64,000 nt of DNA, taken from assembly GCF_002095475.1 (NCBI RefSeq), contig NZ_MLFR01000023.1:1-64000 (forward strand), in the 5' to 3' direction. Position numbers and translations under genes: made by a program. The stretch is from Pantoea rwandensis. Its GTDB lineage: Bacteria > Pseudomonadota > Gammaproteobacteria > Enterobacterales > Enterobacteriaceae. Position 1 is the first letter of the stretch, and each line of letters begins with the position of its first letter. The notes beneath the pieces were generated by a model. The model had not been told where the DNA came from and made no database searches. It saw nothing but the letters and a program-made list of their open reading frames with translations. Shown piece after piece: positions 1 through 64,000 of this stretch.

Positions 1-156
1 ATATGGCGTAGGGCCGCGTATCGTTCGCACCCTACATCAGTACTGTGGAGGGTCGCGATTTAGCCGCATCCTTCGTCAATATGGCGTAGGGCTGCGTATT
101 GTTCGCACCCTGCATTAATATTGTGTAGGGGCGCCATTTATGGCGCCCGAACAGCG
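1..156. repeat. Two tandem 78-bp repeat units with GTAGGG hairpins
   Basis: Positions 1-78 and 79-156 are two diverged copies of one unit, both opening ATATGGCGTAGGG. Each begins with an inverted repeat (GTAGGG...CCCTAC at 8-35; GTAGGG...CCCTGC at 86-113). The second ends in a perfect 8-bp stem, GGGCGCCA/TTTA/TGGCGCCC, at 129-148. The same GTAGGG(G)CGNCATT motif recurs at about 29.5, 41.8 and 62.1 kb, so this is a dispersed intergenic repeat family. The window begins inside or at the edge of the element, so its left boundary is unknown. No gene is seen here. Confidence 0.75.
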
Positions 157-208
157 CTTATGTGACAAACATCATGCCTATGCTTGCCGTTTTTTTGGAA
201 CTGGATAA

Positions 209-976
209 ATGAGTAATCGTCTTGAAGAGGTGCTGAAGCTGGCTGCCACTGAGCCTGCGCACCGCCCGGAGTTCTTTCAACTGCTGTTGGAATCTGATGT
301 TTGGGTGCCGGGCGAAAGCCCTGTTGAGCAGTTTGATGCCACCTCGCCCGTGGAGTTACAGCACTGGGAGAAAGAGGGCGGTGGCAGTGTGATCCCGTTC
401 TTCACATCTGAAGAAGCGATGAGTGAGGCGATCAAAGATGAACAGCCCTATCTTCGTTTGCCGGTGCGAACGCTGTTCGAAATGACGCAGGGCGAGAGCT
501 TATTCCTCAATCCGAAATTACCGGCAGGAAAAGAGTTCTCGCCGGGCGAGATTGCTCACCTTATGGGTGAAGAGGGCAGCGCACTCAGTCAGCAAACCGT
601 GTTAGAAGGTGGCCATGCGCTCCTCCTGTCGGAAGTGGCAGAGCCACCGGCGCAGATGATTGATTCACTGACGCAGCTGTTTGCCAAGTATAAGCAGGTA
701 CGCCGTGCTTACATCGCCAGCATCCGTGAAAGCGCCATGGAAGAACCCAATCTGCTGATTGGCATTGAAGCGGATAGCAACATTGATGAAATCATTCAGG
801 CGGCAGGCAGTGTGGCGACCGATACACTGGCGGATGATGCGCCGATTGATATCTGCGAAGTGGTGAGTGAAGAGAAAGGGGTAAGTCATTTCTTTACCGC
901 CCACATTACGCCGTTTTATGAGCGTCGCTGGGGCAGTTTCCTGCGTGATTTCAAAGGCAGCCAGCGGATTATTTAA
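209..976 (+). CDS. sseB: SseB, enhanced serine sensitivity protein
   Basis: 255 residues, close to the 258 aa of E. coli SseB, and similar along its length. Overexpression in E. coli is linked to enhanced serine sensitivity; the molecular role is unclear. The protein is acidic and cytoplasmic, without signal peptide or membrane segment, and shows the N-terminal SseB domain followed by the C-terminal SseB domain (from about residue 135, including the FAKYKQVRRAYIASI stretch). The ATG at 209 lies 3' of weak purine-rich sequence (TTGGAACTGGATAA). Its neighbour sseA is convergent, as in E. coli. Both flanks of the gene are filled with palindromic repeats. Confidence 0.93.
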   Translation: MSNRLEEVLKLAATEPAHRPEFFQLLLESDVWVPGESPVEQFDATSPVELQHWEKEGGGSVIPFFTSEEAMSEAIKDEQPYLRLPVRTLFEMTQGESLFLNPKLPAGKEFSPGEIAHLMGEEGSALSQQTVLEGGHALLLSEVAEPPAQMIDSLTQLFAKYKQVRRAYIASIRESAMEEPNLLIGIEADSNIDEIIQAAGSVATDTLADDAPIDICEVVSEEKGVSHFFTAHITPFYERRWGSFLRDFKGSQRII

Positions 977-1014
977 AAATAGCTTGTCGCTTATATCTTG
1001 AACTTAAAGCATTT

Positions 1015-1156
1015 GTAGGGCGCGACCTTCAGGCAGTCCGCAGTTTGGCCTGCGTGCCAAGGCGCGCCACTACAATGTAATCGTAGCGACGCAATTTATA
1101 GCGCATCTATCAGCAATAGTGTGATTCAAGATACGCGCGATAAATCGCGCCGCTAC
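1015..1156. repeat. Palindromic GTAG repeats between convergent sseB and sseA
   Basis: Two palindromic elements in tandem. The first (1015-1073) starts GTAGGGCGCG and ends GCGCGCCACTAC, with an internal CAGGC...GCCTG stem. The second (1084-1156) starts GTAGCGACGC and ends with the perfect hairpin GCGCGAT/AA/ATCGCGC (1135-1150) followed by CGCTAC. The GCGCGATAAATCGCGC-CGCTAC core is found again, inverted, at about 29736. They occupy the 3' ends of two convergent genes and could serve as a bidirectional terminator; neither has a T tract. Confidence 0.7.
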
Positions 1157-1196
1157 CTTAATAGCCATGCTTAGCAGTTTAATCTGCTCGCTAACT

Positions 1197-2038
1197 TTAT
1201 TTCTCAATCGGTAAGTCGTCGCGGCTGCCCCATTCACCCCAAGATCCGTCATACAGGGTAACGTCACGCACACCCAACGATGTCAGCGCCAGAATCACCA
1301 CCACCGCTGTGACACCCGAACCACAGCTGGCGACAATCGGCTGGTCCAACTTGATACCGGCTTTCTCAAACAGATCGCGCAACTCTGCTGCCGGTTTCAG
1401 TTCGCCGTTCGCCACCAGATTGTTCCACGGCATATTCAGGCTATTGGGGATGTGTCCGCGCAACAGACCCGGACGCGGTTCATCCACTTCTGCGTTAAAG
1501 CGATTGGCCGCACGGGCATCAACAATTTGCGCACCGCCTTCATGGCTGATCAACAACACATCGGTCAGGCGCTTCACCAGACCCTGGTCGTAATGGGCTT
1601 CAAACTCGCCTTCCGGCAGGTTAACCGGGCCCGATGCCACATCAAAACCAGCGGCTTTCCAACCTTGCAGCCCACCCGCCAGAATGGAGACGTTGGCACA
1701 GCCAAAGGCGCGCAGCATCCACCAGGCGCGTGGCGCGGAGAACAAGTTACCCTCGTCATACACCACCAGATGCTTATCCTGCTAACGCCCAATTCACGCA
1801 TCGCCACGGCAAACGCTTCCGGGCGCGGCATCATATGCGGATAGGCACTGGTGTGATCGGACAATGCTTCGATATCGAAGTAAGGCGCATTTGGCAAATG
1901 CCCCGCCAGATATTCCGCCTGGACGTCGCGAACCGCTTCCTGACCTGGCGGCAACATGCGCGCATCTAAAACCTGCAACGTTTCGTCGGTGTAATGCTCT
2001 TTTAACCAGTCGGCAGATACAAACAGGGGAGCTGTCAT
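1197..2038 (-). pseudogene. sseA: SseA, 3-mercaptopyruvate sulfurtransferase, broken by a -1 frameshift
   Basis: The intact enzyme has two rhodanese domains and moves sulfur from 3-mercaptopyruvate to acceptors such as cyanide. The start at 2038 (MTAPLFVSADWLKEHY) leads in frame to MRELGVS at about position 1783. The reading then needs a +1 shift to continue as QDKHLVVYDEGNLFSAPRAW and so on to DLPIEK at 1197. Adding one base near 1781 (GG instead of G on the plus strand) restores a roughly 280-residue protein that matches E. coli SseA (281 aa) throughout. The catalytic loop with its cysteine, CGSGVTA, is in the downstream fragment. Everything except the shift is intact, so it is either a very recent pseudogene or a sequence error. 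Divergent from yfhM. Confidence 0.85.
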
Positions 2039-2193
2039 CGCAACAACCTCTTCTCAATCATCGGAAAAAGGAAAGACCCAGTGTCCGGGAATGTGAACGC
2101 TATCTCAAGGGTATCATTGCTAAAGTGAGTAGGTTGATGTGAAATTGCGCAGCATACGACTTTTAACCTTTTGGGGCTGGTGAGGGAATTACC

Positions 2194-5100
2194 ATGGCAA
2201 TACGTGTTAATCGACTGCTGCTTAGCGTGCTGATCGGCGGATCACTTTTAGGCAGCACATTGCTGCCTGCGCAGGCGGCAGAAGCGCCTGCAGTACAAAA
2301 TACGGCGAAAATGCTCTCTGTTATCGATCTTTCCGAGCTGCAATTGGACGGTGCGGCGGCGCTGGTGCTGACATTTAACACCGCGATTGATAGCAAACAA
2401 GACGTTAACGCCCTCGTTCATATCAGTGATGAGAAAAGCGGTAAGGTCGATGGGGGCTGGGAATTGGCGCAGAATGGCAAGGCGTTACGCTTCCGCCATC
2501 CTGAACCGTCGCGCAAGTTAACCGTCACTGTTGATGCGGGTCTCAAGGCGGCGGATGGCAGCAGTCTACCCAGTGCTTTCAGCCAGTCCCTTACCACGCG
2601 CGATATCCAGCCGATGGTCGGTTTTGCCAGCCGTGGTTCATTGCTTCCATTACGTTTAACGCAGGGATTACCGGTACTGGCGCTCAATGTGAATAACATT
2701 GATGTCGATTTCTTCCGGGTGAAAGGAGCCGCACTGGCCGATTTTCTCGCACAGTGGAATTACGGCAACAACCTGTCGTATTGGGAATCTCGCGAGCTGC
2801 TGAAAAATGCAGACCTGGTTTACAGCGGTCGCTTTGACCTCAATCCAGCACGTAATACCCGCGAAAAAATGCAGCTTCCGCTGGGCGATGTAGATGCGCT
2901 CAAGCAGCCCGGTGTTTATCTTGCTGTCATGAAACAGGCGGGCACCTATAACTACACTCAACCGGCGACCCTGTTTACACTCAGTGACATTGGCCTGTCG
3001 CTGCACAGCTTCCCAGACCAATTAGAACTCTTCACCCAGAGTCTGGCCAACGGTGCGCCGCTCGATGATGTCAACGTGCAACTGCTGGATGTGAAAGGCC
3101 AGCAGCTGGCGAGCGGCACCAGCGACAGGAACGGCCATCTTCGCCTGCCTGCCAATGCTAAAGGCAAGCTGCTGCTGGCGACGCAGAAAGGGCAGACTTC
3201 ACTGATCGATCTCAATCGCCCGGCGCTTGATCTGGCCGAATTCCCGATTGATGGCCCGCAAGGCTATGACAAACAGTTCTTCATCTTCGGTCCACGCGAT
3301 CTCTATCGTCCCGGTGAAACCGTGATAGTGAACGCCTTACTACGTGATGCCGATGGTAAGCCATTGCCGCCACAACCGGTGAAAGCCGAAGTGGTGCAGC
3401 CGAATGGCGAAGTGACACAGACCTTTGTGTGGCAGCCAGAGAACGGGGTTTATCAGCAACGCTTTGTTTTACCGGTTTCAGCGATGACGGGTGAGTGGAC
3501 GCTACGCATTAACAGTGGCGACAATCAGCCACGCAGTTGGCCGTTCCAGGTGGAAGATTTCCTGCCTGAGCGCATGGCGTTGGCACTGAGCAACAGTGAA
3601 CAGCCACTGGCACCAGATGCGGCAGTGACCTTTGATATTGAAGGCCGTTATCTCTATGGTGCGCCAGCAGCAGGTGACGAACTGCAAGGGCAGTTGTTCC
3701 TGCGTCCAGCGCGAGAAGCCGTGGCGGCACTGCCTGGCTATCAATTTGGTGACATCACCGAAGATCTGAAGCGTAGCCTGGATGATGTTGACGAGAAGCT
3801 GGATGAGAGCGGCAAACTGCAGCTGAACGTCGAAAGCAGTTGGGCAGAGAGTCACTCCCCGCTCAGTTTGATACTGCAAGCCAGTTTGCTGGAAACCGGT
3901 GGTCGTCCGGTGACGCGTCGCGCGACGCAGTCGATCTGGCCTGCGCCCGCACTGCCGGGAATCCGCCCGCTGTTCAACAGTGAATCGGTTTACGACTATC
4001 GGACTGACCGCTATCGCGACGAGCCGACCGTGCCTGAAAACAGCCTGGCGGAATTCGACGTGGTGTATGCCAATCCACAAGGCGAGAAGCTGGCTGCACA
4101 GAATCTGGATGTGCGTCTGATTCATGAGCGTCGTGACTATTACTGGAGTTTCTCTGACAGTGAAGGCTGGCAGTCACGCTATGACCAGAAAGATCTGCAA
4201 GAAGATGAGCAGCGCATCAACATTGCCGCGGGTGGCAGTCAGAAAATCAGTTTCCCGGTGGAGTGGGGCACTTATCGGCTGGAAGTGCATGCGGGTGATA
4301 ACATCGTCAGCAGCGTGCGCTTCAATGCGGGCTACTGGTGGCAGGACAACACCGAGGGCACTGGCGCGTTACGTCCCGATCAGGTCAAACTGAAAATCGA
4401 TAAAAGCGCTTATCAGCCGGGCGACACCGCAAAAGTGCAGGTGGAATCTCCGGCTGCCGGTAAAGGCTATCTGATGGTGGAATCCAGCAGCGGCACGCTG
4501 TGGTGGCAGCCGTTGGATGTGCCTGCTGGCGGCGCAACCATTGATGTGCCGATTAATGACAGCTGGAAGCGCCACGATCTGTATCTCAGCGCGATTGTGG
4601 TGCGTGACGGCGATAAAGCCAACGGCACGACACCTAAACGGGCTGTGGGTCTGTTGCATTTGCCAATGGCAACCGAAGCGCGTCGTCTCAATCTGATGAT
4701 CGATGCGCCTGCCAAGATCCGTCCTGAGCAAACCGTAAAAGTGAAGGTTAAAGCCAGCCGTGAAGGCGGTGTTTTACCTCAACAGGTGCAGGTATTGCTG
4801 TCAGCGGTGGACAGCGGCGTACTGAATATCACGGATTACACCACCCCGAATCCATGGGAGGCGTTCTTTGGTCGCAAACGTTATAACGCCGATCAATACG
4901 ATGTTTACGGTCAACTCATCGAAGGTGGCGGTAAGCTGGCAGCGCTGCGCTTCGGTGGCGATGGAGACGATGCTGATGCGCTGTCTCGTGGCGGCAAGAA
5001 GCCGGTAACGGATGTGCAGATTGTGGCGCAACAGCTGCAGCCGGTGACGCTGGACGCTAACGGAGAAGGCACGCTGGAGCTGCCGATCCCGGCATTCAAT

Positions 5101-7080
5101 GGCGAGTTGCGCTTGATGGCGCAGGTATGGAGCGCAGACAGCTTTGGATCGGCGGATCGTAAAATGGTGGTCGCGGCACCGTTAATCAGTGAACTGGCAA
5201 CACCGCGCTTTATGGCCAGCGGTGACCAATCGACGCTGGCACTGGATTTGACCAATCTCACCGATCAACCTCAGACGTTAAAAGTCGATGTGACGGCAAG
5301 TGGATTGATTGCGCTGGCTGGCAATGTCACGCCCAGCGTGCAGTTGGCGAAAGGGGCGCGCACGACGTTGCAAATTCCGGTGAAAGCCGAAGGGGCTTTC
5401 GGTGACGGTGCGGTGCAGGTCAAGGTTTCGGGGATGAGTTTGCCCGGTGAAACGCTGGCGCCAAGCGAGCGCAAATGGACCATTGGTGTGCGTCCGGCCT
5501 ATCCGGCACAGACCCTGAGTTTTGATAATGTGATGCAAACTGGTCAGAGCTGGCAGGTCGTCGCGAGCGCCTTTAACGGACTGCAGAAGGATACGCTTAG
5601 CGGGCAGCTCTCACTCAGCAATCGACCACCGCTGAACATCGCCAGTTTTATCAGCCAACTCTATGCCTACCCTTACGGCTGTCTGGAGCAAACGGCCAGC
5701 GGTATCTGGCCATCCGTCTTTACCAATAAGGCGCAGTTGGATGCGCTGGGCATCAAAACCAGCACAGATGAGGCGCGTCGCGCTTCGATTGCGACCGGTA
5801 TTGCGCGGCTGGCTGGGATGCAGCGCGGCAACGGCAGCTTTGGCTTGTGGAGTAAAGAGAGTCCAGAAGAGTTCTGGCTAACCGCCTACGTGACTGATTT
5901 CCTGCTGCGTGCCAGTGAAGCAGGTTACAGCGCACCAGAGGGCGTGATCAGCCGTGCCGATGAACGCCTGCTGCGATACTTACAAGATCCCGCACAAATC
6001 GAGACCAGCTGGAGCAGTGATGCAGACGGGCTGCGTTTCAGTGTGCAAGCCTATGCCGGCTTGGTGCTGGCGCGTCAGCAACAAGCACCGCTCGGGGCGC
6101 TGCGTGCCCTGTACGACAAGCGCGAACAGGCGAAATCAGGCTTAGCGCTGGTACAACTGGGCGTGGCGTTAAAACTGATGGGCGATCAGCAACGCGCGCA
6201 GTTAGCCTTGGCTCAGGGCGTGGGTTTGGAACGTAAGCCAAACAGCTGGCTGGGGGATTACGGCAGCCCGGTGCGCGATCGCGCGCTGATTCTGGCGCTA
6301 CTGGCGGAAAACCAGTTGTTGCCGGATATGCAGGGACCGCTGTTGATTGACCTGGCGAAAGCGGTGCATGGACAGCGCTGGTTCTCCACGCAGGAAAACA
6401 ATGCGCTGTTCCTTGCTGCCCGTACGCTACAGCAGCATAAAGGTGAAAACTGGCAAGCCACGTTAGTGGGTCGAAGTGAGCCGTTAAGCAGCAATCAGCC
6501 GCTCAATATGGGGATCAGCGAGGATCAGTTGCGCCAAGGGATTTCGGTGAAAAGCGACAATGCCTCGCCGCTGTACGGCACGCTCAATGTCGTCGGTTAT
6601 CCGCGTTCGGCACCGGCGCCAATCAGCAACGTACTGAACATCACCCGTGAATACTTCACGCTGGACGGTAAACCGGCCGATCTCACTAACCTGAAGAGCG
6701 GTGAACTGCTGGTCGTGCGGCTAAAAGTGTCAGCCAGTGAACGCGTTAGCGATGCACTGGTGGTGGATCTGCTGCCTGCGGGACTGGAGCTGGAAAACCA
6801 AAATCTCAGCGACAGCAGCGCCAGCCTCGGTGAAAGTGCCGATGCGCTGAAAGAGAGCATGATGGATATGCAGCAAGCCAACATCAAACATATTGAGTTC
6901 CGCGATGACCGCTTTGTCGCCGCGCTGGCGCTGGATGGTTACACGCCGGGCACGCTGCTGTATCTGGCGCGCGCGGTGACGCCGGGTAGCTATCGTTTGC
7001 CGCCACCGCAGGTAGAATCGATGTATGTACCGGAGTGGCGCGCGATTGGCACTACGCCGGAAAAACTGAATGTGCGCTAA
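2194..7080 (+). CDS. yfhM: Bacterial alpha-2-macroglobulin (ECAM/YfhM family), apparently soluble periplasmic
   Basis: 1628 residues against 1653 for E. coli YfhM and strongly similar throughout. Family role: a thioester protease trap that protects the cell envelope when the wall is breached; its gene usually neighbours pbpC, as here (6-nt gap). The thioester motif YPYGCLEQ is present, with Cys1163 and Gln1166. The N-terminus is a signal peptide (cationic MAIRVNR, hydrophobic core, probable cleavage after LPAQA) with no cysteine. The E. coli protein is a lipoprotein with a Cys near residue 18, whereas here the matching stretch reads LLGS. The roughly 40-residue linker that follows the lipid anchor in E. 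coli is also missing. GAGGG at 2179-2183 serves the ATG. Confidence 0.95.
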   Translation: MAIRVNRLLLSVLIGGSLLGSTLLPAQAAEAPAVQNTAKMLSVIDLSELQLDGAAALVLTFNTAIDSKQDVNALVHISDEKSGKVDGGWELAQNGKALRFRHPEPSRKLTVTVDAGLKAADGSSLPSAFSQSLTTRDIQPMVGFASRGSLLPLRLTQGLPVLALNVNNIDVDFFRVKGAALADFLAQWNYGNNLSYWESRELLKNADLVYSGRFDLNPARNTREKMQLPLGDVDALKQPGVYLAVMKQAGTYNYTQPATLFTLSDIGLSLHSFPDQLELFTQSLANGAPLDDVNVQLLDVKGQQLASGTSDRNGHLRLPANAKGKLLLATQKGQTSLIDLNRPALDLAEFPIDGPQGYDKQFFIFGPRDLYRPGETVIVNALLRDADGKPLPPQPVKAEVVQPNGEVTQTFVWQPENGVYQQRFVLPVSAMTGEWTLRINSGDNQPRSWPFQVEDFLPERMALALSNSEQPLAPDAAVTFDIEGRYLYGAPAAGDELQGQLFLRPAREAVAALPGYQFGDITEDLKRSLDDVDEKLDESGKLQLNVESSWAESHSPLSLILQASLLETGGRPVTRRATQSIWPAPALPGIRPLFNSESVYDYRTDRYRDEPTVPENSLAEFDVVYANPQGEKLAAQNLDVRLIHERRDYYWSFSDSEGWQSRYDQKDLQEDEQRINIAAGGSQKISFPVEWGTYRLEVHAGDNIVSSVRFNAGYWWQDNTEGTGALRPDQVKLKIDKSAYQPGDTAKVQVESPAAGKGYLMVESSSGTLWWQPLDVPAGGATIDVPINDSWKRHDLYLSAIVVRDGDKANGTTPKRAVGLLHLPMATEARRLNLMIDAPAKIRPEQTVKVKVKASREGGVLPQQVQVLLSAVDSGVLNITDYTTPNPWEAFFGRKRYNADQYDVYGQLIEGGGKLAALRFGGDGDDADALSRGGKKPVTDVQIVAQQLQPVTLDANGEGTLELPIPAFNGELRLMAQVWSADSFGSADRKMVVAAPLISELATPRFMASGDQSTLALDLTNLTDQPQTLKVDVTASGLIALAGNVTPSVQLAKGARTTLQIPVKAEGAFGDGAVQVKVSGMSLPGETLAPSERKWTIGVRPAYPAQTLSFDNVMQTGQSWQVVASAFNGLQKDTLSGQLSLSNRPPLNIASFISQLYAYPYGCLEQTASGIWPSVFTNKAQLDALGIKTSTDEARRASIATGIARLAGMQRGNGSFGLWSKESPEEFWLTAYVTDFLLRASEAGYSAPEGVISRADERLLRYLQDPAQIETSWSSDADGLRFSVQAYAGLVLARQQQAPLGALRALYDKREQAKSGLALVQLGVALKLMGDQQRAQLALAQGVGLERKPNSWLGDYGSPVRDRALILALLAENQLLPDMQGPLLIDLAKAVHGQRWFSTQENNALFLAARTLQQHKGENWQATLVGRSEPLSSNQPLNMGISEDQLRQGISVKSDNASPLYGTLNVVGYPRSAPAPISNVLNITREYFTLDGKPADLTNLKSGELLVVRLKVSASERVSDALVVDLLPAGLELENQNLSDSSASLGESADALKESMMDMQQANIKHIEFRDDRFVAALALDGYTPGTLLYLARAVTPGSYRLPPPQVESMYVPEWRAIGTTPEKLNVR

Positions 7081-7086
7081 GCGTTG

Positions 7087-9405
7087 ATGAAAAAGGGGAG
7101 CTCACTCAAGCGGTGGCGTTGGCTGCCGCTTTTTTTACTGCTGCTGTGTGTCGGTGTCTGGTTGTTGGATCGACTCGATCCACTGCCACTGCGGGAAGTA
7201 CAGCCTGCGCGCGTCGTTGTCGCAGAAGATGGCACACCGCTGTGGCGTTTTGCGGACAAACAGGGTGTGTGGCGCTATCCGGTGACGCTGGATGAAGTCT
7301 CGCCTGACTACATTCAGGCACTGCTGACCTACGAAGATCGCTGGTTCTGGCACCATCCCGGTATCAATCCGATGGCCATTGTGCGCGCTATCGGGCAAAA
7401 CCTGCTGCATCACGGCATTGTCTCGGGCGGGAGTACGCTCACTATGCAGGTGGCGCGGCTGATCGATCCGCAACCGCGCACGCTTGGCGGGAAGGTGATC
7501 CAGGCATGGCGCGCCGTGCAACTGGAGTGGCACTTATCGAAAAGGGAAATCCTGACGCTGTATCTCAATCGTGCTCCTTTTGGTGGCACCGTCGAAGGGA
7601 TTGGCGCAGCAAGCTGGATGTGGCTGGGTAAGCCACCTTCGCAGCTCACCAAAGGGGAATCGGCTCTGCTCGCCGTGCTACCGCAGGCACCGAGCCGTCT
7701 GCGCCCGGATCGCTGGCCGCAACGTGCGGAAGCCGCGCGCAATAAGGTGCTGGATCGACTGGCGGAATATCAGGTGTGGTCGGCACAAGATGTCGCCGAT
7801 ATTAAACAGGAGACAGTGTGGTTGCCGCCGCGCCAGACGCCGCAAATGGCACCGCTGCTGGCACGTCGCCTGCTGTCGCTATCTCCCGACAACAAAATCA
7901 CCTCGACCCTTGATGTGTCACTGCAGCGCGAGCTGGAGAGTCTGGCATCGTCGTTAAAAAACCAGCTGCCGCCGCGCACTTCACTGGCGTTGCTGGTGGT
8001 GGATCACAGCAATATGAAAGTGCGTGGCTATGTCGGCTCGGTTTCATTCAATGACGACAGCCGTTTTGGTCATGTGGACATGATCTCCAGCGTGCGATCG
8101 CCGGGATCGGTATTAAAACCCTTTGTTTATGGCATGGCGTTGGATGACGGTTTGATCCACGGAGAATCACTTCTGCAGGATGTGCCACGCCGTTTCGGTG
8201 ATTATCGCCCCGGCAACTTTGACTCTGGTTTTCACGGCCCGGTGAGTGCCAGCGAGGCACTGGAGCGGTCGCTAAATTTACCCGCAGTCCAGCTTCTGGG
8301 CGCGCTAGGCCCCAAAACGGTGGCGGCGCGTTTACGCAATGTTGGCCTGAACCTGCGCTTTCCGGCAGGAGCAGAACCGAATCTGTCGCTGGTCCTCGGC
8401 GGCACGGGCGCGCGGCTGGATGATATCGTTGCGGCTTACAGCGCCTTTGCTCGTCAGGGAAATGCCGCCCAACTGCGCTGGTTGCCCAATCAGCCATTGC
8501 AAGAAAGGCCACTGCTTTCACCGGGTGCGGCCTGGATTGTGCGACGCATTCTGGCAGGTGAAGCGCTGCCATCCGCTGCCATTCCTGATATTGCCCCGCT
8601 GGCCTGGAAAACAGGCACCAGTTATGGCTATCGCGATGCCTGGACCATCGGCATCACGCCGCGCTATTTAATTGGCGTATGGGTTGGCAGGCCGGATGCC
8701 ACGCCGGTGGCCGGTCAGTTTGGTTTTGCCTCCGCCGTGCCCGTGATGAACCAGGTCAATAACCTGCTGGCGGGGCATATGTCGGTGCGCGGTGCACCAC
8801 GCGATCCGCGCCCGGATTCAGTCAGCGCCATGAGTATTTGCTGGCCTGGAGGCCAACCTTTGCCACTGGGTGACGAAAACTGCCGCCAGCGTCGTCAGAG
8901 CTGGATACTGAACCAAACCGTGCCACCGACACTGTTGGCACCCGGTCAGGAAGGGGTGAATGGCTTACGTCAACGTTATTGGGTAAACCCGCAGGGCTTA
9001 CGCGTGGCCGCCGATTGCCCTGAGGCGCAGAGCCAAGAACGTCTGATGTGGCCGTTGCCACTGGAACCTTGGTTGCCGCTGGCAGAGCGTCGCGCCCAGC
9101 GTTTGCCGCCCATCGATCCTCGCTGTCCACCCTTGAATCAAGGCAGTGCGCCCCCGCTATTGATTACCGGTGTCATCAATGGCCAACGCGTGCAACCGTT
9201 GCCGGGCAAAGTGGTGTTGCTGTTGCCTGTTGCGGTACAGGGTGGACAAGGTGAGCAGCGCTGGTGGTTTTTGAATGGTCAGCCGGTAGAAAAGGATTCA
9301 GGGAAAAACAGTGCTTCACTGGTATTGAGTGAACCGGGCCAATATCAACTGGTGGTCATGGATGAGGCCGGCCAACTGGCATCTGTCTCATTTATTCGTG
9401 GCTAA
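7087..9405 (+). CDS. pbpC: PBP1c, bifunctional penicillin-binding protein
   Basis: 772 residues, close to the E. coli enzyme. It is a peptidoglycan glycosyltransferase/transpeptidase anchored in the inner membrane. One membrane segment lies at about residues 8-25. The family 51 glycosyltransferase domain follows, with catalytic Glu in YEDRWFWHHPG and the GGSTLTMQ motif. Next is the transpeptidase domain, with SPGSVLKP (SxxK, catalytic Ser341) and KTGTSYG. The C-terminus (about 690-772) is the PBP1c-specific domain. I take the ATG at 7087, three bases after an in-frame TTG; both give nearly the same protein. It lies 6 nt after yfhM and is probably translationally coupled, consistent with the proposed repair/defence partnership with the macroglobulin. 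Confidence 0.95.
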   Translation: MKKGSSLKRWRWLPLFLLLLCVGVWLLDRLDPLPLREVQPARVVVAEDGTPLWRFADKQGVWRYPVTLDEVSPDYIQALLTYEDRWFWHHPGINPMAIVRAIGQNLLHHGIVSGGSTLTMQVARLIDPQPRTLGGKVIQAWRAVQLEWHLSKREILTLYLNRAPFGGTVEGIGAASWMWLGKPPSQLTKGESALLAVLPQAPSRLRPDRWPQRAEAARNKVLDRLAEYQVWSAQDVADIKQETVWLPPRQTPQMAPLLARRLLSLSPDNKITSTLDVSLQRELESLASSLKNQLPPRTSLALLVVDHSNMKVRGYVGSVSFNDDSRFGHVDMISSVRSPGSVLKPFVYGMALDDGLIHGESLLQDVPRRFGDYRPGNFDSGFHGPVSASEALERSLNLPAVQLLGALGPKTVAARLRNVGLNLRFPAGAEPNLSLVLGGTGARLDDIVAAYSAFARQGNAAQLRWLPNQPLQERPLLSPGAAWIVRRILAGEALPSAAIPDIAPLAWKTGTSYGYRDAWTIGITPRYLIGVWVGRPDATPVAGQFGFASAVPVMNQVNNLLAGHMSVRGAPRDPRPDSVSAMSICWPGGQPLPLGDENCRQRRQSWILNQTVPPTLLAPGQEGVNGLRQRYWVNPQGLRVAADCPEAQSQERLMWPLPLEPWLPLAERRAQRLPPIDPRCPPLNQGSAPPLLITGVINGQRVQPLPGKVVLLLPVAVQGGQGEQRWWFLNGQPVEKDSGKNSASLVLSEPGQYQLVVMDEAGQLASVSFIRG

Positions 9406-9483
9406 ATCAGTGCGTATGCCAGATTTCTCGCGTGTTCGCCCCGACAAAAATCAATTATTTTCGATAATTCCACCAATCGGCAA

Positions 9484-9512
9484 TAGGCAACGCCCGATGA
9501 TGTCCCTATAAT
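9484..9512 (+). promoter_or_regulatory. Sigma-70 promoter of ndk
   Basis: Perfect -10 TATAAT at 9507-9512 and a -35-like TAGGCA at 9484-9489 (4 of 6 matches), with 17-bp spacing. Transcription would start near 9519, giving a leader of about 55 nt that holds the hairpin at 9527-9546. Confidence 0.65.
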
Positions 9513-9526
9513 CGGCGCGTTTTCTT

Positions 9527-9546
9527 ACCGGGAGCGAACTCCCGGT
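9527..9546 (+). promoter_or_regulatory. Hairpin in the ndk leader
   Basis: Perfect 7-bp stem ACCGGGA/TCCCGGT with a 6-nt loop, placed just after the predicted transcription start and about 28 nt before the ndk ATG. There is no U run, so it looks like an mRNA-stabilising or regulatory 5' stem rather than a terminator. Confidence 0.5.
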
Positions 9547-9574
9547 TTCTTCAGGATGCTAACTAGAGGTCATC

Positions 9575-10006
9575 ATGGCAATCGAACGTACTTTTTCTAT
9601 CGTTAAACCAAACGCTGTCGCTAAGAACGTGATTGGTGCTATCTACAACCGTTTCGAAAGCGCAGGCTTCAAAATCGTTGGCGCGAAAATGCTGCACCTG
9701 ACCAAAGAGCAGGCTGAAGGCTTCTACGCTGAGCACAACGGTCGTCCATTCTTCGATGGTCTGGTTGAGTTCATGACTTCTGGTCCAGTCGTTGTTTCTG
9801 TTCTGGAAGGCGAAAATGCTGTTCAGCGTCACCGTGACCTGATGGGCGCAACTAACCCAGATAACGCGCTGGCTGGTACTCTGCGTGCTGACTACGCAGA
9901 CAGCTTCACCGAGAACGCGACCCACGGTTCTGACTCTGCTGAGTCTGCAGCACGTGAAATCGCTTACTTCTTCGCTGAGAACGAAGTCTGCCCACGCACT
10001 CGCTAA
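9575..10006 (+). CDS. ndk: Nucleoside diphosphate kinase
   Basis: 143 residues, the same as E. coli Ndk. It transfers the gamma phosphate from ATP to other (d)NDPs through a phosphohistidine intermediate and balances cellular NTP pools. The active-site His117 sits in the signature NATHGSDS, and the N-terminal [12 protein letters not shown] strand is typical. The start is clear: TAGAGG at 9564-9569 stands 5 nt before the ATG. It is a single-gene unit with its own promoter upstream and a strong terminator downstream. Codon use (CGT, CTG, GGT) looks like that of a highly expressed gene. Confidence 0.97.
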
Positions 10007-10070
10007 GTGCGTTGCTGCCAATGCGGATAAACGTCTTTACACCTTTTAGATGTAAGTAAAGTCGTTCCCC

Positions 10071-10099
10071 CTGGCATCATGCAGCAGATGTAGTACACT
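10071..10099 (+). promoter_or_regulatory. Possible rlmN promoter
   Basis: CTGGCA (10071-10076), 17 bp, then TACACT (10094-10099); each matches the sigma-70 consensus at 4 of 6 positions. If used, transcription starts close to 10106, inside the long hairpin at 10103-10135. That hairpin would then end ndk transcripts and cap rlmN transcripts at their 5' end. Confidence 0.35.
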
Positions 10100-10102
10100 A
10101 TT

Positions 10103-10144
10103 GCGCCCTTGTTGAGCTAGCCTCAGCGAGGGCGCTGTTTTTTT
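10103..10144 (+). terminator. Rho-independent terminator of ndk
   Basis: Fourteen-pair stem with two G-U pairs: GCGCCCTTGTTGAG against CCTCAGCGAGGGCGC, with a short CTAG(C) loop. It is followed by TG and seven T residues at 10138-10144. It lies about 100 nt after the ndk stop and 51 nt before the rlmN start. Confidence 0.85.
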
Positions 10145-10194
10145 CCTATTCTTAACCAGAGCCGTAACGTGTAATAACGAGGCCAGAGAACATT

Positions 10195-11361
10195 ATGTCC
10201 GAACAGATTGTGACGCCGTCCGCTTCCCCCGTGGTTGTTTCCCCAAAAAACGAAAAAATTAACCTGCTGGATCTCAATCGTCAGCAGATGCGCGAATTCT
10301 TTCTCGAAATGGGCGAAAAACCGTTCCGTGCCGATCAGGTTATGAAGTGGATGTACCACTACTGCTGCGATGATTTCGAGCAGATGACTGACATCAATAA
10401 AGTGCTGCGTGGCAAATTGATGCAACGCGCCGAAATTCGTGCACCGGAAGTGGCGGAAGAGATGCGTTCCAGCGATGGCACCATCAAATGGGCGATTCGT
10501 GTGGGCGATCAACTGGTGGAAACCGTGTATATCCCGGAAGCCGACCGTGCGACGCTGTGTGTCTCCTCGCAGGTAGGTTGTGCGCTGGAGTGCAAATTCT
10601 GTTCGACCGCGCAGCAGGGCTTTAACCGCAACCTGCGTGTTTCTGAAATTATTGGCCAAGTGTGGCGTGCTTCAAAAATCATCGGCGCGACAAAAGTTAC
10701 CGGCCAACGTCCGATCACCAACGTGGTGATGATGGGCATGGGTGAGCCGTTGCTCAACCTGAACAACGTGGTCCCTGCCATGGATATCATGCTGGATGAC
10801 TTTGGTTTTGGCCTGTCAAAACGTCGTGTAACGCTGTCAACTTCGGGTGTGGTTCCTGCCCTGGATAAGCTGGGTGATATGATCGACGTTGCGTTGGCGA
10901 TTTCCCTGCATGCGCCAAATGATGCTATCCGCGATGAAATTGTGCCGATCAACAAAAAGTACAATATCGAAACTTTCCTTGCTGCAGTGAAGCGCTATAT
11001 TGGCAAATCAAATGCCAACAAAGGCCGCGTGACCATCGAATATGTGATGCTTGATCACGTCAATGACAGCACGGAAAATGCCCATGAGTTGGCTGAATTG
11101 CTGAAAGATACACCGTGCAAAATCAACCTGATCCCATGGAATCCGTTCCCAGGCGCACCTTACGGCCGTAGCTCAAATAGCCGTATTGACCGTTTCTCTA
11201 AAGTGTTGATGGATTACGGTTTCACCACCATTGTGCGTAAAACCCGTGGCGATGATATCGATGCGGCTTGTGGTCAGCTGGCGGGTGATGTTATCGACCG
11301 TACCAAGCGCACCTTGCGTAAGAAAATGGCCGGTGAAACCATCTCTGTGAAGGCGCTCTGA
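10195..11361 (+). CDS. rlmN: RlmN, dual-specificity 23S rRNA/tRNA adenine-C2 methyltransferase
   Basis: 388 residues (E. coli 384). A radical-SAM enzyme that methylates C2 of A2503 in 23S rRNA and of A37 in a subset of tRNAs, affecting translational accuracy and ribosome-directed antibiotic response. The radical-SAM CxxxCxxC motif is Cys129-Cys133-Cys136 (CALECKFC). The two further catalytic cysteines are Cys122 and Cys359 (in DIDAACGQ). GGxGEPLxN is seen as MGMGEPLLN. The ATG at 10195 follows GAGGCCAGAGAACATT. The N-terminal 20 residues are Pro/Ser-rich and diverge from E. coli, as is usual for this family. Confidence 0.97.
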
Positions 11362-11401
11362 AACACCGTGCCCGGTGATATCCACCGGGCGTAAGGCATG
11401 A

Positions 11402-11436
11402 CAGTCTCTCTGCTCGACGTGTATAGGGAGAGACTG
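11402..11436 (+). promoter_or_regulatory. Hairpin that pairs the pilW ribosome-binding site
   Basis: CAGTCTCTC (11402-11410) is perfectly complementary to GAGAGACTG (11428-11436), with a 17-nt loop. The right arm contains the only Shine-Dalgarno-like run (GGGAGAGA, 11426-11433) of the ATG at 11439. A second hairpin, GCCCGGTG/ATATC/CACCGGGC at 11370-11390, lies just upstream and lacks a T tract. Confidence 0.5.
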
Positions 11437-11438
11437 AA

Positions 11439-12173
11439 ATGTTTAAAGGATTATCTGCGGTGGTACTGGCTGGCTTTGTTGTAACCGGGTGTGTCAACTC
11501 ACCGCCTCGGCAAAGCGCAGCAGACATCCGACTACAGCTGGGTATGCATTACCTGGCGGTGAAAGATTATGGCGCTGCACAGCGTAATCTATTGCGCGCA
11601 GCATCGGCTGCACCGCAGGACTATCGCGTGCCTTTGGCGCTTGCGCGACTGGCGCAGGCGCAGCAGAATAGCGCGCAGACAGAATGGCACTACCAGCGCG
11701 CTCAGCAGTTAGCACCAGCGAATGGCTACGTCGCTAACAATTACGGTGCGTTTCTCTGCGGTTTAAGGCAGTATGGCGAAGCGCATCAACAGTTTAAGCT
11801 GGCGATGGCCGCGCAGGAAATGGATGCCCGCCAAGATGCATTGCTGTTTTCGGGCTATTGTTACCTGCAGGCTGGAAAGAGCGCGGCAGCGCGGGAATCA
11901 TTAAGTCGTGCGCTTAAAGCCGCACCGGAGCAGGGCAGTCAACTGCTTACGGAAGTGGAAAAGCGGCTTGAACAGCAGGATCATACATCGATTCCGCTGT
12001 TGTTAGACCTTTACCACCAGCACCTGCCCGCAACGGCAGAGAGCTTGGGGTTACAGATACGTTTCGCCGCGCAACAGGGAAACGCTGCTGACGTTACACG
12101 TTATGGCGACCGGTTGGCGCGAAGTTTTCCACAATCGATACAGTACCAGCGTTATTTTGCTAATGAATACTGA
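11439..12173 (+). CDS. pilW: PilW/PilF-family TPR lipoprotein
   Basis: 244 residues. A lipoprotein signal peptide ends at lipobox VVTGC (Cys18). The rest is tetratricopeptide repeats (about residues 30-170; helix pairs such as [20 protein letters not shown]). PilF/PilW proteins help secretin (PilQ) multimerisation in the outer membrane during type IV pilus biogenesis. In enterobacteria the gene sits in this rlmN-rodZ position, often without a full pilus cluster, so its role here is inferred. Its 3' end overlaps rodZ by 11 nt. The ribosome-binding site can be folded into a stem. Confidence 0.85.
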
Positions 12174-13176
12174 AGCCACTCAAGAGAATTCTGCAGTACA
12201 TTCCACAGGTGAACGCCTGCGTCTGGCCCGTGAACAAATGGGACTGACACAGCAAAACGTCGCTGAACGCCTGTGCCTTAAACTTTCTACCGTGCGGGAC
12301 ATTGAAGAGGACAAATCACCGGCTGATTTAGCCTCGACCTTCCTGCGCGGATATATTCGCTCGTATGCTCGTCTGGTGCATGTGCCGGAAGATGACCTGT
12401 TGCCGATGATGGCGAAACAGGCTCCAGTACGCGCGGCTAAAATCGAGCCGATGCAGAGCTTTTCGCTGGGTAAACGCCGTAAAAAACGTGATGGCTGGTT
12501 GATGATCTTCACTTGGTTGGTGATTTTCGTCGTCATTGGCCTGACCGGCGCATGGTGGTGGCAAAACCACAAAGCTTCTCAGGCGGACTTGGTTTCCATG
12601 GCCGACCAGAACGGCAGCAGTAATGATAACAGTCAGTCTATCCCCTTAGGTGACAGTAGCACTGACAGTGCAACGGACACCGACACCAATGCTGCGGGTA
12701 CCCCGATAGACAATGGTGCGGGTGCGGTTGCTACGCCGAACACCAGCAGTAATGCAACGGCTGCTCCAGCAGCCAACAGCGCGACCAACAGCGATAACGC
12801 GGTGGTGTCACCAAGCCAGGCGCCGATTGATAATGCGCCTCCGGCTGCGACTTCACCGGCACCTGCCAACAGTGTTCCTGCTGGCCAAATGCCCACAGGC
12901 AATGCGGCAGTGAGCCAGCCTGCGGGCGATCCAAATGCCATCGTGATGAACTTTAAAGCGGATTGCTGGTTGGAAGTCACCGACGCCACCGGCAAGAAGC
13001 TGTTCAGCGGGTTGCAACGTAGTGGTGGTAAGCTCAGTTTGTCCGGAACGGCTCCGTATCGTCTGAAAATTGGCGCTCCGAGTGCGGTTGAGGTGCAATA
13101 TCAGAATCAGCCCGTTGATTTAAGTCGTTTTATCCGTAATAACCAGGTTGCCCGTCTGACGCTGGGTGCGCAATAA
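12163..13176 (+). CDS. rodZ: RodZ, cytoskeletal protein of the rod complex
   Basis: From the ATG at 12163 the product is 337 residues, the length of E. coli RodZ. An in-frame start 60 nt upstream would lie wholly inside pilW and adds residues unlike the family. RodZ links MreB filaments to the membrane and the elongasome. Domains: Cro/C1-type HTH (about 18-80, [22 protein letters not shown]), a basic juxtamembrane stretch (KRRKKRDGW), one membrane segment (about 113-132), a long Ser/Thr/Asn/Ala/Pro-rich periplasmic linker, and the C-terminal beta domain (about 250-337). The linker has low-complexity composition, which is normal for the family. Confidence 0.95.
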
Positions 13177-13214
13177 CGCGCAGCGCGCTTTCCGGGTAAT
13201 TGTGGAGAGAGAAT

Positions 13215-14336
13215 ATGCATAACGAAGCACCCATTATCCGTCGCAAATCAACACGGATTTACGTCGGCAAGGTGCCGGTTGGTGATGGTGCGCCCATTGC
13301 CGTTCAGTCAATGACCAACACTCGTACCACGGATGTGGACGCCACGGTCAACCAGATTCGCCAGCTTGAGCGTGTCGGTGTAGATATCGTGCGTGTTTCC
13401 GTTCCAACGATGGATGCGGCTGAAGCGTTCAAACTGATTAAGCAGCAGGTCAATGTGCCGCTCGTCGCGGACATTCATTTTGACTACCGTATCGCACTGA
13501 AAGTCGCCGAGTATGGCGTTGATTGTCTGCGCATCAACCCCGGCAACATCGGCAACAATGAGCGTATCCGCCAAGTGGTGGATTGTGCTCGTCATTACAA
13601 TATTCCTATCCGTATCGGCGTCAATGCCGGTTCGCTGGAAAAAGATCTGCAGGAAAAATACGGTGAGCCAACGCCTCAGGCGCTGCTAGAATCCGCTATG
13701 CGTCATGTTGATCACCTTGATCGCCTCAACTTTGATCAGTTCAAAGTGAGTGTGAAAGCTTCTGACGTCTTCCTCGCTGTTGAATCTTATCGTCTGCTGG
13801 CAAAAGCCATCGACCAGCCACTGCATCTGGGTATTACCGAAGCCGGCGGCTTGCGTGCGGGCTCAGTAAAATCCGCTATTGGTCTCGGCTTACTGTTGGC
13901 CGAAGGGATTGGCGATACGCTACGTATCTCGCTGGCGGCGGATCCGGTTGAAGAAGTCAAAGTCGGTTACGACATCCTGAAATCTCTGCGTATTCGCGCG
14001 CGCGGCATTAACTTTATTGCCTGCCCAACCTGTTCACGTCAGGAGTTCGATGTGATCGGCACGGTGAATGCGCTGGAAGAGCGCCTTGAAGACATCATCA
14101 CCCCAATGGATATCTCGATTATCGGTTGTGTGGTGAACGGTCCAGGCGAAGCTACAGTTTCTACGTTAGGTGTGACTGGTGGCAGCCGTAAAAGCGGTTT
14201 CTACGAAGATGGCGTACGTCAGCGCGATCGTCTTGATAACGATGACATGATTGACCAGCTGGAAGCACGCATTCGTGCCAAGGCCAGCATGCTGGATGAA
14301 AGCCGCCGCATTAACGTGCAGCAGCTAGAAAAATAG
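13215..14336 (+). CDS. ispG: IspG (GcpE), 4-hydroxy-3-methylbut-2-enyl diphosphate synthase
   Basis: 373 residues from the ATG at 13215 (E. coli 372), chosen over an upstream TTG because GGAGAG at 13203-13208 sits at the right distance. It catalyses the penultimate step of the MEP isoprenoid pathway, converting MEcPP to HMBPP with a [4Fe-4S] cluster and flavodoxin. An N-terminal TIM barrel (starts about residue 10) carries substrate-binding residues. The C-terminal cluster domain has the Cys pair in [10 protein letters not shown] and a third Cys in GCVVNGPGE. It probably shares a transcript with pilW-rodZ, with a 38-nt gap after rodZ. Confidence 0.97.
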
Positions 14337-14440
14337 GGATGGTGCGCGTCCGCCGCGCGCCGGTTTGTGATTGAATCTGTGCGGTTTCATCCTCATAAGG
14401 TATGATGCCGGACAGGTTTTTTGTATTAAGAGATTCTAAC

Positions 14441-15715
14441 GTGGCGAAGAATATTCAAGCGATCCGTGGGATGAACGATTACCTGCCGGCGGATACCGCG
14501 ATTTGGCAGCGTATTGAGGGCACCCTTAAGCAGGTGCTGGCCAGTTACGGCTTTAGCGAAATCCGCTTGCCGATTGTAGAGCAGACACCGCTGTTTAAAC
14601 GCGCCATCGGTGAAGTCACCGATGTGGTTGAAAAAGAGATGTACACCTTTGACGACCGCAACGGTGAAAGTCTGACCTTGCGCCCGGAAGGCACGGCGGG
14701 CTGCGTGCGTGCCGGTATTGAGCATGGTCTGCTGTACAATCAGGAACAGCGTCTGTGGTACATCGGTCCGATGTTCCGCTATGAGCGTCCGCAGAAAGGT
14801 CGTTATCGTCAGTTCCATCAGATTGGTGCCGAAGTCTTTGGTCTGCAAGGCCCGGATATCGATGCCGAACTGATTATGATGACTGCGCGCTGGTGGAAAG
14901 CATTAGGTATCGCAGAACACGTCAGCCTCGAACTCAACTCAATCGGTTCACTGGAAGCGCGTGCCAATTACCGCGACGCTTTGGTGGCCTTCCTTGAGCA
15001 GCACAAAGACAAGCTTGATGAAGATTGCAAACGTCGCATGTACAGTAATCCGCTGCGTGTGCTCGATAGCAAGAATCCAGATATCCAGCTGTTACTAAAC
15101 GATGCACCGACGCTGAATGAGTATCTCGATGAAGACTCCCGTGCACATTTCGACGGTCTGTGCAGTCTGTTGAACGATGCCGGTATCGCTTTTACCGTCA
15201 ATCAGCGCCTGGTACGTGGTCTCGATTACTACAACCGCACCGTGTTTGAGTGGGTCACCAGCAGCCTCGGCTCACAGGGTACCGTGTGTGCCGGTGGTCG
15301 TTATGATGGTTTAGTCGAACAGTTGGGTGGCCGAGCCACGCCAGCCGTTGGTTTTGCCATGGGTCTTGAGCGTTTGGTGTTGCTGGTGCAAGCGGTTAAT
15401 CCAGAATTTGAACCGACGCGCATTGTTGATGTCTATGTTATCGCTTCGGGGCAGGGCGTTCAGTCCGCCGCGATGCAACTGGCGGAAAAACTGCGTGATG
15501 CAGACCCGGCGCTGAAGCTGATGACCAACTTCGGTGGTGGTAACTTCAAGAAGCAGTTTGGCCGTGCAGACAAGTGGGGCGCACGCATTGCGCTGGTGCT
15601 GGGCGAAGACGAAGTGAAAGCTGGGCAGGTAGTCATTAAAAACCTGAGCACTGGCGATCAACAAACGGTTGCCCAAAGCGAAGCCGCTGCGACATTGCGC
15701 ACGCTGCTGCAGTAA
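14441..15715 (+). CDS. hisS: Histidyl-tRNA synthetase
   Basis: From the GTG at 14441 the product is 424 residues, equal to E. coli HisS, and its N-terminus [15 protein letters not shown] matches. An upstream in-frame ATG (14402) would add 13 unrelated residues. A class II synthetase that charges tRNA-His. Visible motifs: motif 2 ([16 protein letters not shown]), the histidine-specific [15 protein letters not shown], motif 3 ([12 protein letters not shown]), and the C-terminal anticodon-binding domain from about residue 330. A GC-rich inverted repeat without T tract (14342-14363) and a -10-like TATGAT (14401-14406) lie upstream. I see no convincing -35, so an own promoter is only possible. Confidence 0.97.
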
Positions 15716-15754
15716 ACGCAGCACTGCAACAGCCATTTTAAGGAGAGGGATTGC

Positions 15755-16372
15755 GTGGAAGTTTACAGCAACGAAAACGAACAGGTTGACGCACTGCGTC
15801 AGTTCTTTGCTAACAACGGCAAAGCGCTGGCTGTCGGTGTGATCATCGGCATTGCTGCGCTGGGTGGCTGGCGTTTCTGGTCTAGCCATCAGGATGGTAC
15901 GGATAAAGCTGCGTCAGCACAGTATCAGCAACTGACCACCGCGATGCAGGCTGACAAGCCACAGACGCTGGAAGCGGTTGCTGCTTTTGCCAATGATAAC
16001 AACAACACCTATGGTGCACTGGCTTCGCTGGATCTGGCGAAACAGTATGTTGAAGCGAATCAGTTAGATAAAGCCATTACTCTGCTTCAGAGCGGGCTGA
16101 AAGATACCAAAGATGCCAATCTGCAGGCGGTGATCAACCTGCGTCTGGCGCGCATTCAACTGCAACAAAATCAGGCCGATGCCGCACTTTCAACTCTTAA
16201 CAATGTTAAGGGTGATGGCTGGACAGCCATTATTGCGGACATTCGTGGCGAAGCACTGCTGAGCAAAGGCGACAAGCAGGGCGCACGTGATGCCTGGAGC
16301 AAAGGTGCTGAATCGCAGGCCTCTCCTGCGCTGAAGCAAATGCTGCAGATGAAGATGAATAACTTAAGTTAA
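15755..16372 (+). CDS. yfgM: YfgM, inner-membrane TPR protein
   Basis: 205 residues from a GTG start with an excellent Shine-Dalgarno (AAGGAGAGGG, 15740-15749). E. coli YfgM (206 aa) is an ancillary SecYEG-associated protein that works with PpiD in handing proteins to periplasmic chaperones. Here one membrane segment (about 24-42, ALAVGVIIGIAALGGWRFW) follows a short acidic cytoplasmic tail. A periplasmic TPR-like helical domain (Pfam TPR_21 type) fills the rest. Only 39 nt from hisS and 19 nt from bamB, so hisS-yfgM-bamB look like one operon. Confidence 0.93.
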   Translation: MEVYSNENEQVDALRQFFANNGKALAVGVIIGIAALGGWRFWSSHQDGTDKAASAQYQQLTTAMQADKPQTLEAVAAFANDNNNTYGALASLDLAKQYVEANQLDKAITLLQSGLKDTKDANLQAVINLRLARIQLQQNQADAALSTLNNVKGDGWTAIIADIRGEALLSKGDKQGARDAWSKGAESQASPALKQMLQMKMNNLS

Positions 16373-16391
16373 GCCAGTCAAGAGAGCGCAC

Positions 16392-17573
16392 ATGGAATTA
16401 CGTAAATACCTGCTGCCAGGGCTGATTTCAGTCACTCTGCTCAGCGGTTGCTCGCTGTTCAGCGGCGAAGAAGATGTAGTGAAAATGGCCCCGCTGCCGA
16501 AAGTGGAAAACCAGTTCACACCACAGACTGCCTGGAGCACCTCTGTGGGTGACGGCGTTGGCGATTTCTATTCCAATCTGCATCCGGCCTGGCAGGATGG
16601 CACCGTCTATGCTGCTGACCGCTTTGGTGTGGTGAAAGCGCTGGATGCCAGCAATGGCAAAGAGAAATGGAAAGTCGATCTCTCTGAGAAAACCGGTTTC
16701 TTCTCGAAAAACATCTCTGCACTGCTCTCTGGCGGTATTACCACGACCAGCGATCACATCTTTATCGGTAGCGAGCGCGGTCAGGTATTTGCCCTGAACA
16801 ACAGCGATGGCAGCATCGCCTGGCAGACCAAAGTTGCCGGTGAAGCGCTGTCTCGCCCCGTCGTCAGTGATGGTCTGGTACTGATTCATACCAGCAACGG
16901 CATGTTGCAGGGACTGGATCAGAGCACCGGCGCCATCAAGTGGAGCGTCAACCTGGATATGCCGGCGCTGTCATTGCGCGGTGAATCTGCACCGACCGTG
17001 GCATTCGGTGGGGCAATTGTTGGCGGCGACAACGGTCGTGTGAGCGCGGTTATCCTGAATCAGGGCCAGTTGATTTGGCAGCAGCGTATCTCGCAGCCGA
17101 GCGGTGCGACTGAAATTGATCGCCTGAGCGATGTCGATACCACTCCTGTTGTGGTGAACGGCGTAGTTTACGCGCTGGCCTACAACGGTAACCTGACAGC
17201 GCTGGAACTGCGCTCCGGCCAGATTTTGTGGAAACGCGAAATCGGCGGCGTGAAAGACATGGTGGTTGATGCTGGCCGTATCTATCTGGTCGACCAAGAT
17301 GACCGTGTGATTGCGCTGAATGCCGACGGTGGCGTGGCAATCTGGCGCCAGAGCGATCTGTTGCACCGTAACCTGACCTCTCCAGTCCTGTTCAACGGCT
17401 ATCTGGTAGTGGGTGATAGCGAAGGTTACCTGCACTGGATCAACACGCTTGACGGGCGCTTTGTCGCACAGCAGAAACTGGACAGCGTTGGCTTCCAGAC
17501 TGAGCCAGTAGTGGCCGGTGATAAGCTGCTGATTCAAGCGAAAGGCGGCGAAGTTTACGCCATTACGCGTTAA
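16392..17573 (+). CDS. bamB: BamB, outer-membrane assembly lipoprotein
   Basis: 393 residues (E. coli 392). The lipobox is LLSGC (Cys20). The mature protein is an eight-bladed PQQ/WD-like beta-propeller, visible as repeated blades with A-L-(N/D)-x-x-(D/S)-G-x-x-x-W sequences (for example ALDASNGKEKWKVDL and GLDQSTGAIKWSVNL). It binds BamA and helps insert beta-barrel proteins. It ends the hisS-yfgM-bamB group and is followed by tandem hairpins that should stop transcription before der. Confidence 0.97.
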   Translation: MELRKYLLPGLISVTLLSGCSLFSGEEDVVKMAPLPKVENQFTPQTAWSTSVGDGVGDFYSNLHPAWQDGTVYAADRFGVVKALDASNGKEKWKVDLSEKTGFFSKNISALLSGGITTTSDHIFIGSERGQVFALNNSDGSIAWQTKVAGEALSRPVVSDGLVLIHTSNGMLQGLDQSTGAIKWSVNLDMPALSLRGESAPTVAFGGAIVGGDNGRVSAVILNQGQLIWQQRISQPSGATEIDRLSDVDTTPVVVNGVVYALAYNGNLTALELRSGQILWKREIGGVKDMVVDAGRIYLVDQDDRVIALNADGGVAIWRQSDLLHRNLTSPVLFNGYLVVGDSEGYLHWINTLDGRFVAQQKLDSVGFQTEPVVAGDKLLIQAKGGEVYAITR

Positions 17574-17584
17574 TATTTAGCTCT

Positions 17585-17646
17585 GCGGGAACCTGTATCC
17601 CGCTCGCTTATACGGCTCCTGATTCGTCAGGGGCCGTTTCGTTTTT
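17585..17646 (+). terminator. Tandem hairpin terminator after bamB
   Basis: First hairpin GCGGGA...TCCCGC at 17585-17603. Second hairpin at 17612-17636: an 11-pair stem (ACGGCTCCTGA against TCAGGGGCCGT, one G-T pair) closed by a TTCG tetraloop, followed by TTTCGTTTTT. The second is a strong intrinsic terminator. Confidence 0.85.
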
Positions 17647-17749
17647 GTCAGGCATGGTATTCTTTGCGCCTTCAGCCTGACGCCTTCCGGCAAATGTCGT
17701 TATAATCACGCCATTCGGGCGATTTATTTTCAAAACTGAGGCAAGTGTT

Positions 17750-19240
17750 ATGGTACCTGTGGTCGCGCTGGTTGGGCGTCCCAATGTGGGAAAATCTACG
17801 CTATTTAACCGCTTAACCCGCACACGTGATGCGCTGGTAGCGGATTTTCCTGGACTGACTCGCGATCGCAAATATGGTCGCGCCGAAGTGGAAGGGCGCG
17901 AATTCATTGTTATCGATACTGGTGGTATCGATGGCACCGAAGAAGGCGTTGAGAACCGCATGGCAGAACAGTCGCTGTTGGCGATTGAAGAAGCCGATGT
18001 GGTGTTGTTTATGGTAGATGCACGTGCGGGTGTGATGCCGGCCGATCAGCAAATCGCCAATCATTTGCGCGCGCGCGAAAAAGCGACCTTCGTGGTGGCC
18101 AACAAAACCGACGGTATTGATCCTGAAGCCGCGGTGTTAGATTTCTATGCGCTGGGCTTAGGTGAAATTCACCCGATCGCAGCCTCCCATGGCCGCGGTG
18201 TGAATAACTTGCTCGAAGCGGCATTGTTACCGTGGATGGAAGAAGTTGTCCCAGAAGTTGAATTAACAGAAGAAGAAGAGAACGCCGCGTATTGGGCCGC
18301 GTTAGAAGAAGAGGGCGAACAGGCGCTGGCGGAAGAGGAAGAAGAAGATTTCGACCCTACCACGCTGCCAATTAAACTGGCGATCGTTGGCCGTCCTAAC
18401 GTGGGTAAGTCCACGCTAACTAACCGTATTCTTGGCGAAGACCGTGTTGTGGTGTTCGACATGCCAGGTACGACCCGCGACAGTATTTATATCCCGATGG
18501 AGCGCGACGAACGTGAATACGTTCTGATCGACACTGCGGGTGTACGTAAGCGCGGAAAAATCACCGAAACTGTTGAGAAATTCTCAGTCATTAAAACGTT
18601 ACAGGCTATCGAAGATGCCAACGTGGTGATGCTGGTGATTGATGCGCGTACTGGCATCTCCGATCAGGACCTGTCGCTGCTTGGCTTTATCCTGAACAGT
18701 GGGCGCTCACTGGTGATTGTGGTCAACAAGTGGGATGGGATGACGCAAGAAGCCAGAGATGAAGTCAAAGAGATGTTGGACTTCCGTCTGGGCTTTATTG
18801 ATTTTGCGCGCGTGCACTTCATCTCAGCACTGCACGGCAGTGGTGTTGGCAACCTGTTTGAATCTGTCACCGAAGCCTATGATTGCTCAACTAAGCGTGT
18901 CGGTACCGCTATGTTGACCCGCATCATGACCATGGCTGCCGATGATCACCAACCCCCGTTGGTTCGTGGGCGCCGTGTGAAGTTAAAGTATGCGCATGCC
19001 GGCGGTTATAACCCTCCCATCGTTGTTATCCATGGTAATCAGGTTAAAGACCTGCCTGATTCCTACAAACGCTATCTGATGAACTATTTCCGTCGATCGC
19101 TGAACGTGATGGGGACGCCGATTCGTATTCAGTTCAAGGAAGGCGATAACCCGTATGCGGGTAAGCGCAATCTGCTTACCCCAACGCAGCAGCGTAAACG
19201 TCAGCGTCTGATGTCGCACTTGAAGAAAAATAAGCGTTAA
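17750..19240 (+). CDS. der: GTPase Der (EngA)
   Basis: 496 residues (E. coli 490). An essential tandem GTPase that assists 50S subunit maturation. First G domain (1-165): G1 GRPNVGKS at about residues 8-15, DTGG, and NKTD. An acidic linker (about 168-205) rich in Glu. Second G domain (about 208-380): GRPNVGKS again, DTAG and NKWD. KH-like domain (about 385-470) and a basic C-terminal tail ([17 protein letters not shown]). The ATG at 17750 follows GAGGCAAGTGTT. It is a separate unit between two terminators. Confidence 0.97.
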
Positions 19241-19246
19241 CCAATG

Positions 19247-19270
19247 AGGGCCCTGATGGGCCCTTTTTTA
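19247..19270 (+). terminator. Terminator of der
   Basis: Perfect 7-bp stem AGGGCCC/TGAT/GGGCCCT at 19247-19264, then TTTTTA. It starts 7 nt after the der stop. Confidence 0.9.
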
Positions 19271-19408
19271 TTGCCCAAGCTATTTCCCCTTCTCTGAACA
19301 CCGCATACATCAAAAAATACACTTTTTTATAACATCTTATTTATTAGCGATTTAAGTATCAGTTTGTAGCAAAAATGCTATTGCTCAGTAACTCTCTCGT
19401 TATTGATA

Positions 19409-19438
19409 TTCACATTATCATGTACCAGGTGGTACAAT
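19409..19438 (+). promoter_or_regulatory. gcd promoter with an operator-like palindrome
   Basis: -35 TTCACA (19409-19414, 5 of 6), 18 bp, -10 TACAAT (19433-19438, 5 of 6). The spacer and -10 are overlapped by TGTACCAGGTGGTACA (19421-19436), whose arms TGTACC/GGTACA are perfect inverted repeats around AGGT. A repressor bound there would block the promoter. I do not recognise the regulator. Transcription from here would make a leader of about 195 nt before the gcd ATG. Confidence 0.6.
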
Positions 19439-19642
19439 TCTGCCGCCTTGAAGCGAGAATCACTCTCATCTGCGATGTGTCCTCGCTCACAAGCGCCGAA
19501 TCACGGGCATTGCACCCGTACCAATAGATATAAAATAAAGCGTAACGGATTGGCTCCTGCCTCTGCGTCGGCAGGAGCATTGTCACCGGCTGCCAATGGC
19601 TTACCGGCACCAGCGCGTTATTTTTTCAGGAGAGTTTTTGTT
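19439..19642 (+). promoter_or_regulatory. Long structured 5' leader of gcd
   Basis: This non-coding stretch is part of the 402 nt between der and gcd. It holds a small hairpin ACGGG/CCCGT (19503-19519), a perfect 9-bp stem GCTCCTGCC/GGCAGGAGC with an 8-nt loop (19553-19578), and a third pairing ACCGG...CCGGT-like region around GCCAATGGC (19584-19607). The ribosome-binding site (CAGGAGAG, 19627-19634) follows. No U tract follows the big hairpin, so it is not a simple terminator. The sequence matches no riboswitch class I know. The upstream part (19271-19408) is AT-rich with no other signal seen. Confidence 0.45.
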
Positions 19643-22081
19643 ATGGCAGAAAATTCCACTCGTCCCTGTAAAGGGCTGAGTATCTGGTCTGTATTGTTCG
19701 GGCTGGTCCTGCTGGCCGTCGGTCTGTTCTTTGCGATCGGCGGTGGCAAGTTGGTCGCTCTGGGCGGCAGCTGGTACTTCCTCATTTCCGGTATTGTGAT
19801 GTTGCTGTCGGCGATTCAGTTCTTCCGTCGCAAATCCTCTGCCGTGACCCTGTTTATTCTGGTCTTCGTTGGCACCCTGATTTGGGCGCTGTTTGATGCG
19901 GGCTTCCATTTCTGGCAGCTGGTTTCACGTCTGATGGTGCCTGCGGGCCTGATGCTGCTGGCATTCCTCACCTGGCCTGCGCTGCGTAAGCGTGAAGGCA
20001 AAAGCTCATTGGCTAAAGTGTCCTATGTGCTCTCAGCGGTCATCGCTGTCGGCATGGTGGCCACTTTCGTGCAGATGTTCCAGCCGCACCCAACCGTCGC
20101 TTTCGACGGCAAACAGCTGCCGCTGATTCCGGTCGACAAGTCTAAGCCACAGCAAGACTGGAGCAGCTACGGCCGCACGCCAGAAGGTGACCGTTTCGCG
20201 GCGATCGACCAGATCACCCGTGATAACGTGAAAGACCTGCAGGTTGCATGGACCTTCCACACTGGCGATACCCCAATCAGCCCAACCGGTAACGGAGCGG
20301 AAGATCAGGAAACGCCACTGCAGGTGGGCAACACCCTGTTCCTCTGCACCCCGCATAACAACGTGATTGCGGTTGCAGCCGATACCGGTAAGCAGATCTG
20401 GAAGCGTGAAATCAACGCACAGGCTGAAGTGTGGAACCGTTGTCGTGGTCTGGCGTACTTCGATGCGACCAAGCCAGTTCAGCAGCCAACGCAGCCTGGC
20501 TCAACGCCGGTTCCTGCGCCGGCCCTGGCGGCAGGGGATACCTGTCAGCGTCGTATTCTGATGAACACCATCGATGCGCGTCTGATTGCGATCAACGCCG
20601 ACAACGGTGAGTTCTGTGAAGACTTCGGCGACCACGGTGTGGTTGACCTGAAAAAAGGCCTTGGCGCTGCGCCAGACCCACAATATCAGCTGACCTCTGC
20701 GCCACAGTTGGCGGGCACCACTGTTGTGGTGGGCGGTCGCGTCGCGGATAACGTGCAGACCGATATGCCTGGCGGTGTACTGCGTGGCTTTGACGTGATC
20801 ACCGGTCAGATGCGCTGGGCGTTTGACCCAGGCAACGATGACCCGAATGCCATCCTGATGCCGGGCAAAGACTACACCCGTAGTACCCCGAACTCATGGG
20901 CACCAATGTCTTACGATCCGGCCATGAACACCGTGTTCTTGCCGATGGGTAGCTCTTCGGTTGACCTGTATGGTGCGGAACGTACCAAACTGGATCACAC
21001 CTACGGCGCATCAATCCTTGCCCTGGATGCCACCACCGGTAAGCAGAAGTGGGTTTATCAGACCGTGCATAACGATCTGTGGGATTTCGACCTGCCAATG
21101 CAGCCGAGCCTGGTTGACTTCCCGATGAAGGATGGCACCACTAAGCCTGCAGTCGTGATCGGTGCGAAAACCGGCATGATTTGGGTGTTGGATCGCCTGA
21201 CCGGCAAGCCTTTGACCAAAGTCGAAGAGCAGCCAATGCCGCAGGGTCACATCCCAAGAGAGCAGTACACCAAAACGCAGCCACACTCAGTTGAAATGCC
21301 AAATATCGGCAACCAGAAACTGACCGAGTCTGATATGTGGGGCGCGACGCCGTTTGACCAGTTAGTGTGTCGTATTGCCTTCAAAGGTATGCGTTACGAT
21401 GGCCTGTTCACCGTACCGGATACTGACAAGTCACTCAGCTTCCCAGGTTCACTGGGTGGTATGAACTGGGGCAGCATCTCGTTTGACCCGAACAACCAGT
21501 ACATGTTTGTTAACGACATGCGTCTGGGCCTGTGGGTACAGATGGTTCCTCAGGACACGACTAAGTCTGCTGCCAGCAACGGCGGTGAAGCGATTAACAC
21601 CGGTATGGGCGCAGTTCCGCTGAAAGGCACCCCTTACGCTGTTAATAAAAACCGCTTCATGTCTCCACTGGGCATTCCGTGCCAGGCACCGCCGTTCGGT
21701 ACGCTGTCAGCCATCGACATGAAAACCCGTCAGATTGTTTGGCAGGTGCCAGTCGGTACGGTGCAGGATACCGGTCCATTCGGTATTAAGATGCGTGCAC
21801 AGATGCCAATCGGCATGCCTACACTGGGTGGCACCTTGGCAACTCAGGGTGGCCTGGTGTTCATCGCTGGTACGCAGGATTACTATCTGCGCGCCTTCGA
21901 TAGCTCAACCGGTAAAGAAGTGTGGAAAGCTCGTCTGCCAGTCGGTAGCCAGGGCGGTCCAATCAGTTATGTTTCGCCGAAAAATGGCAAGCAGTACATT
22001 CTGATCTCCGCAGGTGGCGCACGTCAGTCACCAGACCGTGGCGATTACGTGATTGCTTACGCGCTGCCAGACAGTAAGTAA
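19643..22081 (+). CDS. gcd: Membrane-bound PQQ-dependent glucose dehydrogenase
   Basis: 812 residues from the ATG at 19643 (E. coli Gcd 796), picked because CAGGAGAG lies 8 nt upstream and MAENSTRPCKGL precedes the first membrane helix. It oxidises D-glucose to gluconolactone at the periplasmic face and passes electrons to ubiquinone. In plant-associated bacteria the gluconic acid made by this enzyme dissolves mineral phosphate. Five membrane segments (about 15-140) precede the eight-bladed PQQ propeller (about 165-812), with the signatures NRCRGLAY, WDFDLPMQP and GMNWGSISFDP. No PQQ biosynthesis genes are in the window. It is a single-gene unit. Confidence 0.95.
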   Translation: MAENSTRPCKGLSIWSVLFGLVLLAVGLFFAIGGGKLVALGGSWYFLISGIVMLLSAIQFFRRKSSAVTLFILVFVGTLIWALFDAGFHFWQLVSRLMVPAGLMLLAFLTWPALRKREGKSSLAKVSYVLSAVIAVGMVATFVQMFQPHPTVAFDGKQLPLIPVDKSKPQQDWSSYGRTPEGDRFAAIDQITRDNVKDLQVAWTFHTGDTPISPTGNGAEDQETPLQVGNTLFLCTPHNNVIAVAADTGKQIWKREINAQAEVWNRCRGLAYFDATKPVQQPTQPGSTPVPAPALAAGDTCQRRILMNTIDARLIAINADNGEFCEDFGDHGVVDLKKGLGAAPDPQYQLTSAPQLAGTTVVVGGRVADNVQTDMPGGVLRGFDVITGQMRWAFDPGNDDPNAILMPGKDYTRSTPNSWAPMSYDPAMNTVFLPMGSSSVDLYGAERTKLDHTYGASILALDATTGKQKWVYQTVHNDLWDFDLPMQPSLVDFPMKDGTTKPAVVIGAKTGMIWVLDRLTGKPLTKVEEQPMPQGHIPREQYTKTQPHSVEMPNIGNQKLTESDMWGATPFDQLVCRIAFKGMRYDGLFTVPDTDKSLSFPGSLGGMNWGSISFDPNNQYMFVNDMRLGLWVQMVPQDTTKSAASNGGEAINTGMGAVPLKGTPYAVNKNRFMSPLGIPCQAPPFGTLSAIDMKTRQIVWQVPVGTVQDTGPFGIKMRAQMPIGMPTLGGTLATQGGLVFIAGTQDYYLRAFDSSTGKEVWKARLPVGSQGGPISYVSPKNGKQYILISAGGARQSPDRGDYVIAYALPDSK

Positions 22082-22096
22082 GCCGCCCTAAGAAGA

Positions 22097-22128
22097 AAGG
22101 CCGACATCATGATGTCGGCCTTTTTTTA
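22097..22128. terminator. Terminator between gcd and the KGG gene
   Basis: A perfect 22-bp palindrome (GGCCGACATCA/TGATGTCGGCC, 22099-22120), preceded by GAAGAAA and followed by seven T residues. It ends gcd and, because the left flank is purine-rich, may also serve the convergent gene. Confidence 0.9.
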
Positions 22129-22169
22129 TTAACCATCCATGGCGCACTTCAATCCTTAAGGTACCTTAT

Positions 22170-22352
22170 TCACTGCTGCTTGGAGGGGCGACGGCTTTTT
22201 TGACCTCCTTTTCTTCCAGCTTCCCTGGCTCTTTCAGGATCGTTTCTGAAATTGCCCCCACTGACTTTGCCGCCAGCACTGCCGGCTTCCCTGGCACGCT
22301 CTGGGTCCTCTGCAAAGTTCCCAGCACCGCCTCGTTGCTTCTTTAGTGTCAT
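22170..22352 (-). CDS. Small KGG-motif stress protein (YciG/YmdF-like)
   Basis: 60 residues, very basic and glycine-rich. It contains two copies of the KGG repeat: GGAGNFAEDPERAREAGSAGG and GGNFRNDPERAREAGRKGG (each about 19-21 residues, positions about 8-50). Such proteins (E. coli YciG, YmdF, YjdJ-type; Pfam KGG) are small, probably unstructured, and usually induced in stationary phase or by general stress; the molecular role is not known. It stands alone, convergent with gcd. The basic tail RKGGQKSRRPSKQQ suggests nucleic-acid contact, which is inference. Confidence 0.85.
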   Translation of the reverse strand: MTLKKQRGGAGNFAEDPERAREAGSAGGKVSGGNFRNDPERAREAGRKGGQKSRRPSKQQ

Positions 22353-22457
22353 AGCAGAGACCTCATCTAAGGGTGTTTTCTTCGACGTGGACTAGCTAGC
22401 CACATTAATGATTATAGTCAGTAAGTTACAGTCTGCTTTGGGAGATCTCTGAGAATG

Positions 22458-22784
22458 TTACTGGCCGTCGCGCCAGAGTGCCTCTAATTCTGGTGATGCC
22501 GCTGTTTCAGGAATCAAAATCACGATGGAGCCCGCTTCATGATGGGTGGCATAGGTGATTTGAATACGAAAATAGCGCTGGTCGCCGCGTCCAAGATTCG
22601 CCGCCTGATCTTCCGGTTCGCCCAGCGGCAGCGCTTGTTCCAGCACGTTACACACCCGCTGTTTTTGCGGTTCTGGCAGTTGGGCCAGGGCAAAGCGTCG
22701 TTCGCCACGCAGATTGGGGATAAAAGCAATGCCGCCTTCACGTGCCAGTTCAATGATGGCGTCATCAGTCAGTTGAATATTCAC
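22458..22784 (-). CDS. Emfourin-like inhibitor of the neighbouring M4 protease
   Basis: 108 residues starting at a GTG (22784-22782) that overlaps the protealysin stop as GTGA. It resembles the small protein encoded beside protealysin in Serratia, called emfourin, a slow tight-binding protein inhibitor of protealysin-like metalloproteases. It has no signal peptide. Features are the N-terminal IQLTDDAIIELAREGGIAFIPNLRGERRFAL and an acidic C-terminal half. The 4-nt overlap implies coupled translation, which fits an enzyme/inhibitor pair kept in balance. The function is assigned from family knowledge and context. Confidence 0.85.
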   Translation of the reverse strand: MNIQLTDDAIIELAREGGIAFIPNLRGERRFALAQLPEPQKQRVCNVLEQALPLGEPEDQAANLGRGDQRYFRIQITYATHHEAGSIVILIPETAASPELEALWRDGQ

Positions 22785-23794
22785 GTTACGCCTACCTGTT
22801 GCCAGGCGGATTGAATCGCCTCCGCCACCGAACGATTAAACCGTTTTCCAGCGTGCTGCACGGTAAAGCTGGCAAAGGTGCTGAAATCGGCATCCTGCGG
22901 CAGCGTCTTGTCGCAGAGCGTGTCATACCAAGCCTGACCCGCCAGTTCCCATGCAAAGCCGCCTAACGCCTTCGCAGCGAGATAAAATGCACGGTTAGGA
23001 ATGCCTGAGTTGAGATGTACACCGCCGTTGTCATCTCGAGTTTCGATATAGTGATCCATATCAGCAGGTTGTGGATCTTTGCCGAGCTTTGGATCGTCAT
23101 AGGCGGTACCCGGTGCGGACATTGAGCGCAGCCCACGGCCTTTAATCCCGGCCGCCAATAACCCCTCACCAATCAACCAGTCGGCCTGATCGGCGCTTTG
23201 CTGCAGGTGGAACTGCTTCACCAGCGAACCGAACACATCAGACATCGATTCATTCAGTGCACCAGACTGCTGGAAGTAAACCAGTCCTGCCTCATTCTCG
23301 GTCACACCGTGAGTGAGTTCATGCGCCACCACATCGAGTGCGATGGTGAAGCGGTTAAAGATTTCTCCATCGCCGTCGCCAAACACCATCTGCTGACCGT
23401 TCCAGAAGGCATTCTGATACTCCTTGCCGTAGTGCACGGTACCGTCGAGTTTCAGGCCTTTGTTATCCAGTGAGTTGCGCTTGAAGATTTGCCAGTAGAA
23501 ATCGTAAGTGATGCCGAGATAATTCCAGGCTTCTTCAGCCGCAATATCGGCATTGCCCGGCTGGCCTCCATCGCGGATTAAGGCGCCGGGCAGATTTTGC
23601 GTATTTTCTGCATCATAGATGGCGCGCAGCACGGTGCCAGGCTGTGCGGTGACCGCGCTGGCCGCTTTGTGGTTATGTTCAGCCATCAGTTGCTGAACAT
23701 GGGTGAGGGTGCGGCGAGCAGACTCTTGCGGCACACCCGAGCAGTGGTCAATGATATTGCGAAGAATATACGGAGGAATAACGCTGTAGGTCAT
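22781..23794 (-). CDS. Protealysin-like M4 (thermolysin-family) metalloprotease
   Basis: 337 residues, like Serratia protealysin (341). The zinc site is HELTH (His158, Glu159, His162), with the third ligand Glu182 in GALNESMSDVFG. The short N-terminal propeptide (about 1-50) has the family's PPYIL motif. There is no signal peptide, as in other protealysins, which are found inside the cell; E. coli-expressed relatives cleave actin and other targets. A catalytic His is expected in the GGVHLNSGIPNRAFY segment, which is intact. It is the first gene of a two-gene operon with the emfourin-like inhibitor. Confidence 0.92.
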   Translation of the reverse strand: MTYSVIPPYILRNIIDHCSGVPQESARRTLTHVQQLMAEHNHKAASAVTAQPGTVLRAIYDAENTQNLPGALIRDGGQPGNADIAAEEAWNYLGITYDFYWQIFKRNSLDNKGLKLDGTVHYGKEYQNAFWNGQQMVFGDGDGEIFNRFTIALDVVAHELTHGVTENEAGLVYFQQSGALNESMSDVFGSLVKQFHLQQSADQADWLIGEGLLAAGIKGRGLRSMSAPGTAYDDPKLGKDPQPADMDHYIETRDDNGGVHLNSGIPNRAFYLAAKALGGFAWELAGQAWYDTLCDKTLPQDADFSTFASFTVQHAGKRFNRSVAEAIQSAWQQVGVT

Positions 23795-23841
23795 AGTAAC
23801 TCCTGGCCGTGAGTGAACATGCCAGAAGTATAGTTTTTCAG

Positions 23842-25215
23842 CTAGGAGCGCGCTTTGCGGCTGCGTGATTTCTGCGGTTCAAGGGCGGTCACCTGGCTTT
23901 CCACCCAGCCATCATCCAAACGGGTGCGCAGTAGATCGCCTTTATGAAGCTGCTGGGTTTTCTTCACCAGCTGACCTTGCGTATCCGTTGTCACGCTAAA
24001 GCCGCGCGCTAAGGTTGCCAGCGGACTGACCCCTTCCAGTTGCGCTGCCAGCGTACCAAAGCGCTGACGATTGTGATTCAGCTGCTTCTCCATGCCCTGC
24101 TGCAAGCGATACTGCCACTGCTGCATTTGCTGCTGTGCGCGCAAAATGCGGCCCTGAGGCTGTTGGTTATTGAGGCGCTGTAACAGGCGGTCTTGCTGGC
24201 GATTCGCGCTGCGCAGTCGCTGGTCCATCGCTTCGCCGAGGCGGCGCTGTAACTGGAACAGCGTAGTTTGCTGGCGTGCCAGACGCAGCTGCGGGTGCTG
24301 CTGCTGCAAGCGATGCTGAATGCGAGTGAAGCGACGCTGCTGCTCAGCGATGTAGAAATCCATCGCCATTTCCATGCGCTGCTGCTGTGACTGCAAACGA
24401 CGCAGAAGCTCAATCTGGTTGCGGCTGACGACTTCCGCCGCTGCAGAAGGGGTTGGGGCGCGAAGATCGGCGACAAAATCAGCTATCGTGACATCTGTCT
24501 CGTGGCCCACGGCGCTAACAATAGGTAAGCGGCTGGCAAAGATAGCTCGGGCCACGCGCTCGTCGTTAAAGCTCCACAAATCCTCTAGCGAGCCACCACC
24601 ACGTCCGACAATCAGCACGTCACACTCATCACGCTGGTTCGCCAGTTCAATGGCGCGCACGATTGCTGCGGGCGCATCAACACCTTGCACTGGCGTGGGA
24701 TAGATAATCACGGGCAGCGATGGATCGCGGCGATGCAGCACGCGCAGCACATCATGCAGCGCGGCACCGGTCGCGGAAGTGATCACGCCCACCTGACGCG
24801 CCGGATCGGGCAGCGGCTGCTTAAACTGCTGATCAAATAACCCTTCGGCCGCCAGTCGTGCTTTGAGCTGCTCGAACTGCTGCTGTAGCAGACCTTCACC
24901 GGCTGGATGCATGCTTTCGATAAGCAGCTGATAATCGCCACGCGGTTCATACAGCGTAATGCTGGCGCGAACTAAAACCTGCTGACCATGCTGAGGGCGA
25001 AAGGTAACGCGACGGTTGCTGTTGCGGAACATCGCACAGCGAACTTGGGCGCCATCATCTTTCAGGGTGAAGTACCAGTGACCGGAAGAGGGCTGAGTAA
25101 AATTTGAAATTTCAGCGCTGAGCCACACCAGGCCCATCTCATTTTCCAGCAGTTGGCGCACCGTGGTATTCAGGCGGCTGACAGTAAAAATATTGGCGGT
25201 TGGCGGTAGCGACAT
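23842..25215 (-). CDS. xseA: Exonuclease VII large subunit
   Basis: 457 residues (E. coli 456). With XseB it degrades single-stranded DNA in both directions, acting in mismatch repair and recombination. An N-terminal OB-fold (about 20-110) is followed by the catalytic core (about 130-300), including [29 protein letters not shown] and [25 protein letters not shown], which are highly conserved. A long Gln/Arg-rich coiled coil (about 280-400) and a C-terminal domain follow. The ATG at 25215 is divergent from guaB, 169 bp away, the standard enterobacterial arrangement. Confidence 0.97.
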
Positions 25216-25307
25216 GTGATGTAGATCAAACTTTAAATCAGAGGGTTAATCAACCGATACTACATTGCTCATCCGAAGGATCAAGACTTTTTCCTAAAAA
25301 ACACTGG

Positions 25308-25333
25308 AGGCAATCGATTTCGGCCTGTATAAT
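25308..25333 (+). promoter_or_regulatory. guaBA promoter with PurR box
   Basis: A perfect -10 TATAAT lies at 25328-25333. Immediately upstream, AGGCAATCGATTTCGG (25308-25323) matches 15 of 16 positions of the PurR operator ANGCAANCGNTTNCNT, covering the -35 region. PurR with hypoxanthine or guanine would repress guaBA, as known in E. coli. A good -35 hexamer is not visible. Confidence 0.75.
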
Positions 25334-25384
25334 GCCGCGGCAATATTTTATCTGTTTTAATCGCCCCCAGGTGGAGATATTGCA

Positions 25385-26851
25385 ATGCTAAGAATCACTA
25401 AAGAAGCCCTCACTTTTGACGACGTTCTGCTCGTTCCTGCTCACTCCACTGTCTTACCGAACACTGCTGATCTCAGCACCCAACTGACGAAAAACATCCG
25501 TCTGAACATTCCTATGCTGTCTGCTGCAATGGACACCGTGACCGAAGCGGGTCTGGCGATTGCACTGGCGCAGGAAGGTGGTCTGGGCTTTATCCACAAA
25601 AACATGTCGATTGAGCGCCAGGCAGATGAAGTTCGCAAAGTTAAAAAACACGAAAGTGGCGTGGTGACCGATCCGCAAACTGTACTGCCAACCACCACAC
25701 TGGCGGCGGTGAAAGAGCTGACCGAACGTAACGGCTTTGCGGGCTATCCAGTAGTAAACGCCGACAATGAGCTGGTGGGCATCATCACCGGCCGTGACGT
25801 GCGTTTCGTGACTGACCTGAACCTGCCGGTTTCTGCTGTGATGACGCCGAAAGAGCGTCTGGTCACGGTGAAAGAGGGTGAAGCGCGTGACATCGTATTG
25901 CACAAAATGCACGAAAAACGCGTTGAGAAAGCACTGGTTGTGGATGACAGCTTCCACCTGCTGGGCATGATTACTGTTAAAGATTTCCAGAAAGCCGAAC
26001 GTAAACCTAACGCGTGTAAAGATGCGGAAGGCCGTCTGCGCGTCGGTGCAGCGGTTGGCGCGGGTGCGGGCAATGAAGAGCGTGTTGATGCGCTGGTTGC
26101 GGCGGGTGTTGACGTGCTGCTGATTGACTCCTCACACGGCCACTCTGAAGGTGTGCTGCAACGTATCCGTGAAACCCGTGCAAAATATCCAGACCTCGAA
26201 ATCATCGGTGGTAACGTCGCGACGGGTGCAGGTGCATTGGCACTGGCCGAAGCGGGCGTGAGCGCGGTGAAAGTCGGTATCGGTCCTGGCTCAATCTGTA
26301 CCACGCGTATCGTCACTGGCGTAGGTGTTCCACAAATCACTGCTGTTTCTGATGCGGTTGAAGCACTGGAAGGCACCGGTATTCCGGTTGTGGCTGATGG
26401 TGGTATTCGCTTCTCTGGTGATATCGCCAAAGCGATCGCGGCGGGTGCTGCGGCTGTGATGGTCGGTTCTATGCTGGCGGGTACTGAAGAATCTCCTGGC
26501 GAAATCGAGCTGTACCAGGGCCGTTCGTTCAAATCTTATCGCGGTATGGGTTCACTGGGTGCGATGTCTAAAGGCTCTTCTGACCGTTACTTCCAGACCG
26601 ATAATGCCGCTGACAAACTGGTGCCAGAAGGTATCGAAGGTCGCGTAGCGTACAAAGGCCGTCTGAAAGAGATCGTGCATCAGCAAATGGGTGGTCTGCG
26701 CTCTTGCATGGGCCTGACCGGTTGCCCAACCATCGACGATTTGCGTACTAAAGCCGAGTTCGTGCGCATCAGTGGCGCAGGCATCAACGAAAGCCACGTG
26801 CATGATGTGACCATCACCAAAGAGTCACCGAACTACCGCATGGGTTCGTAA
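25385..26851 (+). CDS. guaB: Inosine-5'-monophosphate dehydrogenase
   Basis: 488 residues, equal to E. coli GuaB. It oxidises IMP to XMP with NAD+, the first committed step to GMP. It is a TIM barrel interrupted by two CBS domains (about 93-205). The catalytic Cys305 is in [10 protein letters not shown]. The mobile flap with Arg-Tyr is in [17 protein letters not shown]. The start ATG at 25385 follows AGGTGGAGAT. First gene of guaBA, under a PurR box. A terminator-like hairpin follows the gene. Confidence 0.98.
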
Positions 26852-26866
26852 TCCCGTAAGATTCAA

Positions 26867-26892
26867 CGCCCGGCACCTGCCGGGCGCTTTTA
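26867..26892 (+). terminator. Hairpin between guaB and guaA
   Basis: CGCCCGGC/ACCT/GCCGGGCG (26867-26886) has an 8-bp GC stem and is followed by CTTTTATTATT. In sequence it is an intrinsic terminator inside the guaBA operon, 32 nt before the guaA ATG; it may lower guaA expression relative to guaB. Confidence 0.7.
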
Positions 26893-26923
26893 TTATTAAG
26901 TCCATCCCAATGGAAACGCCTCA

Positions 26924-28504
26924 ATGACGACTGAAAATATTCATAAACATCGCATTTTGATCCTCGATTTTGGTTCTCAGTATACGCAACTGGTCGCGCG
27001 CCGCGTGCGTGAGCTGGGCGTCTACTGCGAACTCTGGGCGTGGGATGTCACCGAAGAGCAGATTCGTAGCTTCAATCCAAACGGCATCATCCTTTCGGGT
27101 GGCCCAGAAAGCACCACTGAGCACAACAGCCCACGTGCACCAGAATATGTGTTCAATGCTGGCGTACCGGTACTGGGCGTGTGCTACGGCATGCAGACCA
27201 TGGCGATGCAGTTGGGCGGCAAAGTTGAAGGCTCCAACGAGCGTGAATTTGGTTATGCGCAGGTTGAAGTGATGACCCAGAGCGCGCTGGTGCGTGACAT
27301 CGAAGATGCCATCAGCGCTGCCGGTAAACCGCTGCTCGACGTGTGGATGAGCCACGGCGACAAAGTCACCGCCATCCCAGCCGGATTCGAAACCGTTGCC
27401 AGCACCGAAACCTGTCCGTTTGCCATCATGGCCAACGAAGAGAAGAAGTTCTACGGTGTGCAGTTCCACCCGGAAGTGACGCACACCCGTCAGGGCCTGC
27501 GCATGCTGGAGCGTTTCATTCGTGACATCTGTGGCTGTGAAGCACTGTGGACACCCGCGAAGATCATTGAAGATGCGGTTGAGCGCCTGCGCGTGCAATG
27601 CGGCAATGACAACGTCATTCTCGGTTTGTCTGGCGGCGTGGATTCATCTGTAACCGCGATGCTGCTGCACCGTGCGATTGGCGATCGACTGACTTGCGTG
27701 TTCGTGGATAACGGCCTGCTGCGTCTCAACGAAGCTGAGCAGGTGATGGATATGTTCGGCGACCACTTTGGTCTGAACATCGTGCACGTTGCCGCTGAGG
27801 ACCGTTTCCTTGACGCGCTGGCAGGTGAGAACGATCCAGAAGCTAAACGTAAAATCATTGGCCGCGTATTTGTTGAAGTGTTCGATCAGGAAGCGTTGAA
27901 GCTGGATGATGTGAAATGGCTGGCGCAGGGCACCATCTATCCTGACGTGATTGAATCGGCGGCATCTGCCACCGGTAAAGCGCACGTGATCAAATCGCAT
28001 CACAACGTGGGCGGTTTGCCGAAAGAGATGAAGATGGGCCTGGTTGAGCCGCTGAAAGAGCTGTTCAAAGACGAAGTGCGTAAGATCGGTCTGGAACTCG
28101 GCCTGCCATACGACATGTTGTATCGCCATCCGTTCCCAGGCCCAGGTTTGGGCGTGCGTGTCCTCGGCGAAGTGAAGAAAGAGTACTGCGATCTGCTGCG
28201 TCGTGCGGATGCTATCTTCATTGAAGAACTGCATAAAGCTGACCTGTACAACAAAGTCAGCCAGGCCTTCACCGTGTTCCTGCCAGTGCGCTCTGTTGGC
28301 GTAATGGGCGACGGTCGTAAATATGATTGGGTTGTTTCACTGCGTGCAGTAGAAACCATCGACTTCATGACCGCGCACTGGGCGCACCTGCCGTATGATT
28401 TCCTCGGCCGCGTCTCCAACCGCATCATCAACGAAGTGAACGGCATCTCTCGCGTGGTTTACGATATCTCTGGTAAGCCACCGGCCACGATTGAGTGGGA
28501 ATGA
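26924..28504 (+). CDS. guaA: GMP synthase (glutamine-hydrolysing)
   Basis: 526 residues (E. coli 525, with one extra Thr at position 3 here). It converts XMP to GMP using ATP and ammonia from glutamine. The class I amidotransferase domain (about 9-205) has the triad Cys87 (GVCYGMQ), His182 and Glu184 (in QFHPEVTHT). The ATP pyrophosphatase domain has the P-loop LSGGVDSS (about 233-240). The C-terminal dimerisation domain carries the XMP loop, ending PPATIEWE. Seventy-two nt after guaB, with which it forms an operon. Confidence 0.98.
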
Positions 28505-28530
28505 TTTTCCTGCTTCGTGTTTGAATCACT

Positions 28531-28559
28531 AAAAGCCCGCGTAACTGCGGGCTTTTTTC
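28531..28559 (+). terminator. Terminator of guaA
   Basis: AAAAGCCCGC/GTAACT/GCGGGCTTTTTT: a 6-7 bp GC stem extended by A-T pairs, ending in six T residues. It begins 27 nt after the guaA stop. Confidence 0.9.
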
Positions 28560-28664
28560 TGTCTTAAAATCGCTATTTGGTTCCTGGCGCATAGTAAGTG
28601 AATACAAACTCACCCGTTACGTTGCATGATGGCCGGTGAATAATGACTCATCAGGATGCCGTAA

Positions 28665-29441
28665 ATGATGCCATTGAAAGCCTTTCTACTCTCATTCCTC
28701 TGTATTGTGCTCCTCTCCCTGGCGGCTAGTCTGGCGCAGGCGACGCGCACCGGTGAATTAACCAGTGAACGCGGCGGTTGGGCGACGGCACGACGGGATT
28801 CTGCCGGGTTAGCGCCGGACCCGCACCAATATGCCAATCTGGCTATCGTGCAGGTCTATGCTGCGCCCACTTACGGTTGGAAGGGCGTTGTCGCCGTGCA
28901 TCCGTGGATCATTTTCAAGCGTGCAGGTGAGACCCAGTACAACCGCTATGAAGTGATAAGCTGGGGCGGCGGCGACAAGGTACGACGCAATTCCAATCTG
29001 CCTGATGGCTACTGGTACGGTGCGAAGCCGCACTTGCTGGTGGAGCATCGTGGTAAAGACGCCGAAGCCATGATTCCGCAAATCGAAGCGGCGATAAAAT
29101 CCTATCCGTGGCCAGATACCTATCACGCGTGGCCGGGTCCCAACAGCAACACTTTTATGGCGCACATTGGCCGTGAAGTACCTGCGTTGAAGCTGGATTT
29201 GCCTGCCAATGCGTTAGGCAAAGATTACCGCTCGCTGTTGCACCCCATTGGCTTACCGCCATCGGGGCGTGGATTACAGGTGTCCTTGCTGGGTGTGTTA
29301 GGCGTCACGCTGGGTGCGGAAGAAGGGTTGGAATTGAATGTGCTGGGATTGAATCTGGGGCTCGATTTCACGCCATTAAAATTGCGCTTGCCGTTTATTG
29401 GCGGCATTGGCCAAGATAATCTGCAAAAGGACAATCCGTGA
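28665..29441 (+). CDS. DUF3750-family exported protein of unknown function
   Basis: 258 residues. An N-terminal hydrophobic segment (about 5-24, AFLLSFLCIVLLSLAASLAQA) looks like a signal peptide or anchor. The body resembles the DUF3750 family, with the conserved stretches VQVYAAPTYGWKGVVAVHPWI, ISWGGGDKVRR and YHAWPGPNSNTFMAHIGREVP. The His, Trp, Asn and Pro positions in the last of these look like a possible active site, but no function is established. The C-terminal part (about 195-245) is Gly/Leu-rich, possibly membrane-associated. A second ATG follows at 28668. It stands alone between guaA and the repeat element. Confidence 0.7.
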   Translation: MMPLKAFLLSFLCIVLLSLAASLAQATRTGELTSERGGWATARRDSAGLAPDPHQYANLAIVQVYAAPTYGWKGVVAVHPWIIFKRAGETQYNRYEVISWGGGDKVRRNSNLPDGYWYGAKPHLLVEHRGKDAEAMIPQIEAAIKSYPWPDTYHAWPGPNSNTFMAHIGREVPALKLDLPANALGKDYRSLLHPIGLPPSGRGLQVSLLGVLGVTLGAEEGLELNVLGLNLGLDFTPLKLRLPFIGGIGQDNLQKDNP

Positions 29442-29457
29442 TAGTCTGCGTTCACGT

Positions 29458-29715
29458 TGCGCAATAAATTACGTAATGCCACTCACTTAAGCCAATGAGT
29501 GCGTATTTAGCCCGGTACGCATGAATGCGCACCCTACGAAAATCGTACCGAACAATGTAAGGGCGTCATTAATCGTACCGAACAATGTAAGGGCGTCATT
29601 AATCGTACCGAACAATGTAAGGTTGTCAGTAACCGCACCGAGTAATGTAGGGGCGCCATTCATGGCGACCGAAACGCACTTAATTGATAAGCATTACGCA
29701 ATAAATTACGCCGCT
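29458..29715. repeat. Dispersed repeat element, copy 1, with four 30-bp tandem units
   Basis: The core holds four 30-bp units in exact register: 29541-29570 and 29571-29600 are identical, 29601-29630 and 29631-29660 diverge. Unit shape is AAYCGNACCGAACAATGTARG then GNCGTCATT. The left flank has an inverted repeat CACTCA...TGAGTG (29480-29501) and the near-perfect hairpin GGTACGCAT/GA/ATGCGCACC (29515-29534). The right flank ends GCATTACGCAATAAATTACG, which is the reverse of the left end in part. The whole element is matched by copy 2 at 41729-41988. It fills the gap between the convergent DUF3750 and yodC-like genes. Confidence 0.85.
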
Positions 29716-29734
29716 ATGGCAGGGGGCAATGGCC

Positions 29735-29760
29735 GGTAGCGGCGCGATTTATCGCGCAAC
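29735..29760. repeat. GTAGCGGCGCGATTTATCGCGC palindrome
   Basis: A short palindromic repeat (arms GCGCGAT/ATCGCGC at 29742-29757) preceded by GGTAGCG. It is the same sequence, in opposite orientation, as the hairpin at 1135-1156. It lies just after the stop of the yodC-like gene and could end its transcript. Confidence 0.65.
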
Positions 29761-29769
29761 CGAAGAGCA

Positions 29770-29949
29770 TCAGCAGACGCCGAAATCACCTTCTTCGTGA
29801 TACAAGGTGACGCTATCCGCTCTGACTTCAATTTCGCGCTTGATGTGGTCATCGATGCGCGCGCACCACAGCAATTCACCTTCCACCCGCGTGACCTGCA
29901 TCTTCGGACCACCGGTTTTCGACTGCACGATATCATCAATTTTAAACAT
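29770..29949 (-). CDS. Small YodC-like (DUF2158) protein
   Basis: 59 residues. It reads from the ATG at 29949 (MFKIDDIVQSKTGGPKMQVT) to a TGA at 29770. The pattern IGDxVxxKTGGPxMxV, followed by a Trp-Cys and a C-terminal acidic stretch, is that of YodC-family proteins (E. coli YodC, 60 aa), whose function is unknown. GAAGAAAAAG precedes the start. The residues KREIEVRADSVTLYH continue the family's second beta hairpin. It is a single gene, convergent with the repeat element, and upstream of a 218-bp gap before the HicA-like gene. Confidence 0.75.
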   Translation of the reverse strand: MFKIDDIVQSKTGGPKMQVTRVEGELLWCARIDDHIKREIEVRADSVTLYHEEGDFGVC

Positions 29950-30122
29950 GCTTTTTCTTCTCCATCAGGTCAGTGATAGCGCTAAGTGTATATGCGCTTT
30001 AACTTAGCTGCGCTCGAAATTGTGCGCTGGTTTCCAACAACAAAATCAAGATGCCAACACAAGACCGTTCTTGTTTTTAGTGCCGTGAATTTTTTTGAGA
30101 TAGCATCTACATAACCAATGAG

Positions 30123-30159
30123 GTTGTCAGTTGACAACTAAATATTCAAGGGATATGGT
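30123..30159 (+). promoter_or_regulatory. Promoter and palindromic operator of the HicA-like/HTH pair
   Basis: Perfect -35 TTGACA (30131-30136), 17 bp, -10 TATGGT (30154-30159, 4 of 6). The perfect inverted repeat GTTGTCA/GT/TGACAAC (30123-30138) covers the whole -35 box. This is the layout of an autoregulated toxin-antitoxin promoter. The expected transcription start is only a few nt from the ATG at 30168, so the message would be nearly leaderless; GGTGG (30157-30161) is the only Shine-Dalgarno-like run. Confidence 0.7.
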
Positions 30160-30167
30160 GGCATGCA

Positions 30168-30377
30168 ATGTCAGAAAGGAAGCGACACCCGCACAAAGAA
30201 ATTGAAAGTGTTCTGCGCTATGCCGAAGTACAGGGATGGAAAATTGTGCAAGGCGGGCATCATGCGTGGGGAAAAATGTATTGTCCGGAAATTCAGCAGA
30301 GTGTCGGTGTGGTGATGACTGCATTGCCTGCATCTGGAGTACGCCAAAAAGCCCTGAAAATCACGCAAGAATGTTAA
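30168..30377 (+). CDS. HicA-like small protein, putative toxin of a toxin-antitoxin pair
   Basis: 69 residues. The N-terminal half (KRHPHKEIESVLRYAEVQGWKIVQGGHHAWGKMYCP) is typical of a family of about 80-residue HicA-like (dsRBD-fold) proteins encoded before an HTH partner. His32 in GGHHAWG is at the place of the HicA catalytic His. From memory of the family, relatives continue with a cysteine-rich YND-x-CRCGEFC stretch and an IWSTP motif; here these are replaced by a short EIQQSVGVVMTALPAS segment before a recognisable end (RQKALKITQEC). So it is a shortened, divergent member. Toxicity is inferred, not shown. It leads a two-gene operon with the HTH gene 47 nt downstream. Confidence 0.65.
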   Translation: MSERKRHPHKEIESVLRYAEVQGWKIVQGGHHAWGKMYCPEIQQSVGVVMTALPASGVRQKALKITQEC

Positions 30378-30424
30378 AGCGTGTCGTAGATAACTGTTCA
30401 AGGGTTAAATGATAAGGATCAAAA

Positions 30425-30919
30425 ATGGAATTTGAATTCACGTTGCGTTTTCAGTTGAGTGAAGTGGTTTCTGATGACGAAGCCCTGGAACGACTCGGTG
30501 CTGCAGGTTGCACGGATGCGTTGGTGGGCACAGGCGTTGCCGGAAAATTCAGTCTGATGTACTGCCGGGAAGCGGGAAGTGCACAGCAAGCTATTCGCGA
30601 TGCTTTAGCCGAAGTCACCCAGGCTTTACCCGATGCTGAACTGATTGAAGCCGCCCCTGATCTGGTCGGCCTCACGGACATTGCCGAGTTGATCGGCGTG
30701 TCACGTCAAAACATGCGTAAACTCATGCTCGCTCATAGCCCGCAATTTCCGCGCCCCATCCATGATGGTAAAACCGCGCTATGGCATCTTATTGATGTGG
30801 TGGAATGGTTAAATCAACGAGGTTCTTTACGTGTGTCTCCGGGCATCAGCGAATTGGCGCGCGCAACGTTGCAACTGAATCTGCAACAAGCATTGCAACT
30901 TTACGCGCACTGTCTCTAA
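30425..30919 (+). CDS. HTH partner of the HicA-like protein, putative antitoxin/autoregulator
   Basis: 164 residues. An N-terminal region (about 1-75) with a ferredoxin-like or HicB-like pattern (EFTLRFQLSE...DDALERLGAAGCTDALVG...GKFSLMYCREAGSAQQAI) precedes an HTH (about 78-112, LVGLTDIAELIGVSRQNMRKLML). A winged-like tail with TALWHLIDVVEWL follows, and a C-terminal helix (about 142-164). This two-part build is what one expects of a protein that binds its small partner and represses the shared promoter. A clear Shine-Dalgarno AAGGA (30414-30418) precedes the ATG. It ends 2 nt before the stop of the convergent mgtE. Confidence 0.65.
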   Translation: MEFEFTLRFQLSEVVSDDEALERLGAAGCTDALVGTGVAGKFSLMYCREAGSAQQAIRDALAEVTQALPDAELIEAAPDLVGLTDIAELIGVSRQNMRKLMLAHSPQFPRPIHDGKTALWHLIDVVEWLNQRGSLRVSPGISELARATLQLNLQQALQLYAHCL

Positions 30920-30921
30920 AT

Positions 30922-32355
30922 TTAGTGATGCAGCAAAAACACCGTCGCTAAACCGAGGAATATAAAGAATCCACCGGTGTCAGTGATGGCGGTAATTAGC
31001 ACGCTGGAGCCCACCGCCGGATCGCGTTTCATCTTGGTCATGATTAACGGAATCAGTACGCCCATTAATGCCGCGAGCAGCAGGTTAAGCACCATCGCCA
31101 GCATCATCACGCCGCCAAGTGGCAGGTTGTCGTACATTAACCACGTAATACTGCCCATAATCCCGCCCCAGAACAGGCCGTTAATCAGCGCTACGCCGAG
31201 TTCACGCACCACCAGGAATGAGAAGTTACCCGGTTCGACCTGATGCAGCGCTAAAGCGCGCACAATCATGGTGATGGTTTGATTACCGGTATTACCACCA
31301 ATACCGGCGACAATCGGCATCAGTGCCGCCAACGCCACCAGCTGTGAAATGGTCTCTTCGAACAAGCCGATCACGCGTGAGGCGATAAACGCAGTACACA
31401 GGTTGATAGCGAGCCATGCCCAGCGTTTACCCACGGCTTTACGCACGGGTGCAAACACGTCCTCGCCTTGGCTGATACCGCCCATTTTACGAATGTTGCT
31501 TTCGTTCTCTTCGTTGACCAGATCGATTACGTCTTCCACGGTAATACGACCAATCAACTTGCCTTTAGCGTCGGTCACCGCAGCTGAGATCAGGTTATAA
31601 CGTTCAAAAGCACTGGCCGCCTCTTCCGCGTTATCATTGAGTTGAAAGGTGGTGGGCTGAGAGTTCATCACATCTGAAACCAGCGTTTTAGGCTTGTTCA
31701 GCAGAATGTCAGTGAGTGATAACTCACCCAACAATTGGTTCTCTTCATTGGTGATAAAGATTTTATCGGTCCCATCGGGCATGCTTTTTCGCTTACGCAG
31801 AAAACGCTGTACCGTAGCGAGCGTGACGTCGGATCGCACCGTCAGGATATTGAAATCCATCACTTGGCCAACGCGGTCGCGATCCAATTCGATCACTTCC
31901 AGCAATCGTGCTCGTAGGTTTGGCTCCAGCGTGGCCAGCATGCGTCCGGTGAGGTCGCGCGGCAGATAGCGCGCCAGATATACCTGATCGTCGATGTCCA
32001 GCGGCTCAATAGCGTGCAGAATCTCGCGATCAGTCATACCTTCGGTCAAGCTGGCCCAAACGGTTTCCGAAGCTTCAACCAGCACGCGACCGCGCTGTTC
32101 AGTGGGCACCAGCCGCCATAAAGCCAGACGCTCTTGTTCGGGTAACGCTTCGAGGATATCGGCTAAGTCAGCAGCATGCAGATGTTGGAGTTCATCTTCC
32201 AGCTGATGTCGCCAGTCGGTAATCTCTCGCAGCTCTGCGGCGTTAAGATCGACTGATTTATCCAATAACACATCAACGAGGTCATCCTCGCTGAGTAGTA
32301 GGTTGAGAATTCGCTGGCGGGTTTCTGTTAATTGTTGTGCATACGGTGCAGACAT
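30922..32355 (-). CDS. mgtE: MgtE-type magnesium transporter
   Basis: 477 residues. Cytoplasmic MgtE N domain (about 30-130, an all-helical superhelix with repeats such as ADLADILEALPEQERLALW), a CBS pair (about 165-285, TVRSDVTLATVQRFL and ISAAVTDAKGKLIGRIT), a linker (plug) helix, and five membrane helices (about 315-475). The pore signature is MPIVAGIGGNTGNQT. MgtE is a Mg2+ channel gated by Mg2+ bound between the cytoplasmic domains; E. coli K-12 lacks it. The upstream leader (32356-32477) shows no M-box riboswitch that I can recognise, only the inverted repeat CATTGTC...GACAATG at 32428-32448. Confidence 0.95.
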   Translation of the reverse strand: MSAPYAQQLTETRQRILNLLLSEDDLVDVLLDKSVDLNAAELREITDWRHQLEDELQHLHAADLADILEALPEQERLALWRLVPTEQRGRVLVEASETVWASLTEGMTDREILHAIEPLDIDDQVYLARYLPRDLTGRMLATLEPNLRARLLEVIELDRDRVGQVMDFNILTVRSDVTLATVQRFLRKRKSMPDGTDKIFITNEENQLLGELSLTDILLNKPKTLVSDVMNSQPTTFQLNDNAEEAASAFERYNLISAAVTDAKGKLIGRITVEDVIDLVNEENESNIRKMGGISQGEDVFAPVRKAVGKRWAWLAINLCTAFIASRVIGLFEETISQLVALAALMPIVAGIGGNTGNQTITMIVRALALHQVEPGNFSFLVVRELGVALINGLFWGGIMGSITWLMYDNLPLGGVMMLAMVLNLLLAALMGVLIPLIMTKMKRDPAVGSSVLITAITDTGGFFIFLGLATVFLLHH

Positions 32356-32477
32356 AACGCGTCCCTTGTGTCTGTAAAGTCAGGTCAAAGTGTAGCGCGT
32401 TGCGGGTAATCAGGGCGTATTAAGCAGCATTGTCACAAAAGGACAATGTGAAGGAGCAACGAAAACCCGCAAATGCT

Positions 32478-32666
32478 TTAGCGCGGATCGCTTATGCTCA
32501 GCGTTGTCACCGGCTCAGGTAAGGCTTTCTTTTGCTGATGATGCTCAATGGCACCAGGAATGATGAAAATCAGACGGCCAACCAAAATAAAGAAACTGAT
32601 CAGCAAAATAATGCGAGTCATGGTGCCGGTTTTGGGACGTCTTCGTGCAGGTATGGCGCTGTTCAC
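32478..32666 (-). CDS. yfgG: YfgG-like small membrane protein (DUF2633)
   Basis: 62 residues from the GTG at 32666, which has AGGAA upstream and gives the length of E. coli YfgG (63). An ATG at 32708 would add 14 residues but has no ribosome-binding site. The MTRIILLISFFILVGRLIFI segment (about 16-35) is one membrane helix and nearly identical to the family signature. The N-terminus is basic (ARRRPKTGT) and the C-terminus hydrophilic. E. coli YfgG has been linked to biofilm formation and metal stress; its mechanism is not known. As in E. coli, it lies near ppx. Confidence 0.85.
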   Translation of the reverse strand: MNSAIPARRRPKTGTMTRIILLISFFILVGRLIFIIPGAIEHHQQKKALPEPVTTLSISDPR

Positions 32667-32815
32667 GCGGGGTGGTTCCTGTAAATGCCCATTGGGCGGT
32701 AGCAACATTTAGTCACAGTTAGATCTTCAGGTCAATCGCTGTGTGAAAAATGAGCAGTATGAGTTAAAGCTACATTGATTAATATCAGATCAGGCCGCAT
32801 GTCGCGGCCATTTCA

Positions 32816-33415
32816 TCAGTAGCTGGCTTTCTGCGCGAGAAGCGTGGCGAAGCGGTACTTGATGCGGTTACCGTCTTCATCGCGACGGTGCAATTCCCCG
32901 ACATCCTCGTTGTACTTCACGATATGCCAGTTGCGATAGTAGTCGCTCAGTTCACCCGATTTAAACGCAAACGGGAAACCTTGTGAGTTCGGATAATCAT
33001 CCGTGCTCATTGCCGCCACGATCAGGTTGTAGCCATTTTTCACGGTACTGGCTTGCATGTCGGCTATTAGCTGCGGAATGGTTTCCGGCTGCAGGAACAT
33101 CATCACCACGGTCGAGAACACAAACTGGTAGCCGCCGTTAAAGCGAACCTGATTGAGATCGCACAGTTCGGTGCGAATCTGCTGCAGATTCTCTTGCTGA
33201 ATAATGCTATTCAGGCGCTCCAGACTCTGGGGATTGCTGTCCCAGCCCGTGACGTCAAAGCCGTGTTGGTTGAGGAACAGGCTGTTACGACCCTGGCCGC
33301 AACCGAGATCCAATGCCTTACCCACTTCAAGTTTTGGCAGTGCGGCCAACACTTCGGAGTGGGTCGGCGTCAGACCATATTTTTCCGCATAAAAATTGTC
33401 AGGACGAATTGTCAT
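32816..33415 (-). CDS. tehB: TehB, tellurite-resistance SAM-dependent methyltransferase
   Basis: 199 residues (E. coli 197). A class I methyltransferase with SAM motif LDLGCGQGRNSLFLNQHGFDV (about 35-55; motif I DLGCGQGRN) and acidic residue in motif II (GWDSNPQ). It methylates selenium and tellurium oxyanions and lowers their toxicity. Conserved positions MMFLQPETIPQL and GFPFAFKSGEL are visible. Its usual partner tehA is not adjacent. It is 27 nt after ppx, with a GCGGGCT/AGCCCGC hairpin (33425-33441) between them. Confidence 0.93.
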   Translation of the reverse strand: MTIRPDNFYAEKYGLTPTHSEVLAALPKLEVGKALDLGCGQGRNSLFLNQHGFDVTGWDSNPQSLERLNSIIQQENLQQIRTELCDLNQVRFNGGYQFVFSTVVMMFLQPETIPQLIADMQASTVKNGYNLIVAAMSTDDYPNSQGFPFAFKSGELSDYYRNWHIVKYNEDVGELHRRDEDGNRIKYRFATLLAQKASY

Positions 33416-33442
33416 AGCGCTACAGCGGGCTGGCAGCCCGCG

Positions 33443-34966
33443 TTACTCCTCTTCCAGCGTCAGTTTCCAGCCGGTGACATCATTCCAGTAGGCCTGTTCG
33501 CGTTCCAGATCCAGCTGTACCAGCGTGTTCTGGCTCAGATAGCCCGTAGGAAACTTCAGCGTCCAGCTGCCATCATCAGTGGTCAGCTTCAGCGAATCCG
33601 GTTTGGTGGTCGCCTGGCGCTGATTATTCAGCAGCGTGCCCAAGCGCAGCAGGAACATCATCGGCAAAAACTGTTTCTTTTTGAACAAGGTGAAACGTGG
33701 CATTTCATCCTGCTTCACCGCTTTACGATGGTAGCGTACCAGCGTCGCCAGCAGCATCTGTTGATCCTGGTTAAAGCCTGGCATATTTGAGTTCTGCAGG
33801 ATGTAGGCTGAATGGCGCTGCATACCGCTATGATTGATGGTCAGACCCACTTCATGCAGCAGGGCAGCCCATTTCAGCAGGGCGGACAACTGCGGATTGG
33901 CTTGTTTCGGGTTCTGATCCAGCCACTGCAAATAGAGCTGTTCAGTGGTGTCCAGTACACGACGAGCCTGGTCGCTATCAATAGCATAATGGTTTGCCAG
34001 GCTCTGGGCGGTACGGCTACGAATATCCTGATGGCGGAAACGTCCCTCCATCTCGTACAGCACGCCCTCGCGCAGCGCGCCGTCCGACAGACGCAATTCG
34101 CGGATCGCCAGTGCATCAAACACCCCGCAAAGAATCGCCAGACCGGGCACAAACACCGCTTTACGCTCTTCCGACAAGCCAGGCAAGCTGAGGGCGTTGA
34201 AGGATTTATGCTTCAGCACCTCAGCCACCAGCATTTCGAGCGTTTCTGGCGTGATGAGCTTCTCTTTCTCGCCCATCGCCAGCAGCACTTCGCAGGCGGC
34301 TTTGATCGAACCCGAGGCACCTAAAGCATATTGCCAGCCGTGCAGACGATACTGCCAGGCCATGGTTTCCAGCTTCTGCGCCGCAGACAAACGTGCACGA
34401 CGGAAATTCTCTGGCGAGATCTCCCCTTTCGGGAAGTAGAGATTGGCAAAACTGACGCAACCCATACGGCGGCTTTCCACCAGCTGCGGCTCAAAATCTT
34501 CACCAATCACCAGTTCCGTGGAGCCGCCGCCAATGTCGATCACCAGCTTACGGCCTTTCTCCGGCTGCGTATGCTCCACGCCCATGAAAATCAGGCGGGC
34601 TTCTTCATTACCGGAAATGACCTCAATCGGATAAGGAATCACTTCGGCTGCACGCTGCAAAAACTCTTCCGCATTGGTGGCAATGCGCAAGGTGTGCGTG
34701 CCCACAATGGTGACGTTCGCCGCGCTGAATCCCTGCAGACGTTCAGCAAACAGAGCCAGGCAGCTTAAACCTCGCTCCATTGCCTCATCACTCAGGCGAT
34801 TTTGCGCATCCAATCCATCGGCCAGATGTACGCGCTGTTTCAGACGCCCCAACACTTGCATCGCGCCATCCACCACACGGGCTATGACCATGTGGAAGCT
34901 GTTTGATCCGAGGTCGATGGCCGCAAACTCTTGCGGCTTAGGCGTACTTTTATGGGAAATTGGCAT
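33443..34966 (-). CDS. ppx: Exopolyphosphatase
   Basis: 507 residues (E. coli 513). It removes terminal phosphate from long-chain polyphosphate and may also convert pppGpp to ppGpp. Two ASKHA-fold domains come first, with the phosphate loops [11 protein letters not shown] (about 18-28) and [12 protein letters not shown] (about 145-156) and the catalytic Glu in [13 protein letters not shown]-terminal HD-type helical region follows (about 320-500, [20 protein letters not shown]). It starts 5 nt downstream of ppk. The E. coli C-terminal tail (ESTPEIAA) is missing. Confidence 0.97.
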
Positions 34967-34971
34967 AGGCG

Positions 34972-37032
34972 TTATTCGGGTTGTTCCAGTTTCTTGATGT
35001 AATCGTAAATGGCCAGCTGCGACCGCACCTTCTTGCGATTGCCGCGCGAAACATAACGGTTACTCAGTTCTTTGTCCACGATGCGGGCTTTCACCGTATC
35101 ACTCAACAGAATGGTGATGATATCCAGTATGCGCTGCTTCACTCGCGGATCGAGGATCGCAACCGCCACTTCAATACGGTGGTCAATGTTGCGCGTCATC
35201 CAGTCTGCGGAAGAGAGGTACACCTTCTTCTCACCGCCGCTCTCAAAAATATAGACGCGGTCGTGCTCAAGATAACGGTCAACGATGCTCGTAATGCGAA
35301 TATTTTCACTGATACCCGGTAAATCAGGGATCAGAGAACACATGCCGCGCACCAGCAGGTTAATCTTCACCCCTGCGGATGAAGCGGCATACAGCCGATC
35401 AACCAAACCATTATCGACCAGGTTATTGATTTTCAATGTGATGCCAGCCGGTTTCTTCTGCTGCGCATTGGCGATTTCGGCATCAATTAACTTGTACAGC
35501 ATATCGCGCGAGTTCTGTGGTGATACCAGCAGATGCTCGAACGACACCGGGCGATACGGGTTTTCAATAAAGTTAAACACGCGGCGCACTTCGTTGGTGA
35601 TGCGCGCATCGGCGGTCAGCAACGAATAGTCAGTATAAATGCGCGCGGTTTTTTCATTGAAGTTACCGGTGCCGATATGGGCATAACGCACAATTTCTTC
35701 GCCCTCAAGGCGTGAAATCAGGAACAGCTTGGCGTGAATTTTCAGACCCGGTGCAGAGAAGATGACGTGCACACCGGCTTCGGTCAGGCGTTTAGCCCAG
35801 CGAATGTTGGCTTCTTCGTCGAAGCGTGCCTGCAATTCAACTACTACGGTCACTTTCTTGCCGTTGTAGGCCGCGTGAATCATCGCATCCATGATGCGCG
35901 AGTTCTTAGCAACGCGATAAATGTTGATCTTAATTGCCAACACGCTCGGGTCGAAGGACGCCTGGCGCAGCAGTTCCAGTACGTGCTCAAAGGTGTGGTA
36001 CGGGTAATAGAGCAGCACATCGCGATTACGAATCGCGTCGAAGCCGTTGCGGAAACCGTCAAAGCCGATGTGGCGAATTTGCGGCAGAGGGCGGTTTTCC
36101 AGGTTGGCCTTACCCACGTTCGGGAAGCCGATAAAGTCTTTGAAGTTATGGTAGCGGCCGCCCGGCACGATGGAGTCATAGTTCGAAATCGACAGCTTAT
36201 GGCGCAACATCTCTACCATTGCATCCGGCATATCGCGCTGATACACAAAGCGCACCGGTTCTGCATTAAGGCGCTGCTTGAGGCTGGATGACATCAACTC
36301 CAGCAGGCTCGATTCCATCTCCGTGACCAGATCGTATTCGGCATCGCGCGTCATCTTCATCGAATAGGCATTCAGCGTGTCGTAATCGAAGAAGCCTTTG
36401 AAGATTTCATCGAGGCAGTAGCGCAGAATGTTATCGAGCAGGATCATTGGCTTGCGACGACGTGGCGATTCAGCCGGCAGATTGATAAAGCGCGGCACTT
36501 TATCTGAAGGGATCTCCAGCAGTGCATAGCGAATATCGTCGCCGCGAATAATCTCCACCGCCAGATAGGTGTAGTCATCTTTTAGGAATTCGATCAAATC
36601 GGTGTCGTGGTTAATCAGAATCGGCGTGACGTGCTGGCGTAATTGATGTTTGAAGTATGAGCGCAGCCACTCTTGCTGATTCGGCGACAGTTGGCGTTCG
36701 TTGATCAGGAAGATCTGATTACGCGCCATCTCCAGCAGCAGATCGTTGTACAGCGCATCGAACTCTTGGTCCGACTTCTGCACTCGCAACTGGATTTTCT
36801 TTAAAATATGACGCAATGAAGTCGGTTTACCCTGTTCTTCAATGATCAAGATCCGGCGTTTTAAGTCGGCAAAACGCACCTTATAAAACTCTTCCAGATT
36901 GTTGGAATAGATTCCCAGGAAGCGCATGCGCTCAATTAGCGGGTTACTTTTGTCCGCCGCTTCCTGTAAAACACGTTCGTTAAAGCTCAACCAGCTTAAT
37001 TCTTTTTCTATATACAGCTTTTCCTGACCCAT
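34972..37032 (-). CDS. ppk: Polyphosphate kinase 1
   Basis: 686 residues (E. coli 688). It polymerises the gamma phosphate of ATP into inorganic polyphosphate through a phosphohistidine. N-terminal domain (1-105, [17 protein letters not shown]), head domain (about 106-315) and two phospholipase-D-like catalytic domains follow. The phosphorylated His is in [20 protein letters not shown] and the second catalytic His in [11 protein letters not shown]. It is the first gene of ppk-ppx and is divergent from the pst-like operon with 182 bp between them, in which I could not find a convincing PHO box. Confidence 0.97.
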
Positions 37033-37214
37033 TCTGACTCCGTGAGGCTGTTGCTGGACGGATTGTCCGGCGGGAAAATCGCAAAAATGCGTTACCGCTC
37101 AGTGTCCGTCACCATTATGGCGAGAGTATGGCAAGCTTGTCCAACGCCAAAGGTTGTCTTATCAATCAGCTACGGGCAACATAGCGACGTGTTTTCACCT
37201 GTAACCTGGCCTGC

Positions 37215-39307
37215 ATGAGCATAAATCGAATTCCTGTCAATTTCAGCGACCGTCGTCGCCGCGCCACCGATCAGTTTGTTCGTCGCGTGGTAACGGCCTG
37301 TGGCGTGGGAATTTTGCTGCTGATGCTGCTACTTTTCTTCTGGCTCATTTGGGTCGTGTTACCGCTTTTCAGCGCGCCCGGCATGCAAGCCACCACCAAT
37401 CTGCAACTTTGGGATAAAGCCCCGGTGCTGGCGATGGGCACGGATGGCCATCTTGGCTGGCGTATCAGCCGCGATGAAGCACGCTTTATTCCGCTTGATG
37501 GACAGCCCGCGGGGCAGGCGTTGCCATTGCCCGGCAAACCCGATGCGGCGGTATACAGCAGTAACAGCAGCAGCGTGTTACTCAATATGCAGGGTGAACT
37601 GCTGCTGATGCAACCGCTGATCCATGGAAATCATGGTGAGTGGTACTTCCCGTTTGGCGACCGTCCATTGAGCCTGAAGCAAGGACCGGTCACTCAGATG
37701 GCGTTGGCTTCCCTGAGCGACCATCAATGGCGCATTGCCGCACAAACGCCGGCGGGCATCAGCGTGATGACGCTGGAAAATCAGCAAACGGTTAATCAGA
37801 CTTTACTCCCGCAGCAGCAAGCTGAACATCTACTGCTGTCACCTGATGGTTCACTGCTGTATGCCAGCGAAGGGCGTCTGCTGCGCGTGTGGCAAATCAC
37901 CGCCGAGGGCGCGGAACTCCGTGAAACGCAGACACTCAATCAGCGACCGCAAAGCCTGCATATCCTGACGGGCGGGCGCACGCTGCTGATTCAGGATGCG
38001 CAGGGCGTACAGCAGTGGTTTGCGATTGCGGGTGATAAAGGGCCACGTCTGCAACAGATTCATACCTTTGCCCGTAGCGAGGATGCGCTAAGCATCGTGC
38101 CTGAACCGCAGCGCCGCGTGTTCGCCACTTTCAATGCCGCTGGAGAGATCAAGCTGTTTGCCAGTAAACAGCAGGGACCGATTCTCACACGCCAACTGGC
38201 GCCGGGTATCCAGTCACTGGCATTTTCACCGCGCGGTGATGCACTGATTGTTGAACGTGATGGGCAGTGGCAGCAGTTTGCGCTGGATAATCCGTGGCCA
38301 GATTTTACCTGGCGCAATTTGTGGCAGAAAATCTGGTACGAGAACTATCCGCAGCCCGATTATGTGTGGCAATCCACGGCTGCGGGCGACAGCTATCAGG
38401 CTAAATTTAGCTTAATCCCGATGGTGGTTGGCACTTTGAAAGCCGCCGCGCTGGCGCTGCTGTTTGCCACGCCACTGGCACTGGCAGCGGCGATGTATAC
38501 CGCATGGTTTATGTCGCCGGGATTACGGCGCTGGGTTAAACCGGGCATTGAAATGATGGGCGCACTACCGAGTGTGGTGATTGGGCTGATTGCGGGCGTA
38601 TGGCTGGCTCCACATATCAGTACCGCGCTGGTGGGAGTGCTGCTGTTGCCACTGGTGCTCGCGGTCACGCTGTTATTGTGTGGGGTGCTCAGTCCTTACC
38701 TGCCACTCAGCTGGCGTCGTCCAGGATTTGAAGTGATTTTGCTGTTGCCGGTGTTGCTGGCCGTGACGTTGCTGACATTGTGGCTGCCGACGCAGCTGTG
38801 GCCCAACATGGGTGAGCACCTGGCACATTATGAGCAGCGTAATCTGTTGGTGGCGGCATTAGCGATGGGCTTTGCCCTGGTCCCCTTAATTTTTACCCTG
38901 TCAGAGGATGCGCTGTTTAGCGTGCCAGGGGCGTTAGGGCAAGGTTCGCTGGCTTTAGGTGCAACACCGTGGCAAACCCTGACACGCGTCGTGCTGCCAG
39001 GCGCCTCGGCGGGGATATTTGCGGCATTAATGATTGGTTTTGGTCGGGCCGTGGTGAAACCATGATCGTGCTGATGGCCACAGGTAACACGCCCGTCAGT
39101 GAGGGTGGGCTGTTTGCCGGGTTGCGTGCGCTCTCGGCGAACATCGCGATTGAAATGCCGGAAGCGGCAGCGGGCAGCGCGCATTACCGCATCTTGTTCC
39201 TGAGTGCGCTGCTATTACTGATGTTTACCCTGGTGATTAACACCGTAGCGGAGCTGATTCGTCAGCGCTTACGGCAGCGTTACAGCCAGCATGAGGGTCA
39301 GGGATGA
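37215..39307 (+). pseudogene. pstC: PstC-like phosphate ABC permease with a large periplasmic domain, -1 frameshift near the 3' end
   Basis: The frame from 37215 runs 616 residues to a stop at 39063-39065 after GFGRAV. Reading +1 from about 39053 continues GETMIVLMATGNTP and so on to RYSQHEGQG, ending at 39307. The conserved permease sequence GRAxGETMxVLMxxGN is restored by adding one G to the GTGG at 39051-39054. The repaired protein is about 697 residues. It has one helix (about 28-50), a periplasmic domain of roughly 330 residues with beta-propeller-like repeats (for example SPDGSLLYASEGRLLRVW), then about six membrane helices with the EAA-type loop GALGQGSLALGATPWQT. Such long PstC forms occur in gamma-proteobacteria. 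Either a true lesion or a sequence error. Confidence 0.85.
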
Positions 39308-40902
39308 AAGCGATGCGTCAAAATGACCGCTGGCGCTGGCTGACAGCCGGGGCGGTGGCGGTGTGCCTGCTGGCCTTCACATTGCTCATCGGCTTGTTGG
39401 GCTGGCAGGGCGTGCGCGCCTTCTGGCCGCAGCCGGTTGATCAATATCTGTTCCAGCCACCGGAAGGGGCCGCGGTGATGGTGCTGGGTGAAACGCTGCA
39501 CAAACAGCCGCAGGGTGAGCAGTGGCGCTACGTGGTGAAAACCGGCAACCGTGATTTTGCGGCACCGGATTTCCGCGTGCTCTACAGCCAAGGTTCAGCA
39601 AAAACCCGCCGACCAGCCGATGCAATCGTGTTGCAGCGACGCAGTGGTGGCAACGCTTACGGCTGGCTCATCGAACTGCGGGAAGATAACGAAGTGTTGA
39701 CCGCCCGCGACCGTGATGCCCTGCTTCATCAACGTTTGTTGCAGGTACACGAGACGTTGCGGCAGGCGAGCCATATTCGCCGCGTGAAAATGGCGCGCCT
39801 TAACGCTCAACTAGAAAGTTTGCAGCAGCAAGCCGATGAGCAGCAGCACCGTGGCACTTTTACCCTGCAGGAACAATCGGAATTTGATGCCAACAGTGTG
39901 GCGTTACAGCGCAGCTTTAGTGCGCTGGCGCAGCAATTGACGCATCTGCAGCACGAGAGCCAGCGCGATACCTTGGTGCTGCGCGATGTACAGGGCCAGG
40001 ATCACATCATTCCGCTGGCGCAGGTGGTCGATGCCTGGTACCCCAATGCGATGTCATGGAGTCAGAAAACTCGTCACTTTTTCAGTCAGATCTGGCAATT
40101 CGTGAGCGACTCACCGATATCAGGCGGCGGCGAGAGCGGTGCCTTCCCGGCTATATTTGGTACGGTATTGATGGTGCTGCTGATGTCGATCATCGTCATG
40201 CCGCTGGGCGTGATCGCCGCCGTTTGGCTGCATGAATACGCAGGCCGCAATGCATTAACGCGATTAGTCCGTATTGCGGTGGTAAACCTCGCTGGCGTGC
40301 CCTCGATTGTGTATGGCGTATTTGGTTTGGGCTTTTTTGTCTGGTTGATTGGCGGCACCCTCGACCAGCTATTTTTCTCACGCTCACTGCCCAATCCGAC
40401 CTTTGGCACGCCAGGTCTACTCTGGGCGGCATTGACGCTGGCGCTGCTCACGCTGCCAGTGGTGATTGTGGCGACGGAAGAGGGCTTGTCGCGTATTCCG
40501 GATAATCTGCGCCAGGGGTCTTTGGCTCTCGGCGCGACCCAAGCGGAAACGCTGTGGCGTGTGGTATTACCGCTGGCGGTGCCAGCGATGCTGACCGGTC
40601 TGATTTTGGCGGTAGCGCGCGCGGCGGGTGAAACCGCACCGCTGATGCTGGTGGGTGTGGTGAAGATGGCACCTGAGCTTCCGGTCGATGCGGTGTTCCC
40701 GTACCTGCATCTGGACCGCAAATTTATGCACCTCGGCTTTCAGATTTACGATTTGGCTTTCCAGAGTCCCAATATCGACGCTGACCGACCGCTGGTTTAC
40801 GCTACCGCATTACTGCTGGTGGTGATTATCCTGTCGCTTAATTTGCTGGCCATGGCACTACGCCATCGTCTGCGTGAGCGTTACCGGCTTATGACGCATT
40901 AA
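39304..40902 (+). CDS. pstA: PstA-like phosphate ABC permease
   Basis: 532 residues, much longer than E. coli PstA (296). One membrane helix (about 14-36), then a periplasmic segment of roughly 210 residues including a predicted coiled coil (about 140-220, LHQRLLQVHETLRQAS and LESLQQQADEQQH), then a six-helix permease core (about 265-530). The EAA loop is NLRQGSLALGATQAETLWRVVLP, and ARAAGETAPLMLVG is the PstA signature. It overlaps the 3' end of the PstC-like frame by 4 nt and precedes pstB by 11 nt. It forms the channel with PstC; the substrate is inferred from homology. Confidence 0.92.
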   Translation: MKAMRQNDRWRWLTAGAVAVCLLAFTLLIGLLGWQGVRAFWPQPVDQYLFQPPEGAAVMVLGETLHKQPQGEQWRYVVKTGNRDFAAPDFRVLYSQGSAKTRRPADAIVLQRRSGGNAYGWLIELREDNEVLTARDRDALLHQRLLQVHETLRQASHIRRVKMARLNAQLESLQQQADEQQHRGTFTLQEQSEFDANSVALQRSFSALAQQLTHLQHESQRDTLVLRDVQGQDHIIPLAQVVDAWYPNAMSWSQKTRHFFSQIWQFVSDSPISGGGESGAFPAIFGTVLMVLLMSIIVMPLGVIAAVWLHEYAGRNALTRLVRIAVVNLAGVPSIVYGVFGLGFFVWLIGGTLDQLFFSRSLPNPTFGTPGLLWAALTLALLTLPVVIVATEEGLSRIPDNLRQGSLALGATQAETLWRVVLPLAVPAMLTGLILAVARAAGETAPLMLVGVVKMAPELPVDAVFPYLHLDRKFMHLGFQIYDLAFQSPNIDADRPLVYATALLLVVIILSLNLLAMALRHRLRERYRLMTH

Positions 40903-40913
40903 AAGGTTTATAG

Positions 40914-41681
40914 ATGACGCCCGATTACGACATCGCATTGACCGTTAACCAGCTTTCGTTGTGGTACGGCGAGCGCCAGGCGCTGAACAGTATTGATTTG
41001 CAGATCCCTAAAAATCGCATTACCGCGCTGATCGGTCCCTCTGGCTGTGGGAAATCAACGCTGCTGCGCTGCTTTAATCGCATGAATGATGTGATTGATC
41101 GCTGCCGTATTGAGGGGGAGATCCTGCTCGATCAACATGCGGTGATGCAGGAAAATCAGGATCTGCCCGCGCTGCGTCGCCGTATTGGCATGGTGTTTCA
41201 GCGACCCAATCCGTTCCCAAAATCCATTTATGAAAATGTGGTGTATGGCCTGCGTCTGCAAGGTGTGCGCGACCGCCGGGTGCTGAATGAAGCCTGCGAG
41301 CGTGCATTGCGGGCCGCAGCATTGTGGAGCGAAGTGAAAGATCAGCTGGCACAGAATGCGTTGACGCTCTCTAGCGGCCAGCAGCAGCGCTTAGTGATTG
41401 CGCGAGCCATCGCCATTGAACCGGAAGTGTTGTTGCTGGATGAGCCGACATCGGCGCTGGATCCGATTTCAACGTTGGTTATCGAAGAGTTGATGACTAC
41501 GCTGAAGCAGCATTTCACCTTAGTGTTGGTGACGCACAACATGCAGCAGGCGGCACGCGTGTCCGACTACACGGCGTTTATGCATAATGGCCAACTGGTG
41601 GAGTTCGACGAAACTGATCGGATATTCACCTCACCTAGAGCGCGAAAAACCGAGGATTACATTACGGGTAGGTTTGGGTAA
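40914..41681 (+). CDS. pstB: PstB-like phosphate ABC ATPase with a variant signature motif
   Basis: 255 residues (E. coli PstB 257). It energises phosphate uptake. Walker [10 protein letters not shown] (41-49), Q loop [16 protein letters not shown], Walker [14 protein letters not shown] (about 173-185), H-loop [10 protein letters not shown]. The ABC signature reads LSSGQQQRL (Leu152-Gln156) instead of the usual LSGGQQQRL: the third residue of LSGGQ is Ser154, clear in the DNA as TCT AGC GGC CAG. ATPase activity may be altered. It is the last gene of the operon. There is no pstS or phoU nearby, so it must borrow a binding protein or work without one. Confidence 0.93.
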
Positions 41682-41728
41682 TTTTGCGATTTAAAGCGGC
41701 GTAATTTCTGCATGCAATAAAAAAACAG

Positions 41729-41988
41729 CGTGATAAATCGCGTAATGCCGCTCACTTAAGCCAATCAGTGCGTATTTAAGCCGGTACGCATGAATGCGTA
41801 CCCTACGAAAACCGCACCGAACAATGTTGGGCCGTAATTAACCACACCTAGCAATGTAGGGTTGCCATTGACTGCACCGAACAATGTAGAGTTGCCATTA
41901 ACTGCACCTAACAATGTAGGGTCGCCATTAATGCGACCGAAACGCACTTAAGTAACAAGCATTACACGATAAATCGCGACGTTACGCT
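41729..41988. repeat. Dispersed repeat element, copy 2, with four 30-bp tandem units
   Basis: Same structure as copy 1 (29458-29715). Four 30-bp units lie in register at 41810-41839, 41840-41869, 41870-41899 and 41900-41929, each built on ACCGNACCTAACAATGTAGG, then GTNGCCATT. The left flank has CTCACTTAAGCCAATCAGTG, then the perfect hairpin GGTACGCAT/GA/ATGCGTACC (41782-41801). The right flank ends ACGCACTTAAG...AGCATTACACGATAAATCGCG. It lies between the convergent pstB and purN genes. Confidence 0.85.
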
Positions 41989-41990
41989 GG

Positions 41991-42629
41991 TCAGTCGTGC
42001 GCGTAACCGGCAGGCGGCAGCGCTTGCCCATCCAGCCAGGCCTTGCCTTCACGCATCTGCAAACGTCCATCGACAAACCAGCTGATCACCAGCGGATAGA
42101 TCGCATGCTCCTGATGCTGCACACGTGCCGTGATTTCTGCTTCATCATCTTCAGCAAATACCGGCACACGTGCCTGTAGAATCACCGGTCCACCATCCAG
42201 CTCATCGGTGACAAAGTGCACCGATGTACCGTGCTCTTCATCGCCATTTTCGAGTGCCTGACGATGGGTATGCAGTCCGGGGTATTTCGGCAACAGCGAC
42301 GGATGAATATTCACCAAGCGGTCGTGATAGTGCGCGACAAAAGCTTGGCTGAGAATGCGCATATAACCGGCCAGCACCACCAGGTCCGGCGCATAAGCGT
42401 CGATTTCCTGCATTAGCTGGCGATCAAAGGCATCACGGTCGGCGAAATCACTGGCGGCGAGCGCATGGGTGGGCACATTCGCTTCCTGCGCACGCGTCAA
42501 ACCAAACGCTGAGGCCTTATTACTGAAAACGGCAGCGAGGCTGCCGTTGATACGCCCGCTTGCGCAGGCGTCAAGGATGGACTGAAGATTGCTACCGTTG
42601 CCGGAGATCAGTACAACCAGTTTTTTCAT
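41991..42629 (-). CDS. purN: Phosphoribosylglycinamide formyltransferase 1
   Basis: 212 residues, equal to E. coli PurN. It formylates GAR with 10-formyl-tetrahydrofolate in step 3 of purine synthesis. Catalytic Asn, His and Asp are in NIHPSLLP (His) and the [12 protein letters not shown] region. The N-terminal [14 protein letters not shown] binds phosphate. The start ATG (42629) overlaps the purM stop as ATGA, so purMN is one coupled operon as in E. coli. Confidence 0.97.
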
Positions 42630-43666
42630 GAATTAATAACCACTCGCTCTTCAGCGTCAGAGGCTTTAATCACACCGATTTTCCACGCTTGCTCGCCAGC
42701 GTCGGTCATCAGCTGTACCGCTTTATCGGCATCTGCCGGGCTCAGCGCGATGATCATGCCCACGCCGCAGTTAAAGGTACGGTACATTTCGTGACGGCTG
42801 ACGTTGCCTGCCTGCTGCAACCAAGTGAACACAGACGGCCACTGCCAGCTCTTCTCGTCAATTACCGCCTGAGTATTGTCTGGCAGCACGCGTGGGATAT
42901 TTTCCCAGAAGCCGCCACCGGTCAGGTGAGAAATCGCGTGCACATCCACCTGTTCGATCAGGCTAAGGATGTTTTTCACGTAGATGCGGGTCGGTGCCAG
43001 CAGGTGATCGGCCAGTGGTTTGTCATCCAGCTGTTTGGTTTCTGGGTCAGTCTGGCTGACTTCCAGAATTTTACGCACCAGAGAATAACCGTTCGAATGT
43101 GGGCCGCTTGAGCCCAGTGCGATCAGCACGTCGCCGTCTTGCACTTTCGAACCGTCAATAATTTCTGATTTTTCTACCACGCCAACACAGAAGCCGGCCA
43201 CGTCGTAATCTTCGCCGTGATACATGCCTGGCATCTCTGCGGTTTCACCGCCCACCAGTGCACAACCTGACTGCAAGCAACCTTCGGCGATGCCGGTAAT
43301 CACGGCAGATGCGGTGTCCACATCCAGTTTGCCGGTCGCGTAGTAGTCGAGGAAGAACAGCGGCTCAGCGCCTTGCACAATCAGGTCGTTTACACACATC
43401 GCAACCAGATCGATGCCGATACTGTCATGACGTTTGAGATCCATCGCCAGACGCAGCTTGGTGCCGACGCCATCGGTTCCGGAGACCAGCACAGGCTCGC
43501 GGTATTTCTGCGGCAGCGCACAGAGCGCGCCAAAGCCACCCAGTCCACCCATCACTTCCGGGCGGCGAGTTTTCTTTACTACGCCTTTAATACGGTCAAC
43601 CAGATCGTTACCAGCATCGATATCAACACCGGCGTCTTTGTAGCTGAGAGAGGTTTTGTCGGTCAC
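42626..43666 (-). CDS. purM: Phosphoribosylformylglycinamidine cyclo-ligase (AIR synthetase)
   Basis: 346 residues from the GTG at 43666 ([18 protein letters not shown] as in E. coli, 345 aa). An ATG at 43735 would add 23 unrelated residues reaching into the promoter, so the GTG is preferred; GGGGAT lies upstream. It closes FGAM to AIR with ATP. Conserved glycine-rich segments: [35 protein letters not shown] and [14 protein letters not shown]. Its promoter carries a PurR box, and purN follows with a 4-nt overlap. Confidence 0.97.
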
Positions 43667-43729
43667 TGCGGAATCCCCACGCGAATTGCGGTTGGTGGCA
43701 AAAATTAAGCGCGCTAATTCTATCAGTGC

Positions 43730-43745
43730 AGGCAAACGTTTGCGA
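43730..43745 (-). promoter_or_regulatory. PurR box upstream of purMN
   Basis: On the minus strand the site reads TCGCAAACGTTTGCCT, 15 of 16 positions of the PurR consensus ANGCAANCGNTTNCNT, with the perfect core GCAAACGTTTGC (43732-43743). It lies 64 bp upstream of the purM GTG, near a possible -10 TAGAAT (43711-43716). Confidence 0.8.
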
Positions 43746-43856
43746 GTGCCATCTCACGCCGCTTTGCACAGCGCTGGTTTTTCGCCAATCCTTATGATTA
43801 CGCGGATTGCGCTAAGCCATTGACCAATGACAAGTGGCGCAGCGGCAAAAAGGCGG

Positions 43857-43878
43857 TATAATCCGGCGATTTTTTTTT
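43857..43878 (+). promoter_or_regulatory. upp promoter with UTP-sensitive start region
   Basis: A perfect -10 TATAAT (43857-43862) is followed by CCGGC, then GA and nine T residues (43868-43878). In E. coli upp, start-site choice at G versus A before a T tract, plus reiterative U addition, lowers expression when UTP is high (work from the Turnbough group). The arrangement here is the same. No good -35 hexamer is visible. Confidence 0.75.
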
Positions 43879-43906
43879 AGCTCAACTCAATTCCGGGAGA
43901 ACAATC

Positions 43907-44533
43907 ATGAAGATCGTGGAAGTCAAACACCCGCTGGTCAAACATAAACTGGGCCTGATGCGTGAGCATGATATCAGCACCAAACGCTTCCGCGAGCTGG
44001 CCTCGGAAGTCGGCAGCCTGCTGACTTATGAAGCCACCGCCGATCTGGCCACTGAGCGCGTCACCATCGAAGGCTGGAATGGCCCGGTCGACGTCGACCA
44101 AATCAAAGGCAAAAAAATCACCGTGGTGCCGATCCTGCGTGCGGGCCTCGGCATGATGGAAGGCGTGCTGGAACACGTTCCAAGCGCGCGTATCAGCGTG
44201 GTGGGTGTCTACCGTGATGAAGAGACGCTGGAGCCAGTACCGTACTTCCAGAAGCTGGTGTCTAACATCGAAGAGCGCCTGGCGCTGGTGGTTGACCCGA
44301 TGCTGGCCACCGGTGGTTCGATGATCGCCACCATCGACCTGCTGAAAAAAGCCGGCTGCAACAGCATTAAAGTGCTGGTGCTGGTAGCCGCGCCAGAAGG
44401 TATTGCGGCGTTGGAAAAAGCGCATCCAGACGTTGAACTCTACACCGCGTCAATCGATCAGGGATTGAACGAGAAGGGCTATATCATTCCAGGTCTCGGC
44501 GATGCCGGCGATAAGATCTTCGGAACGAAATAA
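43907..44533 (+). CDS. upp: Uracil phosphoribosyltransferase
   Basis: 208 residues, equal to E. coli Upp. It salvages uracil with PRPP to give UMP. The PRPP loop is [12 protein letters not shown] (about 128-139) and the uracil-binding end is [13 protein letters not shown]. The start ATG follows CGGGAGAA. It is the first gene of upp-uraA; a terminator-like hairpin separates the two. Confidence 0.98.
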
Positions 44534-44543
44534 ATAAAGCATC

Positions 44544-44570
44544 AAGCCGGCCAGAGAGTCGGCTTTTTTT
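44544..44570 (+). terminator. Terminator-like hairpin between upp and uraA
   Basis: AAGCCG...CGGCTT (44544-44564) encloses GCCAGAGAGT and is followed by a run of eight T residues. It probably trims readthrough into uraA. Confidence 0.75.
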
Positions 44571-44605
44571 TGGCAAAAAATAAAACATAACTCAAGGGGA
44601 TATCA

Positions 44606-45889
44606 ATGACTCGTCGCGCGATCGGGGTAGACGAACGTCCACCGCTGCTGCAAACCATTCCACTCAGCCTGCAACACCTGTTCGCCATGTTTGGTGCCAC
44701 GGTGCTGGTGCCGATTCTGTTCCACATCAACCCGGCCACCGTTCTGCTGTTCAACGGCGTCGGCACGTTGCTGTATCTGTTTATCTGCAAAGGCAAAATT
44801 CCGGCGTATTTAGGATCGAGCTTTGCCTTTATTTCACCGGTGCTGCTGCTATTACCGCTGGGTTATGAAGTGGCGCTGGGCGGCTTTATTCTGTGTGGTT
44901 TCCTGTTCTGTGTGGTGGCGCTGATTGTGAAAAAAGCCGGCACTGGCTGGCTTGACGTGATGTTCCCACCCGCCGCGATGGGTGCGATTGTCGCGGTGAT
45001 CGGTCTGGAACTGGCAGGTGTTGCCGCGAATATGGCGGGCTTGCTGCCTGCAGATGGCACCTCGGCTGACAGCAAAACCATTATCATCTCAATGGTGACG
45101 CTGGCTGTCACCGTGTTTGGTTCGGTGCTGTTCCGTGGTTTTCTCGCCATCATCCCGATTCTGATCGGTGTACTGGTGGGCTATGCACTCTCTACCTTCA
45201 TGGGAATCGTCAACTGGCAGTCCGTTGCTGATGCGCCATGGTTTGCGCTGCCCACCTTCTACACGCCACGCTTCGAATGGGCGGCGATGTTGACGATCTT
45301 GCCAGCCGCTTTGGTCGTGATCGCTGAGCACGTTGGCCACTTAGTTGTCACCGCCAATATCGTGAAAAAAGATCTGATTCGCGACCCGGGTCTGCATCGC
45401 TCTATGTTCGCCAACGGTTTATCCACCATGATCTCCGGCTTCTTCGGTTCAACTCCGAACACCACCTACGGCGAAAACATCGGCGTGATGGCGATCACTC
45501 GCGTATACAGCACCTGGGTGATTGGCGGGGCGGCGATCTTCGCGATTCTGCTCTCTTGCGTAGGTAAACTGGCAGCCGCGATTCAAGCGATCCCGGTGCC
45601 GGTGATGGGCGGAGTTTCCTTGCTGCTGTACGGCGTGATTGGTGCTTCCGGTATTCGTGTACTGATTGAATCCAAAGTGGATTACAACAAAGCGCAGAAC
45701 CTGATCCTGACCTCCGTGATCCTGATCATTGGCGTGAGCGGCGCGAAAGTACACATCGGTGCTGCAGAGCTGAAAGGCATGGCGCTGGCGACCATCGTGG
45801 GCGTGGCCTTGGCACTGATTTTCCGCGTAATCAACCTATTACGCCCGGAAGAGGTGGTGCTGGATGCGGAAGAGAAGCGCGAAGCCTAA
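44606..45889 (+). CDS. uraA: Uracil:H+ symporter
   Basis: 427 residues (E. coli 429). A 14-helix nucleobase-ascorbate-type (NCS2) permease in the inner membrane. Hydrophobic segments span most of the length. The uracil-binding Glu is in VVIAEHVGHLVVT (E. coli Glu241), and the second in STPNTTYGENIGVMAITRV (Glu290). GGGG at 44596-44599 precedes the ATG. Operon with upp, so uptake and salvage of uracil are paired. Confidence 0.97.
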   Translation: MTRRAIGVDERPPLLQTIPLSLQHLFAMFGATVLVPILFHINPATVLLFNGVGTLLYLFICKGKIPAYLGSSFAFISPVLLLLPLGYEVALGGFILCGFLFCVVALIVKKAGTGWLDVMFPPAAMGAIVAVIGLELAGVAANMAGLLPADGTSADSKTIIISMVTLAVTVFGSVLFRGFLAIIPILIGVLVGYALSTFMGIVNWQSVADAPWFALPTFYTPRFEWAAMLTILPAALVVIAEHVGHLVVTANIVKKDLIRDPGLHRSMFANGLSTMISGFFGSTPNTTYGENIGVMAITRVYSTWVIGGAAIFAILLSCVGKLAAAIQAIPVPVMGGVSLLLYGVIGASGIRVLIESKVDYNKAQNLILTSVILIIGVSGAKVHIGAAELKGMALATIVGVALALIFRVINLLRPEEVVLDAEEKREA

Positions 45890-45982
45890 TGCGCTTAGCC
45901 GGGCAGGGAAGCCTGGTTCATCTCTTGCAAAGATCATGATAAACTTGCGCCGTTTTCTGCCTGCTCATCCGTTGAGGTACTT

Positions 45983-46684
45983 CTGAACACGCCGGCACAG
46001 CTATCACTGCCACTCTATTTACCCGATGATGAAACCTTTGCCAGTTTCTGGCCGGGGGAAAATCCGTCTCTGTTGGCGGCGCTGCAAGGCGCACTCTCTC
46101 AGCAACACGGCAGCTATCTCTATTTTTGGTCACGCGAAGGCGGCGGCCGTAGTCACTTACTGCATGCAGCTTGTGCTGAGATGTCAGCCCGCGGTGAAGC
46201 GGTGGGTTATGTGCCGTTGGATAAACGCACCTGGTTTGTGCCAGAAGTGTTGGACGGTATGGAGAACCTGGCACTGGTCTGCATTGATAACATTGAATGC
46301 ATTGCCGGTGATGCCGAGTGGGAGATGGCGATCTTTGATCTCTACAACCGCATTCTGGAAATCGGCAAAACGCGTCTGCTGATCACCGGCGATCGTCCAC
46401 CGCGTCAGCTCAATCTTGGCCTGCCGGACCTGGCTTCCCGTCTCGACTGGGGGCAGATTTATCGTTTGCAGCCACTGTCAGATGAAGACAAACTCCAGGC
46501 GATGCAAATGCGGGCAGGACTGCGTGGTTTTGAGCTACCGGAAGATGTCGGGCGCTTCCTGCTGAAACGCCTCGACCGCGAAATGCGCACGCTGTTTGAT
46601 ACTCTGGATAGACTCGATCGCGCCTCAATTAGTGCACAGCGCAAACTCACCATTCCCTTCGTCAAAGAAGCGCTGGGGCTTTAA
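45983..46684 (+). CDS. hda: Hda, regulatory inactivator of DnaA, starting at a CTG codon
   Basis: From the CTG at 45983 the protein is 233 residues, equal to E. coli Hda, and its N-terminus [18 protein letters not shown] matches. This carries the QLSLP clamp-binding motif without which Hda could not act. A TTG at 46073 would give 203 residues but remove the motif. Non-AUG (CUG) initiation is known for E. coli hda. Hda-ADP with the beta clamp stimulates ATP hydrolysis by DnaA and prevents over-initiation. AAA+ fold: [15 protein letters not shown] (Walker A-like), LVCIDNIE (Walker B), and Arg finger in the ASRLDWGQ region. TGAGG (45973-45977) is the Shine-Dalgarno. Confidence 0.93.
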
Positions 46685-47028
46685 ATAATCTCCAGCACCG
46701 CTTCCGGTGGACGTCCAATCCGCGCGTTATCTCCGTTGATCACGATCGGCCGCTCGATCAGTTTTGGGTGCTCGGCCATGGCTTGTAACAGTTGATCTTC
46801 ACTCAGTTGGCTGTCTGCCAACTTCAATTCCTTATACAAATCCTCTTTGCGTCGCATCAGATCGCGTGCGCTACTTAATCCCAGTTTATTCAACAGCGTT
46901 TTGAGCGTCTGAACGTCAGGTGGCGAATCAAGATACAGTACTACATCTGGCTCGATGCCCTTTTCCTGTAATAACGCCAAGGTTTCTCGGCTCTTACTGC
47001 AACGCGGGTTGTGATAAATGCTCACCAT
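46681..47028 (-). CDS. arsC: ArsC/YfgD-type arsenate reductase-like protein
   Basis: 115 residues (E. coli YfgD about 119). A thioredoxin-fold arsenate reductase family member, with Cys10 in [13 protein letters not shown] and Arg positions in the [16 protein letters not shown] loop. Chromosomal YfgD has not been proved to be an arsenate reductase in all species, and no other ars genes lie nearby. It is convergent with hda, the two stop codons overlapping, and 3 nt from the end of bepA upstream. Confidence 0.85.
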
Positions 47029-47031
47029 CGT

Positions 47032-48495
47032 TTATCCCTTCTGATACTGACGGAAACGCTTCTGCAATTCCCGGAACTGGTCGATGCGCGCATCATAACG
47101 CGCCTGTTTCAAACTGCCGAGCGGCACCTGTGCACTGGCACTGCTCAGGGTGGTGATCGCCTGGTCAAGTTGGCCATTGAGCGCTAAGCCTTCAGCGCGT
47201 GCCGACAACTCTTCGTCACGCAGCCCTTGCGCCGCAGAGGCTTGTGCCAGTAAATCCCACGCATTGACATCATCCGGGTGCGCGAAGGTATAGCGATTCA
47301 GAATGCGCGTGGCGTTGGCAGGTTGCTTGGCTTCCACATAGGCGTTAGCGAGGTTAAGTTGTAACACTGGATGGGTGGTGCTGCCTTTGGCGCTGGTCAG
47401 CATGGCGATCGCCTGCTGTGGCTGATTCAGGCCGATATCGATGTCAGTCATAATATCCAGTAGCCAGACGTTATCCGGCTGCTTTGCCAGCATCGGCGCA
47501 ATGATTTTTTTGGCATTGTCGAAGCTTTTCGCCTGCAAAAACTGCACGGCTTTACCGTATTGGGATGCCATCTGCTCGCGAGAATTCCCCTTGGCATACT
47601 CATTAAGCAATTCATCAGTAAGCTGGTTACGGCCTGTCGCATACATCCCCAATGAACGAACTTTCGCCATGTAAAACCCTTCCGATGATTGAACCACCAC
47701 AGGGCGCATTTGGTTGGCGCGGTTTCGTGCATCGGCCAGGCGGCTATCGGGAAGCGGGTGGGTCAGCAAAATCTCAGGGGGCTTAGAGGAGAAACGGCTC
47801 TGGTCGGCCAACTTTTGCAGGAAGTTAGGCATCGCTTGGGGATCGAAACCGGCGCGTTGCAACACCTGAATACCAATGCGATCGGCTTCCTGTTCGTTGG
47901 CTTGGGTAAAGCTGATCATTCCCTGTTGAGTACCTGCCAGCGTGCCCGTCAGCGCGGCCATACCGACTTGCGGATTGGCAATCGCCAGCAGGATGGAACC
48001 CAATGCGCCGACCCACGTCAGCGGCGCATTACGCTTCTGCTCTTCCATCGCACGCGCCAGATGGCGTTGGGTGACGTGGGAAATTTCGTGCGCCATGACC
48101 GAGGCCAGTTGGCTTTCATTATCGGTATAGCGAAACAGCGACGAGTGCAGTACCACATTGCCACCAAAGAAGGCGAAGGCATTCAACTCATCGTTCTGAA
48201 TTAAAAAGAAATGAAACGGGGTGCGTACCGAGTTGGCGTGTGCGACTAAGCGCTGGCCCAGTTCATTAATGTATTGATTTAACAATGGATCGTTAATCAA
48301 TGGGGCGCTGGCACGCAGCTGGCGAACATAGAAATCGCCTATCTGCAGTTCCTGATTAATGGACAGCGTCGAACCTGCAGTCGTGCCTATATCGGGCAAA
48401 TTATCACTCACATCAGCGCGCACCGAGAGCGCGGGTGTCAGCAGCAGCGTAGGAATTAGGGCCGCCAGCACAGATCTCTTCAACCGGTTTAACAT
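47032..48495 (-). CDS. bepA: BepA, periplasmic M48 metalloprotease/chaperone
   Basis: 487 residues (E. coli BepA/YfgC 487). Signal peptide about 1-27 ([21 protein letters not shown]). The M48 domain has the zinc motif HEISH (in [13 protein letters not shown]) and a third ligand Glu in [11 protein letters not shown]. The C-terminal half (about 310-487) is TPR repeats that bind the BAM complex. It assists LptD assembly and removes stalled outer-membrane proteins. It precedes arsC on the same strand. Confidence 0.96.
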
Positions 48496-49134
48496 GCCTG
48501 AATCCTGTAAAAGTCACCTGCAATTGGACAGGTAAGTCGTTCAAATGTTCTGCGCGTACTTTCCCTTTGCGCAGCGCTACTATCTTAACCAGCATGCCGT
48601 AACAAGCAAATGAAGAAGCAACCAACGGCTAAAATGAAAAAACAGTGACAGCCATGTCAGATTGCAGCAAAAAATTGAATACCCCGTGCAGAGCAGGTGA
48701 GCGCTTTACGAGGAATAAATTTAAAGTTACGTAAAGTTGCTCAAAATTATTGAATTTGGCATGAACTTTTCCAGGTTTACTCTGAAAAACAGCAGTGTAA
48801 TGGCTTTAGCAGGGGCTTTCGTCCATCAATGATTTTAATTGTGACGTTTTAATATCAAGCTGATGTTTTAGTTAATTCTGGTCATGTTTTCAGCAGAAAT
48901 ACGTCACTAAACTTAATTTAAATTAACTTTTTTGCAGCCAACCATTTATTGAGTCCCGATTTCACCTCAATAAAATGCATTATTCAATTAGCCTGACTAA
49001 TTATTTTTTCTGCAATAAAACGCCTAAAAAGCCAATAAGTACAAAACTTTTGCGCCGCCCACGCTGTGGTATAGATAAAGCACTTTATTCAAACGGACTG
49101 TGAATTAACGCGCAGTGCATGCCGGAGAGTTTTT
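48496..49134. other. AT-rich non-coding stretch of 639 bp
   Basis: No gene is visible between the bepA start and the first DsrE-like gene. The stretch, especially 48700-49060, is clearly richer in A and T than its neighbours, with runs such as AATTTAAATTAAC. That is the kind of DNA bound by H-NS and often marks acquired or silenced regions. A weak TATAGAT lies at 49071-49077 as a possible -10 for the DsrE-like genes. I see no other structure. Confidence 0.5.
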
Positions 49135-49740
49135 ATGCGTTCTGCTGTCTCTTACGCCCTGATAGCGATTGTGGGTGGATTTGTCGGTGCCACCGTCAGT
49201 AAAAGTGATGATATTTACCAACGCGTGATGAGCCATTTTTCTGCTGAACCCACTGACCCGGACGGTTTCTGGAGTACGCCTGCGATTGAGGGTTATGGGA
49301 AAATTCATTACGAACCTGACGCCGCATTTAAGCCGGTTGTCGGTCTGAGTAATAAGGTTGTATTTCAGATCACCAAAAGCGAAGGGGATATGAGACGCCC
49401 CAATCTGGGATTAGAGCGCGTCGCGCGCGTGGTCAATCTTTATATCGCTTCAGGTGTACCGGCTGACCAGCTGCACTTTGTGGTGTCAGTCACCGGGGAT
49501 GCCACGCCAGCGATGTTGGACAACGCCCATTTCCAGCAATTTTATAAGGTCGATAATCCCAACCTGGCCGTCATTAGCGAGATGAATAAGCTGGGTGTCA
49601 AAGTCTCGGTATGCGATCAGTCGGTAGCCTTCCACCACTTCCCGAAAGAGTGGATCGATCAATCGGTCATTCATGCGTTATCCAGCCCGACCACCGTGTC
49701 GACGCTGGAAAATCAGGGGTATGCCTTCCTGCAAATGTAA
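49135..49740 (+). CDS. DsrE-like protein with an N-terminal membrane anchor (first of two paralogs)
   Basis: 201 residues. A membrane-anchor or uncleaved signal segment (about 5-22, AVSYALIAIVGGFVGATV) is followed by a DsrE/DsrF-like domain (about 65-200). Conserved in both paralogs: DxFWSTPAIxGYGKIH, NLGLERVARVxNLY, the Cys of CDQSVAFH (about 156-163), and a Gly-Tyr-Ala-Phe-Leu end. DsrE-fold proteins often carry persulfides on a conserved Cys, which would be Cys156 here, but no sulfur gene is adjacent, so its role is unknown. Probably periplasm-facing. CCGGAGAG is the ribosome-binding site. Thirty-four nt separate it from its paralog. Confidence 0.7.
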   Translation: MRSAVSYALIAIVGGFVGATVSKSDDIYQRVMSHFSAEPTDPDGFWSTPAIEGYGKIHYEPDAAFKPVVGLSNKVVFQITKSEGDMRRPNLGLERVARVVNLYIASGVPADQLHFVVSVTGDATPAMLDNAHFQQFYKVDNPNLAVISEMNKLGVKVSVCDQSVAFHHFPKEWIDQSVIHALSSPTTVSTLENQGYAFLQM

Positions 49741-49774
49741 TTCGGCTTCCAGTCTACTATCGAGGAAAAGTGAA

Positions 49775-50383
49775 ATGCGTCCAGCATCCTATATTGTTAT
49801 CGCTGCACTGGCAGGCTTCGTTGGCGGTAATGTATTACAGCTTCCAGAGTTGGTGGACAAAGTCAGCAGCAAGTTTGCTGACAACAAAACCGAACCCGCG
49901 GATTTCTGGAGCACGCCTGCTATCGCGGGTTACGGCAAAATCCATTTCGTGAATACGCCGGATTACAACCCCGCGAACACGCCTGGTCTCAGCAACAAGA
50001 TTGTGTTCCAGATTAACCGTACGGAAGGCGATGTCCGCCAACCCAATCTGGGTTTGGAACGTGTCGCGCGTGTCACTAACCTTTATTACGCGGCGGGCGT
50101 CCCACTCAATCAACTGAACTTTGTGGTCTCAATTAACAGCGACGCAGTACCTGCTGCGCTTAACAACGATCAATTCCGCAAAGCTTATGGCACGGATAAC
50201 CCGAACCTGAAATTGATCGATGAGCTGAAACAGGCGGGTGTGAAAGTGACGATTTGCGATCAATCAGTGGCTTTCCATCAGCTGCAACGTGACTGGATCG
50301 ACACCCGAGTGACTCATACCCTCTCGAGCGGCACCACCGTCGCTTCGCTGCAAAACGAAGGCTATGCCTTCCTGATGTTGTAA
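49775..50383 (+). CDS. DsrE-like protein with an N-terminal membrane anchor (second paralog)
   Basis: 202 residues from the ATG at 49775, chosen because GAGGAAAAG precedes it and an upstream in-frame start would lie in the first gene. More than half the residues are shared with its neighbour by eye (FWSTPAIAGYGKIHF, QPNLGLERVARVTNLYYA, ICDQSVAFHQLQRDW). The same plan applies: membrane segment (about 5-21) then a DsrE-like domain with the conserved Cys. The two genes look like a tandem duplication in one operon. A hairpin (50393-50414) follows. Confidence 0.7.
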   Translation: MRPASYIVIAALAGFVGGNVLQLPELVDKVSSKFADNKTEPADFWSTPAIAGYGKIHFVNTPDYNPANTPGLSNKIVFQINRTEGDVRQPNLGLERVARVTNLYYAAGVPLNQLNFVVSINSDAVPAALNNDQFRKAYGTDNPNLKLIDELKQAGVKVTICDQSVAFHQLQRDWIDTRVTHTLSSGTTVASLQNEGYAFLML

Positions 50384-50392
50384 TCCTTGCCC

Positions 50393-50414
50393 GACAGCAG
50401 TTCGCGCTGCTGTC
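50393..50414 (+). terminator. Hairpin after the DsrE-like pair
   Basis: Perfect 8-bp stem GACAGCAG/TTCGCG/CTGCTGTC, followed by ATCTTTCCTTCATCTTT, a pyrimidine-rich but imperfect T tract. Confidence 0.6.
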
Positions 50415-50471
50415 ATCTTTCCTTCATCTTTCCGCGATGTTGCTGTCACAGTTCGCCGCTAATTTAAGCGC

Positions 50472-50491
50472 CAATGAGATCGATCTCATTG
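50472..50491. promoter_or_regulatory. Perfect 20-bp palindrome upstream of the LacI-type gene
   Basis: CAATGAGATCGATCTCATTG is identical to its own reverse complement. It ends 18 bp before the ATG at 50510, where an autoregulating LacI-family protein would bind. LacI-type operators are near-symmetric with a central CG, and this has a central CG. No second copy was found before the ABC genes. Confidence 0.75.
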
Positions 50492-50509
50492 ACGGTTCAC
50501 GAGGCGAAT

Positions 50510-51502
50510 ATGTCCGATTTAATCAGTGTGGCAAAGCTGGCTGGCGTATCACGCGCTACCGCCGCACGTGCATTTTCTGATCCCCATCTGCTGCGCCCCG
50601 ACACGCTGGAAAAAGTGTTGGCCGCCTCAGAGCAGCTCGGTTTTCGCCCCAACCATATTGCGCGTCAGTTACGCACCCAAAGCTCTACCACGTTGGGGGT
50701 GTTACTGCCTTCGCTGCTGAACCCGATTTTCTCGCGCCAGTTACAGGCCATGGAGCGCCAAGCACGCGCGGCGGGTTACGGTTTGCTGGTGGCAACCAGT
50801 GATTATCAACCCGAGCGTGAAGCGGCGATCGTTGAACATATGCTGCGGCAGCGGGTGGCCGGTCTGGTGCTGACCGTGGCGGATGCGGATAACAGCGCCG
50901 TATTGAACACGCTGCATGACGCCAACATGCCGTTTGTATTGGCGCACAACGTCCCTCAACAGAGTCACTGGCCTGCGATCTGCGTGGACAACCGTCAGGC
51001 AATGCAGGAAGCCACGGCGCATTTATTGGCTCTCGGTCATCGACACATCGGTATGGTCGCTGGGCCGATGTTGCAATCGGATCGCGCGCGTCTGCGTTAT
51101 CAGGGTTACTGCGATGCCATGAACAGCGCCGGACTGCACGCGCTGCCGGTGATTGAAATGACCAGCCACACGCATTCTGATTTTTCCCTGCTGCAACCAC
51201 AGTTGCAGGGTGACGCGCCGCTTACCGCGGTGATTTGTACCAACGATTTGCTCGCCATCAGCCTGATAGGCGCGGCAGCACGTGCCAGTGTGCGCGTTCC
51301 GCAGCAACTGTCGGTGATGGGCTTTGATGGCATCGATATTGGCGAGCAGATTGCGCCGTCGCTGGCGAGCGTCTCGCAGCCAGCCGACATGCTCGGTGCC
51401 TGTGCGATAGACATGCTGTTACAACAAGCCAGCCGCGGTACTCGCGTACTGGCCCATCGGTTGCGGATCGGCGAAAGCATCGCTGCTCCTTCGATTAACT
51501 AA
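50510..51502 (+). CDS. LacI/GalR-family transcription regulator
   Basis: 330 residues from the ATG at 50510, chosen over 50474 because that start would overlap the operator palindrome and lacks family similarity; GAGG lies upstream. LacI HTH (about 3-30, DLISVAKLAGVSRATAARAF), hinge helix (about 45-58), and a periplasmic-binding-like effector domain (about 60-328), with GVLLPSLLNPIFS and DGIDIGEQIAPSLASV. The effector is not known; the downstream ABC importer and phosphodiesterase suggest a phosphodiester-type compound, an inference. An ERIC element stands between it and the ABC genes. Confidence 0.9.
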   Translation: MSDLISVAKLAGVSRATAARAFSDPHLLRPDTLEKVLAASEQLGFRPNHIARQLRTQSSTTLGVLLPSLLNPIFSRQLQAMERQARAAGYGLLVATSDYQPEREAAIVEHMLRQRVAGLVLTVADADNSAVLNTLHDANMPFVLAHNVPQQSHWPAICVDNRQAMQEATAHLLALGHRHIGMVAGPMLQSDRARLRYQGYCDAMNSAGLHALPVIEMTSHTHSDFSLLQPQLQGDAPLTAVICTNDLLAISLIGAAARASVRVPQQLSVMGFDGIDIGEQIAPSLASVSQPADMLGACAIDMLLQQASRGTRVLAHRLRIGESIAAPSIN

Positions 51503-51506
51503 AATC

Positions 51507-51630
51507 ATGCCCAAAATAATTCGAGCTGCAGGAAGGCGGCAAGTGTAGTTAGACCGGGAGCTTATATCAGTAAGTGACTGGGCTAAATACACGTAGCCAA
51601 CGCACCTGTAGCTTGAAGTATGACGGGCAT
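51507..51630. repeat. ERIC (intergenic repeat unit) element
   Basis: About 124 bp with imperfect terminal inverted repeats (ATGCCCAAAATAATTCGAGC... against a right end ...TTGAAGTATGACGGGCAT). The central part reads GAGCTTATATCAGTAAGTGACTGGG, close to the enterobacterial ERIC consensus GAGCTTACATAAGTAAGTGACTGGG that ERIC-PCR primers target. It lies between the regulator and the importer gene and would form a long hairpin in the transcript. Confidence 0.85.
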
Positions 51631-51651
51631 TGCCAACACCAGGGAACCACC

Positions 51652-52674
51652 ATGAAATTCCATAAAAAAGTGAAAATTCTTGCAGGAGCGATTGCGCTGA
51701 CCGCCGGTTCGCTGTTCAGCATGATGACGCAGGCCGCCGAAAACGCGATTTGCTACAACTGTCCGCCCGAGTGGGCTGACTGGGGTACACAGCTTAAAGC
51801 CATTGCTAAAGACACAGGCATCACCGTGCCACAAGACAACAAAAACTCCGGTCAGGCGCTGGCGCAAATGGTGGCGGAGAAAGGCAATCCGGTGGCAGAT
51901 GTGGTTTATTACGGCGTCAGTTTCGGCATCCAGGCCGACAGTGCGGGCGTCATCACCAGCTATAAACCCGCCCACTGGGATGAAATCCCAGCGGGAATGA
52001 AAGATCCCAACGGTAAATGGGTGGCACTGCACTCCGGCACCATGGGCTTTATGGTCAACGTTGATGCGCTGGGCGGCGCGCCAGTGCCTCAGTCTTGGGA
52101 CGATCTGCTGAAACCTGAATATAAAGGGATGATCGGCTATCTCGATCCGGCCAGTGCTTTTGTCGGTTACGTGGCTGCGGTAGCGGTCAACCAGGCGAAG
52201 GGCGGCAACATGCAAGACTTTACCCCTGCGCTGAACTGGTTCAAGAAACTGCAGGCCAACCAGCCAATCGTGCCGAAGCAGACTGCCTATGCGCGTTTGA
52301 TCTCTGGCGAAATTCCAATTCTGCTGGATTACGACTTCAACGCCTATCGCGCGAAATATAAAGATCACGCCAACGTGGCGTTTGTGATCCCGAAAGAGGG
52401 CACGGTGACCGTACCTTACGTCATTAGCCTGGTGAAGAACGCACCGCATGAAGCCAATGGTAAGAAAGTGATCGACTACGTGCTGTCTGATAAAGGTCAG
52501 GCGATCTGGGCAAATGCCTTCCTGCGTCCAGTACGTACTTCAACGATGTCCCCCGAAGCCAAGAAATTCTTCCTGCCGGACAGTGATTACGCTCGTGCAC
52601 AAACCGTCGATTATCAGCAGATGGCCGATGCGCAGAAAGCGTTCTCTGCTAAGTACCTGAGCGAGATTCACTGA
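51652..52674 (+). CDS. ABC importer, extracytoplasmic solute-binding protein
   Basis: 340 residues from the ATG at 51652. Signal peptide about 1-28 (KILAGAIALTAGSLFSMMTQA, cleavage near AENA). The mature protein has the pattern of family 1 periplasmic binding proteins (as for ferric iron, polyamines, 2-aminoethylphosphonate), with DVVYYGVSFGIQADSAGV, a WVALHSGTMGFMVN strand, and LDYDFNAYRAKY. Cys pair in ICYNCPPEW near the N-terminus. The ligand cannot be read from sequence. It starts the operon SBP-permease-permease-ATPase-phosphodiesterase. The Shine-Dalgarno is weak (AGGGAACCACC). Confidence 0.88.
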   Translation: MKFHKKVKILAGAIALTAGSLFSMMTQAAENAICYNCPPEWADWGTQLKAIAKDTGITVPQDNKNSGQALAQMVAEKGNPVADVVYYGVSFGIQADSAGVITSYKPAHWDEIPAGMKDPNGKWVALHSGTMGFMVNVDALGGAPVPQSWDDLLKPEYKGMIGYLDPASAFVGYVAAVAVNQAKGGNMQDFTPALNWFKKLQANQPIVPKQTAYARLISGEIPILLDYDFNAYRAKYKDHANVAFVIPKEGTVTVPYVISLVKNAPHEANGKKVIDYVLSDKGQAIWANAFLRPVRTSTMSPEAKKFFLPDSDYARAQTVDYQQMADAQKAFSAKYLSEIH

Positions 52675-52676
52675 TT

Positions 52677-53534
52677 ATGTCGATCTCCGACAACCTGGTG
52701 GCTTCACGCCGCCAGGCTCGACGATTACCGAGTAGCCGCTGGCTCTGGCTGACGCTGCCCGCACTGCTATTCTTCAGTGCGTTTTGGCTGCTGCCGTTTG
52801 CTCGGTTGCTGCAAATGGGGATGCAGAACGATCGCAGCACTCAGCACAGCGGTTACTGGACGGTGATCAGCCAGCCGAACTACCTGTTCAGCCTGTTAAA
52901 CACGGTATTGCTCTCTCTGGCTGTGACGTTAGTGACGCTGATCATTGCCGCGATTGTCGGCTGTTTCCTCGCGAGGCAACGCTTTACAGGACGTGGCACG
53001 TTATTAGCGCTGCTGACTTTCCCGCTGGCTTTTCCCGGTGTCGTGGTCGGTTTTCTGGTGGTGATGCTGGCGGGACGGCAGGGATTGCTGGCGCAGATCA
53101 GCATGAGCCTGGTGCATGAGCGCTGGACGTTAGCCTACTCACTGACCGGCCTGTTTATCGGTTATCTCTATTTCTCGCTGCCGCGCGCCATCGTCACGTT
53201 GGTGGCGGCCAGCGAAAAGCTGGATCACTCGCTGGAAGAGGCGGCACGTTCGCTGGGCGCCAGTCAGTGGCGCATTACCTGGGATGTGATTGTGCCCGGA
53301 CTGCAACCGGCGTTGCTCTCTACCGGCGCGCTCTGTTTTGCCACCAGTATGGGCGCATTTGGCACCGCTTTCACTCTGGGTACGAATTTGGCGGTACTGC
53401 CGCTGACCATTTATGGCGAATTCACTAACTACGCCAACTTTGCTACTGCGGCGGCGCTGTCAGTGGTGATGGGCGCAGTGGCGTGGCTGGCACTGATGCT
53501 GGCGCGTCGTCTGGCACATAAGGGGGCGGCATGA
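52677..53534 (+). CDS. ABC importer permease (first)
   Basis: 285 residues with about six membrane helices (first about 25-43, LWLTLPALLFFSAFWLLPF). The binding-protein-dependent transport loop is EEAARSLGASQWRITWDVIVPGLQPAL (about 190-216). It is separated from the binding-protein gene by 2 nt and overlaps the next gene by 4 nt (ATGA), so it is co-translated with its partner. The substrate is unknown. Confidence 0.88.
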   Translation: MSISDNLVASRRQARRLPSSRWLWLTLPALLFFSAFWLLPFARLLQMGMQNDRSTQHSGYWTVISQPNYLFSLLNTVLLSLAVTLVTLIIAAIVGCFLARQRFTGRGTLLALLTFPLAFPGVVVGFLVVMLAGRQGLLAQISMSLVHERWTLAYSLTGLFIGYLYFSLPRAIVTLVAASEKLDHSLEEAARSLGASQWRITWDVIVPGLQPALLSTGALCFATSMGAFGTAFTLGTNLAVLPLTIYGEFTNYANFATAAALSVVMGAVAWLALMLARRLAHKGAA

Positions 53535-54343
53535 ATCGTCGTGGATTGTTTAGCCTGCAGCTGTTGGTCACCACGCTGACCGCATTGTTTATGATAGTGC
53601 CGGTGGTGTTGTCGATGCTCGCTGGCGTGACCAACAACTATTTTATTGGCCTGCGCAGCGGTTTGACCCTGAAATGGGTTGAGCAAGTGTGGGAGATGTA
53701 TGCCGACACATTTTGGCTGTCGCTACTGATTGCGCTGTTCTGCTTACTGGTCACGTTAGTGATTGGCGTACCCGCCGCGTGGGGCTTGCTGAAAGCCCCC
53801 GGCCGCTGGGCTGCGCGTATCGAAGAGTGTTTGATGCTGCCGGTGGCGCTGCCGGGCTTGGCCACCGCGCTCGGCATCATTCTACTTTACGGTCAGTTCT
53901 CTGCCCTGCGTGACAGCTGGGTATTTATCCTGATTGGTCATGTACTGTTCACGCTGCCGTTTATGATGCGACCCGTGCTAGCCGTGATGCAGGCGGTGGA
54001 TATGCCGCGTCTGGAAGAAGCTTCCTCCAGCCTCGGGGCCAGCCTGTGGCAGCGCTTCTTTACCGTGGTGGTGCCCAACTGCCGCAACGGCATTCTCGCA
54101 GGTGCCTTTATGGTGATCACTTTGTCTGTGGGTGAGTTCAACATCACTTGGATGCTGCACACCCCGCTGACTAAAACCCTGCCCGTTGGTCTTGCAGACA
54201 GCTACGCCTCAATGCGGCTGGAAGTGGGATCCGCTTATACGTTGATTTTTATTTTGATGATTTTGCCGCTATTGCTGATGTTGAATGCGGTGAATCACTG
54301 GCTTAACCGCGCGGTTGCGCGCCAAAACAAGGAGGCAGCATGA
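53531..54343 (+). CDS. ABC importer permease (second)
   Basis: 270 residues with about six helices; the EAA loop is EEASSSLGASLWQRFFTVVVPNCRNGI. It pairs with the preceding permease and overlaps the ATPase start by 4 nt. The basic tail NRAVARQNKEAA ends it. The tight overlaps across all four transporter genes show a fixed operon. Confidence 0.88.
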   Translation: MNRRGLFSLQLLVTTLTALFMIVPVVLSMLAGVTNNYFIGLRSGLTLKWVEQVWEMYADTFWLSLLIALFCLLVTLVIGVPAAWGLLKAPGRWAARIEECLMLPVALPGLATALGIILLYGQFSALRDSWVFILIGHVLFTLPFMMRPVLAVMQAVDMPRLEEASSSLGASLWQRFFTVVVPNCRNGILAGAFMVITLSVGEFNITWMLHTPLTKTLPVGLADSYASMRLEVGSAYTLIFILMILPLLLMLNAVNHWLNRAVARQNKEAA

Positions 54344-55329
54344 ATCCTGCGGCCGTTACCGTGACGCTGCGCGGCTGCTCGCGTCACTTCAATCATCAAC
54401 TAGCATTGCACCCGCTCGATTTAACCGTCAACCCCGGTGAAACCTTGGTGTTGCTCGGCCCTTCAGGCTGCGGTAAAACCACCACCTTGCGCATCATTAG
54501 CGGTCTTGAGCGCTGCGATGACGGCGGCGAAGTGTGGTTCGACGATCGCAACGTCACCGCGTTGCCGATTGAAAAGCGCAATGTGGGCATGGTGTTCCAG
54601 AACTATGCGCTGTTCCCTAATCTCAACGTGGCAGAGAACGTGGCTTACGGCCTGAAAGTGCAGGGGGTGCCACGTGCTGAACGTGAAGCGCGCGTGCATG
54701 AGATGCTGGAGCTGGTGGACCTCAGCGCCTTGTCACAACGCAGCATTGATAAACTCTCTGGCGGACAAAAACAGCGTGTGGCACTGGCTCGCGCGCTGGC
54801 GGCACGGCCCAAAGTGCTGCTGTTTGATGAACCACTGGCGGCACTGGATGCCCGGCTGCGCGATCGTCTACGGCTTGAAATCGGTACGCTGCTGAAAAAA
54901 CTCGCGATTACCGCAGTCTATGTCACGCACGATCAGCAAGAAGCGATGGCGCTTGGCGATCGCATTGCGGTCATGGAGCAAGGGCGACTGGTACAGATCG
55001 ATACACCACAGAACATTTACCAGCATCCTGCTTCGAAGTTTGTGGCGGATTTCGTGGGTGCCATTAACTGCGTGGATGTTGATGCACGTGGCAACGCGCA
55101 ACGTTTCTGCCGTCCTGAAGATGTGCTGCTCGCCGACGACAACCGTTATGCGCGGTCTGGCTTTATTGTTGCCAGTACCTTTTTAGGCGCTTCGCAGCGG
55201 TTGATGATCGACATCGGGCTAGCGACGCCAATTCAGGTTGATCGCCACGCGCGTGAAGCCTGGCATGCCGGACAACCGGTGAGCTGGACGTTGGCGCAGG
55301 ACGCCGCACTCCAATTTTCTGCATCCTGA
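54340..55329 (+). CDS. ABC importer ATPase (CUT1/polyamine-type with C-terminal OB fold)
   Basis: 329 residues. Walker A GPSGCGKTTT (40-49), Q loop VFQNYALFPNLNV, signature LSGGQKQRVALARAL, Walker B VLLFDEPLAALD, H-loop VTHDQQEAMALGD. A C-terminal TOBE-like domain (about 235-329) is shorter than in maltose-type ATPases. It should power the two preceding permeases. Eleven nt separate it from the phosphodiesterase gene. Confidence 0.92.
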   Translation: MNPAAVTVTLRGCSRHFNHQLALHPLDLTVNPGETLVLLGPSGCGKTTTLRIISGLERCDDGGEVWFDDRNVTALPIEKRNVGMVFQNYALFPNLNVAENVAYGLKVQGVPRAEREARVHEMLELVDLSALSQRSIDKLSGGQKQRVALARALAARPKVLLFDEPLAALDARLRDRLRLEIGTLLKKLAITAVYVTHDQQEAMALGDRIAVMEQGRLVQIDTPQNIYQHPASKFVADFVGAINCVDVDARGNAQRFCRPEDVLLADDNRYARSGFIVASTFLGASQRLMIDIGLATPIQVDRHAREAWHAGQPVSWTLAQDAALQFSAS

Positions 55330-55340
55330 GGAAGAGATTC

Positions 55341-56171
55341 GTGTCTGAAGCATTGACGCTGATTGCGCAAATTAGTGACTTACACATTAAGGCGAACGGT
55401 CGCCTGTCGTACAAAAAGGTTGATACCCAGGCTGCGTTGCTGCGGGTTATCGATACGTTGAATCATTTGTTGCCACGGCCGGATATGGTGGTGATCACCG
55501 GTGACTTGGTGGATTTTGGCACCGCAGAGGAGTATCAAACGCTGCGCACCGCGCTGCGTCGCCTGCAACTGCCGTATATGTTGATGGCCGGTAACCATGA
55601 CGATCGCCAGCAATTACGTGCAGCCTTTCCGGATCATCACTATCTGCAACGCGGCGAAACGCTGAACTGGCAAGCGCGTGTGAAAGGTGTGCAGCTGCTG
55701 GCGCTGGATTCCAGTGTGCCGCAACAGCCTTGGGGCTATGTGGATGAGGCTCAATTGGTCTGGCTGGAAGATCAGCTCGCGCGTGAACCGCAACTGCCGA
55801 CCATGGTGATGTTGCATCATCCCCCTGTGATGTCCGGCATTGGTCATATGGACAAGCAGCCGCTGCGTAACCCGGAGGCGTTGGCGAAAATCATCAGTCA
55901 ACACCCGCAGGTGGAGCGCGTGTTAAGTGGCCATTTACATCGCTCAATACAGGCGAGGTTTGCCGGGACTTTAGTCTCCGTTGCACCCGGTGTTTCGCAT
56001 CAGGTGGCGTTTGATTTGTCTGAAAATGGGCCGGCCAATTTTGTGCTGGAACCCCCAGGATTCTTGCTCCATCGCTGGCATCCTCAGCAGGGTATGACCA
56101 CGCATCTCTGCGCGATTGGCGATTATCCTGGTCCATGGCCGTTTTATGATGCCAATGGACTGATCGATTAG
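55341..56171 (+). CDS. Calcineurin-like metallophosphodiesterase (GpdQ/CpdA-type)
   Basis: 276 residues. All class III phosphodiesterase metal motifs are present: DLH (Asp13, His15), GDLVD (Asp55), GNHDD (Asn85, His86), HHPP (His159, His160) and GHLH (His198, His200). The length matches GpdQ of Enterobacter aerogenes (274 aa), a glycerophosphodiesterase. No signal peptide, so it acts in the cytoplasm. Being the last gene of an ABC import operon, it likely cleaves what the transporter brings in (a glycerophosphodiester or other phosphodiester is an inference). Cyclic-nucleotide hydrolysis is the alternative. Confidence 0.88.
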   Translation: MSEALTLIAQISDLHIKANGRLSYKKVDTQAALLRVIDTLNHLLPRPDMVVITGDLVDFGTAEEYQTLRTALRRLQLPYMLMAGNHDDRQQLRAAFPDHHYLQRGETLNWQARVKGVQLLALDSSVPQQPWGYVDEAQLVWLEDQLAREPQLPTMVMLHHPPVMSGIGHMDKQPLRNPEALAKIISQHPQVERVLSGHLHRSIQARFAGTLVSVAPGVSHQVAFDLSENGPANFVLEPPGFLLHRWHPQQGMTTHLCAIGDYPGPWPFYDANGLID

Positions 56172-56195
56172 CGCCACTGTTTTGCTGATTTTTTA

Positions 56196-56302
56196 CGCGT
56201 GCCTGACAGCTTGATCTGTGATCCGCTTGGCTTGTAGGTGTACAATTGGCGGTTCCCTCACCAGGGTAAGCTAATCCAACTATAACAAGAGTCAGGCACG
56301 CG
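56196..56302. repeat. Widely spaced 12-bp inverted repeat in the diguanylate cyclase leader
   Basis: CGCGTGCCTGAC (56196-56207) and GTCAGGCACGCG (56291-56302) are perfect inverted copies 83 nt apart. The enclosed stretch has a -10-like TACAAT (56241-56246) and the small hairpin CCCT/CACC/AGGG (56255-56266). In RNA form the arms could close a multi-branched fold, but I do not recognise a riboswitch. It lies between the phosphodiesterase and cyclase genes. Confidence 0.55.
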
Positions 56303-56336
56303 AATTTATGAACCTATTCATCAGGGCGGCTGCGTC

Positions 56337-57929
56337 ATGCTGATGCGCATCCGGCCAAAAACCGATCTGCGCACGCTGATCGCGCTGCTGGCTATCACCA
56401 GTATCGTGATCACGCTCGCCAATACGTTGTATGCCACCTGGCGTGTCCAGCGTATGGTGCTGATCGAAAGCACGCTTGAGGCGAACCGCGCGTACGCGAC
56501 CAAACTGGCGGCCACCACTGAAGTTTTCTTCCAGCTTGCACAGTCGCAGCTGCACTACAGCGCCAATCAATTGGGCAAAGATTTTGATAACCCCGAACTC
56601 GCACAGCAGGAAGTGAATCGCCTACGCGAGCAAACCAGCAGCTTTAACTCGGTGGCCGTGGTGGACAGTAATGGTTTAGTGAAAGCCATTTCTCCCGAAT
56701 CGCTGATGCTGAAGGGCATGCAACTCACCAGCCAGGCTTCGCGTGAAGCGCTGGTTCAGCGTCAACCCATGGTGAGCAAACCCACCATCTCGGCGGCAAA
56801 TAACCTGATTGTGTTTGTCTCTTGGCCGATCTGGAGCAATGACGGGCGCTACCTCGGTTATGTTGGTGGCACCATCTATCTGAAGAAAAAAAGCATTCTC
56901 AACGCATTACTTGGCGAGCAGTTTTATCGGGATGGCACGCAGGTGTATGTGTTGGACCGGAATAATCAGGTGCTGTATCACCAGAACAGTCAACTGATTG
57001 GTAAAACAGTACCGGCAATCGTCAGCGACCAGGCGCGCCAAGAGAGCGCCAATGGTGAGGTGCAGTTGACGGAAGAGGGTGCCTCAAAGCTGGCTGGATA
57101 TGCCATTGTGCCCACCACGGGCTGGATGGTGGTCGCGCTTAAACCCACGGATGTCACATTACAGCCGCTCTCCGGCCTGCTGTTAAAGGTGCTGAAAAAC
57201 TCGGTGCCGTTCGCGTTGCTGACCTTATTAATGGCGGTTATTTTTGCGCGCTTAATTGCACTGCCACTGTGGCAACTGGCGCGTAAAGCCAGCCAAATGG
57301 ATACTCAAGGGGTCTCTGGCGAAATTGGCGGCATTCGCGCGTGGTACTTCGAAGCGGCACAGGTGAAGCGGGCATTGTTAACCGGTATTGGTTTAGTTCA
57401 GGACAAAATTGGCCGTCTGAAATCGGAAGTGCAAACGGATCCTATGACCGGTCTGTTGAACCGCCGGGGGTTGAGTGCGGTTCTCGACTATTTCGAAACC
57501 ATGCATCAGCCATTTGCCGTTCTGGCATTGGATATCGACCACTTTAAGCGCGTGAACGATAATTTTGGTCATGATGTGGGGGATGCAGTGATTAAACACG
57601 TGGCCAACACACTGCGTGCCAGCGCCCGTCAGACGGATGTCGTGTGCCGCAACGGTGGCGAAGAGTTTCTGATGCTCCTTCCTGTCACGTCCACCGACGA
57701 AGCGCGGGTGATCGCTGAGCGTGTACGCACCAGTATTGCTGAAAATTGGGTGGACCATGTGGGGCACATTACGCTGTCGGTGGGTGTCGCTCTATGGGAC
57801 ATGGACCACAACACGCAAGAGCAAAGTCTTAAACAGGCGGACGCCGCGTTGTATCAGGCAAAAAACGCGGGACGCAACTGTGTGATGATTGCCGGCCAGA
57901 ATGCGTTGGTGAGTAGCATCACGCGGTGA
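56337..57929 (+). CDS. Sensor diguanylate cyclase (Cache-type sensor, GGDEF)
   Basis: 530 residues. One membrane helix (about 14-34), a periplasmic double-Cache-like sensor domain (about 40-280), a second helix (about 287-308), a HAMP-like linker (about 310-370), then the GGDEF domain (about 375-525). The active site reads GGEEF at 440-444, an accepted functional variant. The I-site RQTD (431-434) stands five residues before it, so feedback inhibition by c-di-GMP is likely. The DIDHFKRVNDNFGHDVGD segment is intact. It should make c-di-GMP in response to a periplasmic signal; the signal is unknown. Confidence 0.9.
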   Translation: MLMRIRPKTDLRTLIALLAITSIVITLANTLYATWRVQRMVLIESTLEANRAYATKLAATTEVFFQLAQSQLHYSANQLGKDFDNPELAQQEVNRLREQTSSFNSVAVVDSNGLVKAISPESLMLKGMQLTSQASREALVQRQPMVSKPTISAANNLIVFVSWPIWSNDGRYLGYVGGTIYLKKKSILNALLGEQFYRDGTQVYVLDRNNQVLYHQNSQLIGKTVPAIVSDQARQESANGEVQLTEEGASKLAGYAIVPTTGWMVVALKPTDVTLQPLSGLLLKVLKNSVPFALLTLLMAVIFARLIALPLWQLARKASQMDTQGVSGEIGGIRAWYFEAAQVKRALLTGIGLVQDKIGRLKSEVQTDPMTGLLNRRGLSAVLDYFETMHQPFAVLALDIDHFKRVNDNFGHDVGDAVIKHVANTLRASARQTDVVCRNGGEEFLMLLPVTSTDEARVIAERVRTSIAENWVDHVGHITLSVGVALWDMDHNTQEQSLKQADAALYQAKNAGRNCVMIAGQNALVSSITR

Positions 57930-57943
57930 CAAATAGCTAAAGA

Positions 57944-57968
57944 AACGGGTGCACGCAGTGCACCCGTT
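57944..57968. terminator. Terminator between the cyclase gene and bcp
   Basis: Perfect 11-bp stem AACGGGTGCAC/GCA/GTGCACCCGTT between convergent genes; followed by GTGT on the plus strand, preceded by AAAGA, so it may work in both directions. Confidence 0.75.
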
Positions 57969-57973
57969 GTGTA

Positions 57974-58441
57974 TCAGGCAGACTTCAGATAATCCAGCAC
58001 GATATCGTGATGGTTCGATGTTTTGAAATCATCAAACACTTTCTCCACCTTGCCGTTGCTATCAATCAGGAAGCTGATGCGGTGAATGCCGTCATAGGTT
58101 TTTCCCATAAAGGTCTTTTCACCCCAGACACCGAACTGTTCACACACTTGGTGATCTTCATCAGATAACAGCGTGAAGTTCAGCACTTCTTTCTCGGCGA
58201 AGCGCGACAATTTTTCAGATTTGTCGGTGCTGATACCCAAGACTTCTACACCTACGGTTTTCAACGCATCCATGTTGTCGCGCAGACCACAGGCCTGAAC
58301 GGTGCAACCCGGCGTCATGGCTTTCGGATAGAAATAGACCAGAACGCGCTGTCCCTGGAAGTCGGCCAAATTTACTTGTTCGCCGTCCTGATCGGGCAAG
58401 CTAAATTTCGGTGCGGTATCACCGGCTTTCAGTGGATTCAT
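57974..58441 (-). CDS. bcp: Bcp, thioredoxin-dependent peroxiredoxin
   Basis: 155 residues from the ATG at 58441 (MNPLKAGDTAPKFSL, as in E. coli, 156 aa). An ATG 42 nt upstream (58483) would add 14 unrelated residues. It reduces peroxides, using the peroxidatic Cys46 in MTPGCTVQAC and the resolving Cys51. It is divergent in family context from dapA-side genes, and probably forms a unit with gcvR upstream (139 nt). Confidence 0.95.
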   Translation of the reverse strand: MNPLKAGDTAPKFSLPDQDGEQVNLADFQGQRVLVYFYPKAMTPGCTVQACGLRDNMDALKTVGVEVLGISTDKSEKLSRFAEKEVLNFTLLSDEDHQVCEQFGVWGEKTFMGKTYDGIHRISFLIDSNGKVEKVFDDFKTSNHHDIVLDYLKSA

Positions 58442-58579
58442 CACAACTCTCCATTTTTCTTTATGCTGTGGGTTATACACCATTAAGGCAAAAGCGCCTG
58501 AGGGTATCTCCCTCTGGGTTATTTCACTACACGGTATGCCAATACGACAGAGTGTGTGGAGAAATAACCCGGGTTTCGA

Positions 58580-59146
58580 TTACAGAGTACTGTGGCTCTC
58601 ATCGGTGACACTATAAAGACGAATTGAGCCTTGTGCATGCAGTTCTTCACACAGTTTGTTGAAGGCTTGTTCAAACGGTGCGCTGGCTTGGTTATCCGGG
58701 CTGTGGGCGGTCATCTGAATATAGAGTGTCGGAGGCACACCATCTTGTGCCGGCTTTATGCGTGAAACCAGTTCGGCGATGTTCATCTGATGTTTATCGA
58801 ACAGATCAGTAAAGCGCTCAATGATGTGGGGGGAATCCGGCACTTCCACCTGCACCCATACCGTGGCCGGCATCGGCGGGGTAATGCGTGCATTGGTGCG
58901 CTTCATCACAATCAGCAGCTCCAGCTCGGCACCTTTCATGGGAAGTGTGGATTCAATCAGGGTAATCGCGTTCCAGCTTCCCGAAAGCAGCATGATAAAG
59001 GTGAACTCATCACCGAGCATCGCCAGACGGCTATCTTCGATGTTGCAACCACAGCTACTGACATGGCGAGTGATGGTGTTGACGATTCCCGGACGATCAA
59101 CGCCCAAAGCGGTGATCACCAAATGGTGAGGCTGTGACTGCGACAA
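58580..59146 (-). CDS. gcvR: GcvR, glycine cleavage system repressor
   Basis: 188 residues from the TTG at 59146 (SQSQPHHLVITALG), which has AGGAAA seven nt upstream and gives the E. coli length (190). An in-frame ATG at 59179 would give 199 residues but lacks a Shine-Dalgarno. GcvR binds GcvA with glycine and represses gcvTHP. Two ACT domains: about 8-75 (DRPGIVNTITRHVSSCGCNIEDSR) and about 95-170 (SPHIIERFTDLFDKHQMNIAEL). It is divergent from dapA, as in E. coli. Confidence 0.92.
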   Translation of the reverse strand: MSQSQPHHLVITALGVDRPGIVNTITRHVSSCGCNIEDSRLAMLGDEFTFIMLLSGSWNAITLIESTLPMKGAELELLIVMKRTNARITPPMPATVWVQVEVPDSPHIIERFTDLFDKHQMNIAELVSRIKPAQDGVPPTLYIQMTAHSPDNQASAPFEQAFNKLCEELHAQGSIRLYSVTDESHSTL

Positions 59147-59289
59147 AATGGCGTTTCCTGTACGTTCGCTAATAACCATAAGGTAAACATAAAAAAAACT
59201 GCTGACAAGGGTAGGAATGGCTTGGCTCGCTTGCTTTTCTTTCGGGGTAAAACGTAACATGAGGCACTTGTTTGTCGAGGGGATAGCCC

Positions 59290-60168
59290 ATGTTCACCGG
59301 AAGTATTGTTGCGCTCATTACGCCAATGAATGAAAAAGGCAATGTCTGCCGCGAGAGTTTGAAAAAACTGATTGATTATCATGTTGCCAGCGGCACTGCG
59401 GCAATTGTTTCTGTTGGCACCACCGGCGAATCTGCCACCCTCAGCCATGAAGAACATGGTGATGTGGTGATGCAGACTCTGGAACTGGCTGATGGTCGTA
59501 TTCCGGTTATCGCCGGAACCGGCGCCAATGCCACTGCTGAAGGTATCTCTCTCACTAAGCGCTTTACTGGCACCGGTGTGGTGGGTTGTCTGACGGTGAC
59601 GCCTTACTACAATCGTCCGACTCAGGAAGGTTTGTTCCAGCACTTCAAAGCGATTGCTGAAAGCACCGACCTGCCGCAGATGCTGTACAACGTGCCTTCC
59701 CGAACCGGTTGCGACATGCTGCCGGAAACGGTTGCCCGCCTGGCTGAAATTAAAAATATTATCGGAATTAAAGAGGCCACCGGGAACTTATCACGCATTA
59801 CTCAGATCCAAGAGCTGGTTAATGATGAGTTCATTATCGTTAGCGGCGATGACGCCACAGCGTTAGACTCCATGCAACTGGGCGGCAATGGCGTAATCTC
59901 GGTTACCGCCAACATTGCAGCGCGTGAAATGGTTGAACTCTGTGCGCTGGCGCAACAGGGTCAATTTGCTGAAGCGCGTCGCCTGAATCAGCGTCTGATG
60001 CACCTGCACCAGACGCTTTTCTGTGAACCGAATCCAATCCCGGTTAAATGGGCAGCGAAACAGCTAGGATTAATCGCAGATGACACGCTGCGCTTGCCGA
60101 TGACGCCACTGACTGAAGCGGGTCAGGCGAAAACGGCGCAGGCGCTGATCAAAGCGGGTCTGCGATAA
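59290..60168 (+). CDS. dapA: 4-hydroxy-tetrahydrodipicolinate synthase
   Basis: 292 residues, equal to E. coli DapA. It condenses pyruvate with aspartate semialdehyde, the first step of the lysine/meso-diaminopimelate branch. TIM barrel; the Schiff-base Lys161 (GIKEATGN), Tyr133 (MLYNVP), and Thr44-Thr45 (SVGTTGE) are all in place. The ATG at 59290 follows GAGGGGATAGCCC. It is followed by bamC in the same direction 14 nt later, the enterobacterial order. Confidence 0.98.
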
Positions 60169-60182
60169 ATTAGGGAGAATCA

Positions 60183-61214
60183 ATGAGTTATTCAGTTAAG
60201 CGCTCGACGCTGGCAACCGTGGTGGGTTTGTCCACCCTGATGCTGCTAACAGCTTGTTCCAGCGATCAGCGTTATAAGCGCCAGGTCAGCGGTGATGAAT
60301 CTTACCTGCAGGCGCCTGAACTGCATGATTTAAAAGCCCCAGCGGGCATGATTCTGCCGCTGCAGAATGGCGATTATGATGTGCCGCATACCGTTGCTAA
60401 GGGCGCAGTGGGCAAAGAGCTGGATATCCGTCCGCCAGCCCAGCCACTGGCACTGCTGAACGGCACACGTGCACAGTTCAATGGCAACACGGCCGTGTTG
60501 GCAGTGGAAAGCAGCCGCGGTTCTATCTGGTCACAGGTCGTCAATGTGATCCAGTCTTACAAGTTCCCGATTGCACAGCGTGATGATGCTGGGCAGCAGC
60601 TGACTACCGACTGGGTACAGTGGAACCGTGCGGATGAAGACAACCAGTATCGCGGTCGTTACCAGATCAGCGTTCAGAACCAGAGCTATCAGCAGGTGCT
60701 GACCGTACGTCTGCTGGAACTGCAGCAGAAAGGTGAAACGGTGACGTCGCCAGCGCAGATTCAGCGCTATACCGGCCAAATGCTCAACGATATCAGCACC
60801 GGTCTGGATAAGATCGATACTGCCAGTGCAGATGCCGCAGCAGGCCGCGCCACCGGACAGATTGATGTCCAGAGCGGCGCTGATGATACCGGCCTGCCAT
60901 TGCTGGTGCTGCGTTCACCGTTTAACGTGACCTGGCAACGTCTGCCAGCGGCACTGAAGCGCGTGGGCATGGAAGTGACCGATGACAACCGCTCGCAGGG
61001 CAGTCTGAAAGTCACCTACAAACAGCCAGGCAGTAGCGCGTTTGACGCGATTGGTGCGAAAGATCCTGAGCTGCCAAACGGCGATTACAAATTGCAGGTT
61101 GGTGATTTGGATAACCGCAGCAGTCTGCAGTTCATTGATCCTAAGGGCCACGTGCTCACTCAGGCGCAGAACGATGCGCTGGTGGCGGTGTTCCAGGGTG
61201 CACTGAACAAATAA
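60183..61214 (+). CDS. bamC: BamC, outer-membrane assembly lipoprotein
   Basis: 343 residues (E. coli 344). Lipobox LLTAC with Cys25. A flexible N-terminal segment after the lipid (about 26-100; binds BamD in E. coli), then two helix-grip domains (about 100-215 and 225-340). [22 protein letters not shown] is characteristic of the second. AGGGAG precedes the ATG. It shares a transcript with dapA. Confidence 0.96.
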
Positions 61215-61224
61215 ATTGCCAAAG

Positions 61225-61248
61225 GGCCGGAGATTCTCCGGCCTTTTT
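61225..61248 (+). terminator. Terminator of dapA-bamC
   Basis: GGCCGGA/GATTC/TCCGGCC (61225-61243), a perfect 7-bp stem followed by TTTTT, 10 nt after the bamC stop. Confidence 0.9.
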
Positions 61249-61258
61249 GTTTTGGATT

Positions 61259-61294
61259 TGGCATAATAGCGCCCGGCGAAGTAAACGATTGCGT
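61259..61294 (+). promoter_or_regulatory. purC promoter (extended -10) with PurR box
   Basis: TGGCATAAT (61259-61267) is an extended -10. AAGTAAACGATTGCGT (61279-61294) matches 15 of 16 positions of the PurR consensus ANGCAANCGNTTNCNT and lies just downstream of the predicted start site. No -35 is evident. Confidence 0.7.
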
Positions 61295-61358
61295 CAGGCA
61301 GTCATCGCGCGGTGAAACACCGCTGAACACGGGTTCTTTCATGTTTGGAGTTAATGAG

Positions 61359-62072
61359 ATGCAAAAGCGAGCTGAGTTGTATCGCGGTAAAGCGAAAACC
61401 GTATACAGCACCGATAATCCGGATCTGCTGGTACTTGAATTCCGCAACGATACGTCAGCAGGAGACGGTGCACGAATCGAGCAATTTGATCGCAAAGGAA
61501 TGGTGAACAATAAGTTCAACCATTTCATTATGACCAAACTGCAGGAAGCGGGCATTCCGACCCAGATGGAAGCGCTGCTGTCGGATAACGAAGCGCTGGT
61601 GAAAAAACTGGAGATGGTGCCGGTGGAGTGCGTAGTGCGCAACCGTGCGGCAGGATCGCTGGTAAAACGTCTGGGCGTGGAAGAGGGCATGCTGCTCAAT
61701 CCACCGCTGTTTGATCTCTTCCTGAAAGATGACGCCAAACACGACCCGATGGTCAACGAATCCTACTGCGAGACCTTTGGCTGGGTGAGTAAAGCCAATC
61801 TGGCACGCATGCAGGAACTGACTTTCAAAGCCAACGACGTACTGAGCAAACTGTTTGATGATGCGGGCTTGATCCTCGTCGACTTCAAGCTGGAGTTCGG
61901 TTTGTTTAATGGCGAAGTGACGTTGGGCGATGAGTTTTCGCCAGACGGTGCACGTCTGTGGGACAAAGAGACCATGGACAAAATGGACAAAGACCGTTTC
62001 CGTCAGAGCCTCGGCGGCCTGATCGAAGCGTATGAAGAAGTGGCACACCGCCTGGGTGTGAAGCTGGACTAA
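61359..62072 (+). CDS. purC: SAICAR synthetase (phosphoribosylaminoimidazolesuccinocarboxamide synthase)
   Basis: 237 residues from the ATG at 61359 ([19 protein letters not shown]. coli length 237), chosen over an ATG 18 nt upstream because GGAG lies before it and the E. coli start agrees. It joins aspartate to CAIR with ATP. Signature [16 protein letters not shown] and [10 protein letters not shown] are intact. It stands under a PurR box and is followed by a GTAGGGG repeat hairpin. Confidence 0.98.
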
Positions 62073-62114
62073 GTTTCATCGGTGCATGTTATTCAGCACC
62101 AGCGAAATTCTGTC

Positions 62115-62145
62115 GTAGGGGCGTCATTGATGACGCCCTTTTATT
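62115..62145. repeat. GTAGGGG repeat hairpin after purC, terminator-like
   Basis: GGGCGTCA/TTGA/TGACGCCC (62119-62138) is a perfect 8-bp stem preceded by GTAG and followed by TTTTATTTTT. It is the same repeat family as at 125-148 and 29640-29670, here with a T tract, so it can end purC transcripts. Confidence 0.75.
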
Positions 62146-62267
62146 TTTCCTGCACGTTCTCTAATACGCCTCCTTTCTCTCAATCTCGCTACGCTTGTGC
62201 CGCAACGCTGGTGCTTCGCGATGCCGCCAACTAAAATCATGAAAAACCGTTTAAACAGGAGCAGGCC

Positions 62268-63134
62268 ATGCGCTGGCAAGGTCGTCGTGAGAGCGACAAT
62301 GTAGAAGATCGTCGCAATGACTCACCGGGATTAGGTGGCGGCGGCGGGCGACAAATTCGCATACCGCGTGGCAAAGGCGGCATCATCCTGCTGATCGTGG
62401 TGGCAGTGGCCGGCTATTACGGTTATGACCTCACTGCATTGTTTGAAGGTGGCGCGCCGGTTACGCAACAGCAGCAGCGACCGGTTAACTCGGCACAGGA
62501 CAACGAGGATGCCAAATTCACCAAGGTGATACTGGCTACCACCGAGGAGACCTGGAGCACGCTGTTTCAGAAAATGGGCAAACAGTATGTCCCGCCTAAG
62601 CTGGTGATGTATCGCAATTACACCTCAACCAACTGTGGAACGGGCCAGTCAGCCATGGGGCCGTTTTACTGCCCGGCTGACCAAACGGTTTATATCGACC
62701 TGTCATTCTACGATGACATGAAAACCAAGTTGGGTGCGGGTGGCGATTTTGCCCAAGGCTATGTTATTGCCCATGAAGTCGGCCATCATATTCAGAAATT
62801 GCTCGGTATTGAGTCCAAAGTCCGTCAGATGCAGCAAGGTGCCAGCCAGGCACAGGCTAATCAGCTATCAGTAAAAATGGAGCTGCAGGCTGACTGTTTT
62901 GCAGGCGTGTGGGGGCACTATGTCCAGCAGCAAAACATGCTGGAAGTGGGCGATTTACAAAAAGCACTGAATGCAGCTGAAGCCATTGGTGACGACCGTC
63001 TGCAACAAAAAAGCCAAGGGCGAGTGGTGCCAGACAGCTTTACGCACGGGACTTCGCAGCAGCGCTATACGTGGTTCAAACGCGGGTTCGATAGCGGCAA
63101 TCCGGGCGATTGCAATACCTTCGCGACAAACTGA
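62268..63134 (+). CDS. ypfJ: YpfJ-type zinc metallopeptidase-like membrane protein
   Basis: 288 residues (E. coli YpfJ 287). A Gly-rich N-terminal part (about 20-40), one membrane helix (about 40-58, [19 protein letters not shown]), then a putative neutral zinc metallopeptidase domain (about 85-285). The motif HEVGHHIQ (HEXXH) is in [16 protein letters not shown], and a downstream [11 protein letters not shown] segment supplies the third ligand. Substrate not known. AGGAGCAGGCC precedes the ATG. Its stop overlaps the tmcA start (TGATG). Confidence 0.92.
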
Positions 63135-64000
63135 TGTTGTTAGCTGACATGACCGCCGCCATGCAGCGTGCGGGAATTCGCCGTTTGTGTGTGATAGCCG
63201 GTGAATCTGATTGGGCTATGCAGCAGGCGGTTGCATGGCGTGACGCACTCCCTGGCGACTGGCTTATCCTTAGCGACGCCGAGGATTTTTCTCAATCAGT
63301 CTCACCCAGCGCACTCCGCAACCTGCTGGGCCGTGAATTCCAGCATGGCATTTTCGATGCTCGCTGCGGTTTCCATGCTGAATCCTTCGCCGCACTGGCG
63401 GGAACGCTCCGGGCGGGAAGCTGGCTGTTGTTGCTGACTCCCCCCTGGTCATGCTGGGCGACACAACCGGATGGTGATAGCGTGCGTTGGGCGGATGTCG
63501 CCGAGCCGATTGCAACCCCGCACTTCGTTCAACATCTGCAACAGCTGATATCAGCTGACCCGCAGGTGAAGTTGTTACGTCAGCATCATCCTGAGCGTGA
63601 ACCTGAGTCACTGAACTTGCCGACATGGCATTGTCAGGCTCCGCAGCAGCAGGCGCAGATTCTGCAACAGCTCATCGCGATGCAGTCTGGGGTTGCAGTG
63701 ATCACCGCTGCGCGTGGGCGCGGTAAATCAGCGCTGGCCGGAATGCTGGCCCAGCATAATCAACACTGTCTGGTGACTGCACCGGGCAAAGTCTCAACTC
63801 AGGTGTTGGCCGAGTTCGCCGGTGAGCATTTTCACTTTATGGCACCCGATGCCATTCTGGCAGCAGAATATCCCCCGCAGGCACAGTGGCTGATTGTTGA
63901 TGAAGCCGCTGCCATACCTGCACCTTTGCTTTTTCAATTGGTGCAACGTTTTCCGCGTGTGCTGCTTACTACCACGGTGCAGGGCTACGAGGGCACGGGG
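63134..64000 (+). CDS. tmcA: TmcA, tRNA(Met) cytidine acetyltransferase, 5' part only
   Basis: The frame from the ATG at 63134 is open to the window edge (289 codons), so the gene continues beyond 64000. E. coli TmcA has 671 residues and makes N4-acetylcytidine at the wobble position of elongator tRNA-Met using acetyl-CoA and ATP. Visible here: the N-terminal DUF1726-like domain (about 15-190; LLGREFQHGIFDARCGFHAESFAAL) and the RNA helicase module with Walker A AARGRGKSA (about 193-201), Walker B LIVDEAAAIP, and TTTVQGYEGTG at the edge. The acetyltransferase domain lies outside. Confidence 0.95.
   Translation, partial: MLLADMTAAMQRAGIRRLCVIAGESDWAMQQAVAWRDALPGDWLILSDAEDFSQSVSPSALRNLLGREFQHGIFDARCGFHAESFAALAGTLRAGSWLLLLTPPWSCWATQPDGDSVRWADVAEPIATPHFVQHLQQLISADPQVKLLRQHHPEREPESLNLPTWHCQAPQQQAQILQQLIAMQSGVAVITAARGRGKSALAGMLAQHNQHCLVTAPGKVSTQVLAEFAGEHFHFMAPDAILAAEYPPQAQWLIVDEAAAIPAPLLFQLVQRFPRVLLTTTVQGYEGTG

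What the first reader, a model, noticed from the sequence alone, without database searches (positions are those of the whole stretch)
30123..30919. HicA-like/HTH gene pair with a palindromic operator over its -35 box
A 69-residue HicA-like protein and a 164-residue HTH protein form a two-gene unit. Their promoter has a perfect TTGACA -35 that lies wholly inside a perfect GTTGTCA-GT-TGACAAC palindrome. This layout (small toxin-like gene, DNA-binding partner, autoregulatory operator) is the classic form of a toxin-antitoxin module. The pair's family is widespread but little described. It lies in an accessory patch next to a repeat element.
Basis: partly seen in the sequence, partly recalled or inferred. 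Interest (0 to 1): 0.8.

Follow-up and report, generated by a model that had tools for sequence, protein, structure and literature searches.

The report
Broken toxin-like gene, surviving self-repressor
A small two-gene switch next to guaA in a Pantoea genome looks like a toxin-antitoxin pair of a widespread but unstudied family: the toxin-like gene is broken here, while its DNA-binding partner and the DNA site that the partner very probably binds are kept.

Summary
The palindrome, its TTGACA and the 164-aa HTH gene (B) are real. The 69-aa "HicA-like" ORF (A) is not the real protein: its frame breaks near codon 41 and the conserved second half lies in another frame; three of the six closest relatives have an intact A. 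Both genes match PADLOC's uncharacterised phage-defence candidate PDC-M06, not Pfam HicA/HicB.
The operator claim is strong. GTTGTCANNTGACAAC occurs once per genome in 37 of 61 genus genomes: 36 before B, one before a remnant of A. It matches 15-16 of 16 in 78 of 80 wider loci. A distant subfamily has another palindrome, GTTGAC-N4-GTCAAC, perfect in 32 of 34, 19 of 20 held out, and a different recognition helix.
In the genus intact A never lacks B (0 of 31); B lacks intact A in 8 of 39, as expected if A alone is harmful. Intact A is predicted with the HicA element order (weak matches). Best reading: a self-repressing toxin-antitoxin-like module, here decayed to a kept repressor. Toxicity and binding are untested.

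The parts
30123..30138 (.). palindromic operator GTTGTCA-GT-TGACAAC, predicted binding site of B
   Evidence: single copy in the genome and at the same place in 36 of 39 B-carrying genus genomes
30131..30136 (+). -35 box TTGACA inside the operator
   Evidence: 77 of 78 wider loci with the operator keep TTGACA at this place
30154..30159 (+). putative -10 box TATGGT, 17 nt after the -35
   Evidence: weak (4 of 6), and -10 boxes are weak in most relatives
30168..30377 (+).
30269..30409 (+). conserved second part of gene A, lying in another reading frame (listed as ORF 30236-30412)
30425..30919 (+). gene B (PDC-M06B), 164 aa, open: ferredoxin-like N-terminal domain, winged HTH, C-terminal helix
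   Evidence: E 4.5e-67; model, pLDDT 90.4
30668..30820 (+). winged helix-turn-helix of B (about residues 82-132), recognition helix RQNMRKLM
30839..30913 (+). C-terminal helix of B (residues 139-163), possible dimer helix (inference)

Best explanation
The locus is a member of the PDC-M06 family: a self-repressing, toxin-antitoxin-like operon, operator-A-B. Inferred mechanism: B dimers sit on the palindrome through a winged HTH, cover the -35 box and shut off their own promoter; B's ferredoxin-like N-terminal domain holds the HicA-fold protein A in check; when B falls, A is made and freed and stops growth. Outside Pantoea the module often sits behind the integrase of islands at guaA, so island maintenance is its likeliest job. 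In this Pantoea, gene A is frame-broken, and B with its operator survives as an autorepressor. Shown by sequence: the break, the operator's conservation and its pairing with B, the retention asymmetry. Inferred: binding, repression, toxicity, neutralisation, role.
Against: No toxicity, binding or complex data. HicA matches have low Z and tie with aminotransferase domains; the profile comparison with HicA is weak (probability 6.6%, E 0.0056 for the one pair) and pairs H31, not the invariant H32, with HicA's G-S-H histidine. Two subfamilies may mean one evolutionary switch, so the helix-operator covariation may be a single event. -10 boxes are weak. B can decay too: in the class sample G631 carries B in two pieces, in a genome without A. 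A HicA-like protein on an ICE, Shi, is not toxic alone (PMC6812849, passages).
Confidence: 0.6

Rival explanations
1. Island-control module, not toxin-antitoxin: B is an AlpA-type regulator or excisionase of guaA-site islands, and A is a HicA-fold partner that tunes B without being toxic by itself, as Shi in ICEclc.
For: guaA-integrase-A-B order outside Pantoea (17 of 50 loci); B matches PHROG 'excisionase and transcriptional regulator' (E 1.2e-19) and some B proteins weakly match Pfam AlpA (14 of 46, best E 0.0046); in GIsul2, also at guaA, int is followed by alpA, taken there for an excisionase: its overexpression helped mobilisation, its deletion changed little (PMC9376610, passages); Shi is HicA-like and not toxic alone (PMC6812849, passages).
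Against: No second operator near int or att in the 80 loci; B has an extra ferredoxin-like domain and keeps its operator in Pantoea loci where no integrase adjoins it; intact A was not found without B, and repeated loss of A alone fits a harmful A better.
Confidence: 0.25
2. Anti-phage defence pair (as PADLOC labels it): infection frees A, which aborts infection.
For: PDC-M06A and PDC-M06B models match; some island cargo looks like defence: of 10 cargo proteins scanned, one is QatC (L125), one matches a restriction-enzyme model (L086, though Pfam sees only a HATPase domain there) and one matches another candidate model (L107).
Against: The label is a candidate only; 7 of the 10 cargo proteins had no PADLOC match; in SSU5-type phage-plasmids the pair is carried by the phage itself. 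Loss of A in 8 of 39 genus genomes argues against a strong current benefit.
Confidence: 0.2
3. The frame break is an assembly or sequencing error and the pair is intact in the living strain.
For: One assembly only; no second genome of the same species was found (B dS 0.70 or more to each of L002-L008); a single frame change is a common error type.
Against: A is shortened or gone in 7 other genus genomes, so loss is usual here; the genome is rated 100% complete with 1.26% contamination.
Confidence: 0.2
4. One reading: the 69-aa protein is itself a working HicA-like toxin.
For: The first 42 residues carry the conserved helix and the GGHHAWG stretch.
Against: Intact relatives run to 81-97 residues with a conserved third strand, second helix and C77; the window ORF lacks them.
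Confidence: 0.05

Closest known systems
PDC-M06 (PADLOC-DB 2.0.0 phage defence candidate, uncharacterised)
   Same: Both genes, order and length of B; A matches over residues 3-44
   Different: The window copy of A is frame-broken; neither the operator nor a function was stated in any source that I saw
HicAB type II toxin-antitoxin systems
   Same: Toxin-like gene first, DNA-binding partner second (HicAB order recalled); predicted alpha-beta-beta-beta-alpha order of A; operator over the promoter
   Different: No Pfam HicA/HicB match; B has a ferredoxin-like domain plus winged HTH; A has a C/H-rich loop that the HicA alignment made here lacks
'HicA'/'HicB' annotated pair of SSU5-type phage-plasmids (Cyrano)
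   Same: Homologous distant subfamily with its own palindrome; listed among expressed prophage genes with values 30 (HicA) and 14 (HicB), set against the local prophage background (PMC9928086, passages)
   Different: Recognition helix and operator half-site differ; -35 is the left, not the right half
AlpA regulators of guaA-site islands (GIsul2)
   Same: Gene behind the integrase at guaA; AlpA-like HTH
   Different: B carries an extra N-terminal domain and a toxin-like partner
Shi (with ParA, ICEclc)
   Same: HicA-like small protein on an integrative element, in an operon that starts with alpA
   Different: Works with ParA (PMC6812849, passages); no PDC-M06B-type partner is named in the passages seen

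Membership tests
PDC-M06 | match to PDC-M06A and PDC-M06B models, adjacent | tested here: met
   A E 8.5e-19 (residues 3-44 only, because of the break), B E 4.5e-67 (1-159)
PDC-M06 | intact gene A | tested here: not met
   two fragments in two frames
HicAB | HicA_toxin domain PF07927 in A | tested here: not met
   no match in the window ORF at E up to 10 nor in 43 relatives at E up to 1; the same model finds a HicA elsewhere in this genome (G000:C22:28190-28348)
HicAB | HicB antitoxin domain in B | tested here: not met
   not among the 22 Pfam families matched by 46 B proteins at E up to 1
HicAB | HicA fold | tested here: inconclusive
HicAB | catalytic histidine | tested here: inconclusive
   H32 in 104 of 105 distinct A proteins, but the profile alignment with HicA pairs H31 with the G-S-H histidine
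type II toxin-antitoxin | two-gene unit, toxin not kept without antitoxin | tested here: met
   intact A without B: 0 of 31; any A match without B: 0 of 16 genomes
type II toxin-antitoxin | toxicity of A, neutralisation by B | not testable with these tools
   needs expression tests
type II toxin-antitoxin | conserved operator over the promoter | tested here: met
   binding itself not tested
AlpA/excisionase | AlpA-type HTH | tested here: inconclusive
   Pfam AlpA in 14 of 46 B proteins, best E 0.0046; HTH_17 in 30 of 46, best 5.7e-05
AlpA/excisionase | integrase next to the pair in the window | tested here: not met
   neighbours are guaA, DUF3750, DUF2158 and mgtE; the rest of the window was not scanned for integrases

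The most novel reading that the evidence does not exclude
PDC-M06 is a separate kind of toxin-antitoxin system: a HicA-fold protein with a metal-binding C/H loop, held by a ferredoxin-like domain fused to an AlpA-like repressor, with two mutually insulated operator codes (GTTGTC and GTTGAC half-sites) that let two copies live in one cell, as in the four genomes found here with both subfamilies; B then outlives A as an immunity or regulatory gene.
Probability: 0.3. Interest if true: 0.75.

Novelty: new variant of a known kind. Interest (0 to 1): 0.5.

Why it matters
It gives a catalogued but unstudied defence-candidate pair a concrete, testable regulatory model: an exact operator, a predicted reader and two subfamilies whose recognition helices and half-sites differ in step. 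It links the pair to guaA-site islands and SSU5-type phage-plasmids (near relatives of the Cyrano pair occur in 110 of 5426 E. coli genomes, all on plasmids). It warns that the copy in this window would probably give a false negative if tested as a toxin.

Tried and rejected
Programmed frameshift in A: rejected, since intact relatives read A in one open frame. Second operator sites controlling the integrase or att: none at 14/16 or better in 80 loci, 641 kb. guaA 3'-end repeat as an island end in the window: only the guaA copy itself at up to 3 mismatches. Solved-structure relatives by sequence: none convincing. Near-identical DNA on plasmids: none. Function papers: 'PDC-M06' 0 papers; the listings of wider searches showed no study of this pair; no preprints are held. 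Plain Foldseek searches of the A model (asked many times) and of the B model (asked once) were never accepted; only the VIA second look was run. The listed rows for B include no HicB entry, which shows little, and barely test its HTH part. Viral-contig scans for B and for A of the window's subfamily gave one contig.

Counts and dropped rows: one search used too strict a motif (4 of 80 A genes found), redone (60 of 80) and by tblastn (71 of 80; 72 of 80). Both tblastn counts are too high: reading the pieces, I count 68 of 80 intact, 10 damaged or gone (L062, L064, L065, L074, L108, L076, L095, L097, L106, L140), and 2 undecided because their upstream is cut or masked (L105, L112). caught only 3 distant B proteins, redone (34). 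Operator exceptions: L105 and L112 in the named set, L154 (12/16) and L059 (15/16) in the distant set. Three B-carrying genus genomes have one mismatch (G027, G035, G046). L001-L060 and L061-L140 overlap in genomes (one search counts both), so the headline numbers use the 80 named loci or the genus set alone. One search kept the best 80 of 415 relatives, which favours intact B. The A proteins were chosen by motifs that contain H7 and the W-x-T-P stretch, so the conservation of these two is partly by construction; H32, C39, C46, C48, C52, H44, H52 and C77 were not in the motifs.

Full report
What is there. The perfect palindrome GTTGTCA-GT-TGACAAC stands at 30123-30138, with TTGACA at 30131-30136 and a TATGGT 17 nt further on. 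Gene B, 30425-30919, is an open 164-aa frame.

Gene A is broken. The 69-aa ORF matches the PDC-M06A models only over its first 41-48 residues. A search with the intact 82-aa A of a relative finds two pieces in the window genome, in two frames: residues 1-42 (98% identical) and 35-81 (85%). Of the six genus relatives with B 91-95% identical, three (L002, L003, L006) have a continuous A of 82 aa (86 from an earlier start in L002) and three (L004, L005, L007) have lost most of A. I name no mend. Because relatives read A in one frame, a programmed shift is unlikely; a sequencing error stays possible.

What the family is. Both genes match PADLOC's PDC-M06A and PDC-M06B. PDC stands for 'phage defence candidate' (PMC11514479, passages). 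Pfam finds no HicA in the window ORF or in 43 relatives of A and no HicB in 46 B proteins. The closest literature that I saw is annotation: the SSU5-like phage-plasmid Cyrano has the pair named HicA/HicB, listed with expression values 30 and 14 against the local prophage background (PMC9928086, passages). RefSeq calls the same genes 'hypothetical protein' and 'helix-turn-helix transcriptional regulator'.

The operator. In 61 genomes of the genus the pattern GTTGTCANNTGACAAC occurs in 37, once each; the reversed control occurs in none. Comparing coordinates, 36 of the 37 sit just before B. The 37th (G049) has lost B and keeps the palindrome plus a remnant of A. The three B-carrying genomes without an exact copy have one mismatch each. 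In 80 named loci, 30 of them Pantoea and 50 from other genera such as Cupriavidus, Pseudomonas, Achromobacter and Burkholderia (my count from titles and handles), 66 are perfect and 12 have one mismatch; the two misses have cut or masked upstream DNA; 0 of 1600 dinucleotide shuffles reach 15 of 16. TTGACA is kept in 77 of the 78. The seven genus loci that lost most or all of A keep the palindrome 63-113 nt before B, two of them with one mismatch.

A second operator code. Fourteen distant loci (36-46% identity in B) lack this site but have GTTGAC-N4-GTCAAC in the same place, 13 of 14 perfect. Twenty further loci fetched afterwards gave 19 perfect and one miss. Over all 34, 32 are perfect; dinucleotide shuffles reached at most 15 (1 of 1700). 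There the left half is the -35 box (TTGACA in 20 of 33, TTGACG in 10), whereas in the window's subfamily it is the right half. The recognition helix changes in step: N96, R98, K99 and M101 in 81 of 81 against A (32) or S (2), A/T/S, L or M, and K in 34 of 34. This is strong evidence that B reads the palindrome, but the change may have happened only once. Four genomes carry both subfamilies (G050, G130, G169, G247); in one of them, G247, the distant copy (L154) is the one without a palindrome.

Asymmetry. In the genus 39 genomes have a full B and 31 an intact A; all 31 have B, while 8 of 39 have B without intact A. The 8 cases are about six losses, if the shared deletion edge in L004, L005 and L007 is one event (L004 is however closest in B to A-intact L003). 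Six A-only losses against no B-only loss has a one-sided sign-test probability of 0.016 (my arithmetic). G049 lost B and most of A. In a class-wide sample of 369 genomes, A occurs in 16 (the window genome included), all with B; B occurs in 20; of the four without A, three are partial B matches and one, G631, is a B in two pieces. B stays under purifying selection where A is gone (dN/dS 0.06-0.12 among L004, L005, L007, L008, with dS above 1 for pairs with L008; 0.09-0.10 among A-intact L002, L003, L006). In the 80 named loci A is intact in 68, damaged or gone in 10 and undecided in 2 (my reading); stops break it in L076, L095 and L097, frame shifts in L106 and L140; no B there is shorter than 150 codons, but that set was picked by B.

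Setting. Of the 50 named non-Pantoea loci, 22 have guaA within 4 kb upstream, 19 an integrase match (four only as fragments) and 17 both, in the order guaA-integrase-operator-A-B (the integrase is a tyrosine recombinase by Pfam). Ten cargo proteins were scanned: QatC, one restriction-enzyme model, one further candidate model, seven without PADLOC match; Pfam adds TrbI, MazG_C and multicopper oxidase. GIsul2 also uses the guaA 3' end, with alpA behind its integrase (PMC9376610, passages). In Pantoea the order is guaA-DUF3750-DUF2158-A-B-mgtE; MgtE, DUF2158 and DUF3750 are present in 29 of 30 genus loci; no second guaA end is in the window.

Mechanism and weight. B very probably binds the palindrome and represses its own promoter (I put this step alone at 0.85). 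That A is a toxin and B its antitoxin is inferred from gene order, asymmetry and fold (about 0.6). Island maintenance is the likeliest role, defence possible. HicA-like proteins need not be toxic: Shi of ICEclc is not, alone (PMC6812849, passages).

Verdict. A decayed member of a catalogued but unstudied family; the family is a variant of the toxin-antitoxin kind with an unusually clear operator.

Noticed in passing
29541-29660: Four tandem 30-bp copies (AATCGTACCGAACAATGTAAGGGCGTCATT); its core occurs with two mismatches at nine other places in the genome.
   Followed up: partly
30154-30168: The putative -10 ends 8 nt before the A start codon; with a 17-nt spacer assumed, the gap is 7-12 nt in 55 of 60 named loci with an assigned A start, so the A message may be leaderless or nearly so. 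The -10 calls are weak.
   Followed up: partly
G000:C22:28190-28348: A canonical HicA (PF07927, 55.9 bits) lies elsewhere in the same genome.
   Followed up: no
L094, L119 and 17 further named non-Pantoea loci: An integrase lies upstream of the A-B operator, with guaA before it in 17 of the 19: a recurring island architecture.
   Followed up: partly
L076, L095, L097: Gene A is interrupted by an in-frame TGA in Cupriavidus, Pseudomonas and Halotalea, twice in the CRCGEF stretch; not tested whether any is read through.
   Followed up: no
class sample, G526 and G559: Matches to only the N-terminal domain of B (profile positions 3-80 and 1-77), with no A match in the genome.
   Followed up: no
29770-29949 (-): Small DUF2158 protein conserved beside the pair in the genus.
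   Followed up: no
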